Assembly: GCA_950295325.1 (NCBI GenBank)
Contig: OX485809.1
Coordinates: forward strand, 40,765,081 to 40,829,080
Length of the DNA: 64,000 nucleotides
Direction of reading: 5' to 3'
Source: Polytrichum commune
Lineage: Eukaryota; Streptophyta; Polytrichopsida; Polytrichales; Polytrichaceae
Part shown: piece by piece, positions 1 through 64,000 of the stretch
Position numbering within the stretch: the first letter of the stretch is position 1
Layout of the letters: the number at the start of each line of letters is the position of its first letter
Notes under the pieces: model-generated
Database searches by the model: none
What the model saw: only the letters and a program-made list of their open reading frames with translations
What the model was told of the DNA's origin: nothing
Program-made: the position numbers and the translations under genes

Positions 1-879
1 TTTTTCTTCTCTTTTTTTGGTTGACAGAAGCCGAAATAGCACTATGTTGTAGGTTCCGAGGGCCCAAGAATGTTCAGGGGATTACGCTCCCTTCATTTCC
101 CGGGTAATTTCATAGTGTTGCAAAAGCCCGCTGGCAACCAAAAAAACATAAAATTTTGTGGCAAAACAACATGCGGGCATGGTTTTGAGTTGGTGGATGG
201 ACATCACATGTCAACGTACAACACATTGATATTCCTTTTTCTGTTCTTTCTTGTGGCAAAACCTTGTTGAAAATCGAGTTGATACAAACTATGTCATGAT
301 GGGTCCCACTGGAGCCAGTAACAACCTGGCTGTTAGCCTTTGCAGAATACCATTTACTAAACACAACCTAATAAAACAAAGGGAGCATTTTTTTATGGAA
401 AAAAGAATACTAAAACTCATCTTGAATAATTTTATGAGAATGTCAATGTCGAATAAATAAAGAAGAAGACACACCCACTTGGGGGGGAAGCAAAAGCCCT
501 CAAGCGTGCCACTTGCCCCCACCACAAGGGACTGACTCCTTGGGGAGGGTTGTATATCACGTGTGACCGAGGGGTATTAATTATTGTAGGGGGTATTTTG
601 ATGGCCTGGACTAATTAAATGAACCATTCGATTACGTCATTATCTAATCCATGGTGTTTCAAGGGTCTATGTAATTACTTACAAAGTGTAAAGGGGGGTA
701 AATTTTTGGCCCCTAAATTTATCATGATGTATTGAAGTAAATTAGAAAAGTGAGATCCAAAGATTAAAGCCATGGATAATTCTAACAGTTTGAGTGCCAA
801 AATTAAGACTAAGTTATCAAGGAATGGCATTAGGGAAGCAGTGAATTCCAAATGGTAGTTGCTTTTGTATTGATGATCA
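1..879. other. AT-rich spacer, no gene recognised
   Basis: Short frames occur on both strands, but none has a recognisable domain, plausible codon use or a continuation in neighbouring frames. A G7 run lies near 482 and a T-rich tract opens the window. I see no repeat boundary here. Confidence 0.6.
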
Positions 880-966
880 TAAAATAAAATAAAATAAAAG
901 TAACATTCGGGTTTGGTTTGTACACCAACATGAATGGGAGTCCGTTCCTCTATACCATGTTCATGT
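880..966 (-). mobile_element. 3'-end fragment of the RNase H/RLE-type LINE
   Basis: The segment matches the 3' region of the LINE copies at 41-45 kb. It shares a block around GTTTGGTTTGTACACCAAC followed by ATGAATGGGAG, seen again near 42240-42275. On the minus strand the fragment ends in TTTTA repeats (plus-strand TAAAA units at about 880-900), as expected for the simple-repeat tail of a non-LTR element. A second partial copy of the terminal motif follows near 970-1015 after a short local duplication. The fragment is 5'-truncated and non-coding. Confidence 0.6.
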
Positions 967-1019
967 TTGACACAATAAAATAAAAGTAACATTGGGGTTT
1001 TGTTTGTATTGATGATCAT

Positions 1020-2280
1020 AAATTATAAGCTACAACAACTTAGCTTTCAGATATGTTACCATTACACACTCAATGACACAAACAACACACAAATGCTCCA
1101 ATTCGTCACAAATTCTAGGTCCAAAATTGTACAATGCTCAATGTTGCAATTGCAATGATGGTTGCACACAATTGTTAATGTTGCATCATTATGCAAAACC
1201 AAGTCTTGCACTTGTGTTACCCTTGAAATGTTTGTCAAAAACTGTATAGAGGGCAAACTTGCACCAACTCTTGCCCTCGGTCAAAAAACATGAAATGTTG
1301 TCCTTTGACATGGCCTCAAGGACAAGGATTCATAAACATGTGTGATAATAGTTGCACAATATATCATAATGATGTGATGTTGAACTTCAACTTTGAAAAT
1401 GAGGGTGGAATAGGTCTCCCGCACAAAAAGTGCTAAAGTTTAGTTCTTCAATTTACATATCCTATACCTTTGTGTGCTTTCAAACGATTTGATTTTTTGT
1501 ACTCACGAACATATTTGGCTCCCTTAAATAACTACTCAAAGCATCCTTTTGAAGGAGTAGGGGGGTGATGGTTGGCTACCGTGCACCATATGGGTGGATA
1601 CTGCTACACAATATGGAAATGACTACCATGCACATTGTAGTTGGCCACCACAAACATGGGGATCGGCTACCAAGCACAAGTCCCTCCTACTACCATCACA
1701 TGTGCGGTCGGCATCCATGATATTATGGTCGGCTATCAATTTGGCATGGATTAAAACTAAAACTTTCAAAGCAAAATTTAGATTTATGTTAGAGATGAAA
1801 CATACTTAGTGGACATGTTGGTACAAATAAAGTTATAGTTATGATATTAGTAGCGTTCCCAATTAAGGTGCTAGTAGGGTAAGGGGTAGGGTAGTGGTTG
1901 GGGTGGCAGCTAGGATTAAGTGTTAGTATGAATAAAAACATATTGCTAGAAAAGGCAAAATGGATAATGGGAGGTAGGACCATAGACCATGACAAACATT
2001 TCTAGAATGATTACATTTTAGCTGCCAAGCCCAAAGTGCCAAATGCAATTATGAATATTGGAGTGGTTTTGTTGGATGAAATTTAAAAGATCTTAGGGAC
2101 ATATGTGATTGTGTAGTGTAGCCTAGGGATTGAGAACCACCTTTACCTCTTTAGAAGATCTCACGAGCTCAAGTTTTGGTACAATTCTTGATGGCGGCAT
2201 TTGCAAATTTTGAGTGCATTTTGCAGCAAGGAGCTAAAGTAAGCACACAATCCCCCAAAAAACTCATTCCTAATGATAGA
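1020..2280. other. spacer, no gene recognised
   Basis: AT-rich sequence with only short unrelated frames. A weak, imperfect repetition of CTACC/TTGGC motifs runs through about 1570-1740, but I could not define a unit. Confidence 0.55.
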
Positions 2281-2283
2281 TTC

Positions 2284-2365
2284 ATGTGTGTGTGTGTGTG
2301 TGTGTGTGCGCGTGCATGCATGTGTCTGTCTCCGTGTGCGTGCATGTGTGTGGGTGTGTTGTGTG
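2284..2365. repeat. (GT)n microsatellite, interrupted
   Basis: An alternating GT tract starts near 2284, degrades to GCGCGTGCATGC and resumes to about 2365. It produces spurious His/Thr-rich frames on the minus strand and Cys/Val-rich frames on the plus strand. Confidence 0.9.
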
Positions 2366-2746
2366 TCATTTGGGTTTAGGGTTTTGGGATTAAGAGTGAT
2401 TATATGAATCAAGCTAATATGAATCAAGCTACTATGAAATCTGGATTATCAAGGAGTATTAGGTATGAATGATCCTAGATTTTTATATTGATACATAGTC
2501 TAGAGACTTTGATCTTTGAGTATGAAATGCAAGTTAACAAGATCTACTATTGTCTTGTGCGTTACCTTGATTATTGTTGTTGTAGGATGTGTAGGGCAAC
2601 CTAGACTATAGCTTGATCCTGATAATTATTGTGAATTGCATAAGTTGTGAGTATTAATTAAATTTTGGAATTAATGAATAAACACTTTGTCTGGTATTGA
2701 AATTAACATTGACCAACTAATGAAGGAATTGTTGTCATTTGAAGAT

Positions 2747-3466
2747 CTCGGGGGGTGCACTGTACTAAACATGTACGAGTATACGTGAGTGCACAGAAGG
2801 GGTATTGATTTGGACCTTGCCGTATAACGTATACATATGGTATACATGTTATAATTTATAGTTACGTACATATATGGAAGGCCTTTAAAAAGTATACAAT
2901 AATTGTACTTGTATGGTATTGTTACTATACTACATATCATAAGTTTTCATATTGGATGCGGAGGAAGTTTTGTAATCGTTGGGTGCAGTATAGGGAACCA
3001 ATTGACTTGATGGACCGTCCATCAAATGTGGAGATTGGTTTATGTTGGTATCAAAAAGGGGCTAACAACAAGTGGACATATGATCTTACTGATCATTTGA
3101 TGGTAGACTTAGAGACAATAATTAATTGCATTGGCTACAATGACATATATTGGTGAATCAAATGTTTATGAGTTACATCCGAGAGATGAAAAAGTTTTCA
3201 ACGACTTTGCTGATGAAAGCTAGGATATTTTGTTATACATATTATAGGGGTTGATTATTGTTCAAAAGTATATTTGTATACTTATGTTAATGACTATATA
3301 CGAATGGATGTTTTTTTGTGTATACATATTGTCACTTGTATATTTATTGTTGCAATTGTATGTGTATTACTTCATTTCACAAAAAATAACTTGTATATAG
3401 GGGGTTTTTAGAGGATGCAGTGAACGCACGTGATTCTAGGTTTTAATGAAATGTGCACCCCCCGAG
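2747..3466. mobile_element. Non-autonomous TIR transposon, 8-bp TSD
   Basis: The ends are a perfect 14-bp inverted repeat, CTCGGGGGGTGCAC at the left and its complement at the right. The flanks carry an identical 8-bp duplication TTGAAGAT (2739-2746 and 3467-3474). An 8-bp TSD points to hAT or a related superfamily, although the first base is not the usual hAT CA/TA. The 720-bp interior is AT-rich with no transposase. A related right end, sharing a GTATATAGGGGG stretch and the sequence before the TIR, lies near 35990-36075. Confidence 0.85.
2956..3156 (+). pseudogene. Unrecognised short frame inside the TIR element
   Basis: A 66-codon frame with unusually protein-like composition (several Trp, Arg and Asp residues: WVQYREPIDLMD, GLCWYQKGANNKW) lies inside the 720-bp element. 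Similar reading continues past the stop for about 30 codons with interruptions. I do not recognise a family. It may be a captured exon fragment or a remnant of an autonomous parent. It could also be chance. Confidence 0.25.
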
Positions 3467-3789
3467 TTGAAGATGCATTGGCCAATGATTATCAAGACAA
3501 TTATGATACTCAAAGACCAACAATTGTTCTCAAAAGACTATTTTTCTATAATCTCATGACGAGATGGAAACTTACAGCCCACTCATGAACAAACAATACT
3601 AAATGAGAAACATTGAAAGAAAACTTAGAAAGGAAGGGAGAGTAAAAGATGAATGAGTGATGTTTTAAAGTGGATATAACAACCCCATTGTCTAATTAAT
3701 GAACTATAATGTAACAAATGCCTGTAATAGACATTTGTAAAACCTTCTTTGAGAGTTTGTACCTTTAGTTTTGGTTTATTTGAGTTATA

Positions 3790-4190
3790 GCAAAAACCTA
3801 ACTACAGGGGTTTTTTTTGAGGGCATTGAACGTAATTGGAGTTTGAAATAATTTGACTTGGATCATTTGAGTGTTTAAACGATTACTTGAGAGATAAGCT
3901 AGCCATTTGAGCTCAAAAAGAGCATATTTGAATGTTTTGGGTGATTTGAGTGTTGGAAAGCACATTTGAAGAATAAGGCTAATCATTTGAGATCAAGAGG
4001 AGCATAATTGAATGTTTTGAGTGTTTCAGGTGCCATTTAAAAGACAGGCGTGTAATTTGATCTCAAGTACATATGACTTTATTGGTTTGAGGGTAAGAGT
4101 GTTTTATTTAAGGTGTTGAGGTACATGAGTACATTTGTGGTGCATTTTAGGTTCTAAGGGTCTAATTTGAAAGTTTTGAGCATATAAATC
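3790..4190. repeat. Degenerate ~79-bp tandem repeat, ATTTGAG-rich
   Basis: Blocks containing ATTTGAG, GAGCATA(A/T)TTGAATG and TTTTGRGTG recur. Two clear units start near 3892 and 3971, with weaker ones on either side. The array lies immediately upstream of the copia Gag frame, so it may be copia leader or LTR sequence. I found no matching copy after the element to prove an LTR. Confidence 0.5.
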
Positions 4191-4209
4191 CATTTTCCAA
4201 ACGAAATAT

Positions 4210-4593
4210 GACATATGTTGAGAGCGATGGGGCTAGAATCATGGAAGAGATCCACAAAGAGAAATTTAGCTTTTGGAAGTTTGAAATGAAGATGGTTTTG
4301 GATTCTATGAACCTTTGTGATATTGTAGACGGATCAAAGAAACTTCACCTCCCAATGCGGATCCCAAAGTGTTGAAAGAACACCAAAGACACATAAAGAA
4401 GGCCATGTCCATCATCGGCCTCAACTTGGCGGACAACCAATTTGTATACATCAAGAGTTATAAAGGATCCGCGGAGGCGTGAAAGACCCTTTGTAATATT
4501 CACAAAACGAAGAGTTTATCCAACATCCTCTTTGGTCTCCGCAAGTTCTTCACATGCAAGATACAAGAAGATGATGACTTGTTGGACCACATC
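4210..4593 (+). pseudogene. Copia Gag, N-terminal half (UBN2-like)
   Basis: The translation contains FWKFEMKMVLDSMNL, then KAMSIIGLNLADNQ and, after one frameshift, ILFGLRKFFTCKIQEDDDLL. These match the Gag/UBN2 domain of plant copia elements in order and spacing. The frame shifts around 4335-4380 and 4480. It is cut at codon DHI by the insertion at 4594 and resumes at 5160. Confidence 0.8.
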
Positions 4594-5159
4594 CACGGGC
4601 ACGTCCACGGGTAGATCACTTAGTGCATTTTAAAAACGATGTGCGACATAATATAGAGAGGATTAAAATCATTTGAAATAAAAATTATAAAGGAATTCCA
4701 AATAATGAAGGGGCCATTAAATGTAAACAATCCCATTATAAGTAAGTTAGATGAACATAAAATATGGGCCATTATTTTTTTGTAAAATTAATATAAGGGC
4801 CGAAGATAAGGATCCTAGAAGGTATGTATAGTAGTATGGTATGTAAATGGGTTTAGGACTCACGGGGGTGGATGATAATTGGGATTTTCCGTCTGTCCAA
4901 AAATGAATGAAAAGGGAACGCGCCGTCGTTGGGGTCGTCTTCCCCACCCCATTTATTACTTAAAAGGAATATAGAGTACAAAAATTTGCAGTGACTTGGA
5001 CAATATAAGTAATGGAAGGGTGCAAACAAATGGGTCATTTTTTAAATTTAAGTAATTATAGGGAGGCTTTAATTCAGCCCTTGAAGGTAAAAAACCCCAA
5101 AACAAAAAACCCCCAGCCGCACGTGGTGCACAAAAATGCCTTAGAGTGATCTACCCGTG
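4594..5159. mobile_element. hAT-like MITE (CACGGG family) inserted in copia Gag
   Basis: The element is flanked by a perfect 8-bp TSD, ACCACATC (4586-4593 and 5160-5167). Its ends are inverted: CACGGGTAGATCACT near the left, with the complement ending at 5159. The left end carries an extra 12 bp (CACGGGCACGTC), a tandem duplication of the terminal motif. Removing the element and one TSD rejoins the Gag frame as LLDHINKIKV. The 566-bp interior has no transposase. A second family member lies at 32837-33244. Confidence 0.9.
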
Positions 5160-5494
5160 ACCACATCAACAAGATCAAAGTGCTCACGGATTAGCTTGCG
5201 TATTCAAATGTACCCATGCAGGAAGAAAACATTGTAATGACTTTGCTTGAGAGCTTGCCGGCGTTGTATGAGTTCTTGGAGATGGTCCCGATGAAGAAGT
5301 TGATGATAAAGTATGTGACGGCGTATTTGATATATGAGATGTTAAAGTGCAAGGAGAAGGAACCCCAAGACAAAGACATGACGATGATGTTGCGTCAAAG
5401 CAAAACGAGCAATTCATGTTTGCGGCAAGGCGTAAGGTTATGCTTCTATTGCGGGAAATCAGACCACATTGCGTGGTTTTGCTATAAAACATAA
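5160..5494 (+). pseudogene. Copia Gag C-terminal part with CCHC zinc knuckle
   Basis: The frame continues Gag after the MITE with an early stop, then MQEENIVMTLLESLPALYEF and MKKLMIKYVTAYLIYEM. It ends in a zinc knuckle CFYCGKSDHIAWFC (C-x2-C-x4-H-x4-C) with all ligands intact. The knuckle binds the element's RNA during packaging. A stop follows directly, so Gag and Pol are no longer continuous. Confidence 0.85.
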
Positions 5495-5593
5495 AACAAT
5501 GAGAGGGAGAACGCCAAAACTTCAAAGTACAAGGATAAATTTGCATTTGCAATCCAATACGGAGCGTATTTGAGGAGCATTTGCAAATAGATC

Positions 5594-6008
5594 ATGAATT
5601 TAGAAGCCATAATACACATTGCTTTGCATAAGGTGACATTCGACATTTATGAGGTAATTTGTCCATGCAATGTGCGTTTGGGTGATGGTAGTGTGGTCGA
5701 AGCCATCGGAATGGGGTTAATTGTCGTTGGAGTTGAAAAGAGAGGCATAAGGAATAGAGTTCGCATAACAGATGTGCTTCACATGCCGAAGTTGCAAGCC
5801 AACTTGCTTTTAGTGAGCATGCTTTTGTCGAACAGGTTGAAGGTGCAATTTCTCGTAAACAAATGCATTGTGAGAGGTGCAAACGGTGAAATGTTTACAA
5901 TAGCTCGAGGTGAAGGGAATTTATACCAAACAACCTTCATTGAGGTACACAAAGTGGATGTGGCGAACTTTGTGCATTCACATACGGGAGGCGGTCTGGT
6001 GGAGCTTT
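5594..6008 (+). pseudogene. Copia protease and pre-integrase region, catalytic motif lost
   Basis: The frame contains VRLGDGSVVEAIGMG, RITDVLHMPKLQANLLLVSM and the GNLYQT segment typical of the copia aspartic protease and GAG-pre-integrase region. The expected catalytic Asp-Ser-Gly triplet near the start is replaced by Asn-Leu-Glu (IMNLEAI). The protease could therefore not work even if expressed. A TGA at 6008 ends the frame just before the integrase zinc domain. Confidence 0.82.
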
Positions 6009-6640
6009 GACATCGCCGACTTGGTCATTTGAATGTGAGGAGTGTGTATGCACTTTAAAGCATAGTAAGGGTTATAAACCTAGATAAAACCTCTCATTCG
6101 ACCTCTACATTTTTTTGCAAAATGTGCATGGAGGGTAAACAATATGCGGCAAAGTTGGGCAACGATGCGAAAAGACAAGCAACATACCCCTTAGAGATTG
6201 TGCATTTGGGTGTTTGTGGCCACATGAAGAACATCTCAGTGGGAGGGGCAAATTATTTTGTTATATTGTTGATATTTTTTTAGGAATGTGTGGGTTTATA
6301 TGATGAAATTCAAAGGAAAATGATTTGATAGATTTAAGGAGCTCCGAGTATTTGTAGAAATATAATCAAAGTACAAAATCCAGGCATTTGAGTGGATGAG
6401 CGGAGGGGGCTCCATTTTGAAAGATTTTGTTTTATGGAATGTGGCATTGAGAGCACGCCTCAAGATATTGGACTAGTAAAGTGTGCAAATCAAATTATTG
6501 TTGCAATGGAAAATTAAATGCTAGAAGCTCGAAAGCTTGAGAAATTGCTTTGGGCAGAGCGGTGGCAAATGCGGTTTATATACTAAACCGATGTCCAATG
6601 AGGGCCTTGTGCTCCGTTACACCTGAAGAAATATAAAGCA
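6009..6640 (+). pseudogene. Copia integrase, zinc domain and dead core
   Basis: HRRLGHLNVRSVYAL followed by FFCKMCMEGKQ is the H-H-C-C zinc domain. The core begins PLEIVHLGVCGHM, where the first catalytic Asp is Gly. Later, GIESTPQDIGLVKCANQII aligns with the segment that carries the third catalytic residue, here Lys instead of Glu. At least six stops or shifts interrupt it. This is an inactive relic. Confidence 0.75.
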
Positions 6641-7139
6641 AGAGGAGGCCTTGGATTATATACATACATGTGTTCGGAAGTATTGCTTATGCAATGGTTG
6701 CGAAAAAATAAATGGCAAACTCGATGCAAAAGGAATCAAATGTGTATTTCTCAAACATTGCGAAGGTATGAATGCTTATAGGTTGATTAAAAGTAGAGAT
6801 GTTGTGTTTATGGAAGATAGTGGGAGCATTGGAAACGATTTGGAGATGCATCAAGTGAGAGAAACAAATGCCCTACGATAGTAGTGGTGGACAAATCTTT
6901 CAAATTGTCGTCGTTTGATGGTGGTGGACAATTTGTGGATGACAACAAGCAAGTAAGAGATAATGAAGTCGTAATTGAAGAGGGACATGAAAGACCGCCA
7001 AACAAATCCATTGGTGTTGAGGGATTTGGCAAGGAGTGGCACCACTTGGAGAATGGTGGAAGAACCACATTTTGCCTCAACGTGGTGAAGAACACGCCAA
7101 TGTGGCAATTTTCGGAGGTCCTCTGAGTTGGAGTGAAGC
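6641..7139 (+). pseudogene. Copia integrase C-terminus and linker toward RT
   Basis: KINGKLDAKGIKCVFL and AYRLIKSRDVVFMEDS are the conserved C-terminal integrase blocks of copia elements. A low-complexity acidic linker follows, then GEWWKNHILPQRGEEHAN and PLSWSEAI, the segment that precedes the RT. Similarity stops abruptly near 7139. The reading frame changes near 6880 and 7030. Confidence 0.78.
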
Positions 7140-9689
7140 AATTAGGCATAATATGCAGAAACTTATGGGTAATGTTAGAACTTTTCAATGTAAGATTGAG
7201 AAACTAAGAAACTCAATATTAGTATTACAAGTCTTTGACTACTCGGAAAGTGGGAGTATTGAAGGTGGAGCATTAGATTACTCGTAGTCATAGAAATCTA
7301 ATATTAGAAAGAATGAGGTTGTAATAAGCCTACAAGGCTGGTCCGTAGTGGGAGAAGAGTTATCCCATATTATTTGTGAGAACCAAGTTGAAATTGATCA
7401 ATAAATGGCAAGGTAAGGGGTTAGGATGACCATCTCATTACAAGCATTGTTCACATGCCATTGTGTATGTGTTCTTGCTTGTGCAATCTCATTTCTAGTA
7501 TTATTGAGTTCCAATACTTCACCTAAACGTTCTTATTGATACATTAATCACCTACGTATCTCCATGGAAGAACCTACTTTGGGGTATTTGCTTCTTTAGA
7601 GAGTTTAGCAAACAACAAAGAAATTCCTAGAGCTAAACCCTTGGCCAACATACTAGAGGCCTTAAGGTTTCTCATTGTCTATTGACCATGTTTGCTTCTT
7701 GCTCTTATCAACACTCTAATTTTGATAGTTTTTATATTCAAATCCAATCTAGATGAAGATGTCAAATTTTAACTTCATAATCTATTATGCCAACTTCCAA
7801 AATGTTACTTCAAAAAGGAAGTGTTACCATTGACACACCCTTTTCTGGTACTATTGTGTAGCTTGCATTTATGACTTTACGCATTTATGCTCAAGAACAT
7901 TAAATCTTATTTGTTAGCAATGTGAGCTCATATCATTGTTTGGCCTTTGTCGGCAAAATTGGAGATCTGTAAATAAAAGTTATAGATTGTGTCATTTTCT
8001 TTGAATAGAGAGCGACACTAAATACCATAGAAAGTGTAGTACACTCCACCTACTGAGGAACCAAAAGTCCAAGCAACTCATTCTGATGATCTTGATGTTG
8101 CAATTGTAGTCTGCTAGAAGTTGACTGCAATTTGGTCATAATACGTGAACATGAACTATTCACCAGCTGCATGACGTAGAACAATAGCTTAGATGTTTCT
8201 TGATACCTTATCAATTTCTTGTAGGACGTCATATTATCAAGATCGTTCTAAGTGTATACGATTGATTTATTTATTTGATTGTGACCACAACCTGATGACA
8301 TAACTGAGAGAGTACCTCTGTGACGGTATTGGAATTTGGTGATCAGCATAACCAATCCCATATTGGTGATATATACCATGAAAGGGTGGTTTGAGCCTCA
8401 ACATCGTCTGCAGATTGATTGAATAGATGAGCCATCGAACGACTTGATTGCTAAAATATCAGTGAATTATGAGTACTTCACATGTCAACTTTCAAGTTTG
8501 ACAGCCCGAATTCGGTGCATTTACTGTTGTCAAAGGAAATGAGTAGCAGTTGGTATCTGGCATGTACATATGTCTGAAACTAAAGCTACAACACATTCCA
8601 CGTGTTTGTATTTACAAAACACACACATGGTACGTACAACACCCTTGACGACTTCCACAGATGCATTATATATTCAAAGAATGTTGGGTGTCAAATGATT
8701 CTGAGATGCACTAGATTATCCATGCAATTGACACCCAATCGGTGCATCCATTTTTCTACAATACGTTTTCCTGCAGCTATTGAGGTTCCTGATGAAGTTC
8801 AGCATGTACCATTCTTCACCTACAGAGCCCCTTACTCATTTTCCTCCAGTTCTCATCGTATGCTGATTCCAACCAGATGCAATTGTAAGCAAAGAAGTGC
8901 TAAAGTAGTGACATTGTGCATGTGTATAATTATACATGTTTGTCCAATTGGGAGTGCATGTATGATCACAATGTCCATTAAGAACTATGTAGTGATTGCA
9001 AGGAGCCCTCCCACAGATCATAGTAAGCGCACGTGACCTAAACCCTATCGAGTCGCGATAGCGGCTAGAACAGCTGATGGCAAGGCAACACGGGGTTGAC
9101 ACATGTCTAATACTGGACGTAGTGGTCGGATCATGACAAAGTCATCCATGACGGGTGGAAATGTCACACATGCCTCCTCGTATTCCTTCAAGAGTATTTA
9201 TGTCAGCAAAATTGCTTCCTTGACCACCAAGTGCATTGTAGAATCTTTTTTGTTGGGTAATTTTTGAATACTTGAACTCATAACATTGTTCAATAGGCTA
9301 TATGATTTCTATGGGACTTAACATCATTCCCATGAGATATGAGTTTGTGGTTAGATCCAGGCTAAAGACATGTGAAGAACTTAATTTTATTTTTGAAGCA
9401 ACAATACTCAGCCTCAAGGGTGATAATGTTATGCCAACAAGATGCCATCACGGATATGTTGATGTGAATTTTGATGGCAACTTGTAAACTCCATGATTTG
9501 ATTGGATGGCACGTGCTTCCACTAAGGTAAGCATGCCTATTTCAATCACTCCTCTAGATTGGATAGACCCGAATGTTTGAATGGTGTGTGTAGGTTAAAC
9601 GTGCATCTAAGAATGGACATTTATTTTATTTTATTTTCAAATTTGTAAAATTAAAAAATTAAAAAAAAAAGTGTTCAACCATTATTGTT
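7140..9689. other. Spacer, no gene recognised
   Basis: No frame here shows a known domain. A 144-codon plus-strand frame at 8602-9036 overlaps minus-strand frames, lacks a conserved motif and is probably chance. Around 8005-8032 a short stretch (GCGACACTAAATACCATAG) matches the right end of the TA-flanked MITE family at 17470 and 54239, suggesting a truncated copy. Confidence 0.5.
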
Positions 9690-9900
9690 AACTAATCTAG
9701 GTTCCAGAATCAACATAATTGGAGAAGACATGTATGATCATTTAATAAGAAAATGTTCGATCTACACTTTGATAATGAATTAGACATTCATATAAGCTCT
9801 GAAATCAATGACGAAAATGGCTACAGCCTTTGTGTAGAGTTCCTATCAATCACACACCGGTCACATATTTCATATATTAGGAGAACCGAGAAGTAGGTGC
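9690..9900. repeat. Dispersed repeat R1, copy 1
   Basis: The segment shares ordered blocks with 11070-11270: ATCAACAT(A/T)AT, GATCATTTA, ACTTTGATRAT, ATATTCATATRARCTC-like sequence, then GGCTACAGCCT versus GGTTATGGCCT, and finally TTCATATACTAGGA-like sequence. Part of the block also occurs near 34370-34445. No ends or TSD were found. Confidence 0.55.
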
Positions 9901-10389
9901 ACAGCTAAAAGTGCTCATTTACGGCCTGCTTACATACCTTCTACATTCTAGTGTCTACTTACAGATTTGATGTTCAGTCTTCAGGAGTCTGAAGTGTACA
10001 GGCATCAATCATCAACATCCAATCCTGAAGACTGCAATCCAGCTCTTTGACTCATCAGAGAGGAGGGGTTTCAGAATTTCCAAACCATTCCTTCCTGTTG
10101 ATGGGTGGTATCCCATAAAAGTCTCTTGCCACTTTGTTACGCGCATGGACCTGTTCTTCCCAAGGTGAACCTGGCTACACTACTAAGGAAACAAGCTAGG
10201 TAGCTACCAGCTTAAACTATGCGTTTATCTCGAGTTTCAGACTCGCTCCTGGGAACAAGAATCTAAAGTTTTGGTAAGTACCTGTGATGAAATTATGTCG
10301 GATGGGAGTGAGTACTTTACATGATAATAAGTGTTTCAAAGTAGAACATGCATGCTGCGGGTTTCATTGAATTACTGCTAGTAACAAGG

Positions 10390-10605
10390 CAGTGATCGGG
10401 GGGATTTTTGGGCAGAATCGGTTGAGATCCTAGTGTTTGCAAGTCCAACCGGTTACATGTTGACAGCCTCCGGTTTTCCTTTACTAAACTGGGGTATATT
10501 CTATAAACTCCTCTAAAATGATCCTGCAGTCTTGAACTTCAACCGGTTATTCCTCAAACTCAACCGGTTCATATGTAACTAACTGCCGGTTCTCCCCGAT
10601 CATTG
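10390..10605. mobile_element. hAT-MITE, CARTGATCGGGG family (copy 1)
   Basis: The 216-bp element starts CAGTGATCGGGG and ends CCCCGATCATTG. Flanking octamers TAACAAGG and AAACAGGG agree at 6 of 8 positions, a decayed 8-bp TSD. The interior carries three intact AACCGGTT octamers and degenerate ones near the ends, a pattern of subterminal repeats such as hAT transposases bind. There is no coding capacity. Other near-complete copies lie at 34659, 58097 and 58834. Confidence 0.85.
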
Positions 10606-11069
10606 AAACAGGGTCGGTGTGAAGACTAGTATATTATAAGTGCGCTCTTCCAATAGGCATTTTCTCCTTGTCAAAGTGCACAGTAATAAGTTCTTGGGAT
10701 ATGCTGACGAGCCATAGCATTTATGAGCCCGTGTCCCAAGCGAAAGTCCGTAGCGGAAATGCCTTTTGGAATTATTGCCCAGACAAAGCTGCACTTTTTC
10801 TTAGTATTCTTGCTCCATTCATCACCGTCACTGAGAACCTCCAGCTGTGCCTTGGAAAAGGAGGCATTGCATTCACATTCCAAGGTCGCTTCCAAGTTCC
10901 ACACGTGCACTCATTTGGGGGTTAAGGTAGATATGCCTAATTTAGTTGTTTATCTTGATCGGAGATCTATATTTGAGTGGTGGTATGTGGTTTGGTGTGG
11001 TTTCAAGAACAAATATCAAAAAGACATTTGTGTAAAAGAGAGTGGTATGCATGTTCCAAACATGATAAT

Positions 11070-11270
11070 CGTTCTAAGTTCAATAATCAACATTATTTGG
11101 CGTATTTATTGATCATTTAGTGATGACTTAGTAAACGCAAGACTCTTCACTTTGATGATAAATAAGATATTCATATGAACTCCAAAAATCATGAGGAAAG
11201 TGGTTATGGCCTCGATTTGCATTTGCTAATCATCTCGCACTAATTGCGTGATTCATATACTAGGACAAGT
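11070..11270. repeat. Dispersed repeat R1, copy 2
   Basis: Homologous to 9690-9900 in the same orientation. The upstream flank (10975-11070, TGTGGTTTGGTGTGG and on) also resembles 34300-34380, so the repeat unit is probably longer than the part named here. Confidence 0.5.
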
Positions 11271-11279
11271 GGGTTACTT

Positions 11280-14200
11280 GGAATGGATTACATTAGATTA
11301 AGTAACAAGCAAAGGATGACCTTCTCCAAAGAGCATCAAATTAACGTGCACTGGTTTGATGCTCTTTCGAGAGTAAAGGTGGCATTACCTTTGAGTTTTT
11401 TTAGGCTATTTTGATCTAGTTGGGTAGTTACTTTCATTATTAAGAACTAATTATGTCGGTTTCTAGGACAAAGCTAATGCCAAGTGGCAATAAAGGTTCT
11501 AATATGAACTAAATTAGAATCTAAGCAATGTAAATAGCTACTATAAAGCAACATGAAGAGTTGGTGGGGTCAAAAAAGAAAATGTACTTTCTGAAAAAGT
11601 TCTCTAGAACCCCGCATTGGAAACCTTTTCTACAGTTTTTAAAGTTATTATTTCTTCTTAGTTTCCCATTCATTCATCTTTGCTTTGCAAGCTTTTCCCT
11701 TCTTTTGAGTAATATGATGGGTACTCAATGGGTACCCCGCTAGCATTGCTACTTAATGTTATGACTTACACACGTGAATCACAAGAAGGCGCTCATGCAT
11801 TGCTCATTATACCCTTGCCTCAAAGCACAAGTTCTTCATTCATAGATGATTTATCATCGGCTAAATTATTGATAAGTACAAAGAGGTAATGCAAATTGAC
11901 AGTCTATTTCCAATGTTTACATCATTGATTTATTGGTGTTGATATTTATTAGCATTAAGGGTACAAATTTAGGGTATGTCCATAATAAGCCAACTTCCCT
12001 CCGTACATTTAGGAATTGATAGGTCCCATGACCGTAGGGGCGTCCATTGCCTTGGTGGTAATTGCTACCTTGTTATTACTTTGGTTTGACTTTGTTGGGC
12101 AAAATGTCAAGGTTTCTTTAACCATCGTGTAAATTTGCTATTGTAAATATTCATATGTTTCTTTGTTTTACCATAGATTACATAGTTAGCTAGCAGGGAG
12201 TTTGTAGTTTCATTGTGGCACATACTTTGCAATTAATTTATCAATGCACCACATAATTTGCGGTTAAATCTTGCTGGCACTTGATATTTGCCACTTGTCA
12301 TAACTATATTGGTGTAGAGAGTGTGTATTTAATGTTGTCATTGTATGTATTACAATGAAATATATGTGATATTTGGGGTTTAGTCATTGCATCATCACAT
12401 ATATCATTTGCATATGCGTAAGTGCCATGCTATGATTGCCAAATGTGTGAAACGCAGAAAATTCCATTTTTTTTAACTACACATATATACATGTCATTCA
12501 TAGTCACAGAAAAATAGTGTTGCTTTCATGATGGCCTTTGTAATTATTGACCTTCCTCTAGGCTTGAGGAACCAAATCCATATTACTGCAATTTTTTGTG
12601 TTTCTAAGTCTACATAGGTGAATGTATGAATTCTATACAAACTATAATCATATTATATGTTCATATTTACAATCCATTGACTTGCCACATGGTGGGGACT
12701 TCGTTTCCATGTCATTTCTTTGCCCCTTCTATACTTTGCACCTTCACTGCTTCAAGCCTCCTCATGTCCTTATTGTATATAAATGCATTGTCATATTGTT
12801 AAAAATTTCCACAATCATTCGGATGAAACACTGATTCATGATCACCAAACCTTGATGTTCAACTACCTCCTATACAATCATGTTCAAGTGCACAAGCTAC
12901 TTTATATCTATGTCACAATAACATTGTCTCATTACCAAAACTCCCAAACTGCTTTGCTAATCCCATGATCATACTACCACAAGGAAAAATACATCTAGTT
13001 GCTCCACACCACCTCAAAACTTCAAAAAACAAATAACCAAGAAATCCTAAGTTGTAATCTCAAAACCCTAAATATTACATGTTGAGCTCTGCACATGACA
13101 TCAACTCTACTACAAAAACCAAATTAAGAAAATCTTTGTAACTACCTAATCTTGTTTTCAATGGCGATTGACGTTAAACATTTGATTACCATCCAAGACA
13201 TGAAAACATGTCTTCACACTAGTTAGCTAGAGCATCGATGTAGACTATATGAATATTAGCACACTTGGAAATATTGATAATTTTTAATTTTTAATTTATA
13301 TCATTTAACTTATTTATGCACCTTTCTTGCATGACATTTTTTCCTCTAGCTCCCAATTTCTAGTCTCCATAGGTATGAATAATGAACCAGACCTATGGAG
13401 ACAAACTGCCTTGTAGCATTTTCATTTTCAACACTTTGTGTGCAATCCTATTTATAACCAAAATCATATTTGATTACATATTGGTTTTTGCTTAATATTT
13501 CTTCCTATCACAACTTCAAACATTAGTCGCCTCTATTGTAAAGTGGCTCAGCAAGAGGTACATCATTTTACAACTCTACAATGATGAATAACCCATGCCA
13601 TGATCAAATCCCATGCACTCCATATGAAGGCTTACAAAACCATCATTCCACATAGTTTCCTTACAATTCCTATTAAGTAGCAATTATTTATGCCTCAACA
13701 TGTCACAATTGTTATCAACTCTTGCAGAATATGTGCATACTCCAAATTAGGATGGAAAATTGAACAGCACATATACTTCAAAATGAATTCACTGAAATCA
13801 TTGTCTCTATGAGACTCGTCTCCAGAACCGTCTTCTTCCTTTGTTGACGCCTCAAAGTTGCTTTCTTTTTCGCAATCCTTCTCGAACCTCTATGGCTATG
13901 GATTGTGACCTCCTTCCATTTCTATCCCCTATATTGATGTTCTTCATGAGTTTTTTCCAAAGCTCCCCAACCACCATATTTTGCCTCCTCCAGCTACTTT
14001 CTTGTTGGAGGTTTTTCAAATCTCTTTGCCTATTCCCATCCCCATCACATTAAACTCTAGTCAATCATTGTGGGAAAAACAAAAACTTCAATTCCTCATC
14101 ATTTCCACCCCAACATCCTATCAACATAATCAAATCTTGTCAATGCAAGTCATTTCAACATGTATATTGTTCTCCTCTATCAACCATTTACAAACTTAAG

Positions 14201-14422
14201 TATTGTCTCTTTCTCTCCCAATCTTGTATCGCCTGCCACTCAATGCCCTAGCAGAGGCGGCTCGCTTCGCAATTGTGAATCTTTTTTTCTTTTCCTCTAA
14301 TTCTTCCATCTGAACGAGTGTATTCCAAGACTCCTTAGTGCAAGACGGCCCAAGCTGCACCCTTTCCCACATGTCTAATCAAGGTTCGAACAATATTGCA
14401 CCTCTATTGCATTACCCCAACG
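11280..14422. other. Spacer, no gene recognised
   Basis: The stretch is AT-rich, and its frames are short and unrelated. From about 13800 to 14420 the plus strand is rich in C and T. This composition resumes after the hAT element at 15705, so the hAT landed in an older unit of unknown nature. Confidence 0.5.
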
Positions 14423-14502
14423 ACTGCATCCAGGGCTGTTTTTTCACAAAGTTTTTACCCGTCCACGTCCCAAAACCTCGAATTGAAAGGCAAAAAAAAT
14501 TG

Positions 14503-14627
14503 CAACCCGTCCCAAAACCGGTAATTTCAAAACCAACCCGTCCATGGAAAGGTTGAAGAAAAAACAACCCGTCCCAAAACCGGTAATTTCTAAACCAACC
14601 CGTCCATGAAAAGGTTAAAGGAAAAAA
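14503..14627. repeat. 62-bp subterminal tandem duplication in the hAT element
   Basis: Two units begin CAACCCGTCCCAAAACCGG at 14503 and 14565. Each contains the ACCCGTCC motif twice. Similar single motifs near 15596-15640 give the element repeat-rich ends on both sides, as hAT transposase binding regions usually are. Confidence 0.8.
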
Positions 14628-14820
14628 CAAATCGATAAAGATAACCCGAAAGATGTCGGGATGTGATTGGTGCACTTGCCACTTGGAAACAATAGTATCT
14701 TACTATCTTCGTTCATTTCTGTTTTTTCTATTATAATTACCAATTTGCTAGCCTGCCACTGCCCCATTTTGTCTGTTTGTCCACAAACTAGTTCAGAGAA
14801 ACTAAACTAGACTCAATCAC

Positions 14821-15048
14821 TCAAACTCAACCGGTTCATTTGAAACTAACTCGAATTCAAGAAGTTGGAGAGTGCCGCTGGAACAATCTCCTCCTGCAAT
14901 CTTGAACTTCAACAAGTGTTTTCTCAAACTCAACCGGTTCATTTGAAACTAACTCGAATTCAAGAAGTTGAAGAGTGCCGCTGGAACAATCTTCTCTTGC
15001 AATCTTGAACTTCAACAGGTGTTTTCTCAAACTCAACCGGTTCATTTG
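14821..15048. repeat. 103-bp tandem array, derived from the CARTGATCGGGG MITE
   Basis: Units start at 14821, 14924 and 15027 with TCAAACTCAACCGGTTCATT. That block and the following AACTAACT match the right end of the CARTGATCGGGG hAT-MITE, and CTTGAACTTCAAC matches its interior. About 2.2 units are present, so one hAT element carries an amplified piece of another family. Confidence 0.85.
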
Positions 15049-15059
15049 ACGACTGCAAT

Positions 15060-15450
15060 CAAGTTATCTCTCACTGGTCTCTCAGTTGCTTTAGCTTTCA
15101 GTTGCATATGTTCGATTCATTAGCATCCTAAATCTAGAGAGTCTTATTCCTCTCTTTTGTTGTGGGTTGAGTGCAGATTCGAGGGCTGTGCAGGAAATTT
15201 CTGTCAATTCGAGTTAAACCCTAGCAAATTGTTTGGAGAAACATGTTTGGAGAAACATGAAGGATAGGAGAATTCATCCACTTCTTTGAAGGGTAAGTAG
15301 CTCTTTATTTTTAAACTTTTTAACATGTTTATATATACTAATTCTTATTCAATTACTAAGTTTACCTTCAATTGTAATCTTTGACATTATGTTAAAAAGG
15401 TTCTAAATTTTGTGGTTGATGAATTAATGTATGCAGGTGAATCAAGCACT
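15060..15450 (+). other. Leader/intron-like cargo in the hAT element
   Basis: The region has features of a plant 5' leader: CT-rich stretches, a telo-box-like AAACCCTA near 15219, then GAAGGGTAAGTAG near 15287 (a good 5' splice site) and TATGCAGGTG near 15432 (a good 3' splice site), separated by T-rich sequence. A local duplication of GTTTGGAGAAACAT lies at 15231-15260. No long frame follows. It may be captured host UTR plus intron, or chance. Confidence 0.4.
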
Positions 15451-15712
15451 TCAAGATTGATAGTTTGATTGGGTATTAGTGGTTTGATTGCATTATGCTT
15501 ATATTCACATGTCATATATGACATAACGTAATTGATATTTGTACCATTTTTTTATAAAAAAAATGTTATTTTTTGAACCTGTCCAAAGTGAATTTGACAC
15601 GTCCCAAAACCGGTTCATTTTCTAAGAACCCGTCCACTGGAAATGTTTTTTTTTTATGAACATGTCCCTAGACATGTTAGGGACCTTGTGAAAAAACACC
15701 CCTGACTGCATC

Positions 15713-17467
15713 CATAACGCCTTGTATTTCCCATACTCCAAGAAATTCCTTCTAGAGGTCCTTATGAAACTACCACTTTATTTCTATGTTTTTTTCCTCC
15801 AACCTAAGTGCCAATCAAAACTCCTTGCGTCTAGGTCGTAGGCCCGACGTGGGAGTGCCTCCCAAATTCACCAATTGGGTTGCCAAGAGCGTTGGTCCGC
15901 AGTAGAGGACATTCTTCCACTCTTGCTTTGCCATAATTTGACTTCTTCAAGGACCCAATTTTTGGGGTTTCCCATGGCCACTATTCATTCCTTTTGGAGG
16001 TGAAGTTTTGTTGCTCTTTACACTCGATTTCCTTGTTGTGCCAACTATAAGCTTCATTTTGCAACACTCAATTGTTGGACTCCTCGCCTTACATTGCCTT
16101 CCTTTTTTAAAACCTTCTTAAGGATGCAACACTATTCTTTTTCAGGACCACATATTCCTTGTCCACGTTTCTTGTTTCCAATTTCATGTTCATTGTTTGT
16201 CGTCACCTTAACAAACTTCACATGTTTGGACTGCTCCCTTGCGGCATGTACACCTCCATGTCCTTGCTGCACATTTGTCTTATGTTTCTCCGTCCTCCAC
16301 TCTAGTTTTTCAATGACATTGTTACCTTTCTTTCTGTTGTGATATTGCTCTCAACATTCTATACTCCCACTATTGATTTTCATAATTGAAATGATCGGTA
16401 CCCTCCCTTAAATACATTGGGAAAAAACATAAGGATCGATGTCCTCAGTGCACACCCTCTTGCTTGCCTCCCCTATGGCTAGCCCTCATGATTCGTTTGC
16501 ATTTCATCTTTTGAACACTTTTCATTATAGCCTCCAGAGGAATGTATATTGGTGTACTTGACAAAGGTTGTTTGCCACCATCATGTCCAATAGGCTCATG
16601 AAAAGGTTTTGAGATGTATCCACAAGTGACTCATGCATCTTGCTAATGTTTGCAGGTCCCATTTGGCAAAGATGCACAAAGTTTTTATCTTCTCCAACTC
16701 TAGTTAACCCAATGCCACACTTTCTAACTCCGTGTTTGTTCCACGAGGCTCCTTCTAGACATTAGGTTTGGGTACAACCTCTTCGACTAGGTTGAACATC
16801 ACATTTTCAAATTTTGGCATGTAGCATGCTGCCTACACAATCCTCAACTCGTCCAATGTTCCTATGAGGAGCCACTCATGTCACGGTTGCAACTCAAGCC
16901 TATGGATATCACCTAACCAATCTTCAGGTGTTGGCATGCTTGAAGTCGGACTCCTTTGTCCATGGCCACAAAGTTATAAGGTTAGCCAACTCCGACCTCA
17001 CGCCTTCTCCTGTCAATGATTCTCACTTTCAAGCTCCTCTCCACACTACTCTTAGACGTGTTGTCTACCTTCATGCAATTCCTACCTTCTAGTGGTTTAG
17101 CAAACAACTAGCCATGGAGTCATCTGACATGGACAATCATGTCCCCCAAAGATGCCTCCACATGTACGCTCCATATTGATTGACGCTCTTGATGTATGGA
17201 TGAGGTTATCAACCTCCTCCAATGTTCACTTTGCTAACCTAACTATATCAACTTTCCTAGTGTAGATCTATTTGACTATGTTGATTTAAAGTGACATTTA
17301 CACGTGGCTAGAGAATATGCCTATTATGATAACATGTGATCCTACTCCCCATCCTCATTAAGTACGTTACTGGTTATTTTTATCGTTGGCTTTGTGTTCT
17401 AGTCATTCACTTCACCACGTCCATTACTCAAATGTGAGATATATGTATTGCGATATACTACAACATT
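15713..17467. other. Spacer, no gene recognised
   Basis: Pyrimidine-rich plus strand continuing the composition seen before 14431. Minus-strand translations are broken by stops roughly every 20-40 codons. I recognise no domain; an old, heavily mutated TE reading on the minus strand is possible. Confidence 0.45.
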
Positions 17468-17469
17468 TA

Positions 17470-17668
17470 TGGTATTTAACATCACTTACTATTTGGAGTA
17501 ACATTGTGCTACAATGTTTTACTATAAAGATCATTTTTTACCAACAAAGACCAAACATTTATTTGGACATTATATAACTTTAACAATCTATACCTGATGA
17601 AAAACTACATTAACAATTAAATGTTATAGCAATGTGTAATTCCAAACGATAAGTGACACTAAATACCA
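17470..17668. mobile_element. TA-flanked MITE (mariner/Stowaway-like), copy 1
   Basis: A 199-bp imperfect foldback with ends TGGTATTTAACATCACTTA and, inward from the right, TGGTATTTAGTGTCACTTA. It is flanked by TA on both sides. The next internal blocks (TATTTGGAGTAACA and its counterpart) also pair. An element of the same length and sequence type is at 54239-54437. It is non-coding. Confidence 0.72.
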
Positions 17669-17721
17669 TATACTATGTAGTCAATAAGCATATTTATGTA
17701 CGTTTGTATTACATTGTCTAA

Positions 17722-18234
17722 GGGGCGGTTTACACTATGGACCAAGAGCCATGACCGTGAAATTCTAAAATCTGTGATTGGAGAGTAAAGTGCTATTGGT
17801 CCCATATGGCTTTACACTACCTTGAAAAAAGGAGAATGACCATTAACTTTGAGGTCCCCAAAAACTACTAAAATCTGCCATTTGGATAATGTGCCATGGT
17901 CCAATGAGTTTTCCGTTGAGGCGAGGCAAAATGCTCGACTCAACGGAAATCAAGGGAGCCGTAAGGCTGAAAATCAGCCATTGGCCGAATTATTTTTTTT
18001 AATATTTTTTTTCCCGAATTTTTTTGACGTTACTGTAGATCGTTGGGATAGAAATTAAAAAAATCAGCCCAAAGTTGTCCTGGTCCAAATCCACTTTACA
18101 ATACAAGAGTGACCAAGCCACTCAAAAATCCATTTTTGATTTTTCATGGTCACGGCTCTTGGCCAAGAGCTGTGACCGTGAAAATGATTTAATTTTCTTG
18201 GTCATGGCTCTTGGTCCATAGTGTAAACCGCCCC
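17722..18234. mobile_element. PIF/Harbinger (Tourist-like) MITE, TSD TAA
   Basis: Long terminal inverted repeats start GGGGCGGTTTACACTATGG and continue into ACCAAGAGCCATGACC. TAA flanks both ends (17719-17721 and 18235-18237), the TWA target of PIF/Harbinger elements. A subterminal near-palindrome, GGTCACGGCTCTTGG and its partner, lies near 18147-18177. The 513-bp element has no transposase. Confidence 0.92.
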
Positions 18235-18542
18235 TAATTAAGATGACATTGTTCATTATTTGAATAACCACCTGTTTTGGTGGATTGCTTACTAGTAATA
18301 CCCATAGTTTTGGCCAATCTGCCTATAACCACATATAACTTTCTCTCACTATTAATACACACAGGAAGTTAATTGATTTGCTTATATTTTGAATTTTTGA
18401 TCAAATAGTTACCTTTCTCTATCCTCTCATTGACCGTATCTTATATATTCTTACTACACTAAATATCCCAATTAATGAGGGTGAAGATGATATTAAATTT
18501 CTTCATTACTATGAAATAATGCCACCAAAAGATCTAGGAAGT

Positions 18543-18705
18543 ATTGTTCACCTTGGTACTTGACATTATTCAATTAAAGTACATGCACTTGGCATGAAAG
18601 TATCGACACTTGGCATTGTTCATCCTGGCACTTGGCACTATTCTTTTAAAGCACCGGCACCTTGCATAAAAGCATCGACACTTGGCACTATTCTCTAAAG
18701 TACTG
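18543..18705. repeat. 72-bp tandem repeat, about 2.2 units
   Basis: Units begin ATTGTTCACCTTGG (18543) and ATTGTTCATCCTGG (18615). Each contains RTCGACACTTGGCA and TTAAAG(C/T)AC blocks. Confidence 0.75.
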
Positions 18706-19029
18706 TTGTAGTTTCATGTCGTGACTTTCTGAAGTGTTGCACTTGTATGATTTTGCAATGGTATGTATAGATCATGCATTTTTGTTGATATGTTGTTTTG
18801 TGCCACTTTCCAATGTGTAGACTTTTAGATTATCATTATCTAATTTTAAAGAATATAGACTACCAAAAATATTATAAACATTGGCAATGTAACTAATGGT
18901 AAGGTGGAATACAATAGGTCATTTTAAAGGATGAAGTAATTACAAGTAGCTTTTAAGTCGTGTTGTGGATGTAAATAGCCCTCACCCAAATAACCCTTAT
19001 CTACACACATCGCACAAAAATCATACAGA

Positions 19030-19330
19030 GTGACCTATCTAAGAACCCAATTCAAAAATGCGGCCGATCAATTGGCCTATGACCAAAAATTAACATCTAC
19101 TCTCTTTGTTTATGATGTATTGCCTAGAGATGTTGTCCATGGTTATGATTCTTTTCAAAGATTGTGCTTAAGGAAGGTAAATGGGTCATTCATCTGCGTA
19201 GCCAATCACTTCTAGTGGCCCCACCACCACCTCCTTCTCCACCTCCAATCACACAATATCCCATCCAATGTCAAGTTGGTAGTGGTTTAGGTTCGTCTTC
19301 ATTTCTACTCATAGATTGTCGTCGTTAAGT
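19030..19330 (+). pseudogene. Unrecognised leader frame and proline-rich linker
   Basis: A 61-codon frame (QLAYDQKLTSTLFVYDVLP, DSFQRLCLRKVNGSF) is followed in another frame by VAPPPPPSPPPITQYP and a Ser/Gly stretch. The composition is protein-like and the strand matches the downstream domains, so this may be the N-terminus of the SET-containing protein. No family is recognised. Confidence 0.4.
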
Positions 19331-19529
19331 ACCCCCGCTAAGAAGGCCCACAAGATTGATAAAATTGAGTGTTGGCAAGTCTATATTAATTAGTATAAAA
19401 CTAGACGTTCAAGTACCACCACATGTTGATAGGTTGTATAACTCAATCATGCCCAAATATTGGGGAGCTTTGGCCTCACTCCCTTGAACTTCACATTCAT
19501 ATATTGGATCCACATGTACTCAGTCGAGT

Positions 19530-19980
19530 ATGCCACTAATTCTAGCATGGGTTATGGTCTATTTTTGGAAGAAGATTTGGCTATTAACAATGGTTCATTT
19601 GTGGAATTTTTTCCATATTTTGGACCATTGTATAGTTTTAAAGATTGGCATAAATTGTTGGAATACGTATCATCTATGAGACCATTTGGCTTGGATCACA
19701 ATGTAATGCCCCATGTGAGAGAGGATGACCTTTGGATGAAATCCTTTATTGTGATGGTGATCCTGATGTTTATGGTAATGTTGCCGGTTACATTGATTCA
19801 AGTTTAGGCACTTTAATATCCCTAATGTTGAATGGGAAGAACGACACAATGGGCATTGTAGGTTACATCGTTCCATTGGTAATTTTGTTATGACTAGCGC
19901 GTCAAGGGCAATTCACCAAGGGGAAGAATTATGGGTCAAATATGTTTGTGGGTTTCAAGAAGTACGTAGAGATTGAGTTA
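19530..19980 (+). pseudogene. SET-like domain, divergent and frameshifted
   Basis: GYGLFLEEDLAINNGSFVEF fits the start of a SET domain. After two frameshifts come DPDVYGNVAGYIDSSLG, then IPNVEWEER, and finally ASRAIHQGEELWVKY, matching the GN..R-F-I-N-H-S, P-N and E-L...Y landmarks in order. SET domains transfer methyl groups to lysines. Here the His-Ser-Cys core reads Asp-Ser-Ser, as in a divergent subgroup or a dead copy. A likely intron follows (19985-20157), joining it to the transposase. Confidence 0.6.
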
Positions 19981-19984
19981 AACT

Positions 19985-20157
19985 TGTCATGTTTTAGCAT
20001 ATTTGTAATTTACTCAATCTTTTCATTTTATGATATTTTTGTTGCTAATATTTTGCAAGTTGATATGTCATAGCATATACATGTACTCATAATTTCCACT
20101 ATTTGGGGGCCTCTCCATGTGCAAAAATGGCATACATTAATTTTTCAATTTTTTGCA
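19985..20157 (+). other. Probable intron between SET-like and transposase parts
   Basis: The stretch is T-rich and closed in all frames. It ends TTTTTCAATTTTTTGCAG directly before the transposase frame resumes with GETLPFKEV. The 3' splice site is convincing; the 5' site near 19965-19985 is not resolved. Confidence 0.45.
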
Positions 20158-20780
20158 GGTGAAACTCTACCATTTAAAGAGGTGCAATCACATGAGGTTG
20201 ATATGTCAAAGCCAACCATGATTAATGTGCCTATATGTAGGATCTTCATAAGCATATTTTCTCCCTCACTCTCAATCCCTCATGAAAACTTTGGAGAAGA
20301 GGAAGACACATCTCAATCAATACCTACACCCAACACGGAAGAGTTTGGATTGTTAGTGGCTAGCCAAGGTGAAGTAGTAGATGAACTTATATTGAAAGCC
20401 ATTTTGAAGGTGGACAATATCCCATTACATGAGGGCTTCAATAAATCTAGATTGGAAGTAATCATGAAATTGCTTAAAATTCAAGTAGACCATGGTATTA
20501 GCAACAATGCAATTACCAAAATGAAACAACTACTTATAGAAGATTGTGTGCCCGCCCATCTAGAGACTTGTTTGCCTAAACTAGGGAGGAGGCTAGAAAC
20601 ATACTCAAGTCAATTGGTTTGGATTACACCAATATTGATGTTTGTCCATGTGATGAAACATTAAACTGTGGTTCAAAATCAAAAACCTATACATGTGCAT
20701 TGTGTGGTGTGTGCAGGTACATGATGGATACTAAAGGCAAATGTGTACCAAGAAAAGTTAGTCCACACACCCTTCAAGAC
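20158..20780 (+). pseudogene. CACTA transposase, N-terminal region
   Basis: The frame reads NIPLHEGFNKSRLEVIMKLL, KIQVDHGISNNAITKMKQLL, then after a frameshift LPKTWEEARNILKSIGLDY, TNIDVCPCDETLNCG and CALCGVCRYM. This order (P-L-h-x-G..SRL, HGIS, the EAR..L..GL.Y block, then paired cysteines) is the N-terminal signature of tnp2-type CACTA transposases. The cysteine pairs form the usual zinc-binding segment. Confidence 0.8.
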
Positions 20781-20929
20781 ACATAACATTGTTCAGATCC
20801 ATAACAGTGTTATGCAGGACCAAAAATATTTCATTGAATATTCCCATATTCATAATGAATGTAAGGAATATTTTTGTGGAATAATGTCGGTCCTGCATAA
20901 CATTGTTATGGATTTGAATAATGTTATGT
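20781..20929. mobile_element. 149-bp foldback MITE inside the CACTA transposase
   Basis: The two halves are near-perfect inverted copies starting ACATAACATTGTTCAGATCC, followed by CATAACAGTGTTATGCAGGA, and folding back through ATATTC-rich sequence at the centre. It sits between the transposase cysteine segment and the FPLIPR block. A confident TSD was not found. Isolated CATGTTATGG motifs just downstream (about 20965-20985) suggest older related sequence. Confidence 0.8.
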
Positions 20930-20994
20930 ATTGATGTGATTTACTTGCATGATTATAAATGTTATGTTTTTAGGCATCATGTTATGGAATATAT

Positions 20995-21625
20995 GTGTAT
21001 AAAAAACTGCATGTATGTTTATTGCAAAAAAAACTTTTTTTTCTCCCATTGATACCTCGCATGCAAGCCTATTTGATTTGTCCGGCACTATCAACCTTAA
21101 TGAGGTGGCATAAGCATCATAGGAATGATGATGGCATATTCAAGGCTCCTTATGATGGTAAGGCATGGGGAATGTTTTTAAGAATTATGAAGTTTCTAAA
21201 AGATGGACGCTAGACATGTGTGTTTAGGAATGAGCATGGATGGAGTTAATCTATCTGGCCAACAACATACCAATCATACAATTGGGCCCATTGTCTTAGT
21301 TAATCCCAAATTACCTCTGGACTTAACCACAAAAGTTGAACATATCGCACTATCATCAATAGTACCAGGTATTCAATATGATATTCAATATGATATTCAA
21401 TATGATATTCAATATATATTCCTTGATGAAATTCTATAAATTACAAATTACAAAATTTAAATTTAAAAGTTGGCATACATGACTTTAGTTTGGGTTAATG
21501 TATATGATTTTTTTTCTTTTAAACAAGTTTGAAGTGCGGGCCCTCAACAAGTGAAAATATGGACACTTACATGAAACCAATGATGGATGAACTTAAACAA
21601 ATATGAAATGGAGTTTGAACATTTG
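20995..21625 (+). pseudogene. CACTA transposase, core region (tnp2-like)
   Basis: KKLFFLPLIPRMQAYL, STLMRWHKHHRNDDGIFKAP, GKAWGMFL and, after a frameshift, VCLGMSMDGVNL match the core: the PLIPR block, the MRWH segment, and the (L)G..DG motif thought to hold a catalytic Asp. GPIVLVNPKLPLDL and IVPG follow. MDTYMKPMMDELKQI resumes near 21560 after a short non-coding gap. The glutamates and aspartates of a full DDE triad cannot be assigned. Confidence 0.78.
21368..21415. repeat. 12-bp tandem repeat (ATTCAATATGAT)x4
   Basis: About four head-to-tail units at the C-terminal side of the IVPG block. The period is a multiple of three, so it expanded without breaking the transposase frame (repeated Ile-Gln-Tyr-Asp). 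Confidence 0.9.
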
Positions 21626-22399
21626 ATGCAGTTTCAAAAACCCAATTTTAATCAAGGGGTTAGTGATATGGATTGTGCATGATTACCCGGGTATTTAATA
21701 TTGATTCCCATGACATACAAATGATTGATATTGTAATGAGCTATATAATATGACCCAAACTCACGCAATATGGAATTGGAAGAAAGTGAGGACCATGTAA
21801 GGTATTGACTACAAACTAAGGGCTAGTGTGCATGTACGACATGTGATGAGGGTCAATAAGGTTATTATCCATATCTTCTTAAGTACTTAGATGTGAATCA
21901 TGAATATCAAAATACAAATAGATTTTTTTGGTAATAAAAGGAAACTCCAAAGCCCATATAATGCAAGTGGGACCAACTAGATGGAGCAAGTGAAGAAGGT
22001 GGAAGATGGAAGATGGATTGCTACTACCAGTTGATGTAGGTGTGAAGAAGTTGTATGTGTTGTACAAGCTACCTTATTGGAAGGTAATATCACAATTCCT
22101 CACTAATTTATCTTGTTTTCTAAATTTGGGGTTTTATTCTCATAAATTAATGTTCACAACTACATTCAAGCTCAAGAAATTCCAGAATCTGGAGCTTTAA
22201 CTTAAGGAAACCAAAGCAAGATTTGGAAGCGTGCCATTCATTTGATGCGATGCATACTGAAATAAATGTGTGTGATTCTATATTGAGAACCATGGCAAAC
22301 ATAGACAATAACTGAGGGGAAAAAAACAAGTTGGACTTGGAAAACTGATGGGAGATGGAGGATTTGGGATGACAAAAAGAACTATGGCAAATAAAATAT

Positions 22400-22985
22400 A
22401 GAAGAAATGGCGAAAACGCCTTGGATATGGCCAAAACAAGAATGGGCAAAGGTGAGAAAGAGGTATGAAACCCTACACATGCTACGGTTCCTCGTTCAAG
22501 AAAAATTTGTAGATACAAAAATTCATGGGTTGAATACCCATGACTATCATAATCTACTGTTACGTATATTGCCCATGGCAATAAGGGGGATACTACATGA
22601 GGGAATAAGAAATACAATTTACAAGGTAGGTAAGATTTTCAAATGGATTGGTCAAACACATATTGTAGTATCAAAGTTGTAGGCCATGAAATGCAAGGGA
22701 AAGAAGGCTTTATGTGACGTGGAAATGTCCTCCATAGGTATTTGATCCACTTGGTGAACAAGTTTGAGATATGTGGACTTGTGCAATTACGGTGGCTATA
22801 TTGCTTAGAACACCACATAAAAGTATTGGAAAATTACGTGCAAAAAATGAACCATCCAAAGGGTTCAATGGCGGAAGGGGAAGCAGGTTTATATGTAAAT
22901 GACTATTTGAATAGGTCTAGACATGTGCCTAGACATTTGTGGAGCACTAAAGAGCAAAAAGAGTATAAAACAATATAATTAGGAA
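22400..22985 (+). pseudogene. CACTA transposase, DUF4218-like part
   Basis: IHGLNTHDYHNLLLRILPMA followed by IRGIL is the conserved (K/L)xHD.H.L...LLP.A.RG.L block. Downstream, NHPKGSMAEGEAGLYVNDYL corresponds to the P.GSMAEGY..EE...F segment. These blocks are normally found C-terminal to tnp2 in plant CACTA proteins. The frame shifts between about 22680 and 22740. Confidence 0.75.
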
Positions 22986-23559
22986 AACAATTTGAAAGAA
23001 TTGGGATGGGCAATATAATGTACGAGCAAGCACACTTATATAGTATTGCATAAATGCATTTTTGGAAGGCTTTACATGGTGTTGAAAGTGCAAAAAGGGA
23101 GGAAGAGCGTGAACAATGGGTAGGTGGACATCCAAGTGAATTGTCTTGTTCAATAGAATTGAACACCTTGCTAAACTTTAAGGATTGGTTTAGGGGGTTT
23201 GGACAAGCAATGACATTTGACACTCACATCTTAGCCCCAAATGTGTTAGAAATAGAAAGAGGTTCTTTTTGACACGCATGTGTGTAAACCAACTGTTGGA
23301 TAGGGAATTTGCTCTATAGAACTATGTGGGTGGATCTGAAGAGGTTATCAACATCTGACTTTGGAATGGCAACAATATTTTGGAAGACTAGTCAATCACA
23401 TTGCAATGATCTAAACCCATGATAAAGTGCACTATAGTACTTTGGCAAAGTTGAGAAATTTGTATTAATAAACTATAATGCAACTCAAACAAATATTGTT
23501 TTTTAAAGGTAGATGGTATCATACACATGTAGGGGATGTAGATGTAGCAACACAATTAG

Positions 23560-24655
23560 TAGATATGTTTGGAGAGAGCAAGACTAGATTCAAGTGAAGA
23601 AATTGAAGACAAACCCCATGTGGACTACTTAAAATGCACACACATATTTTACATGCCTGATTTTATTATATTAGAGTGGACTATGGTAATTCGCACAAAA
23701 AGGAGACCCTTAGGTGTTGACCCAAACTGGGACAATGTCATAGAAGAGGTAAAAAAAACTTCAAGAGATTCTAAGACGTAGAGATGGACGAGTTGAAGTG
23801 GTGTTTGAGTTGAAGGACCAATGGATGGTGTGAAAATGTTTCAAATAAAGGAGACGATGAAAGAGAGGAAGGAAGTGGACATGAAAATAGGTTGAAAGTT
23901 ATGTGGTTAAAAGTGAGGGAGAAGAATTATGGCAAGATGATGAAGAGGAGCCATTGGAAGCAAAGTCATTGGGTTTGTCAAACTAAACTTGTAATGAACT
24001 TATACCATATAAACAACTACTACCAAGATGGCTTTATACGGAATTAATTATACAATGTGGGTGGTTAATTTTGAAAAATTCTTATATAATATTGTAACAT
24101 CATTCGTGACAAATAATAAATTGGGCATGACTTAGTAATTCATGTGTCAATAAAAATAGTCAAATTTGTAGATAGTAAAAGGTTTTCTATGTCATTTGCC
24201 AATATGCCCAATATTGATATATTTTGAAGTTTATAAACAAATGTCTCAAACCCTCAAAAAGTCTTAAAGGATAGCACCACTTCCATATATGTGGTAGGAC
24301 TTTAGCTGAGGATAGCACCACTTCTAGATTGCACACATATTCAAGTAGTTGGAGTTGGAGTTGCAATAGGAAAGGTTGTTGTTGTGGGTGTGGAAGATCC
24401 AAAGATAGCTACAATTTTTTTTTCAACATGAATGCATGAATTCATAACAGAGTCAAACAAAAATTTGAAGATTGGTACGAGGGTCTTGATTATGGAACAA
24501 AACAATGGATTTTAGGCATCAACACGTGGCTAAGATGTGAACGATCACCACAAGCACATAGTCATCGAAGAGGATGAAGCACCTCAAGATCCATATGCAT
24601 TGGAAAGTGTCGGAGATGATGAAGAGGACACTACAACATAATGGCATAACAACAA
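23560..24655 (+). pseudogene. CACTA protein, C-terminal remnants
   Basis: CTHIFYMPDFIILEWTMVIR followed by TKRRPLGVDPNWDN resembles the QVFYV.D.....W.VV...KRR...V segment near the C-terminus of CACTA proteins. A last acidic block, IEEDEAPQDPYALESVGDDE, ends at a stop near 24650. The interval between (23780-24540) is too decayed to read. Confidence 0.6.
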
Positions 24656-24659
24656 GGAA

Positions 24660-26125
24660 GAAAGGATGTGCGGAAGGGTATATGTAGTTAGGTTTTTGCT
24701 ATCATTCAAACGAACCCAAGGAAACCAACCTAAGGTACAAGGTCTCAAGGAAGAGTGAGCTAATACCTATAGGGATTAATGTCACATTGGATCAAACTTA
24801 TTAGCAACTAGTTGTCTTTTATTCCTTCGTTCCTTTTTAATTATATTAGATTTGCACACTTGTGGTTCACTGGTGTTTTCTTAGTCGTGTGGTGTTCTAT
24901 CCTATGTGTGTGTGGACTTCTATCACTCTGATTCCATCCTTTATGTCAATCATGAAGTTCAAAAGCTTGGCAAGTGATCAATTGCTCATAGTCAGGACAA
25001 TGTCCAGGGTAATTTCTTTAAGTAATTGCATTGTCTTTAATTGCCATGAATTGTGCTCATGATAATCTCAAAGTTAAATCATCCTCATCAACTTACAACC
25101 ATCATGCAAATATTCATAGTTGTAATCACCACCTTCATCTTTGATGGACCTGGCGACTTGTCTCAAGGTTCACTCACACCAATTAACAAAATAACAATAC
25201 CTCAACAAAATAGGATATATCCTTTGTTCATATGATTTAGCCTAAATTTAATTAATTTAGCAATCTCCATTGGTCATGAACTTATTCCAATAAGATAAGG
25301 TTTTCCCCCTCTTAAGGTAATGTCCTTGGCAGCCTATAGCCTGCCCAACATATCTTTAATTCTCATCATCCTTGTATGCAAATTCTTTGCCTTACCATGA
25401 CAAGATGCAATAGACCTACTAGGCTATATCTTAGTTGCGATCTTACCCTCTAGTAATGTCTTTCATTTGCCTAGATATCTCTCAACCTATAGTTCGGTTG
25501 TGGCCTTTCAACTCTATCTAATCTCATGTGCGCCCATCCAAGGCTTCACGAAATTCTTTCGCCTTCATTAGGCTATTGACTCAACCTTGCATTGGTCATG
25601 CCAATATTCAATCTCTACTAGGCCATTTCCCTTCTTGAGCTTACAAACTCTTCATCTTAAGTTTTTGAACTAATTTTGTTTGGATTTTAAAGGCAATCGC
25701 CTTTCTTAGCAATTAAGCTTCACTTTCTCTCACATGCTAGGTGATCATGCTCACTTGCTTATTGCCAAGTGTGAGGCCAAACCCCCCACCCTTAAGCGTC
25801 CGTAGTCCGAGTAGTGGGTTTGGGCTCACATTCCTCCGCGGTATTGGATTTGGACTTGGATGAGTCCATAGTGCAAGGTTCACCCTTCAAGTGGTCTTGG
25901 ATTTAACTTTGGTCTTTGCTTCCTTTGTCTTGCCATCGCGAGAGTGCTCCACATTCTCCATTAATTTGTGCACGTGGTTTATTTTTAAAGAGAGGATGCA
26001 AATGTTAAAAAAAACACTATTCTCTATAGTCAATCTCAAATACATTTACTTGTGAAAGCCACCATAACACTAACTAGCATAATGTAACTAACTACTTGTC
26101 TATGAGCTAATTAGGTAGGCTATCT
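24660..26125. other. Spacer, no gene recognised
   Basis: Pyrimidine-rich plus strand without recognisable domains on either strand. A minus-strand Lys/Ser/Thr-rich short frame lies near 25840-25990, a composition seen in retrotransposon Gag leaders, but the evidence is weak. Confidence 0.45.
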
Positions 26126-26128
26126 ACT

Positions 26129-26446
26129 AAGCTCCTTCATGAACCCATCTCTTTACTTTCTAATTACATAAAACTAGTTCCTTCATAAACCCAGCTCCTT
26201 CATAAACCCAGCTTCTTAGCTTCTAACTAAACAAACCCAGCTCCTTCATAAACCCAGCTCCTTCATGAACCCAGCTCCTTAGCTTCTAACTAAACAAACT
26301 CAGGTCCTTCATAAACCCAGCTCTTTACTTTCTAACTAAACAAACCCAGCTCCTTCATAAACCCAGCTCCTTCATGAACCCAGCTCCTTAGCTTCTAACT
26401 AAACAAACCCAGGTCCTTCATAAACCCAGCTCTTTCATGAACCCAC
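26129..26446. repeat. Composite tandem array, 17-bp unit with 109-bp higher-order period
   Basis: The 17-bp core CCTTCATRAACCCAGCT repeats, broken by spacers of type TAGCTTCTAACTAAACAAA. Spacers ending ACAAAC fall at 26231, 26294, 26340 and 26403, alternating 63 and 46 bp, so a 109-bp higher-order unit has been duplicated. Confidence 0.9.
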
Positions 26447-26449
26447 AAC

Positions 26450-28940
26450 TTTGTAGTTGTAATCCCCAACTACCTCACTAATTATTCAAGCCCTTAACTA
26501 ATCTTCCTACCTAATTTCCCTAATTCTACTAACAACCCCTTTCTAATCACACAATTCTTCTCTAATCCTAAAATCCTAAAATCCTAGAGAGGAGAGGGGG
26601 AGAGAGAATTTCCTAACTTCACTAAGACTAACTAATCCACACAAGTATATTTTTGCACTCATCACAACATCAAGTGCTCAACTCTTAAACATGGAACTTG
26701 CAACCACGTGTATTCAAAACATGAACTTTAAGTACCACAAATTGGAATCATGAATTAACTTTAAAATCCTTCACGTCAACACTAATTCTACCAAGAGGTC
26801 AAGCCCTCTTCAAGGCTAACAAGCCTTGGCTCTCAAACTAAAAACTAAGCACACACATGTGCTCCAATATGGCTTCCCACACCCACACTTATAACTCGTG
26901 GGGTGCCTTGGAGCACAAAGAAAAGAGAGGATGAGTGAGGGAAGAATGAAGGATTATATAGTAAGCTTGAGGGGGTGAGCACCCTCAAGGCTCACGATAA
27001 GCCCTTGAGATTTCCTCCTACTTAGTAGGCGCCAATCCTATCTTCTAAGCCTTCCTCCCTCAAATGATCAACAAGGATCCTAATTCGAACATTTAACTAG
27101 CCTTGGCTTTCTACCTACCACACTTTACCAAACTTGGGATGCTTCAACCCAAACTTAGCCTCCTTCGCTTTCCGCCGCCATAACTTTCTCCCCTTACTTT
27201 CCCAAATCGTCGCTCACCACTTAATTCAAACCACGATGCTTAACTCGTGATTTGATTGGTGCTTTGAGAATTTGCTTATCCTCCACCTTGCATTCTTCCT
27301 TGGGCCTTCCCCATTAAGTGGCCATGATGAGGTGGTCCACTTGTGCGCTCCATGTGATCCTCCATTCATCCCAATTCGAATGCACTTGCCTCTTGAGTCA
27401 CTTTGGTTGTCTCCATCCATTTGTACTAGCCTACTCACTAACTACTCAATCCAAGTTCTCCTTACCTATCCTCATTCACTCAAATCCTTCCGAAGGTAAA
27501 AACACAATAACAACTCACATCCTAGCCTCTTACAACATGGTACTTCTAAGACTAACATTTCACTCTTTTTATATTTTTGTGAAGTAACATGCTACTTCAA
27601 AGTGCATCAACTAACGTTTCAAGGGTCTAAGACTAAATGTGGGCACCCTTTTGGGCTCACACCAAGGCTTTCCTCTTTCCTCCTCAATCACTTTTGGCTT
27701 TCACAATCTCACACTTCCTTTGCTCCTTAGGCTATCTTCAATCCGACTTGATTTAGGCTTTTAATTTGTCTCTCTCATGACTACATGCAACATTTTATTT
27801 TGTCAATCACGCCTTCTCAATGTCTTCGCTCAATCCTTCTATTCCTTGGTCTATTGCCAATTGCTTTACTCACTTGCACTCAGTTCCAAGGGCATCTTGC
27901 ATTTACTCATAGTTTAATTACTCTCATGCTATCGTCAATGTATTCCTTCTCTTAATTGTTTTCTCAATCCAACTTGCCATCTTTCTTGATAATCACTTTC
28001 TCACAAGGCTACTGTCATAACTTATGTATTTATATTCACTCCAACTTTTACAGCCTCAAACATTTCATTCGTTCACCCTTACAACCTAATTGCTCAAATC
28101 TATGGTCATCGCCGTCCCTAACATACAATTCAGTTCTTTACTAACTTCAAACTTCAACAATAAGAATTCCAATTCTCATTAACCACAAAGCTTACTCGCG
28201 TATTAGAATTACACAAGTCCACAAGTCTATAGCCTTCTCGGCCTAGCATATGTCTACCCATCTCAATCACTGAGCATCGATGATTCCTAAGTCTATTGCC
28301 TTCTATGAGATTATGTTTGATTCTACAAATGAAAATAACCACCCCCTTCCTTGGCTAACCTTCTCCTTATTAAGTCAAGAAGAAGGAGAAGGTGGTTATC
28401 ATAGCAATAACTTTCTAATCCTATTATGGATGAAACTCTAACTACCAAACACTCGATGAAAGCCACCAAAATTTGAGAATTGCCTACTTTGGTTGGGCTA
28501 TGGCCAAAAAAGGGGCTTATAGTAGCCAATGTTGTGAAACCACTGAGTGAGTACACGGAATTCCATTGGTCAAAAAAGAGGTTTTCTGTAGACACAAATA
28601 GGAGGAGGTTGGGCAATTGGGAGAACAAGGAGGATTATAGGGGATATAAGCAAGAGGATGTACCCATGGCCTCTTAAACATGTGCAATATGTTGTACCCA
28701 TTAAACTTGTGGGAAGCGTTGCACAAAGTTGTAAGAGAGAAAAACCACGACAATAATTGAAGGCGACATACCATGCAATACACAAGTTTTACATCATAAT
28801 CATGCACATGTTGAAGAAGATCCCGGTCATTTTGCACTTGCAGATCAACGGGTTTGCAAGGTGGGTGTGCATTTACGAAAGATGATTTGCCCATTTGAAC
28901 ATTGGGACTCTTGATACATTCATTAGGCGGCATATGCTAT
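26450..28940. other. Spacer, no gene recognised
   Basis: Short frames only. Pyrimidine-rich sequence continues to about 28300. The minus-strand frame at 28323-28628 and the antiparallel plus-strand frame at 28480-28677 overlap and neither has a known domain. A purine-rich motif GAGAGGAGAGGGGGAGAGAG lies near 26586. Confidence 0.45.
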
Positions 28941-28954
28941 GATGGTGAAAGCTT

Positions 28955-29103
28955 GGAACTAAGATTATCGCAGGGAGACCCCACAATAGTCGTGGATGTA
29001 GGAGTTGTGATTGCCCACCGAGGACAAAGGGGGGGGGTGTCAAATGCAGATGTACCAAGTGTCCATTAGGGAAAGAATTGCATTCCATCCATGACGTGCT
29101 CTG
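28955..29103 (+). pseudogene. Cysteine-cluster exon fragment, family unknown
   Basis: An open frame through a G9 tract encodes GRPHNSRGCRSCDCPPRTK then GGGVKCRCTKCPLGKELHSI, ending HDVL and a stop at 29103. Cysteines are arranged C-x2-C-x-C-x10-C-x-C-x2-C, like a small metal-binding module. It is closed upstream of about 28955. It may be a terminal exon of a decayed gene or TE, or chance. I do not recognise a family. Confidence 0.35.
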
Positions 29104-29639
29104 AATTAAAACTTACGGTCTCTGGGACTGCATGAGTACAAATGAGTAGAGAATAGAAAAATAGATGTATGAAACAATAAGAAAATCAGCATGCAAAATG
29201 AACAAGACATAGATTTATGTAAATAGAGCAAGAATACTTGTTGATGATTCCTCAAAGTGTGGGTTGAAGAAACCCTAAGCTGGGTTGGAGCAAGACCAAG
29301 GGTGTGATACAACAACAAAGCATATACATAACAAGAGAATATCCAAACAATCATCCAACATTAATACAACTTTTCTTTTCACTAGTTACCCGTACATGAC
29401 AAGTTTCACTTTGCAATAATTGGAACTTCTCAATTTTGCGATTCTCAATCTCACCCCCAACACACTTCCTTTCCCTCTTAGATGTGTATTGACTATAACG
29501 CATGAATGGCCAATGAGGAAAACTATGATAGCAAGGGGGATGAAAAGCCCTCACATCAATGAATGGTGTAAAATTGCCTGCCTTCCTCAATGAAATGCAC
29601 CTCTTGAAGAAAAAGGGTCGCTAGCTAGCTACCGACATT

Positions 29640-30260
29640 TTGACCCCTTAAAGATATCCGGACCATTTCTCATGCAAGTTGCAAAAAAAAGCTGGCCGCA
29701 CTCTACAGTCCAAGGCTAAATGATGGTGACAATCACTTATTGTTTAGCTCCTCATGAGTGACTTCACCTTCACTTCTTTCTAAAAGTCAACAAAGAGTGG
29801 GTTCACGGTCAAAGTGTCAAGGGTTTAAGTGGACATTAGAGACCCGATTTTGCTTTTGAAATGGAATGAAATTGGTTTTAAATTAGCCTAGGAAGCCAAA
29901 GGGCCTATGGGACATCAAGATGGTGTCAAACATGTTAATTCCCTAGAGTAGCGGAGTGCAGTAGCCTCCATGAGATGGAAGTCATCAGGTCTTCATTTGA
30001 TAGTCCAACTTGAGACTCCTTAGTACTATATGCTTAGATACTGAAAGAACTTGTCTTTAATGGAGTTGTAGAGGGGACATTCCAACACAAAATGTATCTC
30101 GTTTTTAAGTACATTGTAAGAGTAAAAAAGTGACACAATTTGTTATCTCCGGTGATTGGGACAGTCAACCACCAACAAGTTTCAATGCCAAGTCTATGAT
30201 ACAAGATGCAATTTGCAACAATTATGATTGACATTCATTGTTGAGAAAGTCCTTGAAGTG
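29640..30260 (-). pseudogene. LINE-type C-terminal zf-RVT region, decayed
   Basis: The minus strand reads LYHRLGIETCWWLTVPITGD, then NKLCHFFTLTMYLKTRYIL and CWNVP, resembling the zf-RVT segment downstream of LINE reverse transcriptases (small domains, C..C....H.F..C). Further downstream, SWRLLHSATL and PRLI.NQFHSISKAK fit the tryptophan-rich C-terminus. Some of the expected cysteines are lost. No RT motif was found upstream, so this is a short remnant. Confidence 0.45.
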
Positions 30261-30764
30261 GAGGTAATTTAACTTCTTTCGAATTCATGGACACAACATC
30301 CAACACTTGAAGTATAACCCCCCCTTCGATTTCAAGATAGGTAGCCAAATTGTCAATCAATGATAAAGTCAATTTGTAGATGAGAACACATTTTTTCATC
30401 CAATTTTATGTACATACATCTCAAATTTGACAATTCTATCCAATTGTCAAGGTGTTTTAAATTTTTTGGGCTATTTCATCCAAGGTACATGTGGAAATAG
30501 TTATGGAATGAACCATTTCTATTTGAAATTTATGACTATATACTTTTTTTGCAAAATATCCATGGACTAGATTGTAATGCCTTTGAAATGGGACATGTTA
30601 ATGTTAGGCATACATCATAGTCGATTTGTTTTAACCTTGGCCATTGAACACTATCCTTACAACACAATGTCTTTAAACAAATGTGGCCTCTCCTTCAATA
30701 TGAAGCTTGTTAAGGTAGACGTGCTAACTTGTCACTTGAAGTGTCGAGTATAGTTATCATTATT

Positions 30765-30985
30765 ACACCCAAAATCCAAAATCACTATTGTTAGCAACTG
30801 AGGAAGGATTATAGCACACCATAATATGTCTTATCTAAGTTCTACATGTAAAAGTTATAAGGATCCGAAGATGTATTGGTAGGTGACACAAAATGCTCAT
30901 AAGTGCATGATGTTAAGGTGGTGGATATTCTTATAACCAATATGCACTATTTATGCAAGAGTATTCGGTGTTGATTTTATGTGGG
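30765..30985. repeat. Dispersed repeat R2, copy 1
   Basis: Shares ordered blocks with 60150-60430 and 61350-61630: TAGCAA.TGA..., AAAAGTTATAAGG, TATTGGTAGGTGACAC, TAAGGTGGTG.A.ATTCT and TGTTGATTTTA. The orientation is the same. Ends are unresolved in this copy. Confidence 0.6.
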
Positions 30986-30989
30986 GTGA

Positions 30990-31085
30990 TTTTTAAGTTT
31001 GAGTGATTTGGGTGTTTGTCACACTTTTAGTTTTCCAAAAGTGGTTGGAGAGTTTATGGTTAATTTGATTATTTGCTAACCATTC
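30990..31085 (-). mobile_element. Fragment of the RNase H/RLE-type LINE
   Basis: On the minus strand the sequence reads WLANNQINHKLSNHFWKTK, corresponding to WLSNDQINQKLSNYFWKSD in the copy at 41-42 kb and to the same segment near 44080. Only about 95 bp remain, joined to repeat R3. Confidence 0.6.
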
Positions 31086-31089
31086 CTAG

Positions 31090-31400
31090 GATTGTAAGGT
31101 AGGATCCTTCATAGAATATGAATATTTTATTAAGATAATATTACAACAATTGTTTTGATTATATTTTCACTATTCAACATTTGATTGTACATATTTAGCG
31201 TTATTTTTGTTTTTTTTTTCCCATCATATTTTGACAGCATGACATTCCATTAACCACTAAGGATATTCACACATTTCCCACTAAATTTAGGTGTATCATA
31301 AGTATAACAACATTTTCGCCAATAGAATTGAAGCAACCAAACAGTCCAAGCTTTGAAAACATGTCTAGTCTTACTTAAATAGGAGTTATTTGTAGATTTT
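31090..31400. repeat. Dispersed repeat R3, copy 1
   Basis: Begins CTAGGATTGTAAGGTAGGAT and shares TCATATTTTGA(C/T)AGCAT, TAAATTTAGGTRTAATA-like and GAARTGAAGCAACCAAA blocks with 62395-62700 in the same orientation. It is non-coding, with no terminal repeats seen. Confidence 0.65.
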
Positions 31401-32828
31401 TCCAATACCACAGAGCAATCTCTTAGTGATGCGAATCAATTGCCTAGAACTTGTATGCTTGTAGTGCACCATCAATGTTTTCAAGAATAGACATTTTGGG
31501 ACTACAAGCTCACGAAGGTGCTTCATTGTGTCGGTCGCCCTCGACAACAATACATGGTAAATCGAACTCTTTATTTGTTGTCGGGGAACAATTAGTATGT
31601 GTCATTGTATTGTATGTGTTATTGAATTGCCCACGGTCAATTGGGGATTCATTTGGTTTGTGATGACTATGAGATGAAACCGAGGCATGTATGTGTGACA
31701 CAAATCAAGTAGAGACAATGATTTGTCTTGGCAATGAATGCACAAGTCAATTGGGAGTCACCCGGTCTCAACCTTTATGCACCTAACAAGTACACACAAC
31801 AATAATGTCTAAGGGTAAGCAGTTTCTTTCAATTTCCAATCAGCCTGCATATATATCCTAAGATACAACACTCTAAAAGCTGTAATATCACGCTTGTGGC
31901 AACCGAATATCTTATACGTGATATTAAGGAGTTTTATAGTGTTAACATGCGTGCGTGATAAAATAAAATTAGTGTAGCATGTGACATTATGGAATAACAC
32001 AAATTCAACATTGCATGAATGACCATGATGACATTGTGATACGTGCGAGCGTGTGGTTTGACGTCTTTGGTGGTTTATTTTAATGTCAAAATCCATGATG
32101 TGTGGAAGGGAAATGTGACAATAAGGAGTGAGATTGAATAATGAACATTTTTTTCCCTAGGGTTTGGGATATACGGAGTTTAGAGTACATTGTAGATACA
32201 TAATTAAAATGGATAATAAGCAAGTCTGAATTAAGAACATATTCATTTTTTTCTTAATAAATGTTCAAATAATTCTTCATAATCCGTGAAATACATTTGG
32301 GGAATTTGGGCCATGTATGATTCCAAGTTTCTCATATTTTTTTGTATATTTAATCTATTCAAAATGGCAGGAGATTTAGTTAGAAGTTAGGTATAGTAAT
32401 GAAGCATCTACTATTGGGAAAAAATTTCAAATTAATAATTTTTTTCTTCTAATTAAACAAATTAATATGATTTCTTACAACTGTTACAACAAAAAAGGGT
32501 TGCACCATCCAATCAAGCCACGTACCTAAATTGGCATTAATCAACAAGTTTGCAAATCGTGTGGCGACACCTCACCAAAATAATGGTAGTCTAGGTTGGG
32601 CAATTTTACTTAGGTTTCACATGTCATAATCTTGTTACATAATAGATCTTGGCCAATTGGGCTGCACTTTTGTATGGTAACAATGATTGGCATTTTTAAA
32701 ATATCCACGAATGGATTTTCCAATTTTCTTTTTTTAGTGTCCCTACATTTGGTTAAAGTTTGGCTCATGGATGCAACATTTAGGGCTAGAGCATTGCAAC
32801 AACCAAGGGAAAATTACATTCAAATGAA
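31400..32828. other. AT-rich spacer, no gene recognised
   Basis: Short frames on both strands lack domain similarity. I see no tandem repeat or inverted repeat longer than a few bases. Confidence 0.5.
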
Positions 32829-32836
32829 TTATTGAA

Positions 32837-33244
32837 CACGGGTAGATCACTCCATTGTCAAGTTGAACACCACGTGCGGCCAAAAAAATCTTCTTTTGGT
32901 AAGTTGCACCACCAAAATGGGTCAAAATTTTATCAAATTTTTTTCATGAGTAGATATACACAGTACCTATGACATAGTTAAAAGTGGTAACTAAATTTGA
33001 TGATTTGTTTTTTTCATAAAACATACCATTTCTAACTAGAATGACACAGAATTGGACTAAAAAAATTACTAAAAAAAATAAAGATGACTAAAAATTTCAA
33101 AAAAGTATACAAAAGATACTATCAATGGTTATGTATATGTAGAAAAAATATCATAAATTTAAAATTATATATGGCATGTAATATAGGGGTAGCAAACTTT
33201 GTCCGCACGTGGTGTCAACTTCACAATGAAGTGACCTCCCCGTG
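32837..33244. mobile_element. hAT-like MITE, CACGGG family (copy 2)
   Basis: Ends pair as CACGGGTAGATCACT at the left and CACGGGGAGGTCACT inward from the right. Further in, TTGAACACCACGTGCGG pairs with TTGACACCACGTGCGG. A perfect 8-bp TSD, TTATTGAA, flanks it (32829-32836 and 33245-33252). The subterminal CCACGTGCGG block is also conserved in the copy inside copia (near 5115-5127). The interior is A-rich and non-coding. Confidence 0.93.
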
Positions 33245-33725
33245 TTATTGAATTGGTGTTTGTAATGCATTGGTAATAACATAGTAAAGAAATTTCCAGA
33301 GTTTATTTTTGCACATTTCTTAAGTTTGATAGAGAAGTCACATTTTCTTTACTCCCAACAAAAGTTGCCAATGTTGCTTATTTCATATGTCTCTTATAAA
33401 ATTGTTGTAATAAAACTAAGAAGGACATCCATGGTTGTCACCATCGCATGCCAAGAAAGACCATGTCGTCTGTCCAATCAGACATGACTAGGGAAAACAA
33501 TTCCTTTGGGATAAAATTGACCAATTAAAGCATTCCACTTGAGGAGACAAGTCAATGCATTAGTCAACCCAACCAATCAATCAACAAAATTAAAATTAAA
33601 ACATCACGTTGACCAACCGATCGATCAAAGTACTCCACCTAAATTTTCAGGTTGATCAATCAAATTTACGAATTCAATTACTCCACGTGAGTTAACCTGG
33701 TAGATCTCCTAGTCAACCTTCAACA

Positions 33726-33740
33726 CCCCCCCCCCCCCCC
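33726..33740. repeat. C15 homopolymer
   Basis: An uninterrupted run of 15 cytosines. It is the longest of at least eight G or C runs of 10 or more between 33.7 and 47.7 kb. Confidence 0.9.
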
Positions 33741-34369
33741 TTATATTTTCTCTCAATTGAGGAAAATAAAAAATAAAAAAATTGATCAGTGTGGTCGTTT
33801 CCAAAAGACAGAAACGTCCTAACTGATGCTCACATCTTAGGACGTCCAAAAATCAGTTAGGACTCCTAATTAAGTTAGAACAGAGTTGGTGCCCGATTGG
33901 GAATAGGCGCCTCTACTATACATGTGCATGTGATGCCTCAAAGTTACTAGCAAATGAGAGCTCACAATTCATCGAAACACTTGAGATGCTCATTGCACCC
34001 ATGACGTGGGACTCTCATCAAGTGCTAACTTATGGAAACGTGCCATCCTAGCCGTGCTAAAGACAGGAGGGTTGGTGATGTCCTTCTATGGCTAACTCTA
34101 GTGGCCACCCTTCTTTCATGTGATCACAATTCGACTCCTTTGTCCAGCCCTAGACTCACTTCACGTAATTGTAACTTAAAAACTTATTCACATTGACAAG
34201 TGAGTTTCAAGCAAAATTCTTCTATAATACTACCATATTATTAACGATTTTAAGGTAGTCGGACCTGATTCAATTACTTCTCGTTAAAATCACACACCTA
34301 TTTTTGCATGGTGTGTGGTTGGTGTGGATCTAAGAACGGATACCGAAAAGCTATTAAAAGAAATCATAT

Positions 34370-34445
34370 GACATGCCTAGAATTTGTTAGTTATTCCGAG
34401 TTCAATAATCAATGTCGCATAATTGGAGAGGCTTCTAAGATCATT
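34370..34445. repeat. Dispersed repeat R1, partial copy in the foldback loop
   Basis: GAGTTCAATAATCAATGTCG with CATAATTGGAGA resembles blocks at 9710 and 11085. The preceding TGTGTGGTTGGTGTGGATC resembles 10985-11000. Confidence 0.45.
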
Positions 34446-34658
34446 CAATTCTTAATTGTACTTGGGATATTTGGGATGAAAACATGTGAGCTTGTTGACG
34501 ATGGTTTGGACTTTTTTGGAGGTCCAAATTAATGCATATTTAGTGTAAATGGATGTGAGCATCAGTTAGATGGGTGTGATTAATGCATCAGTTAGGACGT
34601 TTCCAGAAGTTAGCACTTGATGGGAGTCCCACGTCATGGGTGCAATGAGCTCCCCGAC

Positions 34659-34884
34659 CAGTGATTGAGGAGATTTTTGGGCATAACCGGTTGAGATCCT
34701 AGGGCTTGCAAGTCCAACCGGTTATATGTTGACATCCTCCGGTTTTCCTTTATTGAACTGGGGTATATTCTATAAATTCCTCTAAAATGATCGGTAATTT
34801 CCATGCAGTCTCGAACTTCAACCGGTTATTTATCAAACTCAACCGGTTCATTTGTAACTAACTGCCGGTTCTCCCCGATCATTG
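34659..34884. mobile_element. hAT-MITE, CARTGATCGGGG family (copy 2), nested
   Basis: Starts CAGTGATTGAGGAG and ends CTCCCCGATCATTG, 226 bp. Flanking octamers TCCCCGAC and TCCCAGAC agree at 7 of 8. It contains four AACCGGTT octamers. It interrupts the right arm of the large inverted repeat: the arm sequence on its two sides is continuous in the left arm. The MITE is therefore younger than the foldback element. Confidence 0.93.
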
Positions 34885-35039
34885 TCCCAGACTGCAGCTG
34901 ATTAACATATCAAGGGTGCTAATAAATTATGAGCTCTCATTTGCTGGTAACTTTCAGGTGTCACATGCACATGTATAGTAAAGGCACCTATTCCCAATGA
35001 GGACCTCATAATGGGGTACCAAAAGTTCAATCAAATTGG

Positions 35040-35180
35040 GATTAAATTTTCATCCCGCTCTGTATCTAGCCAGCCGGTGCTGGATGGGAGCTTGTCCCAT
35101 CTACCCCGGATGGGCGGCACCAGCTCCGGGGGGGGGGCGCACTGGCCGGGATGGTTGGGGGCTAGCTAGACCCCTTGGTG
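35040..35180. other. GC-rich patch with G10 run
   Basis: A short patch (GGATGGGAGCTTGTCCCATC, then GGCGGCACCAGCTCC and G10) is much richer in GC than its surroundings. The motif GATGGGAGCTTGTCCCATC is an imperfect hairpin. No frame or family was recognised. Confidence 0.5.
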
Positions 35181-37400
35181 TGACCCCCGTATCATTCATA
35201 TGCTCAAAACACTTTTCACCGAAGCAATTTTTCATGGGCACCAACTGTGTTCTAATATGGGATGCTACTAAAATGCTTTTCCCGAATTTCAATGGCATTT
35301 ACTCAGCGGCTCTCCTTTTAACCTTCATTTCCTCCCCTTTTCACAACATGCATTCTCCTTTCATGACCCTCTCCATAAGCTTCTATAAATATACCCCTTC
35401 CCCAAGATGGGTGACTCACCAACCATGTTATTTCCACCATTCATTTGAAATTAATGAAAATACATGGAGAGAATAAACATACTAAACTTAGACTTCATAT
35501 GCATATTTAAAAAGGGGAGCAAAGTTCATTGATTGGGTGGTGTGTGTCTCTCATATTAAGCCATGGGCGGGGTATGTTGCTCAAAATGTTAAAAGATAAT
35601 TTATGTTTGTAATGGGCAATGACCAAAAAAGAAGAAAAACTTATGTTGGTTCTTTTCAACATGAATGTGAGACATTTGGCCCTTTTATGTTCAAGACTCC
35701 CCTTGGTACATGATAGAGTTTACTGCCTCCCTTATTGTAGGTGGGTTTTTGTTGGGGGTAATGATCATAAGCAAGCAAGCTTTGCGTGTATTGTCAAGCC
35801 TCGGTGACCTCCTATGACTTCCACCCACACATTGGAGGATGCATCTCCTCATATTTAAAGTAAAAAAAAATGATATTACATGAATTTATTGGTGAAACTC
35901 AAAGGAATGTATATCTCAAGTGAGGTGCCACCTTTGCCACATGAGGAGACCATGAAGTGTGTTTTCATATTGTATATGTATTGCTATTATTTACAAAAGA
36001 CATCTTGTATATAGGGGGCTTTTAGAGTATGTTTTGCACACATGTGATTCTTGATTTTGATGAAAGGTGCACATGTTGGCCTAATGTGTTATAAATTGAT
36101 GTCTTGGACATCGTCTAATTAACAATAATGCCAATGAAATACATATTGTCACATGTATTGTGTTGGGACCTCGTGTGAGGGTGTTGACTCCAATCAATAG
36201 TTGCCACGTCAATGCAAACATTGCATGAACATCAAAGCTATTTATTTTGGTAAGAAGTGTAGAAAAGGCCTTTGTGCTAACATCAATCATTTAGTTTAAC
36301 ATTTGGACACTCTCAAACTTTTTGCACATATATGGTTAGAGATATGGGACAATTGACATACTCCAAAAGCAAGGTGGCTAGCCTATTGACATTTTAGTAT
36401 ATTTGGACAAAGCACTTGTCCAAATTTAGTAAGGGATGTGCACTTGTGGAGACAAAAACATGACACGACACCCACAAAAGCAACAACGCAACAACCACAA
36501 CTTTGAATGTTTATAATTCATGTTCACCAACCACCATATTTGTGTAGTTTTGGGATCTAGTGTACGTCATATTGGCAGTTGGAACTGTCCAAAATGCATG
36601 CATAAATCCAAATATCCTTAAATCCTAGTAATTGTGATTTGGACATTTGGGCATAAGAATTTGTGGAGATGCTCAACCATTGAGTTGTTCTCATCTAGGG
36701 GATCACACAAGCCTTCCACTCATTTTCCACGTGCATTTGATTGGTCAAAGGTCTTTTTTTAGGCGATAAAGCATGGCATTTTCTCGTGCATCACTTCCTT
36801 CAATTGTCGTAATGAAAAATAAATTCAAAGGTTATTTGCGCCTGTTTTTTCCCTCCTTATAGCTCATCTCCCATGTTTCAACATCCTATGGACAAATCCC
36901 ATTTTAACCTCAAAACTTGTTCATGAAAATTCCACAACCAACATTGAGTGATATGCACTCAAGACAACCCCTTCATTTGCTTGAGAAGTTGAAGGGTTAA
37001 AGTCTAGTGACACTACCATACAAGTATGTATGTTGTACATGTTTTAAAGGTCCTTCGTACATGTACATAACTACAAGTTTAAATTTGTGTGTACATGCAC
37101 ACATGCACACGTTGTATGGCAAAGCTCAAATTATTACCCCTTTTGTGCACTCTCGTATAGTCATATGTGTATAGCATAATGCACCCCCTCACCCCCCCCC
37201 CAACCCAAGACACGATGTTTGCTACAAATTTTAATTTTTGACCCAATTTTCTTTAAAACATTGTCCCAAAAGATACGCACTTGTTCCCAACAACCATAAC
37301 ATAAAATATATAGACCTCACATGCTTGATTTTTTGTTTTTTTATAAACAAGAATGGAGAACAATCAAGCCCTTATGAACCCCCGTAGCACTTGGTCCGAG
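35180..37400. other. Spacer, no gene recognised
   Basis: Short frames only. About 35990-36075 matches the right end of the 2747-3466 element family without its terminal CCCCCCGAG, so it is a truncated relative. A C10 run lies at 37192-37201. ACATGTAC/GTACATG motifs repeat near 37030-37110. Confidence 0.5.
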
Positions 37401-37417
37401 ATGACCCTACACTACTA

Positions 37418-37568
37418 GATGATGGTGGAGAGATACGCAAATCTCCAGGAAGAGGTTGGCGGTTTGATTCCCGGCTGTGAAATCTCCTCTCTACTTGACA
37501 GAAAAACTTGCCGAGTGGTCAACTGCCCCCTGTGCTTTGGCGTTGGCATGTCGGCCTTCTGTCTCCAA
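37418..37568 (+). mobile_element. tRNA-derived SINE, copy 1
   Basis: GGTTTGATTCC at 37461 matches the pol III B box (GGTTCGANTCC) at 10 of 11 positions. An A-box-like TGGTGGAGAG lies about 38 bp upstream. The body ends TTTGGCGTTGGCATGTCGGC then CTTCTGTC and a short A-rich tail, and shares that 3' block with the copy at 53078. Possible degenerate TSDs are CCCTACACTAC upstream and CCATAACACTAAC downstream. Confidence 0.65.
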
Positions 37569-37639
37569 AAAACCATAACACTAACACATTCCCCTTCCTC
37601 CTCCAAACTCTCCTATAAAGACCACCTTCGGAAAGAAAT

Positions 37640-37745
37640 GTAATTCCTTACCTTGAAGGTTGGTAACACATGATCATTGTGAAGGGAACGGTCTCCCATT
37701 CACGTCGGTGAACGGAACACCATTGTTTTATTTTTATTTTTTATA
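37640..37745 (+). mobile_element. 3'-end fragment of the RNase H/RLE-type LINE, plus orientation
   Basis: TCTCCCATTCACGTCGGTG matches, inverted, the CACCGACGTGAATGGGAG block in the 3' region of the 42-45 kb LINE. It is followed by TTTTATTTTTATTTTTTATA, a TTTTA-type tail in the expected place. The upstream limit is uncertain. Confidence 0.5.
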
Positions 37746-38076
37746 ATCACTTGTTTATTGGAAGTAGCCACACACCCCTTCTGAAGGAAAAGGGGTGATT
37801 AGCTGGTAGCCTAGCTAGTACTACTGCCATGAGTCATCCTCTTCTTAGTTCGTTCACCAGTCAACTGAACTGATTGTGGGATCGTGGATTGAGGTTGGTA
37901 GTAAAGTCCACATTATTATGCATAAAAAGTTGCACAGCCTCATTTTAGTATGTATTTTACTGGGAATGCCACAGTTTCGCAAACTGCACTCACTTCTCAT
38001 AGGCTCTGGTGGTGATGGGCAATGTGTCGTTGTTCCTAGTGCATCATGCCGTTCATGTAACCGTAGTTTGTGGATT

Positions 38077-38125
38077 GAGGTAGAGGGTGCTAAAACCAAC
38101 ACCCCACCCAAAACCCAGACCTATA
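38077..38125. repeat. Left end of the GGTAGATGGTGCTAAAA family
   Basis: GGTAGAGGGTGCTAAAACC followed by AACACCCCACCCAAAACC matches the left end of the element at 53966. No right end was found nearby, so this is a fragment. The next 200 bp are GC-richer and unassigned. Confidence 0.45.
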
Positions 38126-38727
38126 AACGCCTCCCAATCACCAACACTCTACTGTCTGGAAGTGTTTCCCACGGTGCAGGAGTGTATGGGCCCACGGGGT
38201 GACGCTTTTAGGTGTCATTAGTGGCGCCACCTCATTGCGACCTCCACTACCTCCATGTAGGGTGGGTACCGGGTTCCACTCTACCTCGGGCTGGTTCGAG
38301 GGGGGTTTAGGGTGGCTTGTCAATGCCTATTCTAGCCATTCTATACATTGCAGGGGGGAGGGGTTATAACCATTCTATTCACAAAGTCACGAAGGTAGGC
38401 CCACAAAGCACAAAGGGGGTTGGTACCCAGGATGCAAGGTGATGGTTTTGCAAGCGAACTAGGTGGGATCATGGAGGTCGCCATGTGGCTTTGCGCACCG
38501 TTATTAGTTGGTCTTTGATCTAGCTTGGGTCTGGTACCCAACTATGTTGTGCTGGTTCTAGGCAATGAAGGTGGGGGTCCTCATCATATCCAAGGTCATC
38601 GTACACGGGGCCTATATATTGGTTTAAGGAAGCTAGTGGTTTTGACTTTGAATATTCACCAAATATCTAATTGAGGCTAACAATAAAAGTCATTTCTTTA
38701 TACCTATGTTTAGAACAAAGGCTCTTT

Positions 38728-38748
38728 TATATATATATATATATATAC
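38728..38748. repeat. (TA)n microsatellite
   Basis: About ten uninterrupted TA units. Confidence 0.9.
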
Positions 38749-38844
38749 CATGTAGCCGTATGTATGTGCAATAGCTTAAAGTGTTGATTTAAGCACCCTC
38801 TACCTTATTGGGGACTCTCACCTCTACCTATCAATGTAATTTTA

Positions 38845-39343
38845 GGGCCACTTCACACACGAGACTGAGAGCCCAAGACCATTACACTTCAAGCACTCTC
38901 ATTGGTGGAAAAGGCGGAGCCAGTCCAAGTTCGCTTCACACTACACTTGAGGGACCAACGGAGCATGTGGATGCAAGATGGGTGTACAGTCTACACGGAC
39001 TCCTACATGGCATCGAATGGATCACGTGTCATGGTCACTTGGATTATTTTCAAAAACCACTTCTTGGAGGTAAACCCAATACAAAACCGGGAGACCATGG
39101 CACTCCAAACGCTCACAACCTTCGATTTATTCTATGTGATCATGTGTGAAGACTCGCATGAATAGAAATTCATTGAAATAGCATTTGGTTGAGGACCCAG
39201 TCACATATGGCTTCACACTACACTTGAGGGTCCGTGAGCACACTACATGATTTTGAAGGTGTGTTGGGATGGCCTTTGGACACTTTCTTTTGGGCTCTCA
39301 CAATTACATGGTCACGGCTCTTGGCTCGTGTGTGAAGTGGTCC
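38845..39343. mobile_element. PIF/Harbinger (Tourist-like) MITE, TSD TTA
   Basis: Ends GGGCCACTTCACACACGAG and, inward from the right, GGACCACTTCACACACGAG form a 19-bp TIR with one mismatch. TTA flanks both sides (38842-38844 and 39344-39346). The subterminal GGTCACGGCTCTTGG block is shared with the 17722 element, so the two families are related. The 499-bp element contains TTCACACTACACTTGAGGG twice (about 38935-38954 and 39209-39228). It is non-coding. Confidence 0.94.
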
Positions 39344-39409
39344 TTAGTAGGGGTTACATTCATGGGGGGATTTTGCTTTCTGCGGTGAATTTGGATCATG
39401 TTCGGAGTA

Positions 39410-40608
39410 CAGTCTAACCTTGATAATGTCACCCTTGTTAATGGGACACCTTGATACTGTCACCTAAAAGTTTGAAACCGATTTTCTTAGTGTAAAACTC
39501 CCTCGTTATTATCCCTATCACCCTTGTTAATGTCACTATTTTTTTCCAAAATCCGTAGTGTAAATGTGATAATATCAAATATGGATGGATTGTATGTGAT
39601 GGTTGGATGGACATATTGTAGTAGCCAAAAGGGTCATGAGCCACCCCTGTGATAAATGCAATGTTATTCAAAGGGTCATGAGCCGCCTCTGTGCACCAAC
39701 CCTGAACGGTGCTGTCTATACACGGCACTCAAAGGTGTTGTCTTTGACGGCGCTGCCAAGACTTCTTGGCCTCTATGCACCCCACCTTCCGTCACATGTG
39801 TTCACCTATGTGTCTTTGAGGGTTTCAGCTTGTGTGAAGTAATTTAGGATGTTAAGTTCTACGGTTTAGCTGAGCTGGTACATAATAGTGTCGACTTAAG
39901 CTAAATTAGTTCAATTGGTTTGCAATGTAGAAATCTCAAGATATGTGGCACGGTCTTCACTGTTTCTATAGTCAATAGTCGCATAGGAGAATCTAGTAAG
40001 ATCATAAGTGTTAGCCGCTCATCCTAAGTGGGCATTCAATTAGGAACAATCTTCTAGATTAGTTAGTCAAGCTCATAAGTAGAAACAATCTTCTAGGTAG
40101 GTTAGTCAAGCTCATAAGTAGAAACAGTCTTCTAGGTAGGTTAGTCAAGCTCATAAGTAGAAACAGTCTCCTAGGTAGGTTAGTCAAGCTCATGGTCGAG
40201 CTCACTTGTATATAATGAACCATTGTTCATTTGGAATTTAAATGCACACTTTCTATCATAGGCTTGTGTTTCTTCATGCAGTGCAGGTGTTCTTCGTTGT
40301 GTTGTTGTTTTTGTTGTTGTTGCTACATTGGAAGCTAGTGATTGGCTGATCTCAATGACACATTGTGATGTGCTCATGTTGGTATTCACAATTTTGAATT
40401 ATATTTTACATTCAAAAACATTGAAGTCTTGTGTTTGTTTTTTGTTTTTTTTACATTGTAATTTCATTTTGATTTTCTACCTTTTTTTTTTTGATAATAT
40501 CACATTATGCACAAATCTTCAAAATGTGACATTATCAAATATGTCACACCTTGTTTATGTCACACTTTATGGTGAAACGGATGGTGTGATATTATCAAGG
40601 TTAGACTG
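39410..40608. mobile_element. Pogo-like (Tc1/mariner) non-autonomous element, TSD TA
   Basis: The ends pair as CAGTCTAACCTTGATAATGT at the left and CAGTCTAACCTTGATAATAT inward from the right, flanked by TA on both sides. CAGT starts and a TA target are typical of the pogo group. Subterminal sequence repeats the TTGATA/TTGTTAATGTCAC motif several times at each end. No DDE transposase is visible in the 1.2-kb interior, which holds a 39-bp tandem array. It lies only 64 bp from the Tourist-like MITE. Confidence 0.9.
40043..40195. repeat. 39-bp tandem repeat, about 4 units
   Basis: Units of form GTCAAGCTCATAAGTAGAAA followed by CARTCTTCTAGGTAGGTTA repeat four times inside the pogo-like element. 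The first unit is the most diverged, the last two nearly identical. The 39-bp period keeps frame, but no coding function is evident. Confidence 0.92.
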
Positions 40609-41175
40609 TACAACTTTACTTTGTAGTGAGTGATAGGGGACTCAGGAAAAAATGCGCCACTGGCAAAAAGTTGAAATGTCTGTGAATTGGGAGCACATGA
40701 TGAAAGCTTTTGGAGTTGCCGCAGGCTTTAACTCTTTGATGATCCTATCTTCATCGTAACATTTAGTAAGCACTAGGGCGTTGTTCCCCTAGTGCCATGA
40801 ATTTTGGAGGACCAATCTCCCACTCATGTTGGTCATACTTGCAAACTGAAGAATACTCAACATGAGTATTATTTACTTTGGAAGGGGAGCACGAACATGT
40901 GGGGAAGCTTGGGTTTAGCCACCATATATATACAGGTGGATTTTGTTGTGAAAAATGAAAATAATTAAGAATAATTAAAAACTCATGAATATTTGATGCC
41001 AGGTTGGCTGCTTGCAAGAAAGAAAAGAAAAGAAAAAATAACGCCCGTACCTTGGTACCGGCATGAATGTGAGCCCGTTAACCTTATATTGATCACGGTG
41101 TTCCGAGGTGCAATATAGGGTGTTTTACCTCCCTAGGAGGTGGGCTCTAATATTATATTAGCATGTCCAACTTTA

Positions 41176-41613
41176 TTATGGCGGGGAGATAGGTGTTTGT
41201 TTGTTATCTAGTTTTCTTTTATTTAGGACTAGGTATGTGAGGTATTTGATGACGTTTTGGTGTATATGTTTCATGAGGAGTTTGATGTTGGGTTTAGGGA
41301 TTTTTAGTTGGGTTAATTTATCGATGGAGTGTTCGTGTATGGCTCCTCTAACTCCAGCTGTGATAGTAATGATGGGGTTAGCCTGCCAACCATTGTTTTG
41401 TAGGGTGTTGATTAATGGGTCATATTTCGTGTGTTTTCGGGTGAGTGCTCGTTCTGGGAATCTATTGTGGCAGTATGTAAATTCTATAAATTGGATTGTG
41501 CGTGTGGGGGAGGGTGACATGGGTGTTTGTGTATGGTTAGGGGCACCAATTATGCATAGAATGTATGGTCTTAGTTTAGCTTGGCATCTGCATGGTCTTG
41601 TGGGCATGAGCAT
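41176..41613 (-). pseudogene. Putative restriction-like endonuclease domain, copy A
   Basis: The 145-codon frame includes LRPYILCIIGAPN, IQFIEFTYCHNRFPE, KHTKYDPLINTLQNNGW, IITITAGVRGAIHEHS and YLTYLVLNKRKLDNK. The spacing R-P-(D)...(E)-x-T...K..K-Y follows PD-(D/E)xK endonucleases such as the C-terminal nuclease of R2-type LINEs, which nicks target DNA. Copy B has RPD where this copy has RPY, while this copy keeps the Glu that B has lost. The assignment is inferred from motif pattern only. A plus-strand frame of similar length is its antisense shadow. Confidence 0.55.
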
Positions 41614-41744
41614 TTAACAAGCCAATCGGGAATTGTTTGTTCTGGTGTTTGTATTGTTAAGTGTCCCTGCATTGGTTAGTGTGAAGAACCGGGTGTTTTT
41701 GTTGGCTTGGAGCGTCTGGGTAATAAGGTGTAAGGCACAACAAA

Positions 41745-41788
41745 GCAAGGCACAACAAAGCAAAGTGTACTGCTTTGTTGTGCCTTGC
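41745..41788. repeat. Perfect 18-bp hairpin in LINE copy A
   Basis: GCAAGGCACAACAAAGCA, an 8-nt loop AAGTGTAC, and the exact complement. A further copy of AAGGCACAACAAAGC lies just before (41732-41746). Copy B has only the right arm at this site, so the left part is a local inverted duplication, probably a template switch. Confidence 0.9.
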
Positions 41789-42461
41789 AATTCTTAGTCC
41801 TTTTAGGTATGGGTGTTCACATGTTGACAGAAGATGGGGCCATGTGTCTCTTTTGTTTTTATGGCATAGGATGTAGTTGGGGTTTTGGTGTGTGAGAGGC
41901 CAAAAAATGTTTTTCCTGTGATTGCCCATATATTGAGCATATATGAATTTTAGCGCTTGGGTGATTTGTGCGTCGGTTACTGTGTCGCTTTTCCAAAAGT
42001 AGTTAGAGAGTTTTTGGTTTATTTGGTCATTTGATAGCCATTCGTCAACATATGGGAATTTGTGTTTGGCTAGTATCGTTTCTTGGGTTTCGTGTTCTTT
42101 TGTTATGAATGTGTTGCTTGCAAACTATGGTGACGCATGGGGCCGACACTTGCACATCCAATTATGACTTGCCAACCGGGTAAGTGGACCTTGAAATCTT
42201 GAGCATTTTGCATCCCCAATAAATACATGAAAGTAACGTCGGGGTTTGGTTTATACACCGACGTGAATGGGAGCATGTTCCTCTGTACCGTGTTCGTCAC
42301 AATATGGGTATTTCCTCCCTCTCAGAAGGTGGGCTCCTTTAGTTTTAAAAGTGCAGAACCTAACATTTAGGGGGGGCGGTCTATGGTGGGTTATTTGTCT
42401 AGTTTTTTTTTGTTTAGTATTAGGTATATGAGGTATTTGATGGCAATTTGGTGTAGTTGTT

Positions 42462-42866
42462 TCATGAATGTTTTGATCTCATTTTTGGGTATTTTGAGTT
42501 TTCTAAATCTTTAATTGGTTGTTCGTGGATATCCCCTCTAACACCTGTTGTGATGGTGATGAGGGGATTGACTTGCCAGCGGCGTTCTAAGTGCTTGTAT
42601 GAGTGGGTTGTATTTAGCATTTTCTTTATTGTGGGTGGTGTTTGGGAATCTATCGTGGCAATAAATGAATTTAGTGAATTGTATGACATTTGGTGGAGCT
42701 GGCTGTCTGTGGGAGTGCCTAGTACGCATAGTATGTCCGGTCTAAGTCTGGCTAGGCATGTGCACAATATAGTGGGCCATGTGCATTGGAGTAACCATTG
42801 TGGGATTGTGTTATCTTGGGGTCTAGAGTTTTGGTTGCCTGCATTGATGAGTGTGTAATATCTCAT
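42462..42866 (-). pseudogene. Putative restriction-like endonuclease domain, copy B
   Basis: ARLRPDILCVLGTPTDS, then in a second frame FTKFIYCHDRFP and ENAKYNPLIQAL, then NPLITITTGVRGDIHEQP. These align one-to-one with copy A. The PD pair is intact here, but the Glu of the FIEFTYC block reads Lys. At least two frameshifts occur. Conservation of the G-V-R-G-x-I-H block and of K..KY between diverged copies suggests past selection on this domain. Confidence 0.55.
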
Positions 42867-42968
42867 ATGTTCATTTGATTATAGTGTATGTGCGATTTGG
42901 TGTACTACTTTATTGTGGCGTGCTATACGTAGGCCCTTTATGTGGGGGTTTGAGCATGTAGAGAGTAA

Positions 42969-43907
42969 GGGCAAGGTTTCATGTACCGGTTCCAGTCCAT
43001 TTTTTGAAAAATATGTGTGGGCGGGTGGGAAAAGGGTGGTTCCATGTGCCCATCCCCCTCACCCAAGGACCGGTACCCCCCATGGATGGGTGTCCCACAT
43101 TGTACGTTGTGCAAGGACCGGTACCAAAGGACCCGCGGTCCTAACGGCCATAAGAAGGACATGTGCCGGTTAGAGAGCTCCGGTGACCGGATTGGCTAGT
43201 CACCTTGGGTACTAAAGGCCATATTGTTCTCCAAGTACTCTCTTTTGGGGTACTCCTAGGGCTCCTTGGTCTTGCATCATGCACTCTTTGTACACTCAAA
43301 GCCTAGTTTGTGAGAAGAAATGAAAAGGAAATAAGAGACAGGAAATGATTGTATGTTATATCGTTGGAGTTCTCATCATGAATCCATGGGAATGTGTACC
43401 TCATGATGTTTTCAAGAATTTTGATCTTAATAACAAAAAATACATACAGAAAATGCAATGTGATAGTAAGTGTTGGGTTTAGTAAATATAAATAAAATAA
43501 AAGACTATTCAAATGTACAAAAAATCACTTATAAATAATGTATTATCATGATTTCAACTAAAAGAAAAAAAAAAGGAATTATATATTCCCATAGATGACA
43601 TCCGTACCAACCTATGGACACCAAGAACACATAATTTTAAATTCATTCAATAAATGTACAGGGATTCTTGTACAAGTCAAATCTCAAAAGTTAAATGATG
43701 ATGACCCTCATTACCAGTCATCTTCACTAAGTGTGACATCTTGTTATTCACCAAATTTGGTAAGAAAGTAGGTAATTGAAATAAACCGGCACCCGACATA
43801 GAAGTACCCCTCCATCAAATGGGTGACATCACCCATTTTTTGGATGATGTCACCCGTTTCTCACCCACTTAAAGAATGAACCGGGACCAACACATGTAAT
43901 TTGGCCC
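42969..43907. mobile_element. PIF/Harbinger-type element inside LINE copy B, TSD TAA
   Basis: TAA flanks both sides (42966-42968 and 43908-43910). The ends are imperfect inverted repeats: GGGCAAGGTTTCATGTACC at the left and GGGCCAAATTACATGTGTT inward from the right, then GGTTCC/GGTCCC. Deleting the element with one TAA rejoins the LINE frame as IWPHLLSTCSNP, matching copy A. The left 220 bp are GC-rich with repeated ACCGGTACC-type motifs, the rest AT-rich. A 939-bp length is long for a MITE, yet no transposase is seen. Confidence 0.9.
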
Positions 43908-43910
43908 TAA

Positions 43911-44030
43911 GTGTGGCCATATATTTATGGCATTGTTGGGGCATAGTGTACAAATCATGTTTGGGTGTAAGTTAGGCCAGAAGATGTTTCTACAGTGATA
44001 ACCCATATATTGAGCGTACCGGAATCATAG
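43911..44030 (-). pseudogene. CCHC zinc knuckle and upstream helix, LINE copy B
   Basis: The minus strand reads YAQYMGYHCRNIFWP, then MICTLCPNNAINIWPH, continuing across the PIF insertion to LLSTC: C-x2-C-x9-H-x4-C. A CCHC knuckle directly before the endonuclease is the R2-type arrangement. Copy A keeps the second Cys, His and last Cys but lacks the first Cys. Confidence 0.6.
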
Positions 44031-44279
44031 AGTTTGTGTGATTTGGGTGTCTGTGGTCCCGGGATTTTTCCAAAATTGGTTGGAGAGTTTGTGGTTGATT
44101 TGGTCGTTGGATGTTTATTTGTCTATATATGTGAATTTGATTTGGGCCAGTCTTGGTTGTTGGATCCTGTGTTCTTTGTTGATGTATGGTTGTAGTTTGT
44201 GTATAGCGCCCGTGTGGGTGTCGGTTGGGACCCCGTTGAGCCAGTATGGTGTAGTATGGGCCATATGTATTATGGGAGT

Positions 44280-44700
44280 GTTGGCGGGTTTGTCTACGAG
44301 GGCTTCATCATTTGCTAGTTGGTCCGCGTTTTCATTTCCTATTATGCTTGGGTGTGGACCATGTTATTTGATTGACTATAGCGGCAATGAGTCATTTATC
44401 CAGGTGTTGTGCTGGGATGATGGATGTCATATGTGGTCATGCATTAGGTATATATTATTAAGGCTACCCATAAAGATGTGGGTATCTTGTGTGTGGTGTT
44501 GTGCACCTTGTACTGCTATTAGGATGGCATTAGTTCAGCCTTGAGTATGTTTTTGTAATCTTGGGAGTCTCTCTGCAATCCGAGGGTTGTTGGCGGGGCA
44601 ATAGACACATGACCCGGCTATGTTGCCTATGCCATTTTCATCCGGGGGGGGGGGGTATAAATGAATCATCGGTGTATATGCATTGTTGAGGTTTGAATTT
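44280..44700 (-). pseudogene. RNase H domain, LINE copy B
   Basis: The minus strand reads IYTDDSFIPP (first catalytic Asp of the DGS motif), a G12 tract with frameshift, IAGSCVYCPANNPRIAERLP-like sequence, ILKAEL (catalytic Glu), then further frames ending NENADQLANDEALVDKPAN, the usual C-terminal D.LA segment. RNase H removes the RNA strand during reverse transcription. The reading frame is broken several times. Confidence 0.65.
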
Positions 44701-44999
44701 AAGGGGATGGGCATTGTATAGTTCTATTGGTAGGGGTTGTGTCGAGTGGTTGATTTATAAGTGGTTATATTTTGGGGCTTTATGCCATGTGTGGGGGTAT
44801 TTCACTTTATTCTGAAGGGGGGGGGGGTTGGGTTAAGTTAGTTTTGACTTTTATATTATATAGTCCAAATGTGTTGGATGTGATTGTGTTGGGTGTCCGT
44901 GGGTTGCCTAGTGGGGGACTTTGATTGTGTATGCTTATTATGGTGGTATATTGGTTTTCTAGTTGATGTAGATGTTTTGGCTATTCCGGTGTGGCATCC

Positions 45000-47855
45000 C
45001 CATTAAGAATGCATCAAGCATAATATCTTACATGATTCACTACATGCCTAGGGTTCTCCATAGAAATAAGACCATACAAAGCAACCTTGTAATGTAATGA
45101 TCTTGGGCATCTTTAAATTGGATAATTGTTTCAAGGTTTGTGGCTGTTATTCGGAATAATGGTGGAATTGTGAAAACCCAATGAACTACCACATAGCTTG
45201 ACAATAGCTATTACACGTTGCTTTGTTTCAAAAAATAAAACACAGGCCTTAAATAAGTCTAGTGGCATATGTGTACCTATTATGAATTGGTGCTCATTGA
45301 AGTCCCAAGGGTTTGATCTTAGTAGAACCCCTTTTACTTCAATGGGTGAATGTAGCTAGAAGATGCCAAGTTACTTGTTTCAGTTGGCATATCATGCTAA
45401 ATATGTAGGCTCACTGCCATATGCAAAGTTATACATTATTTTGTTATAGAGTGATTTCTTGTATAATCACATATAACTTGGCAACATGGGCCCTCAGAAT
45501 ATAATAACTTGATGTTGGAAGTTTATTTTGAATCTTAGTCTCCCTACGCAACTTTTTGAGCTCCCTGTTGTTATATTATGATGGCACACGGAACGAAAGT
45601 TGCACGTTGAGTAATGTCATGCAAGAATGAATACACATTCCTTTTATTTAGATGTTATGTTGAGGTTCCCATTCTTTTCTTTATTATGTAGGTTTTTGAT
45701 TTTTGATTTTTGATTTTTGTTTTTTAAACTTGTTTACGCCTTGAAACACTCAAAATCAAACATGCATTAAAAAATGAACTTCAAGCTCAATTGTATGAGA
45801 AATACCCATCATCCAACAATGAAGCTCAACCCCCTTTTGACCACCAAGTTTGAAATTTCTAATCCCCAAATTTTGTGTTTTGATCCTATACAACTATATC
45901 CCTCTCTAACTGTAGTCCTCACTCCAAACTAATTAAAAAAAAAGTAACAATATTGCAATATTGTAATGTTTGAAAATTGTAAAGTGGCATGCAAGTAACC
46001 CAAAACATTTATATGGGAAGACTCGTGGTCATGGGGGGTGCACCTACACTTGATTTATGTATAAATGTGTAAGAGTCCCCTGTTTATTGGGGGGGGGGGG
46101 GTATTTACCTTCCTTCATTGAATGTTTTCCACCCTATAAGTAGCTAGATTTCTACTCGATAGTATTTTCTAACACCCTATCTTTAAATATAAAATTTAGA
46201 GTCCAATAATTATTATAACCCTATGTTATTATAAGTAGTAGAATTTTTGTGTGAACAATCTGCACATACATTACACATACAATACACTATGCATATATTA
46301 CACTATGCAAATATTACTTTGCATGTTATACACATACAACCATCATACTATAAACTTTAGCATATTGTGTATGGTTCTTGAACCCCCTAGGAAACCCTAA
46401 ATAAGCCATACAACACTTTCATCGCCGGATGACGATATTTTTCATCCAAAGGCAACCGTTTCAACAAATCCATTCACATGTTCACATATATTTTTCTTAT
46501 TTATCATCCAATGCCACTAATGGTAGATGATTTATGTTGAGTCTATAAATAAAAATTAAAACGTAATTTTATTCATGCTACTTTACATCTAAATAAAAAA
46601 ATACCACGACTTAAACCACACCGTAGTTTATATAATTCCCATATCACATTTATAAGATGCTACTGTATATCTTAATAAAATATAAAAATTATGTGTCTTG
46701 AGTAAAATCCACCCGACATTTTCTCGCACGTGGTTTTCTACATTTTTGCCAGCCCCCCCCCCCAACTCATGGTGTAAATTTTGCATTCAGTTTTAGTAAC
46801 ATGATTTGAGTAGAAAAACTTCAAATTTGAGGGGATAATAGAGTTATCCTTTAACTCAACCGGAGTTTTAGTAGGGAGTTGGTTGTTTCGCATGCATAAC
46901 TTTCCATGTTCGGTAAGTTGTGGGTGCATGCTTGGAGTCAATGTGGAGGTTTGAACGAAGAACCTTCCATATTAGTTCATTGGGTACCAAACTCATTTTG
47001 GCGTCTCACTTTAGGGTGTCCTACGAACAGACACTCTATTCACCCTGGCCCCTAAAAAGGGGCCGGAGTTCTTCTTCTATACAATAACAAAGATAATAAG
47101 GTTCTAAGTGTAATGACCATGGAATTCTTCGTATTGCCATCTGCAACATACAACATGCACATCAAACACCAAACAAGGGCTATAATGCAAAAAATAAATG
47201 CATGTTTTGCAAGAGTGTAGAAGTCTGAAGTTCATAATTGTTTCATCATGCATAAATGGGTGGCTAAACCCAAGTTGTGACAGAGTGTTGAAATCTATCA
47301 ATTATGGTGTATGTTTGAAGGTATCATTCACGGAGGCATGAACCAAGAATAATCGTATTAAATAAAATTTGAGGGGGTTTGTGGCCTTGGATCCTATAAA
47401 AGGGTATGGATTATTGGTATGGCCTTGGAAAGAATAGAACATGATTGGTCACCACATTCTTAGTTTTTTTTGCCTTCCATCCAAGTCATTTCACAACCCC
47501 ACAAAATTCATTCCCCCACCACCCACTAAATCAATTGGGTTTTGGCAAGGCCTAATATTTTGTTGTAAGTTTGAAAATATTTGCTTCCTATATGGAAATT
47601 TCATAGGGCATGTTTGAGGTCAACAAAAAAACATACGTATGCCCAAAGATGTTTAATGAATGGAAGGAAATGGGGGAGGGGGGGGGGGGGGATTGTAATG
47701 TTCTATATACATACATTTCAAATTTTAGATTTGACACCATGGTGGAATTGAATATGTTCTTCAAGTTTCTAGTAGTTGTAGTCGAACCGGTGGAGGTGTG
47801 GGGATAGAAAGAGAAGAGATGAAGTGAAGTGAAGATAAATTGGTCGTCAACACCA
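45000..47855. other. AT-rich spacer with long G/C runs, no gene recognised
   Basis: No domain in any frame. Homopolymers include G13 at 46089-46101, C11 at 46753-46763 and G14 at 47678-47691. TTGATTTT repeats tandemly near 45694-45725. GGCCCC/GGGGCC makes a short hairpin near 47047-47063. Confidence 0.5.
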
Positions 47856-47859
47856 GTTT

Positions 47860-48475
47860 AAAACAATGGCGATCAATTGGGCTCATCTATCCCGGCCCGA
47901 TGTTGGAAGTGGCCAATCAATAGTCCCAATGTTGGTTTGTAACATTTTTGCTCAATCTTTCTAGGGGCCAAGGTAGATTTAAATCATCATATGAGGTTCA
48001 AAGGATGCCTTAAACATGGCCGCGAACGGCCATCAATCGAGGCCATCTCTACCGATGTTGGAAGCGGCCAGTTAGTGGTGTCAGTGCTGCTTTGTAAAAC
48101 AAATTCCTAGATTTTCTAGTGGCCAAGGTGGATTTCAAATCATAATGTGAAGTTTAAAGGGTGGCCCAGAACATGGCCACCAACAACCATCAGTTTGGCC
48201 CCATCTCTCGCAATGTTAGAAGCGGCACTGCCAATGCTAATTTGTAACATTTTTGTGCGAACTTTCTTAGGGCCAAGGTGGATTTGAAACATACTATGAG
48301 GCTATGACATTGCCCCGAAATTTTTCCACCAATGGCCATTGATTTGGGTTGTCCCCCATGATGTTAGAGATGGTCCCTCAACAATGTTAGTGCCGGTTTG
48401 TAATGTTTTTGGCAAAACTCCATGGGGGTCAAGGTGAATTGAACACTTGAATATGAGGATTTTCTCTTGAATTTT
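47860..48475. repeat. ~155-bp satellite-like tandem array, four units
   Basis: Diverged units carry RATGTTRGAAG-like blocks at 47899, 48054, 48212 and 48360, spaced 155, 158 and 148 bp. Each also has a (G/C)GTTTGTAA block and GGGCCAAGGTGGATTT-like sequence, and most have AACATGGCC. Unit length is not a fixed multiple of three, so a protein repeat is unlikely. Only four units are present, so it may be a seed or relic of a satellite. Confidence 0.88.
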
Positions 48476-48479
48476 CCCT

Positions 48480-50010
48480 ATTGTCTATCGTGGAAATATT
48501 TCTCTTTATTGACCTTGTGCCTTCAAAATGTTGGATGGATTGTTTTGGTTTATTTCTAAATGTGGTTTATGAATCTATGTTTTGGGTGCTTATGGACTTG
48601 GGTTGGACACGAGGCATTGCATTTGGGGTAAAGGAATATGGCTTGGTTGTCAATGGCCATACAAATTTTTTCCCCGTGCGAAGTATTTCATATGACAAAA
48701 GGAAAGGGGGTAGTGGGAGGTTCAAAATTAGCAGGTAAGGAGGTCTATTTAATTTTATACATTCAATGATTTTATTATAGATTAGAATACTTGTATCCTT
48801 GACAATTCAAAACTTGATTATGATCTTTATTTCCAACTCTTTTAAGTCCCTCAAATATAGCTTCCTAAGGAAGAATATTTAATTAGTGTTCTCATCTTGA
48901 GAGCAAAACTAATTCATGAGTTGACTCTCCCTTGCATGGTTTGTAGATGGTATTAACAAGGACGTGTTAACATTTCATTACATAATACCTCATTTAGGAG
49001 GAGATACATGCTTGGGGGACCAACAAACATGGATCAATTAACGATCTAGATGCGGGCAATAAATCACAAACCCCACCGTGTGAGTTTTAGTATCCCCAAT
49101 AAGATCTCTTGGTGTTCTTTATGGCCGGAACCTTATAGTTATGTTATGAAGGCCATAGTCACATGAATGACTAACACATTGCATGTCAATTTGGCATTGT
49201 ATTCCTCACATGAACAAAGACCATGTGCCATGATGAAATTGGGCATTCAATTTGAATGCCATGTTATGAAGGCCTCTTCAAGGCCAAAAATATATAATGT
49301 AAAATGTCATTTACAAATCTTTCTTGATTTGCCAAAAATAGACAAAGATGTGTGTGTTGGGCCAAATTGACAGCAACATTTTGCGTAACCCTCGTATACA
49401 TGGGGGTTTGTCATGTGTAAATAGATACTAAATTGACAAAGTATTGCACCCTAGCAAAACAAATGTTTAATGTATTTATTATTTTATCATGTGACCATGT
49501 GACTCCCATGTGATCATGCCACTAGCCATACACTTCATAATTTGGATGATGTGTGTTCATCTTCTACCATATTAAGCCAACATACCCTATATTGTGTCAT
49601 ACAATTATAAAACCGGTGTTCATCAATTATCATAATATTCCATAGCAATAGACTCACTCATTGATTTCCAAGAGTTCCGTGTTTAACCCTTCAATGCGTA
49701 GAGGAGTAGACCAAAACCAAGGTTGTTTCATAAAGTGTGTGTTAAATATTCAATTTGACTTTGGCTTACAAATGGAACGTGTAGAGCTTGAAATTTGGAG
49801 CACATTTCTATGGATGAAATCTAAAATCCAATAAGAATCTGATACATAACAACTTTATTTGAATGTGGAATTTCTATTATTTTCATAATAATATATTTTT
49901 ACATGAACTCTTGTATAATTGGATGAAGTGCGAGGTCTACAACAATATCAAAAAAACTCAAGTGAGTGAATTTCATCTTAGATATTTAAAGCCTTTAAAA
50001 CCTCCTCATA
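48480..50010. other. Spacer, no gene recognised
   Basis: A plus-strand frame at 48481-48738 has moderately protein-like composition but no recognised motif. The rest is AT-rich with short frames. Confidence 0.5.
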
Positions 50011-50016
50011 TAATGA

Positions 50017-50408
50017 GGGTTGGTTCACACAAGGTCCCAAGTCCTAATTCCCAGTTCACTTGAGGTCACTCTGTGCAATCTCAACTGTTGAGAAGCATGG
50101 AAGTTGGGACTTACCACTTCACATGAGATCCCAAGTCCTAAGTCCCAAGTATGACATGGATGCCTAGATGGCAACATTTTTTGGAGGCAAGGCTCGGAAT
50201 TGTGTTGAGGATTGAGCAAAAAGCTAGACCCAACTCTCAACACAAATTATGATAATGTTGTTGCATAAAATAATCAAGATCTTACCTTAACGGATATAAA
50301 CCATGCTATAATGGTATATTGAGGCTCTAAAGTTGTGACTTTACATCCATGTTGGAACTTGATAACATGAGTGGGACTTGGGACTTGGGACTCTATGTGA
50401 ATAGGCCC
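50017..50408. mobile_element. PIF/Harbinger (Tourist-like) MITE, TSD TGA/TAA
   Basis: The ends pair as GGGTTGGTTCACACAAGG at the left and GGGCCTATTCACATAGAG inward from the right, both followed by TCCCAAGTCC repeats (GTCCCAAGTCCYAA). The flanking triplets are TGA and TAA, a TWA target with one change. The direct TCCCAAGTCC units near each end are subterminal repeats. The TIR resembles those at 17722 and 38845 (GGGNYNNTTYACA). It is 392 bp and non-coding. Confidence 0.8.
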
Positions 50409-50411
50409 TAA

Positions 50412-52250
50412 GTTCTCCGACAAATGAACTTTATTGACATAAATAACTTTTGTGTTATGTAACTTTTGTGTTAACTTTTGAGAAATATGTATATGTCACT
50501 CGATCATGAGAAGGTTATGTGACATATGCCATTCGCAAATCAAATTCTCTTTTGATTCCAATGATGTATGGAATGACCTTCCATGAAGCTTCCATTTCAT
50601 GAAAAAATGTGTCCAAAATCATCCATGAACTACTATATGGCATCATTGGCACTCAATGGTTAAGAAATAAAGTTGTTCAGAAGTAGAAGAATGAAGAACC
50701 AACCTTGGGCAATCCGACCTGAATTTGAGCATGTTGCCCTACCTTGCTCAATAATCCCCTTGGTGCAAGGTGGGGTTTATGGCCTACCTTGTAGTGGATG
50801 GGCTCTTTAAAGTTGTCCACTCTAGCACCGTTATGATGTAATTGGAAAAGTGAATGGAAGAGTTGTCTTAAATCATGTGGCTTTGTTTGATTATAAGTTG
50901 TCTATTTATGATTACAATAGTACAATGTAGGCCTACCCTATCATGTGGTTACTTTGAAACGTTCGCATGATTTGCTTCATACACAGACACATGCACGCAT
51001 AGATGTTATGTTCATAAACAATTATGGGCAATAAATAAATAATCTACATATGATAATTATTGCCACATGACACAATCCCACAAAGGAACCTCTCAAACCG
51101 TGAACAATAAGTCATCTAAGATCTACTCATGGTAATAGTACGCAATGCATATCCTAAATAGATAATTGAGTTAAGAATAAACGAAATAGTCAAATATGTG
51201 TTACCAATTTCAAATAATGTGGTATGTTTTACGACTTCCACATTAATGTACCATACGTGAGAGTTGAAGGGTTCAAGGATTATTTTAATCTATTCTAAAA
51301 TTGGTGCACATGCCAAATAAAGATGTGTGTAAAAATCAATATCCAAAGGAGAAATCAAATCTATATTCTGCACAATTGCCATTCGGTACAAACGCGCCAC
51401 TATCATTTGATGATAATAGAGCCCATAAGCTTCTCTGTAGCAAAGTGCCTCTCCTTCTCAATTTTGGGGTGTTCTTCAATGGGGCCACCATGTTGGATTG
51501 CAAGGTCTTCTAAAAATCAAGTAATTGATAAATTGTTTCTTGTCCCACGATAAGTATGCAACAATCAACAAGTGGCAACCAGTGAGGGTATATATGCTTG
51601 ACATAGTTTGTGGGCATATGATATGTGAATATTACCTTTATGGTAACAAGGTTGTAATAAAGTCACCATAAAATGAATCAAATCCTTAATAATATAGTGA
51701 GAGAAATGATAGGTACAACTTTATCATACATTATTTATTTATTTATTTCATTAGTATCTCTAGCTATGTTTAAATGAAATTGCATGTCATTTACATAAAT
51801 ATTTTAATTAATAACAATGTTTGGTTTGGGTTTTGGGTAGCATGTTTCAAAAGTTATCATTGCTTGGGCAACCCAAAAAACAATCATATTTTCGGGGCAA
51901 CCCATTAAAAATGAAATCCTTCAAGCAACCTTTACTTGAAAGGTTTACATATAGACCTTCAAATCCACAGGTCTAGGCCCCTACTGATGCTCTTGCTCAT
52001 GTCCTACCTTCACTCTATTGCAAATCTTGGACCAAGTATTTTCAAAGACAATGTTTCAAAATGGAACTTTTGGGGGTCAATATTATGAGCCTAAGAATTT
52101 AACAAGGACTTAAAGTTTGAGGAACTTCTCATTCCACATCTTCATTATAAAGTACAATTTGACATACAAGTAATCGATCAAAATAAATGTCAGTGAGAAT
52201 GAACCCAATATAAGTACAATACAAAAAGTTGGGATAAATGCCCTCGACCT
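50412..52250. other. Spacer, no gene recognised
   Basis: AT-rich, with short unrelated frames. No terminal repeat or tandem array was seen apart from TTATTTATTTATTT near 51731. Confidence 0.5.
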
Positions 52251-52259
52251 CAAAGGTGA

Positions 52260-52475
52260 GGAGAGAGGTAATTATTGCATGCAAGGGCACATCTCATTCA
52301 TCCAACATAAAAACTCTGGAATAATGTGCACTACTTTTAGTTGATTTGACATCATAATTAACATGGAAAATCTGACAATAATCTACTATAAGTCAATTGA
52401 AATGAATCGACCACAAACTTACAATGTTGTTGGATGGATGAGAGGCATGCTTGTATGCAATAACTCCCTCTCTCC
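52260..52475. mobile_element. MULE-type MITE, GGAGAGAGG family (copy 1)
   Basis: A 216-bp foldback: GGAGAGAGGTAATTATTGC at the left pairs with GGAGAGAGGGAGTTATTGC inward from the right, and CTCATTCATCCAACA pairs with CTCATCCATCCAACA. Flanking nonamers CAAAGGTGA and TAAAGCCGA agree at 6 of 9. The 9-bp TSD in the better copy at 57470 supports a Mutator-like origin. Confidence 0.75.
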
Positions 52476-52499
52476 TAAAGCCGATACAAAAGCTCCAAG

Positions 52500-53060
52500 T
52501 TCATCGGAATGGCCGTGAGGGTTACTAATGTGCCAAAAAGGTAGTATACAAAAATGGAATATGTGCGAACTATACTACGCACTAGAAGGTTCATTTCTTA
52601 ACACTAACTTATTAGTATAAAACGGTGAAGTCATGAACCCCCATGGCCTCGTCCTTCAGCAGTGTTGGAGGAAGGGGCTAAGCCAAGCCAATGGAACGCG
52701 GTTGCCAAATTGCATGTTCAGGAATCCAGCATAACACTTTGAAACTTTGCTATGAATGACGTAAGTTGGGGAGACTATAATCTTGTGCTTTCGAGCTGTA
52801 TTAGTTTGCATGCACTTGGGCCCGGGGAATGATTGAAGAAGGCCAGGGGATGCGAAGCAAAATTATTGAAGGGGCTCCTGGTCAAAACCGGACGTCGTCA
52901 AGGGACATATAATACTGTAAAGCCCACATTTTCTCATAATTTATCTTCATATAATCCAAACCCAAAGGCCTAAATCTCCTCAACTGGTGCTGCAGCTGTT
53001 GGGGCTAAGGCTATATTTATAGCGCCAAACCTAACTTACTAGATGTGTTCAATGGACTAA
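52500..53060. other. Spacer, no gene recognised
   Basis: A moderately GC-richer stretch without a continuous frame or a known repeat. Confidence 0.4.
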
Positions 53061-53077
53061 GGAGAAAGCAGGCCCGT

Positions 53078-53203
53078 TTACGTGGCGGTGTTTCGCGTCC
53101 GAGGGGCCCCGCTTCCCCTCTTTGTGGGCGTGTCTTTCTGGTTTTTATGCATTTGGCGCTGGCCGTGTTGGCCTTCTGTCGAAAAAGAAAAAGAAAAAGA
53201 AGG
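53078..53203 (+). mobile_element. tRNA-derived SINE, copy 2, with 13-bp TSD
   Basis: The body contains a B-box-like GTTTCGCGTCC near 53090, ends in the shared block TTTGGCGCTGGCCGTGTTGG then CCTTCTGTC, and has an (AAAAAG)n tail. It is flanked by 13-bp direct repeats, AAAGCAGGCCCGT (53065-53077) and AAAGCAAGCCCGT (53204-53216), 12 of 13 identical. An A-rich tail next to a long TSD is the mark of LINE-driven retroposition. The head has diverged from the copy at 37418. Confidence 0.8.
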
Positions 53204-53965
53204 AAAGCAAGCCCGTCCATATAATAAAGGCATGTCTTGTTCAGTGATTGGACATATTACCTACACGATGTAGTATGTATATTATATATATGTACATATT
53301 CTTTGCACACTTGAAAAAACACTATCTTTTTTCCTTCTTTTTTCTTTTCTTTTTTCCCGGAGCCTGGCAAGAAGTTATGCATGTGTATGTGGACCTGTTG
53401 TGGAAGGCTTTACTAGACATAATTTTACATGTTGCTATTACACGAGAAGCTTGACATCCCCTCGGCACTAGGTCATCTTGGGGTTAGACCCTCGTTTATA
53501 GATTTGTGGATGAACTTGGGGTACGGACGTTCATGTCTTTCGAGGCGGGCATCCCTTTTGGGGAGATAGATGAAGAAAGAATACTTTACAAAGAAAATTG
53601 GGAATTGGGAGTGGGAGTGGGAGGACAAAGTTTCCAATGGAGTTCTTGAATTGTTCCCACTCTTCCACTCTCTTGCTCTTGAACTCCATTAGGAGTTGTT
53701 TGGATGATTTTTGGAGGTGCCCAAGAAGAAGTTTGGAAAGTGGATGGTTTTTGTGAGTGCACGGGCTGCCCATACCCCAAAAAGGATGATCGATCTCAAC
53801 CATCCGTTCAAATTGGACGGCCAGGGTCCCAAGTCCATCCATGCATGGACCAATTTCAATAGGAACTAGGGACTTGGGGTTACATCCTTCAACTTAGAAG
53901 TCAATTACAAATAGACAATCCATGGTAATGTAGGGTTGCCAACACTAGCCAAAAGTGTATGTTTA

Positions 53966-54194
53966 GGTTAGATGGTGTTCAAACCAACACCCCACCAAAA
54001 TCAACACCTTAAAATCAAGCTATTATATAGCAATACGAGTTTGAGCCTTTATAACTTTTACATGGGCAGTTCCATAAATACATACTTTAACGCGTTGAGA
54101 TCTCTTCTCAATTCAACCAACGATTTAGAGCTTTCAGTCCAATAATAATATCCATATTGAGGGCTCAACATGACATTTTTTAGCACCATCTACC
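53966..54194. mobile_element. TIR MITE, GGTAGATGGTGCTAAAA family
   Basis: The left end GGTTAGATGGTGTTCAAA pairs with GGTAGATGGTGCTAAAA inward from the right. The left interior CCAACACCCCACCAAAA also occurs at 38096. The dispersed repeats R2 at 60150 and 61350 start with the same motif. No TSD was confirmed, so the superfamily is open. Confidence 0.6.
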
Positions 54195-54238
54195 ATAGGC
54201 CTAATTAGTACTTACCTTATAGGTAACTACACTAATTA

Positions 54239-54437
54239 TGATATTTGATGTCACTTACTATTTGGAGCTACACAATGCTATTTATTTTTACTATTGTTGT
54301 AAATTTTTATGAAATAAAATTGTTAATGCTCTATACTATCCAAACTACCAATTTCACCTTTGTTGGTAAAATATGAGATGCATAGTGAATTTATATAGCA
54401 TTGCATAATTTCAAATAGTGGGTGACATTAAGTATCA
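54239..54437. mobile_element. TA-flanked MITE (mariner/Stowaway-like), copy 2
   Basis: Exactly 199 bp like the copy at 17470. The left end TGATATTTGATGTCACTTAC and CTATTTGGAGCTACACAATG match it, and the right end is the mirror (CATTAAGTATCA). TA precedes it and CA follows, one change from a TA target. Confidence 0.72.
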
Positions 54438-54835
54438 CATTTAGTGTACCATGATGGCTATCTTGAATGTACTTATGGGAAGGCACAAATGGTGCTTATC
54501 CTCATTGCATTATCCCCTAAGCTTCTAAGAGGCCTTGTCCAAGCCTTCGCATGCATAATATCGTGAATTTGAGCTACATACGTTCATGTTTAGTCAATTA
54601 TGTCAAAAGTGACCCAATCTAAAATCATTTCAAATCGGTTGACAACCCTAATGTTTTTGTTTTTTCCTCGACATAAAATAGTGCACAAAACAAAGCACAA
54701 AATCCAAAATTTGGAAACTATGTTCTTTGAACTTGATGAAATTGTGTATTTAGCTGTAAATGTAGCCCCTTGGTCCTCTAAGGATTAATGAGCAAGCACA
54801 TTACTTACTAGCCCTATCCAATGAATAGGAAGTAC

Positions 54836-55255
54836 CGATTGCTGGTTACAAATGAACCAGTTGAGTTTGAGAAACAAGTGGTTAAAATTCAAAACCTCAT
54901 GAAAATCACCAATCATTTTGGAGGAATTCATAGACTATAGCCTTGCCCACACCTACTAGTGGTCATAGCCAGTGGATGACTTCCACCAGTTGGGGGCACT
55001 TCATTGTTGCTTTTAGCTAGCGACTAGATGTAATGTACTCAATTTTGAGCTTTTTCTAGCTAAAAGCAACGAAAAGGTGGCCCCCTAATGCTGGGAACCA
55101 CCCACTGGCTCTGACCACCAACAAGTAGGAGTAGAGCATATTTCCCCCAATTCAATAAAGAAAAACCGAAAGATGTCAACATGGAACTTGTTGGACTATG
55201 AAACATTAGGATCTCCACCGACTAGCTTAAGCACAAAAACCCCCTGAACATTGAT
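54836..55255. mobile_element. Degenerate hAT-MITE (CARTGATCGGGG family) split by another foldback
   Basis: The left half (54836-54950) follows the family consensus from near the left end: GGTTACAAATGAACCAGTTG, then AATCATTTTGGAGGAATT. The right half resumes near 55138 with CCCCCAATTCAATAAAG, GATGTCAACATGG and GGATCTCCACCG. The two halves are separated by a foldback element. Both termini and most AACCGGTT sites are mutated, so this is an old copy. Confidence 0.75.
54952..55129. mobile_element. Foldback MITE nested in the degenerate hAT-MITE
   Basis: CCTACTAGTGGTCATAGCC and GTTGCTTTTAGCTA pair with the right-hand CCTACTTGTTGGTGGTCAGA and GTTGCTTTTAGCTA, giving arms of about 70 bp around a short AT-rich centre. 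No exact TSD could be fixed, so the superfamily is unknown. Confidence 0.75.
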
Positions 55256-56507
55256 GCCCTATCAACCCCAAAGGAAGCTTCCCCCCTCCCCAAAGTTCAC
55301 TCGGTGGGGAAACTGACCACCCCATCGTGTGGGGACTGCACATGTTCAAAAGTGCTAGTTTTGAGACATAGAATGGCAAGGCAAGGTAGAATTTTCTTTG
55401 ACCTAGACATGTGCCTAGCTTCAAGGAGTTTGGTTTCAAGGTTGGATCCTTTTTTATTTCTTATTCTTTTAATTGTGGTATAAATGTCTGTTTTCAACTC
55501 CGATCTAAGATGGCAGTTTTGCAAGTCTTAAAACCTATGTTTATGACCAAAGTTAGAAACAAACATTTTTAACAAAAGAAGAAGAAGAAGGGGCCAACCT
55601 TGAAACCAAACTCCTGGAAGTTAGGCACATGCAAAGGCCGAAATTCTTTTACCTTGGCTCACCAAACTCCGTCTCAAAACCTAGCATTTCGAACATGTGT
55701 GGTCTCCCCTTCACTACACTAAACAAGATATTGAGTGTTTGATTATATTTTAATGTTGTTACCACCCTACCTTGCTCAACACTAATTTTTGATTTTTTCG
55801 ACAACTAGCGTTAGAAGATATGCTAGAGGATATGCTGGCATTCTCCTCTTATCATTGTTATTTAATCTTTTTCATATCCTTACTCTCACACTAAATTCAA
55901 CACATGTAACTTCCACATATTACCATAATCAATACGTAGTGTTTGAGTTTACATTCAATGCTACTTACTCTCATAGGGTTATTAATATATAGTGTATCAA
56001 ACACTAAATATCGTATTTAGTGCACTAAGTTCTAAAGTGGAATGCCAACTTCATTCCTCCCTTCCTTCCTAGCCAACTTCTTTCACAACCCAATACCTTA
56101 CATACCTACCTACCTACCTACCTACCTACCTATACGTGCAAGCCAAGCTTCACGTGACGACCCCAATTTAGCCATGGATTCGTCTTCATTACAAGTCCCA
56201 ACAAGCGCATGCGGTGACCGATGATGCACCTTCCACTTCACTTAAATTCCTCGAATTCCTCCCATTAAAGCCACCATTCATTAATGGGCGGCCGGGATCG
56301 GCTGAGGGAATGGCGATCCAACGGCCCATGCGCGGCGCCTCCTCCACACCAACATTCTCACCCCTTGGACCCGGTCCACCTGCCTTCCTTCCTTGGCCTC
56401 TTCTCTAAACCCCGGGCCCGTCTATCATGGACGCAAGGGGTCTAGTAAAAACGGAGCATGGGAACGGAGAGCAAGGAAGGAATGGGGAGAGCCGGTCACC
56501 ACACTAA
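55256..56507. other. Spacer, no gene recognised; (CCTA)n at 56097-56132
   Basis: Short frames only. An (ACCT)n microsatellite of about eight units lies at 56097-56132. A GC-rich patch with CGGGCGGC-type motifs follows at 56270-56420. It could be a promoter or first-exon region, but no frame with a domain follows. Confidence 0.45.
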
Positions 56508-56880
56508 AAGGTAGGGGTGGCTATTTCCGTCCAAATTTCAGATGTGCCTAGTTGGGATGCTGAAACTATTTTTTTTATAAATTTTGAGCGCTCTGCAAAG
56601 CTGGTGCAAGAGCAACTATGAAAAAATCAAAAATTTCCAGCATGTTTATGATTTCCTACAAGTTTTTAAAGGAAACCTTGTAGAGTGACCAACACTCGCA
56701 CATAGGGTACATGGTATATCCACGGGGTGGATTTCTAAAACCGACCGCTGGCAGCATTAAACCGACCGTTGGCAGCCAATGAAATGTTGGCAGCGCTGTG
56801 AACGTTAAAAGCACCTAAAAAGGTGCTTCTGATATAGAGGTCAACTTTAGGACCCGCACGGAAATTGCCACCCCTACCTT
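56508..56880. mobile_element. TIR MITE, AAGGTAGGGGTGGC ends
   Basis: The ends AAGGTAGGGGTGGCTATTTC and AAGGTAGGGGTGGCAATTTC (inward from the right) match at 19 of 20. TAGGGGTGGCAA-type ends occur in plant hAT elements, but the flanks show no clear 8-bp TSD and the pairing extends four bases beyond the expected end. The interior has two ACCGACCGYTGGCAGC units near 56740-56780 and no coding frame. Confidence 0.7.
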
Positions 56881-57264
56881 ATATAACATAGTGCCGTGTG
56901 TGTGTGGGTGGATGGTTAGCGTGGGTCACACTAATTTTCTACACAAGGTGGAATTAGTGTGGGGTCCAAGACTCCCCGGATCTTCCCTTAAGTGTCTAAG
57001 AAGATTCCCGACCAACACATTGAACGTTAGTTGTAGGATGAAAGTAGCGTCAAATGAATATTCATCCACGCTAGTTTTCTAGAACAACAATCAACCAATT
57101 CATTTGTAACTACACTAAGTAGTCGTGTCATTGTGGGCAAGAATAAAATTTTAGGGCCCGTGATATTTCTCATGATGAAAATTAATATGGGTCACATTAA
57201 AATCAACACCAACAGTAAATTTATAGTAGAAAATTAGTGTGGTCCACATCATGATTACGTTTGA

Positions 57265-57440
57265 AAAGTAGCCGGTTGAGTTCAAGACTTCAAGAAGATT
57301 GCCAATCTTCTTTGAGGAATCCATAGCATGTTCCCCACTTTTGATAAAGAAACAGCCGGAAGATGTCAACATGGAATTGGTGGGACTCGGAAACACTAGG
57401 CTAGCATCGACCCTTTCTGCCCAAAAACCTCCCTGGATAT
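57265..57440. mobile_element. Degenerate hAT-MITE, CARTGATCGGGG family
   Basis: GCCGGTTGAGTTCAAGACTT, GATAAAGAAACAGCCGGAAG, ATGTCAACATGGAATTGG, AAACACTAGG and TTCTGCCCAAAAACCTCCC follow the family consensus in order, but the left end is deleted and the right end mutated. The MULE-type MITE at 57470 starts about 30 bp after it. Confidence 0.7.
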
Positions 57441-57469
57441 TGGTTGAGAGCTCCGCAAGAAGTTGAACT

Positions 57470-57704
57470 GGAGAGAGTGAAGTAGCGCATACCTCTTATC
57501 CGTCCAACGTACAACAAAAACTTGACTCCCTACATGTTTGTGGTTGATTAATCTCAAACGACTTGGTCTAGATTCATTCTGGACTCTAACGCTAATTCCA
57601 GTGTCAAATCAACTTAAATAGTAACCTCCGCAGTGTATATCATTTCAAAGGGATCATGTTGGATGAATGAGAGCTACGCTTGTACGCGATAATCCCCTCT
57701 CTCC
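57470..57704. mobile_element. MULE-type MITE, GGAGAGAGG family (copy 2), 9-bp TSD
   Basis: The left end GGAGAGAGTGAAGTAGCGC pairs with GGAGAGAGGGGATTATCGC inward from the right. TCTTATCCGTCCAACGT pairs with CTCATTCATCCAACATG. Flanking nonamers AGTTGAACT (57461-57469) and AATTGAACT (57705-57713) agree at 8 of 9; 9-bp duplications are typical of Mutator-like elements. It is 235 bp and non-coding. Confidence 0.85.
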
Positions 57705-58096
57705 AATTGAACTTGACCAATTTATTCCATTAAACTTCTTTATTTCTTCATTTATTTTTGGGTTTGGCGGTGGGGTGGGGAGGGTGACATCATTTTAGGA
57801 AATTGTCCACAACACTACTAAACCTATGGGGATGGTTCTCTTGCCAAAAGGGGACGGGACGGGACGGGAGGGGGCATGCCCTACGTCCTAAACCATAGCC
57901 AGGGATTCCTCGTGGTGTCTACATACACACACTCACCCACTATTCGGCGACGCAAAACGCACCAAACTATTCTACAACTTCAAAACTATTCTACAACTTT
58001 TGTAGAATGTAACTCCACTCAGAAAATAGCATAAAAACACCCCCCATGTTAATCTAGTAATAGTCAGATTGAAGTAGCATCTAGAGCTGCTTCGCC

Positions 58097-58329
58097 CAAT
58101 GATCGGGGAGAACCGGCAGTTAGTTACAAATGAACCGGTGGAATTGGGGAAAGAACCGGTTGAAGTTCAAGAGTGCAGGAAAATTACCCATCATTTTAGA
58201 GGAATTTGTTGAAGAATATACCCCGATTTAATGAAGGAAAAGCGGAGGATGTCCTCTAACATGTAACCGGTTGGACTTTCAAACACTCGGATCTCGACCA
58301 ATTGTGCCCTAAAATCCCCCCGACCACTG
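58097..58329. mobile_element. hAT-MITE, CARTGATCGGGG family (copy 3)
   Basis: Starts CAATGATCGGGGAGAACCGG and ends CCCCCGACCACTG, 233 bp, with the opposite orientation to copies 1 and 2. Flanking octamers GCTTCGCC and GCTTCGTC agree at 7 of 8. ACCGGTT-type sites are mostly retained. Confidence 0.93.
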
Positions 58330-58379
58330 GCTTCGTCCACGATGGAGGATAAGTTTAGCACGCATCCCTAGCCCGCCCC

Positions 58380-58750
58380 CTTCCCCCAACGTGTAACTAC
58401 ACTCATGTATATCTCGGGCAGCTGCAAAATACTTGGACCGAGCGGGCGGGATACCCTCCCCGTGGGCTTGGGGGACCGGGCCGCCAGGGAAAATTTTGAG
58501 GGACGTGGAATCTCGCCCCCCTCACGCCTGTCGCTTGCCTTGGCTCCGAATGCTTTCAGGCGGGCAGGCGGGCAGGAAGGAAGGGAGGGAGGGAGGAAGT
58601 GGCGGAGGAGGTGTCCTGCAAGTCGTCGTAAAGGAAACTGGGAGTAGTCCAGGAGTCAATCACCAGGCTCCTGGGAATGGGAACAATATCACATCATATC
58701 GGGAAAGGAAAGGGGTAAAGGTAAAAAAAATTAAAAAAATTAAAAAAAAA
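58380..58750. other. GC-rich patch, no gene recognised
   Basis: CGGGCGGG-type motifs and a GGCGGGCAGGCGGGCAGGAA run followed by a GGGA-rich tract stand out from the AT-rich surroundings. Overlapping Gly/Arg-rich frames are composition artefacts. The patch ends in a purine-rich AAAATTAAAA tract. Confidence 0.45.
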
Positions 58751-58753
58751 ATT

Positions 58754-59690
58754 GGAAGAAATATTGGGTTCTCTTTTTAATGAAGGGGGAGAACCGGCTG
58801 TTGCACTGCTTATCCCAGTGACTGAGTGAGTGTCAATGATCGGGGAGAACCGGCAGTTAGTTACAAATGAACCGGTTGAGTTTGAGAAATAACCGGTTGA
58901 AGTTCAAGACTTCAGGAAAATTACCGATCATTTTAGAGGAATTTGTAGAATATACCCCAATTTAATGAAGGAAAACTGAAGGATGTCAATATGTAACCGG
59001 TTAGACTTGCAAACACTAGGATCTCTACCAATTATGCCCAAAAATCTCCCCGATCACTGGTGAGTGTGTGCGTGCTACTACCTATTTGGAGTGGGGTTAT
59101 ATGCAGTGCAAGAACGGCGGAGTTCGACTTTGTAGTCTACAAAGTTCAGTAGGTTGTTTGGACATTAGAAGAACATGCACTTTGACGTTGGCTTGATGAA
59201 ATATTACATTCTCGTCAAGTGGTTCTAGCAATGTGTAATTTCGAATAGTGACACGCATATCGGGATGATCAGTGTAGGTCCGCATGAACTGGCTGCGTTC
59301 GAGAAAAGTAGCGATTGTTTGAGAGGAATATATATACTTGGAAGAAATTTTGGGTTCTCTTTTTTAATGAAGGGGGAGAAATGGCTGTTGCACGGATTAT
59401 CCCAGTGAGTGAGTGAGTGCGTGCGTGCTACTACCTATTTGGAGTGGAGTTATATGCAGTGCAAGAATGGCGGAGTTCGACTTTGTAGTCTACAAAGTTC
59501 AATAGGTTGTTTGGACATTAGAGGAACATGCACTTTGACGTTGGCTCGATGAAATATTACATTCTCGTCAAGTAGTTCTAGCAATGCGTAGCTTCGAATA
59601 GTGACATGCTTATGGGGATGATCAGTGTAGTTACGCATGAGCCGGTTGCGTTTGAGAAAAGTAGCGATTGTTTGAGAGGAATATATGTGG
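58754..59690. repeat. ~350-bp tandem duplication, first copy holding a hAT-MITE
   Basis: Unit 1 (58754-59338, including the MITE) and unit 2 (59339 to about 59690) share GGAAGAAAT(A/T)TTGGGTT, GAAGGGGGAGAA, TGCTACTACCTATTTGGAGT, AGTTCGACTTTGTAGTC and TAGCGATTGTTTGAGAGGA. Without the 226-bp MITE and its TSD, both units are about 350 bp. Unit 2 has GAGTGAGTGCGTGCG where unit 1 has the MITE. Confidence 0.93.
58834..59059. mobile_element. hAT-MITE, CARTGATCGGGG family (copy 4), perfect TSD
   Basis: Starts CAATGATCGGGGAGAACCGG, ends CTCCCCGATCACTG, 226 bp. The 8-bp TSD GTGAGTGT is identical on both sides (58826-58833 and 59060-59067). It is the least mutated copy in the window. The unfilled paralogous site lies in unit 2 of the tandem duplication, near 59408-59425. 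Confidence 0.96.
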
Positions 59691-59800
59691 AATATGCCTC
59701 CCATTAGTAAGGAAAACCGAAAGACCACAACATGGAACCACCAGTTCGACTTGGAAGAGGGTGTCGACCGGTTCTGCCCAAAAACCTCCCGGGACATTGC
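59636..59800. mobile_element. Degenerate hAT-MITE, CARTGATCGGGG family
   Basis: GAGCCGGTTGCGTTTGAGAA, TAGTAAGGAAAACCGAAAGA, AACATGGAACC and CCGGTTCTGCCCAAAAACC are in consensus order, with a deletion after the first block. Unit 1 has the first block too (59286-59325), so this MITE was present before the tandem duplication and is older than copy 4. Confidence 0.65.
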
Positions 59801-60149
59801 TTTCCTTGCAGTGAATATCGAGGAAAGGGAATATATATATACACACGTAGCTGTTTCCAAGGATGCTTTATGATGCTTACTTGAGTTTGAGCCCCACTAC
59901 CATCGCCCGAGGTGAATGTTGATTATTCAATGGTGTGATTCTTGTTATTTTTAGATGATTTGACCCCATAATCAAAAACAAGGATGTTGAATTAGACAAG
60001 CGGGACTGAGCGGGGATTAGTTTATCACAAATATGTGTGGGTCATGGTTTTTCTAAACTCCTTTGTACCTCTGTAATGTTGGTGGGGGGTCCAACCCAAA
60101 GAGGTGGGGTGTTTAGCCCTAGCCAACATGCTCATCCTTATGGTTGTAA

Positions 60150-60430
60150 GGTAGATGGTGCTAAAACCTTTATTTTAGATGTTGAGCAGGGATACGATTA
60201 TTATATCTAAAATGTTCTAAATGGTTATTGGAAGCAATTGACATGGGACTCCAACGCACCGAAGTATGTCTTTTGAATTTGAAATGCAAAAACAATAGCG
60301 GCTCAAAGTTTCATTGGTAGGTGACCCAAAAGCAACATAAAGCCGTGATACTAAGGTGGTGAACATTCTCATATTAATACTCATTGTGCAAGATTTTTGA
60401 GCGTTGGTTTTAACATGCTCAATCTTAGCA
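60150..60430. repeat. Dispersed repeat R2, copy 2
   Basis: Starts AAGGTAGATGGTGCTAAAAC and shares ACTCCAACGCACC(G/A)AAGTATG, TTCAAAGTTTCATTGG and GGTGAACATTCTCAT with 61350-61630, and several blocks with 30765. GTTGGTTTTAACATGCTC near the right end is a possible inverted partner of the start. Confidence 0.7.
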
Positions 60431-60439
60431 CGGTTTGGG

Positions 60440-61345
60440 AATGTTTTAAGTAAGTATTGAATGAGTTGCCATTTGAGTAAATGGAGTCAATCAAAATGCT
60501 CGGTAGAAAAATGGAGCACGATTGCATTACATAAGACAAATACTTGGAGAAGTCGAGTTTTGTTTAATCGAAATATCAACGAATGTACACATATGTATTG
60601 TTCAAGCATGAGTTGCTCCTGACGTGCAGTGTTGACAGACGAATAATGATCATGTGGACATGGACTAAAGGCAGTGAACGGACATCATATGTTATGTAAA
60701 ATGAATATTGACGTTCCCTTTACTTTCTTTCTTGTTCAAGCATGATGGTTTACCATGCTCATCTATCGCTTTTAAGACACGTGCACATGGCATTCATATC
60801 AGGTGAGATTACTAATAGGCAAATTTGCGTAAACAAATGCCCCAATCACCTCATTCAGTGTTTCAACGTCAAGGTGGTGCCTCAATGTTTTAGTGTTTCT
60901 AGAACCAAGTGTTTTATCAAGTTAGCGCAAACCTGAAACAATAAAATGTGTGTGTGTGTTTTAATTTTTAATTTTTTAATTTTTTCTTCTTAAAATGGGT
61001 TGTTCAGGCCACTTGCATTTCATGAGAGTATTTCAAGTGTGTTTGTGGGTGGGGAGAGTCAAGCAATAACTTCTCCATTCCAAAGAGCCACCCACAAAAT
61101 CTGCTAATTGCCTACTTTGAAGAATTATGAAAGCATTTTGTTTATTCCTCAATTCTAAGTAGCATTGATGGGGGTGGATTTTTTTAATGTCATCCAAAGA
61201 TAAATTGCATGGAAAACATGAGGGCCGCTTCCATCTTGATTTGATTATGTGGAATATTTTAGGAACAAATGGGAACACCATTATTATTCAAAAAATAATT
61301 CTAGCATTGGCCCAACACTATTCAACGTCAAAACATTGGCAAAAA
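60440..61345. other. Spacer, no gene recognised
   Basis: AT-rich sequence between two copies of R2. A short (GT)n tract lies at 60946-60958. No frame with a domain. Confidence 0.5.
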
Positions 61346-61349
61346 CACA

Positions 61350-61630
61350 ATTTATAAGGTAGAGGGTGTAAAAATCGCGCCGTGCACAAATCTTATTATT
61401 ATATTTGGGAAAATTAAAGTGTCTCTTGCTAGCGATTGACAGGGGAGTCCAACGCACCAAAGTATGTTTTCTTTGGTTTTTGTACGCAAAAATTATAAGG
61501 GTTCAAAGTTTCATTGGCGGATTACCCAAAACCGTTACATGAGCCTCATGTTCACATGGTGAACATTCTCATAATTAATATCTACTTATTCTACAAGATT
61601 ACAAGGTGTTGATTTTGACGTATTTGACAT
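61350..61630. repeat. Dispersed repeat R2, copy 3
   Basis: Starts ATAAGGTAGAGGGTGTAAAA and is collinear with 60150-60430 to about ACAAGGTGTTGATTTTGACG. The orientation is the same as the other copies. Confidence 0.7.
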
Positions 61631-61639
61631 ATTATGACA

Positions 61640-62390
61640 TCCTCTATAGTTACCACATAGTGATCAATAGACGATTAATGTGGGTTGATGATGAATATTG
61701 TGGGCCACACGACATAAAGTTTAATGTAGTGGAGAGACCTTTATCACGATGTTTAGTTTGGGTGCAAAATGTGACTTGGTAGAAACAACCATATTTGTGG
61801 CCTCCAGGGTTTGGTTGGTCAACCTTTAAGTGGGACTCATTTGAGATCATTAATCAACCACAAACTCATAGAGGGCATGATGACTTATTACGGTACCTTG
61901 CATATAAGGTCGGTCCACTAAGATATACTCATGGTGGCAACATGTTGCACAAATTAATGTATGTGAATGTGATAACATTTTTTTTTTTTTTTTTAAACGA
62001 GTTGGACTATTTAGAAGACAAACGAAATGAGCTCTATTTCATTGGTAAAATACACACATGACCACGGGGACCCAAAAAAGTGAGTAGAGAAACTCTATTG
62101 GGTGCACTTGGTGGAACCACATAACCCAAATAAGGGGTGAACATCCTTGTTCATGTCGATTGACTAAAGTAACATTATGAGACAACCAATTGTTCCACAT
62201 AATCTTAGAGTTCGATTTATGATATAAGAGGTTAAAACTGCCCCACGTAGTGTCAAAGTTTGCAAGGACATTATCATGGACAACCTCCCTCTTTGAGTCT
62301 TTGAGAGTTTTTTCCTAGAGAAATCGATATTTAAGGAAAACATGACTAAATCCAAGTCCATAATTATAACAGGCTAAAATTCTATAGTAA
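61640..62390. other. Spacer, no gene recognised
   Basis: AT-rich, with a T-run of about 17 near 61978. No domain or terminal repeat. Confidence 0.5.
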
Positions 62391-62394
62391 CATC

Positions 62395-62700
62395 CTCCAT
62401 TAGGATTGTACGGTAGGATCCAACAGAACATGCAAAGTTGGTTATTATGATATAAAAGTAGTTTCTCTGAATAGATATTGAATTCTTAAATTTAAATATA
62501 TTTATTATAACATAAAATTAATAAATATTTTATTTTATCCATCATATTTTGATAGCATAGCATTCAAGTATTCATTGAATAAATTTCAAACATCTCCCTT
62601 GAATTTAGGTATAATAGAAGTGTATTAATGGATGCACCCATAGAAATGAAGCAACCAAAAAGTAAAAATTATGAGAATTATGTCCATATTTACTTAAAAC
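62395..62700. repeat. Dispersed repeat R3, copy 2
   Basis: TTAGGATTGTACGGTAGGAT, then CATCATATTTTGATAGCAT and ATGAAGCAACCAAAAAG are collinear with 31090-31400. The pair shows that the R3 unit is at least 300 bp. Confidence 0.65.
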
Positions 62701-63233
62701 AATTAGAGCGCAATAAGTCATCAATATACCTAGTTGAAAGTTTGGGAGATGTCATAGTAATTTGTAAAGTAAAGCAAATGAAATTGTGGGATAGGTCCCA
62801 AACCTTGAGTTTCTGAGAATTAACACAAAGTCACCCAAGTTTTCTTAATGCTTAAACTACCAAGCACACAAAGTGGTGTCAAGCTATTGAAAATTGGCTT
62901 TCTAGCTTGTCCAAGGGTGAGTGGGCCAAGCTAGCCTTGCATAGGCTAATTGGGGATTTAGGACAATGGGTCCCATGTGCATACCCTACTTTAAATCTTA
63001 TAATTCTCTCAAAGTTTGAGAGGTGAAAAGAAGAGGTCCCCAAAGTTTCACCTAACTTTTAAAATAAGCTCCAACACACAACGAGCTAATGAGCTCTTAA
63101 TATAAAGTTGTATGAAAGAAACATTGAACCCACGGTTTTGTCCCTATTTGAGGGACTTTACGGATAAATCTATCTTTAGCCTGAAAATTATTTTCAAAGA
63201 CATGATATCAATGTTGGAAGTAACTTTGTATTA

Positions 63234-63311
63234 GGTAATTGTTTTATTGGAACCGGTTATCGGTGCAGAACCGGTTCTGCACCGATAACCGGTTCCAATA
63301 AAACAATTACC
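63234..63311. repeat. 78-bp perfect palindrome centred on AACCGGTT
   Basis: Each 39-bp arm reads GGTAATTGTTTTATTGG, AACCGGTTATC, GGTGCAGAACC, and the other half is its exact complement with no spacer. The centre falls between 63272 and 63273. It contains three AACCGGTT octamers. Absence of any mismatch in otherwise decayed DNA suggests a recent origin or active homogenisation. Confidence 0.97.
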
Positions 63312-63313
63312 GG

Positions 63314-63497
63314 ACGTAACCGGTTGGCCGCTTTGTTGAGCCGCACAGGTGACCTAAACAGTGGGTCACCTGTCGTCATATCCGATTTAGATGATCATAA
63401 CCGGCTGGGATGTCGAGGTTATCGTCTGCAAACCTGTGTTCTCAGAGCCAATCGTGTAGTGCCACCTCGGCGAAACAAAGAAGCCAACCGGTTACGT
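63314..63497. other. GC-richer cargo bounded by 15-bp inverted repeats
   Basis: ACGTAACCGGTTGGC at 63314-63328 and its exact complement at 63483-63497 bracket 184 bp of distinctly GC-richer sequence. Inside is a hairpin ACAGGTGACC/GGTCACCTGT with a short loop near 63346-63375. A frame without ATG (63324-63509) runs through it with Arg-rich, protein-like composition, but no domain is recognised. It may be a tiny nested MITE; no TSD was seen. Confidence 0.6.
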
Positions 63498-63944
63498 AGA
63501 CGAAGTTAAGTGTATACAATAGAGTTAAAGTCCCTCAAAGAGGGATGAAACTGTGGGTTTGATGCATCTTCGAGAAAGCTTTCTATCAAGAGCTTGTTAG
63601 CACATGGTGTATCGGAGCCTATTTTGAAACTTGGGTAACTTTTGAGACCTCCTTTTTCCACCTCTCGAAATTTGTGAAAATTTTAGGATTTAAAAAAGGA
63701 TATGTGCATGGGACTTGTTGTCCTAAATCCCGGATTAGCTTATGCAAGGGTAGTTTGGCCCACCTATCCTAAGTAAAACAAGTTAGAGATAAAATTATTA
63801 ATAATCCGTGACCACTCTTTATGTTTGATAATTTAAACATTAAAAATTTTGGACAACTTTGTGTTAATTTTCATAAACTCAAGGTTTGAGACTAAACCCA
63901 TGATTTCATCTGCTTTACTGTACAAGTAACTCCAGTACAGTAGT

Positions 63945-64000
63945 GGGGATGAATCCACCAAATCTTTTAAGTACGCTTGCACGCAACAATCCCCTCTCGC
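63945..64000. mobile_element. Partial MULE-type MITE end at the window edge
   Basis: TACGCTTGCACGCAACAATC followed by CCCTCTC matches the right end of the GGAGAGAGG MITE at 57470 (TACGCTTGTACGCGATAATC, CCCTCTC). GGGGATGAATCCACC before it resembles the ATCCAAC block. The window ends inside or at the terminus. Confidence 0.55.

Follow-up and report, generated by a model that had tools for sequence, protein, structure and literature searches.

The arms-and-loop structure at 62757-63930 of the window (the whole 64,000-nucleotide stretch analysed here, C7:40765081-40829080) is an ordinary nesting of three insertions: two old copies of one repeat, which form the arms, and a young inner element lodged between them. 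In the best reading of the locus, which we consider probable, two old and independent MITEs frame a nested, young, non-autonomous rolling-circle (HUH-type) element. The inner element, a separate entity far younger than the arms, belongs to a dispersed, young family with fixed ends that can form two large hairpins, the second of which is closed by an asymmetric inverted repeat. Relatives were searched for in the window's own genome (408 Mb in 64 contigs, seven of these of 42-78 Mb), and the parts of the locus are as follows.

62755..63172, + strand: left arm, a complete old copy of MITE-B (a repeat of about 420 bp) with terminal inverted repeats TAGAGTTATYYGTAAAGT, from genome matches and an alignment of 30 copies
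63173..63228, no strand: left spacer remnant between the MITE-B copies, ending in the target ...TTTG, from the boundaries of MITE-B and the inner element
63229..63496, + strand (orientation arbitrary): young non-autonomous element TATTAGG...TTACG, 268 bp, from dispersed copies and the sharp ends of 51 aligned copies
63234..63311, no strand: hairpin HP1, a 78-bp perfect palindrome beginning 5 bp from the element end
63315..63337, + strand: inner arm of the asymmetric inverted repeat, CGTAACCGGTTGGCCGCTTTGTT, whose initial 14 bp are perfectly paired inside the element in the window copy
63345..63373, no strand: small internal hairpin ACAGGTGACC...GGTCACCTGT, from the fold of the inner segment
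63474..63496, - strand: terminal arm of that asymmetric repeat, extending to the opposite end of the element
63497..63519, no strand: right spacer remnant between the MITE-B copies, from the same boundaries as the left one
63520..63934, - strand: right arm, a second MITE-B copy in opposite orientation with its own terminal ATAGAGTT end, from the inverted match of 75.8%, with ends read from fetched copies and the 30-copy alignment

The features that the first-pass annotation reported at this position are not due to chance. Its two inverted arms of about 400 bp are recovered as a match between 62756-63160 and 63526-63931, with 75.8% identity over 409 aligned columns (E 1.85e-78), and extend to the full copies listed above. 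The palindrome (2 x 39 bp, without spacer), the 184-bp segment at 63314-63497 flanked by perfect 15-bp inverted repeats, in which pairing continues at 11 of the next 15 bases, and the five AACCGGTT octamers of the loop (starting at 63251, 63269, 63287, 63318, and 63486) are likewise all present in the sequence, two of the octamers being mirror copies inside the palindrome and two forming the arms of one inverted repeat. The sharply different composition claimed for the loop is also borne out: positions 63234-63501 have a GC content of 0.50 and 20 CpG, with a CpG O/E of 1.20; the arms have 0.13 and 0.40, and the window as a whole 0.47. A CpG count as high occurs in one of 952 windows of 268 bp, that one overlapping the loop segment.

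The window as a whole contains 21 AACCGGTT octamers, compared to 0.78 expected from base composition, indicating that the octamer is also frequent in another of its repeats. The second MITE family of the window, of about 225 bp with ends CARTGATCGGGGAGA (10390-10609, 34659-34884, 58097-58330, and 58837-59061, with fragments near 14820-15049, 54819-55253, 57259-57433, and 59623-59803), carries several copies of AACCGGTT, and its ATGTAACCGGTTGGA resembles the ACGTAACCGGTTGGC of the loop, a likeness with seven window matches at up to three mismatches, two of them the loop's own, against 0.49 expected. Inspected by eye, four copies of this family present a CARTG-type TIR and 8-bp target duplications (8/8, 7/8, 7/8, and 6/8), which we take to be the marks of hAT elements. 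Other repeats in the window include a 103-bp tandem array of 2.2 copies at 14820-15049, which takes in a portion of the hAT-like MITE, irregular tandem arrays at 26130-26445 built of AAACCCAGCTCCTTCAT units (periods of 17, 46, 63, and 109), and a retrotransposon pol polyprotein fragment at 5591-6010 (Pol_BBD, E 3e-11).

The search for the arms elsewhere in the genome, suggested in the first-pass annotation, places them in an old repeat family. With 40 of 2593 first-look candidates scored, the left arm matches at least 39 other genomic places at 78-84% identity, covering the 487-bp query from positions 1-42 to 385-437, and the alignment of 30 MITE-B copies reveals common ends, the terminal inverted repeats TAGAGTTATYYGTAAAGT and a length of about 420 bp, with no consistent duplication visible by eye around the copies. 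In a comparison including seven other MITE-B copies, the two arms are 77.0% identical to each other, while identity to the same seven is 80.9-83.5% for the left arm and 78.1-82.5% for the right; the seven were picked for closeness to the left arm, and the right arm is still nearer to each of them than to the left arm. Since each arm is nearer to all seven other copies than to its partner, the arms are best read as independent insertions rather than as an inverted duplication. They differ by 62 transitions and 30 transversions, a K2P distance of 0.28. At all seven of the other arm loci fetched with 1.5-kb flanks there is a single MITE-B copy, compared to two at the window locus. The target-site duplication that the first-pass annotation had proposed to look for was not found in scans of the locus, either outside the arms or around the loop. 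The two MITE-B copies inserted independently about 79 bp apart and in opposite orientation, and the 268-bp element entered the spacer later, so that the earlier remark that nothing familiar explains the nesting was overstated: nested insertion does. A second inverted MITE-B pair, with a different spacer of about 180 bp, lies at C3:28092282-28093304 (L107, C3:28092100-28093500). Arm copies are also found about 0.6-1.1 kb from an inner element at L009 and at L047/L092 (C1:46257957, C1:46259399). A special link between arm and inner element at the first of these loci (C3:7545218-7546484, about 600 bp apart) was considered and set aside as probably a reporting effect, because the search lists only sequence near scored candidates.

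The loop is also found without the arms. A query covering both loop and arms locates the loop in at least 39 other places at 93-97% identity (a lower bound, with 40 of 2960 first-look candidates scored), the matches starting at query positions 458-473 and ending at 738-756, and an arm match lies near only one of them. The family is marked by TATTAGG and a hairpin at the left and by ...CCAACCGGTTACG at the right. Its commoner 24-bp left end, from which the window copy differs by one base, occurs 137 times in the genome, and its commoner 20-bp right-end motif, from which the window copy also differs, occurs 303 times, with no occurrence of either control (a reversed pattern for the left end); among 100 places listed, the right-end motif is often present twice per element because it is an inverted repeat. 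Both ends are visible in 80 of 81 loci, the window copy among them and L045 being the exception. End-to-end alignment with L011 was obtained for 51 of the 81, and in the remaining 30 the first hairpin is longer in most and shorter in a few. In the 51 aligned copies, the termini TATTAGG... and ...TTACG are not inverted repeats of each other. The extent of the mobile loop is corrected to 63229-63496. At L061 (C2:16796111-16798474), two long-form inner elements with equal match scores share one orientation at a distance of 893 bp.

The youth of this family is apparent in its divergence, assessed only on the 20 full copies among those picked by similarity to the window copy, since the left ends of L029-L088 were selected by exact pattern and mutation counts there are biased. 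These 20 copies of 270 bp hold 70 differences from their majority sequence, an average of 1.3%; the window copy has nine. The earlier suggestion that the loop is younger or selectively maintained therefore stands in its first part, and in so young a family selection is not a necessary reason for the perfect palindrome. The loop family matches no described family exactly. A Pfam search with the 91-aa open frame that crosses the loop finds nothing up to E 10, and capture of a known gene was dropped as an explanation on that basis. Rfam yields no RNA match in the window at gathering scores, plasmid records have no similarity to the sequence queried, and the exact end of the window copy is absent from viral contigs.

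As single-stranded DNA, HP1 folds at -44.7 kcal/mol, with a z of -18.0 (-15.0 in the 3'-hairpin test). The asymmetric inverted repeat, 23 bp long in the majority sequence of the 20 copies, has one arm of about 23 bp at one terminus and its reverse-oriented partner 86 bp from the other, just inside the terminal hairpin. The perfect palindrome is characteristic of the family: among the 20 closest copies, it lacks any mismatch in 11 and has one or two mismatches in eight, L023 being left out of the evaluation for an indel, and youth alone could account for this perfection. HP1 varies in length across the family: in 83 rows, with one copy counted twice, it measures 78 bp in 30, 126-129 bp in 20, 60 bp in 14 and some other length in 15, and is undefined in four. 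The perfect palindrome of the window is a member of the 78-bp class, in which 14 of the 30 hairpins have no mismatch. Loss of the tip from a hairpin could give rise to shorter masters that are then re-amplified, a process that would account for the discrete lengths of 126-129, 78, and 60 bp. The window copy and L010 share a paired change, C14T with G79A, from a majority of C and G, which keeps the palindrome perfect; either membership in a common subfamily or conversion inside the hairpin would account for it.

To look for empty sites, the joined flanks of the 51 loci were set against the window and every fetched locus, and at eight of the 51 (L012, L030, L035, L038, L069, L070, L087, and L088) at least one paralogue reads cleanly through ...TG/flank, with no duplication at any. 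The clearest case is L087, with four paralogues (window 39062-39348, L071, L002, and L072), where TCACATATG/ACTTCAC around the insertion compares to TCACATATG/GCTTCAC in the element-free paralogue at 39062-39348 of the window. Since the empty sites carry the TG, the TG beside the element is target and the element proper is TATTAGG...TTACG; the TG at 63227-63228 of the window copy is assigned to the target from these empty sites at other loci. The TG is missing from some paralogues of L012 and L035. Of the eight clean loci, four fall within copies of a single hAT-like MITE, with L069 and L070 at the identical place in it. L022, L078, and L080 fit poorly with clean insertion after TG, the paralogues of L022 and L080 being mostly without TG and L078 having additional bases. 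Matches for L026, L027, L072, and L085 are ambiguous, L016 and L036 matched only themselves, and no spanning paralogue was found for 34 of the 51 loci among the window and the fetched loci. The left-flank base directly before the TG is A in 45 of the 51 copies and T in the other 6, with T one base earlier in 38, and flank and TG together read TATG in 34; the base on the right flank is T in 24, A in 19, G in 5, and C in 3. The TG was imposed by the search pattern in L029-L088, and all 21 copies picked by similarity, where it was not imposed, start with TGTATT. The last four bases of the element are TACG in all 51 end-to-end copies, L028, which ends in TATG, falling outside the filter. At the eight testable loci, insertion took place without duplication and after TG, usually TATG.

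Non-inverted termini, the lack of a duplication, a short fixed target and a strong hairpin together point to single-strand transposition of the HUH type. We infer that the inner element moved as single-stranded DNA by means of a borrowed HUH-type (rolling-circle) enzyme, most plausibly the RepHel protein of a Helitron. In the proposed mechanism, the enzyme would nick 3' of TAYG on both sides, at the TATG of the target or left flank and at the TACG that forms the element's own right end, with HP1 marking one end of the element and the inverted repeat fixing the other. No transposition intermediate of the inner element was seen.

The genome contains 34 matches to Helitron_like_N, of which 33 lie over the curated cut-off, and its RepHel genes include the following.

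L127:3777-7195, L140:3576-7940, and L128-L139: Helitron RepHel genes, with motifs YELQ/YEIQ..RGS.HAH... and YWSYYLLKYAMKxEPHGPI

Motifs were read in 13 of the Helitron_like_N loci, and those readable (eight HUH-type and 11 KYxxK stretches in 12 short loci, plus L127) are all of one type, which we take to be unlike the usual plant Helitron protein. A PDB search with the first piece of L127 retrieves Helraiser (E 8.6e-06), and one with the second piece has no Helraiser match up to E 10. L127 and L140, the one Helitron pair compared, have no match to the ends of the inner family. They share a 187-bp stretch, a 4.4 kb coding region and more short stretches of up to 98 bp, none of which resembles the loop family, and the last of them, of 98 bp, recurs at many genomic places. 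An autonomous element with the ends of the family was not found among the loci with unpaired right ends or in the left-end-only copy. At the nine loci with an unpaired right-end motif, the repeat arms lie close together as in short copies, with the left end out of view in four (L099, L100, L101, and L104), and the left-end-only copy (L045/L089) has no right end within the 9.4 kb fetched beyond; a frame in L089 appears to resemble a plant cytosolic aldolase, which would point to a land plant as host.

Several other explanations can be weighed against this reading. Treating the whole locus as one foldback transposon, of the MULE or FB type, with arms of about 400 bp and a cargo loop, as the first-pass annotation did, would suit the nesting of arms and loop in the window and the other inverted MITE-B pair on C3, with its different spacer. 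Such an element is hardly credible, given that the arms are less alike than either is to the seven other copies, that they occur singly at all seven flanked loci and that the loop family occurs without them. For the inner element itself, an origin as a normal cut-and-paste MITE with target duplications that decayed or went unrecognised is unlikely. Its small size, dispersal and inverted repeats are those of a MITE, the hAT-like MITE of the window, with its 8-bp duplications, contains the same octamer in a similar context, and three loci depart from clean empty sites; nevertheless, its two ends do not form an inverted repeat with each other, no duplication is present at the eight empty-site loci, and the 20 closest copies, at an average of 1.3% from their majority, are too young for duplications to have decayed.

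Mobilization by a site-specific recombinase, either a Crypton-type tyrosine or an IS607-type serine enzyme, would require no TIR and leave no duplication, and the resemblance of the right end TACG to the target TATG is what recombination at a short shared core would produce. We regard it as improbable to about the same degree as the cut-and-paste MITE: large hairpins are, to our knowledge, not expected of such a mechanism, and DUF3504 (PF12012) has no match in the genome, a weak point, as the control genomes have none either. Single-strand transposition of the IS200/IS605 type by a Y1 enzyme shares with the inner element a hairpin at one end, the lack of duplication and insertion 3' of a short fixed target, and yet it is very improbable here, as Y1_Tnp (PF01797) has no match in this genome and is matched in five of 14 control genomes. 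A non-autonomous rolling-circle element nested between two older MITEs is the reading that we favor. It is possible, although we hold it to be rather doubtful, that the inner family represents an undescribed group of plant single-strand-DNA transposons, with double hairpins, precise insertion after TAYG, a HUH enzyme (RepHel or other) with end rules of neither Helitron1 nor Helitron2, and hairpins that are shortened stepwise and re-amplified.

The analysis does away with a spurious foldback element and offers a testable case in its place. The inner family is unusual, young and well-bounded, with a testable mechanism, and its many clean-ended copies, some with empty sites, constitute a natural experiment on how a non-autonomous rolling-circle element defines its ends and target. 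It also bears on the persistence and shortening of very long palindromes in a eukaryotic genome, and identification of the partner enzyme would allow direct tests of the TAYG nick rule and of whether the hairpin is needed.

Bacterial REP/REPIN and IS200/IS605 elements have palindromic ends and a fixed flanking tetranucleotide, as the inner element does, but the latter resides in a eukaryotic genome with no match to a Y1 transposase. With canonical Helitrons (Helitron1) it shares the lack of TIR and duplication and a hairpin near one end, while lacking their 5'-TC/CTRR-3' ends and insertion between A and T, and its hairpin is far larger. Helitron2 elements are described as having terminal inverted repeats in an asymmetric arrangement, fixed target bases and, beyond the subterminal repeat, a hairpin at that end, with most short non-autonomous members lacking a target duplication (PMC3627910, PMC5148889), and the inner element resembles these in its asymmetric repeats, lack of duplication, fixed target bases and terminal hairpin, HP1 lying 3 bp beyond the inner repeat and 5 bp from the end. 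Compared to Helitron2 as described there, however, its hairpin is distinctive at 78-129 bp in most copies, its inner repeat lies 86 bp from the hairpin end instead of about 20-30 bp, its repeats measure about 23 bp instead of 8-15 bp, its target is (TA)TG instead of TTTT, the terminal repeat itself forms no hairpin, and a RepHel with matching ends was not found in the one Helitron pair compared. The 5' hairpin that Helitron2 forms from the terminal repeat and downstream bases is absent from the window copy (z of +1.04 and +0.88 for 60- and 80-nt folds), and since the distances and target differ as well, the inner element is not filed as Helitron2. Non-autonomous Helentrons of the HINE/DINE-1 type (PMC4067079) differ in inserting in T-rich DNA and in having repeats of 12-15 bp and a palindrome of 5-10 bp. 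Like the inner element, they are short, dispersed and non-coding, carry subterminal inverted repeats as well as a palindrome close to one end, and have empty sites that are unmodified. The inner element would work like a non-autonomous rolling-circle element.
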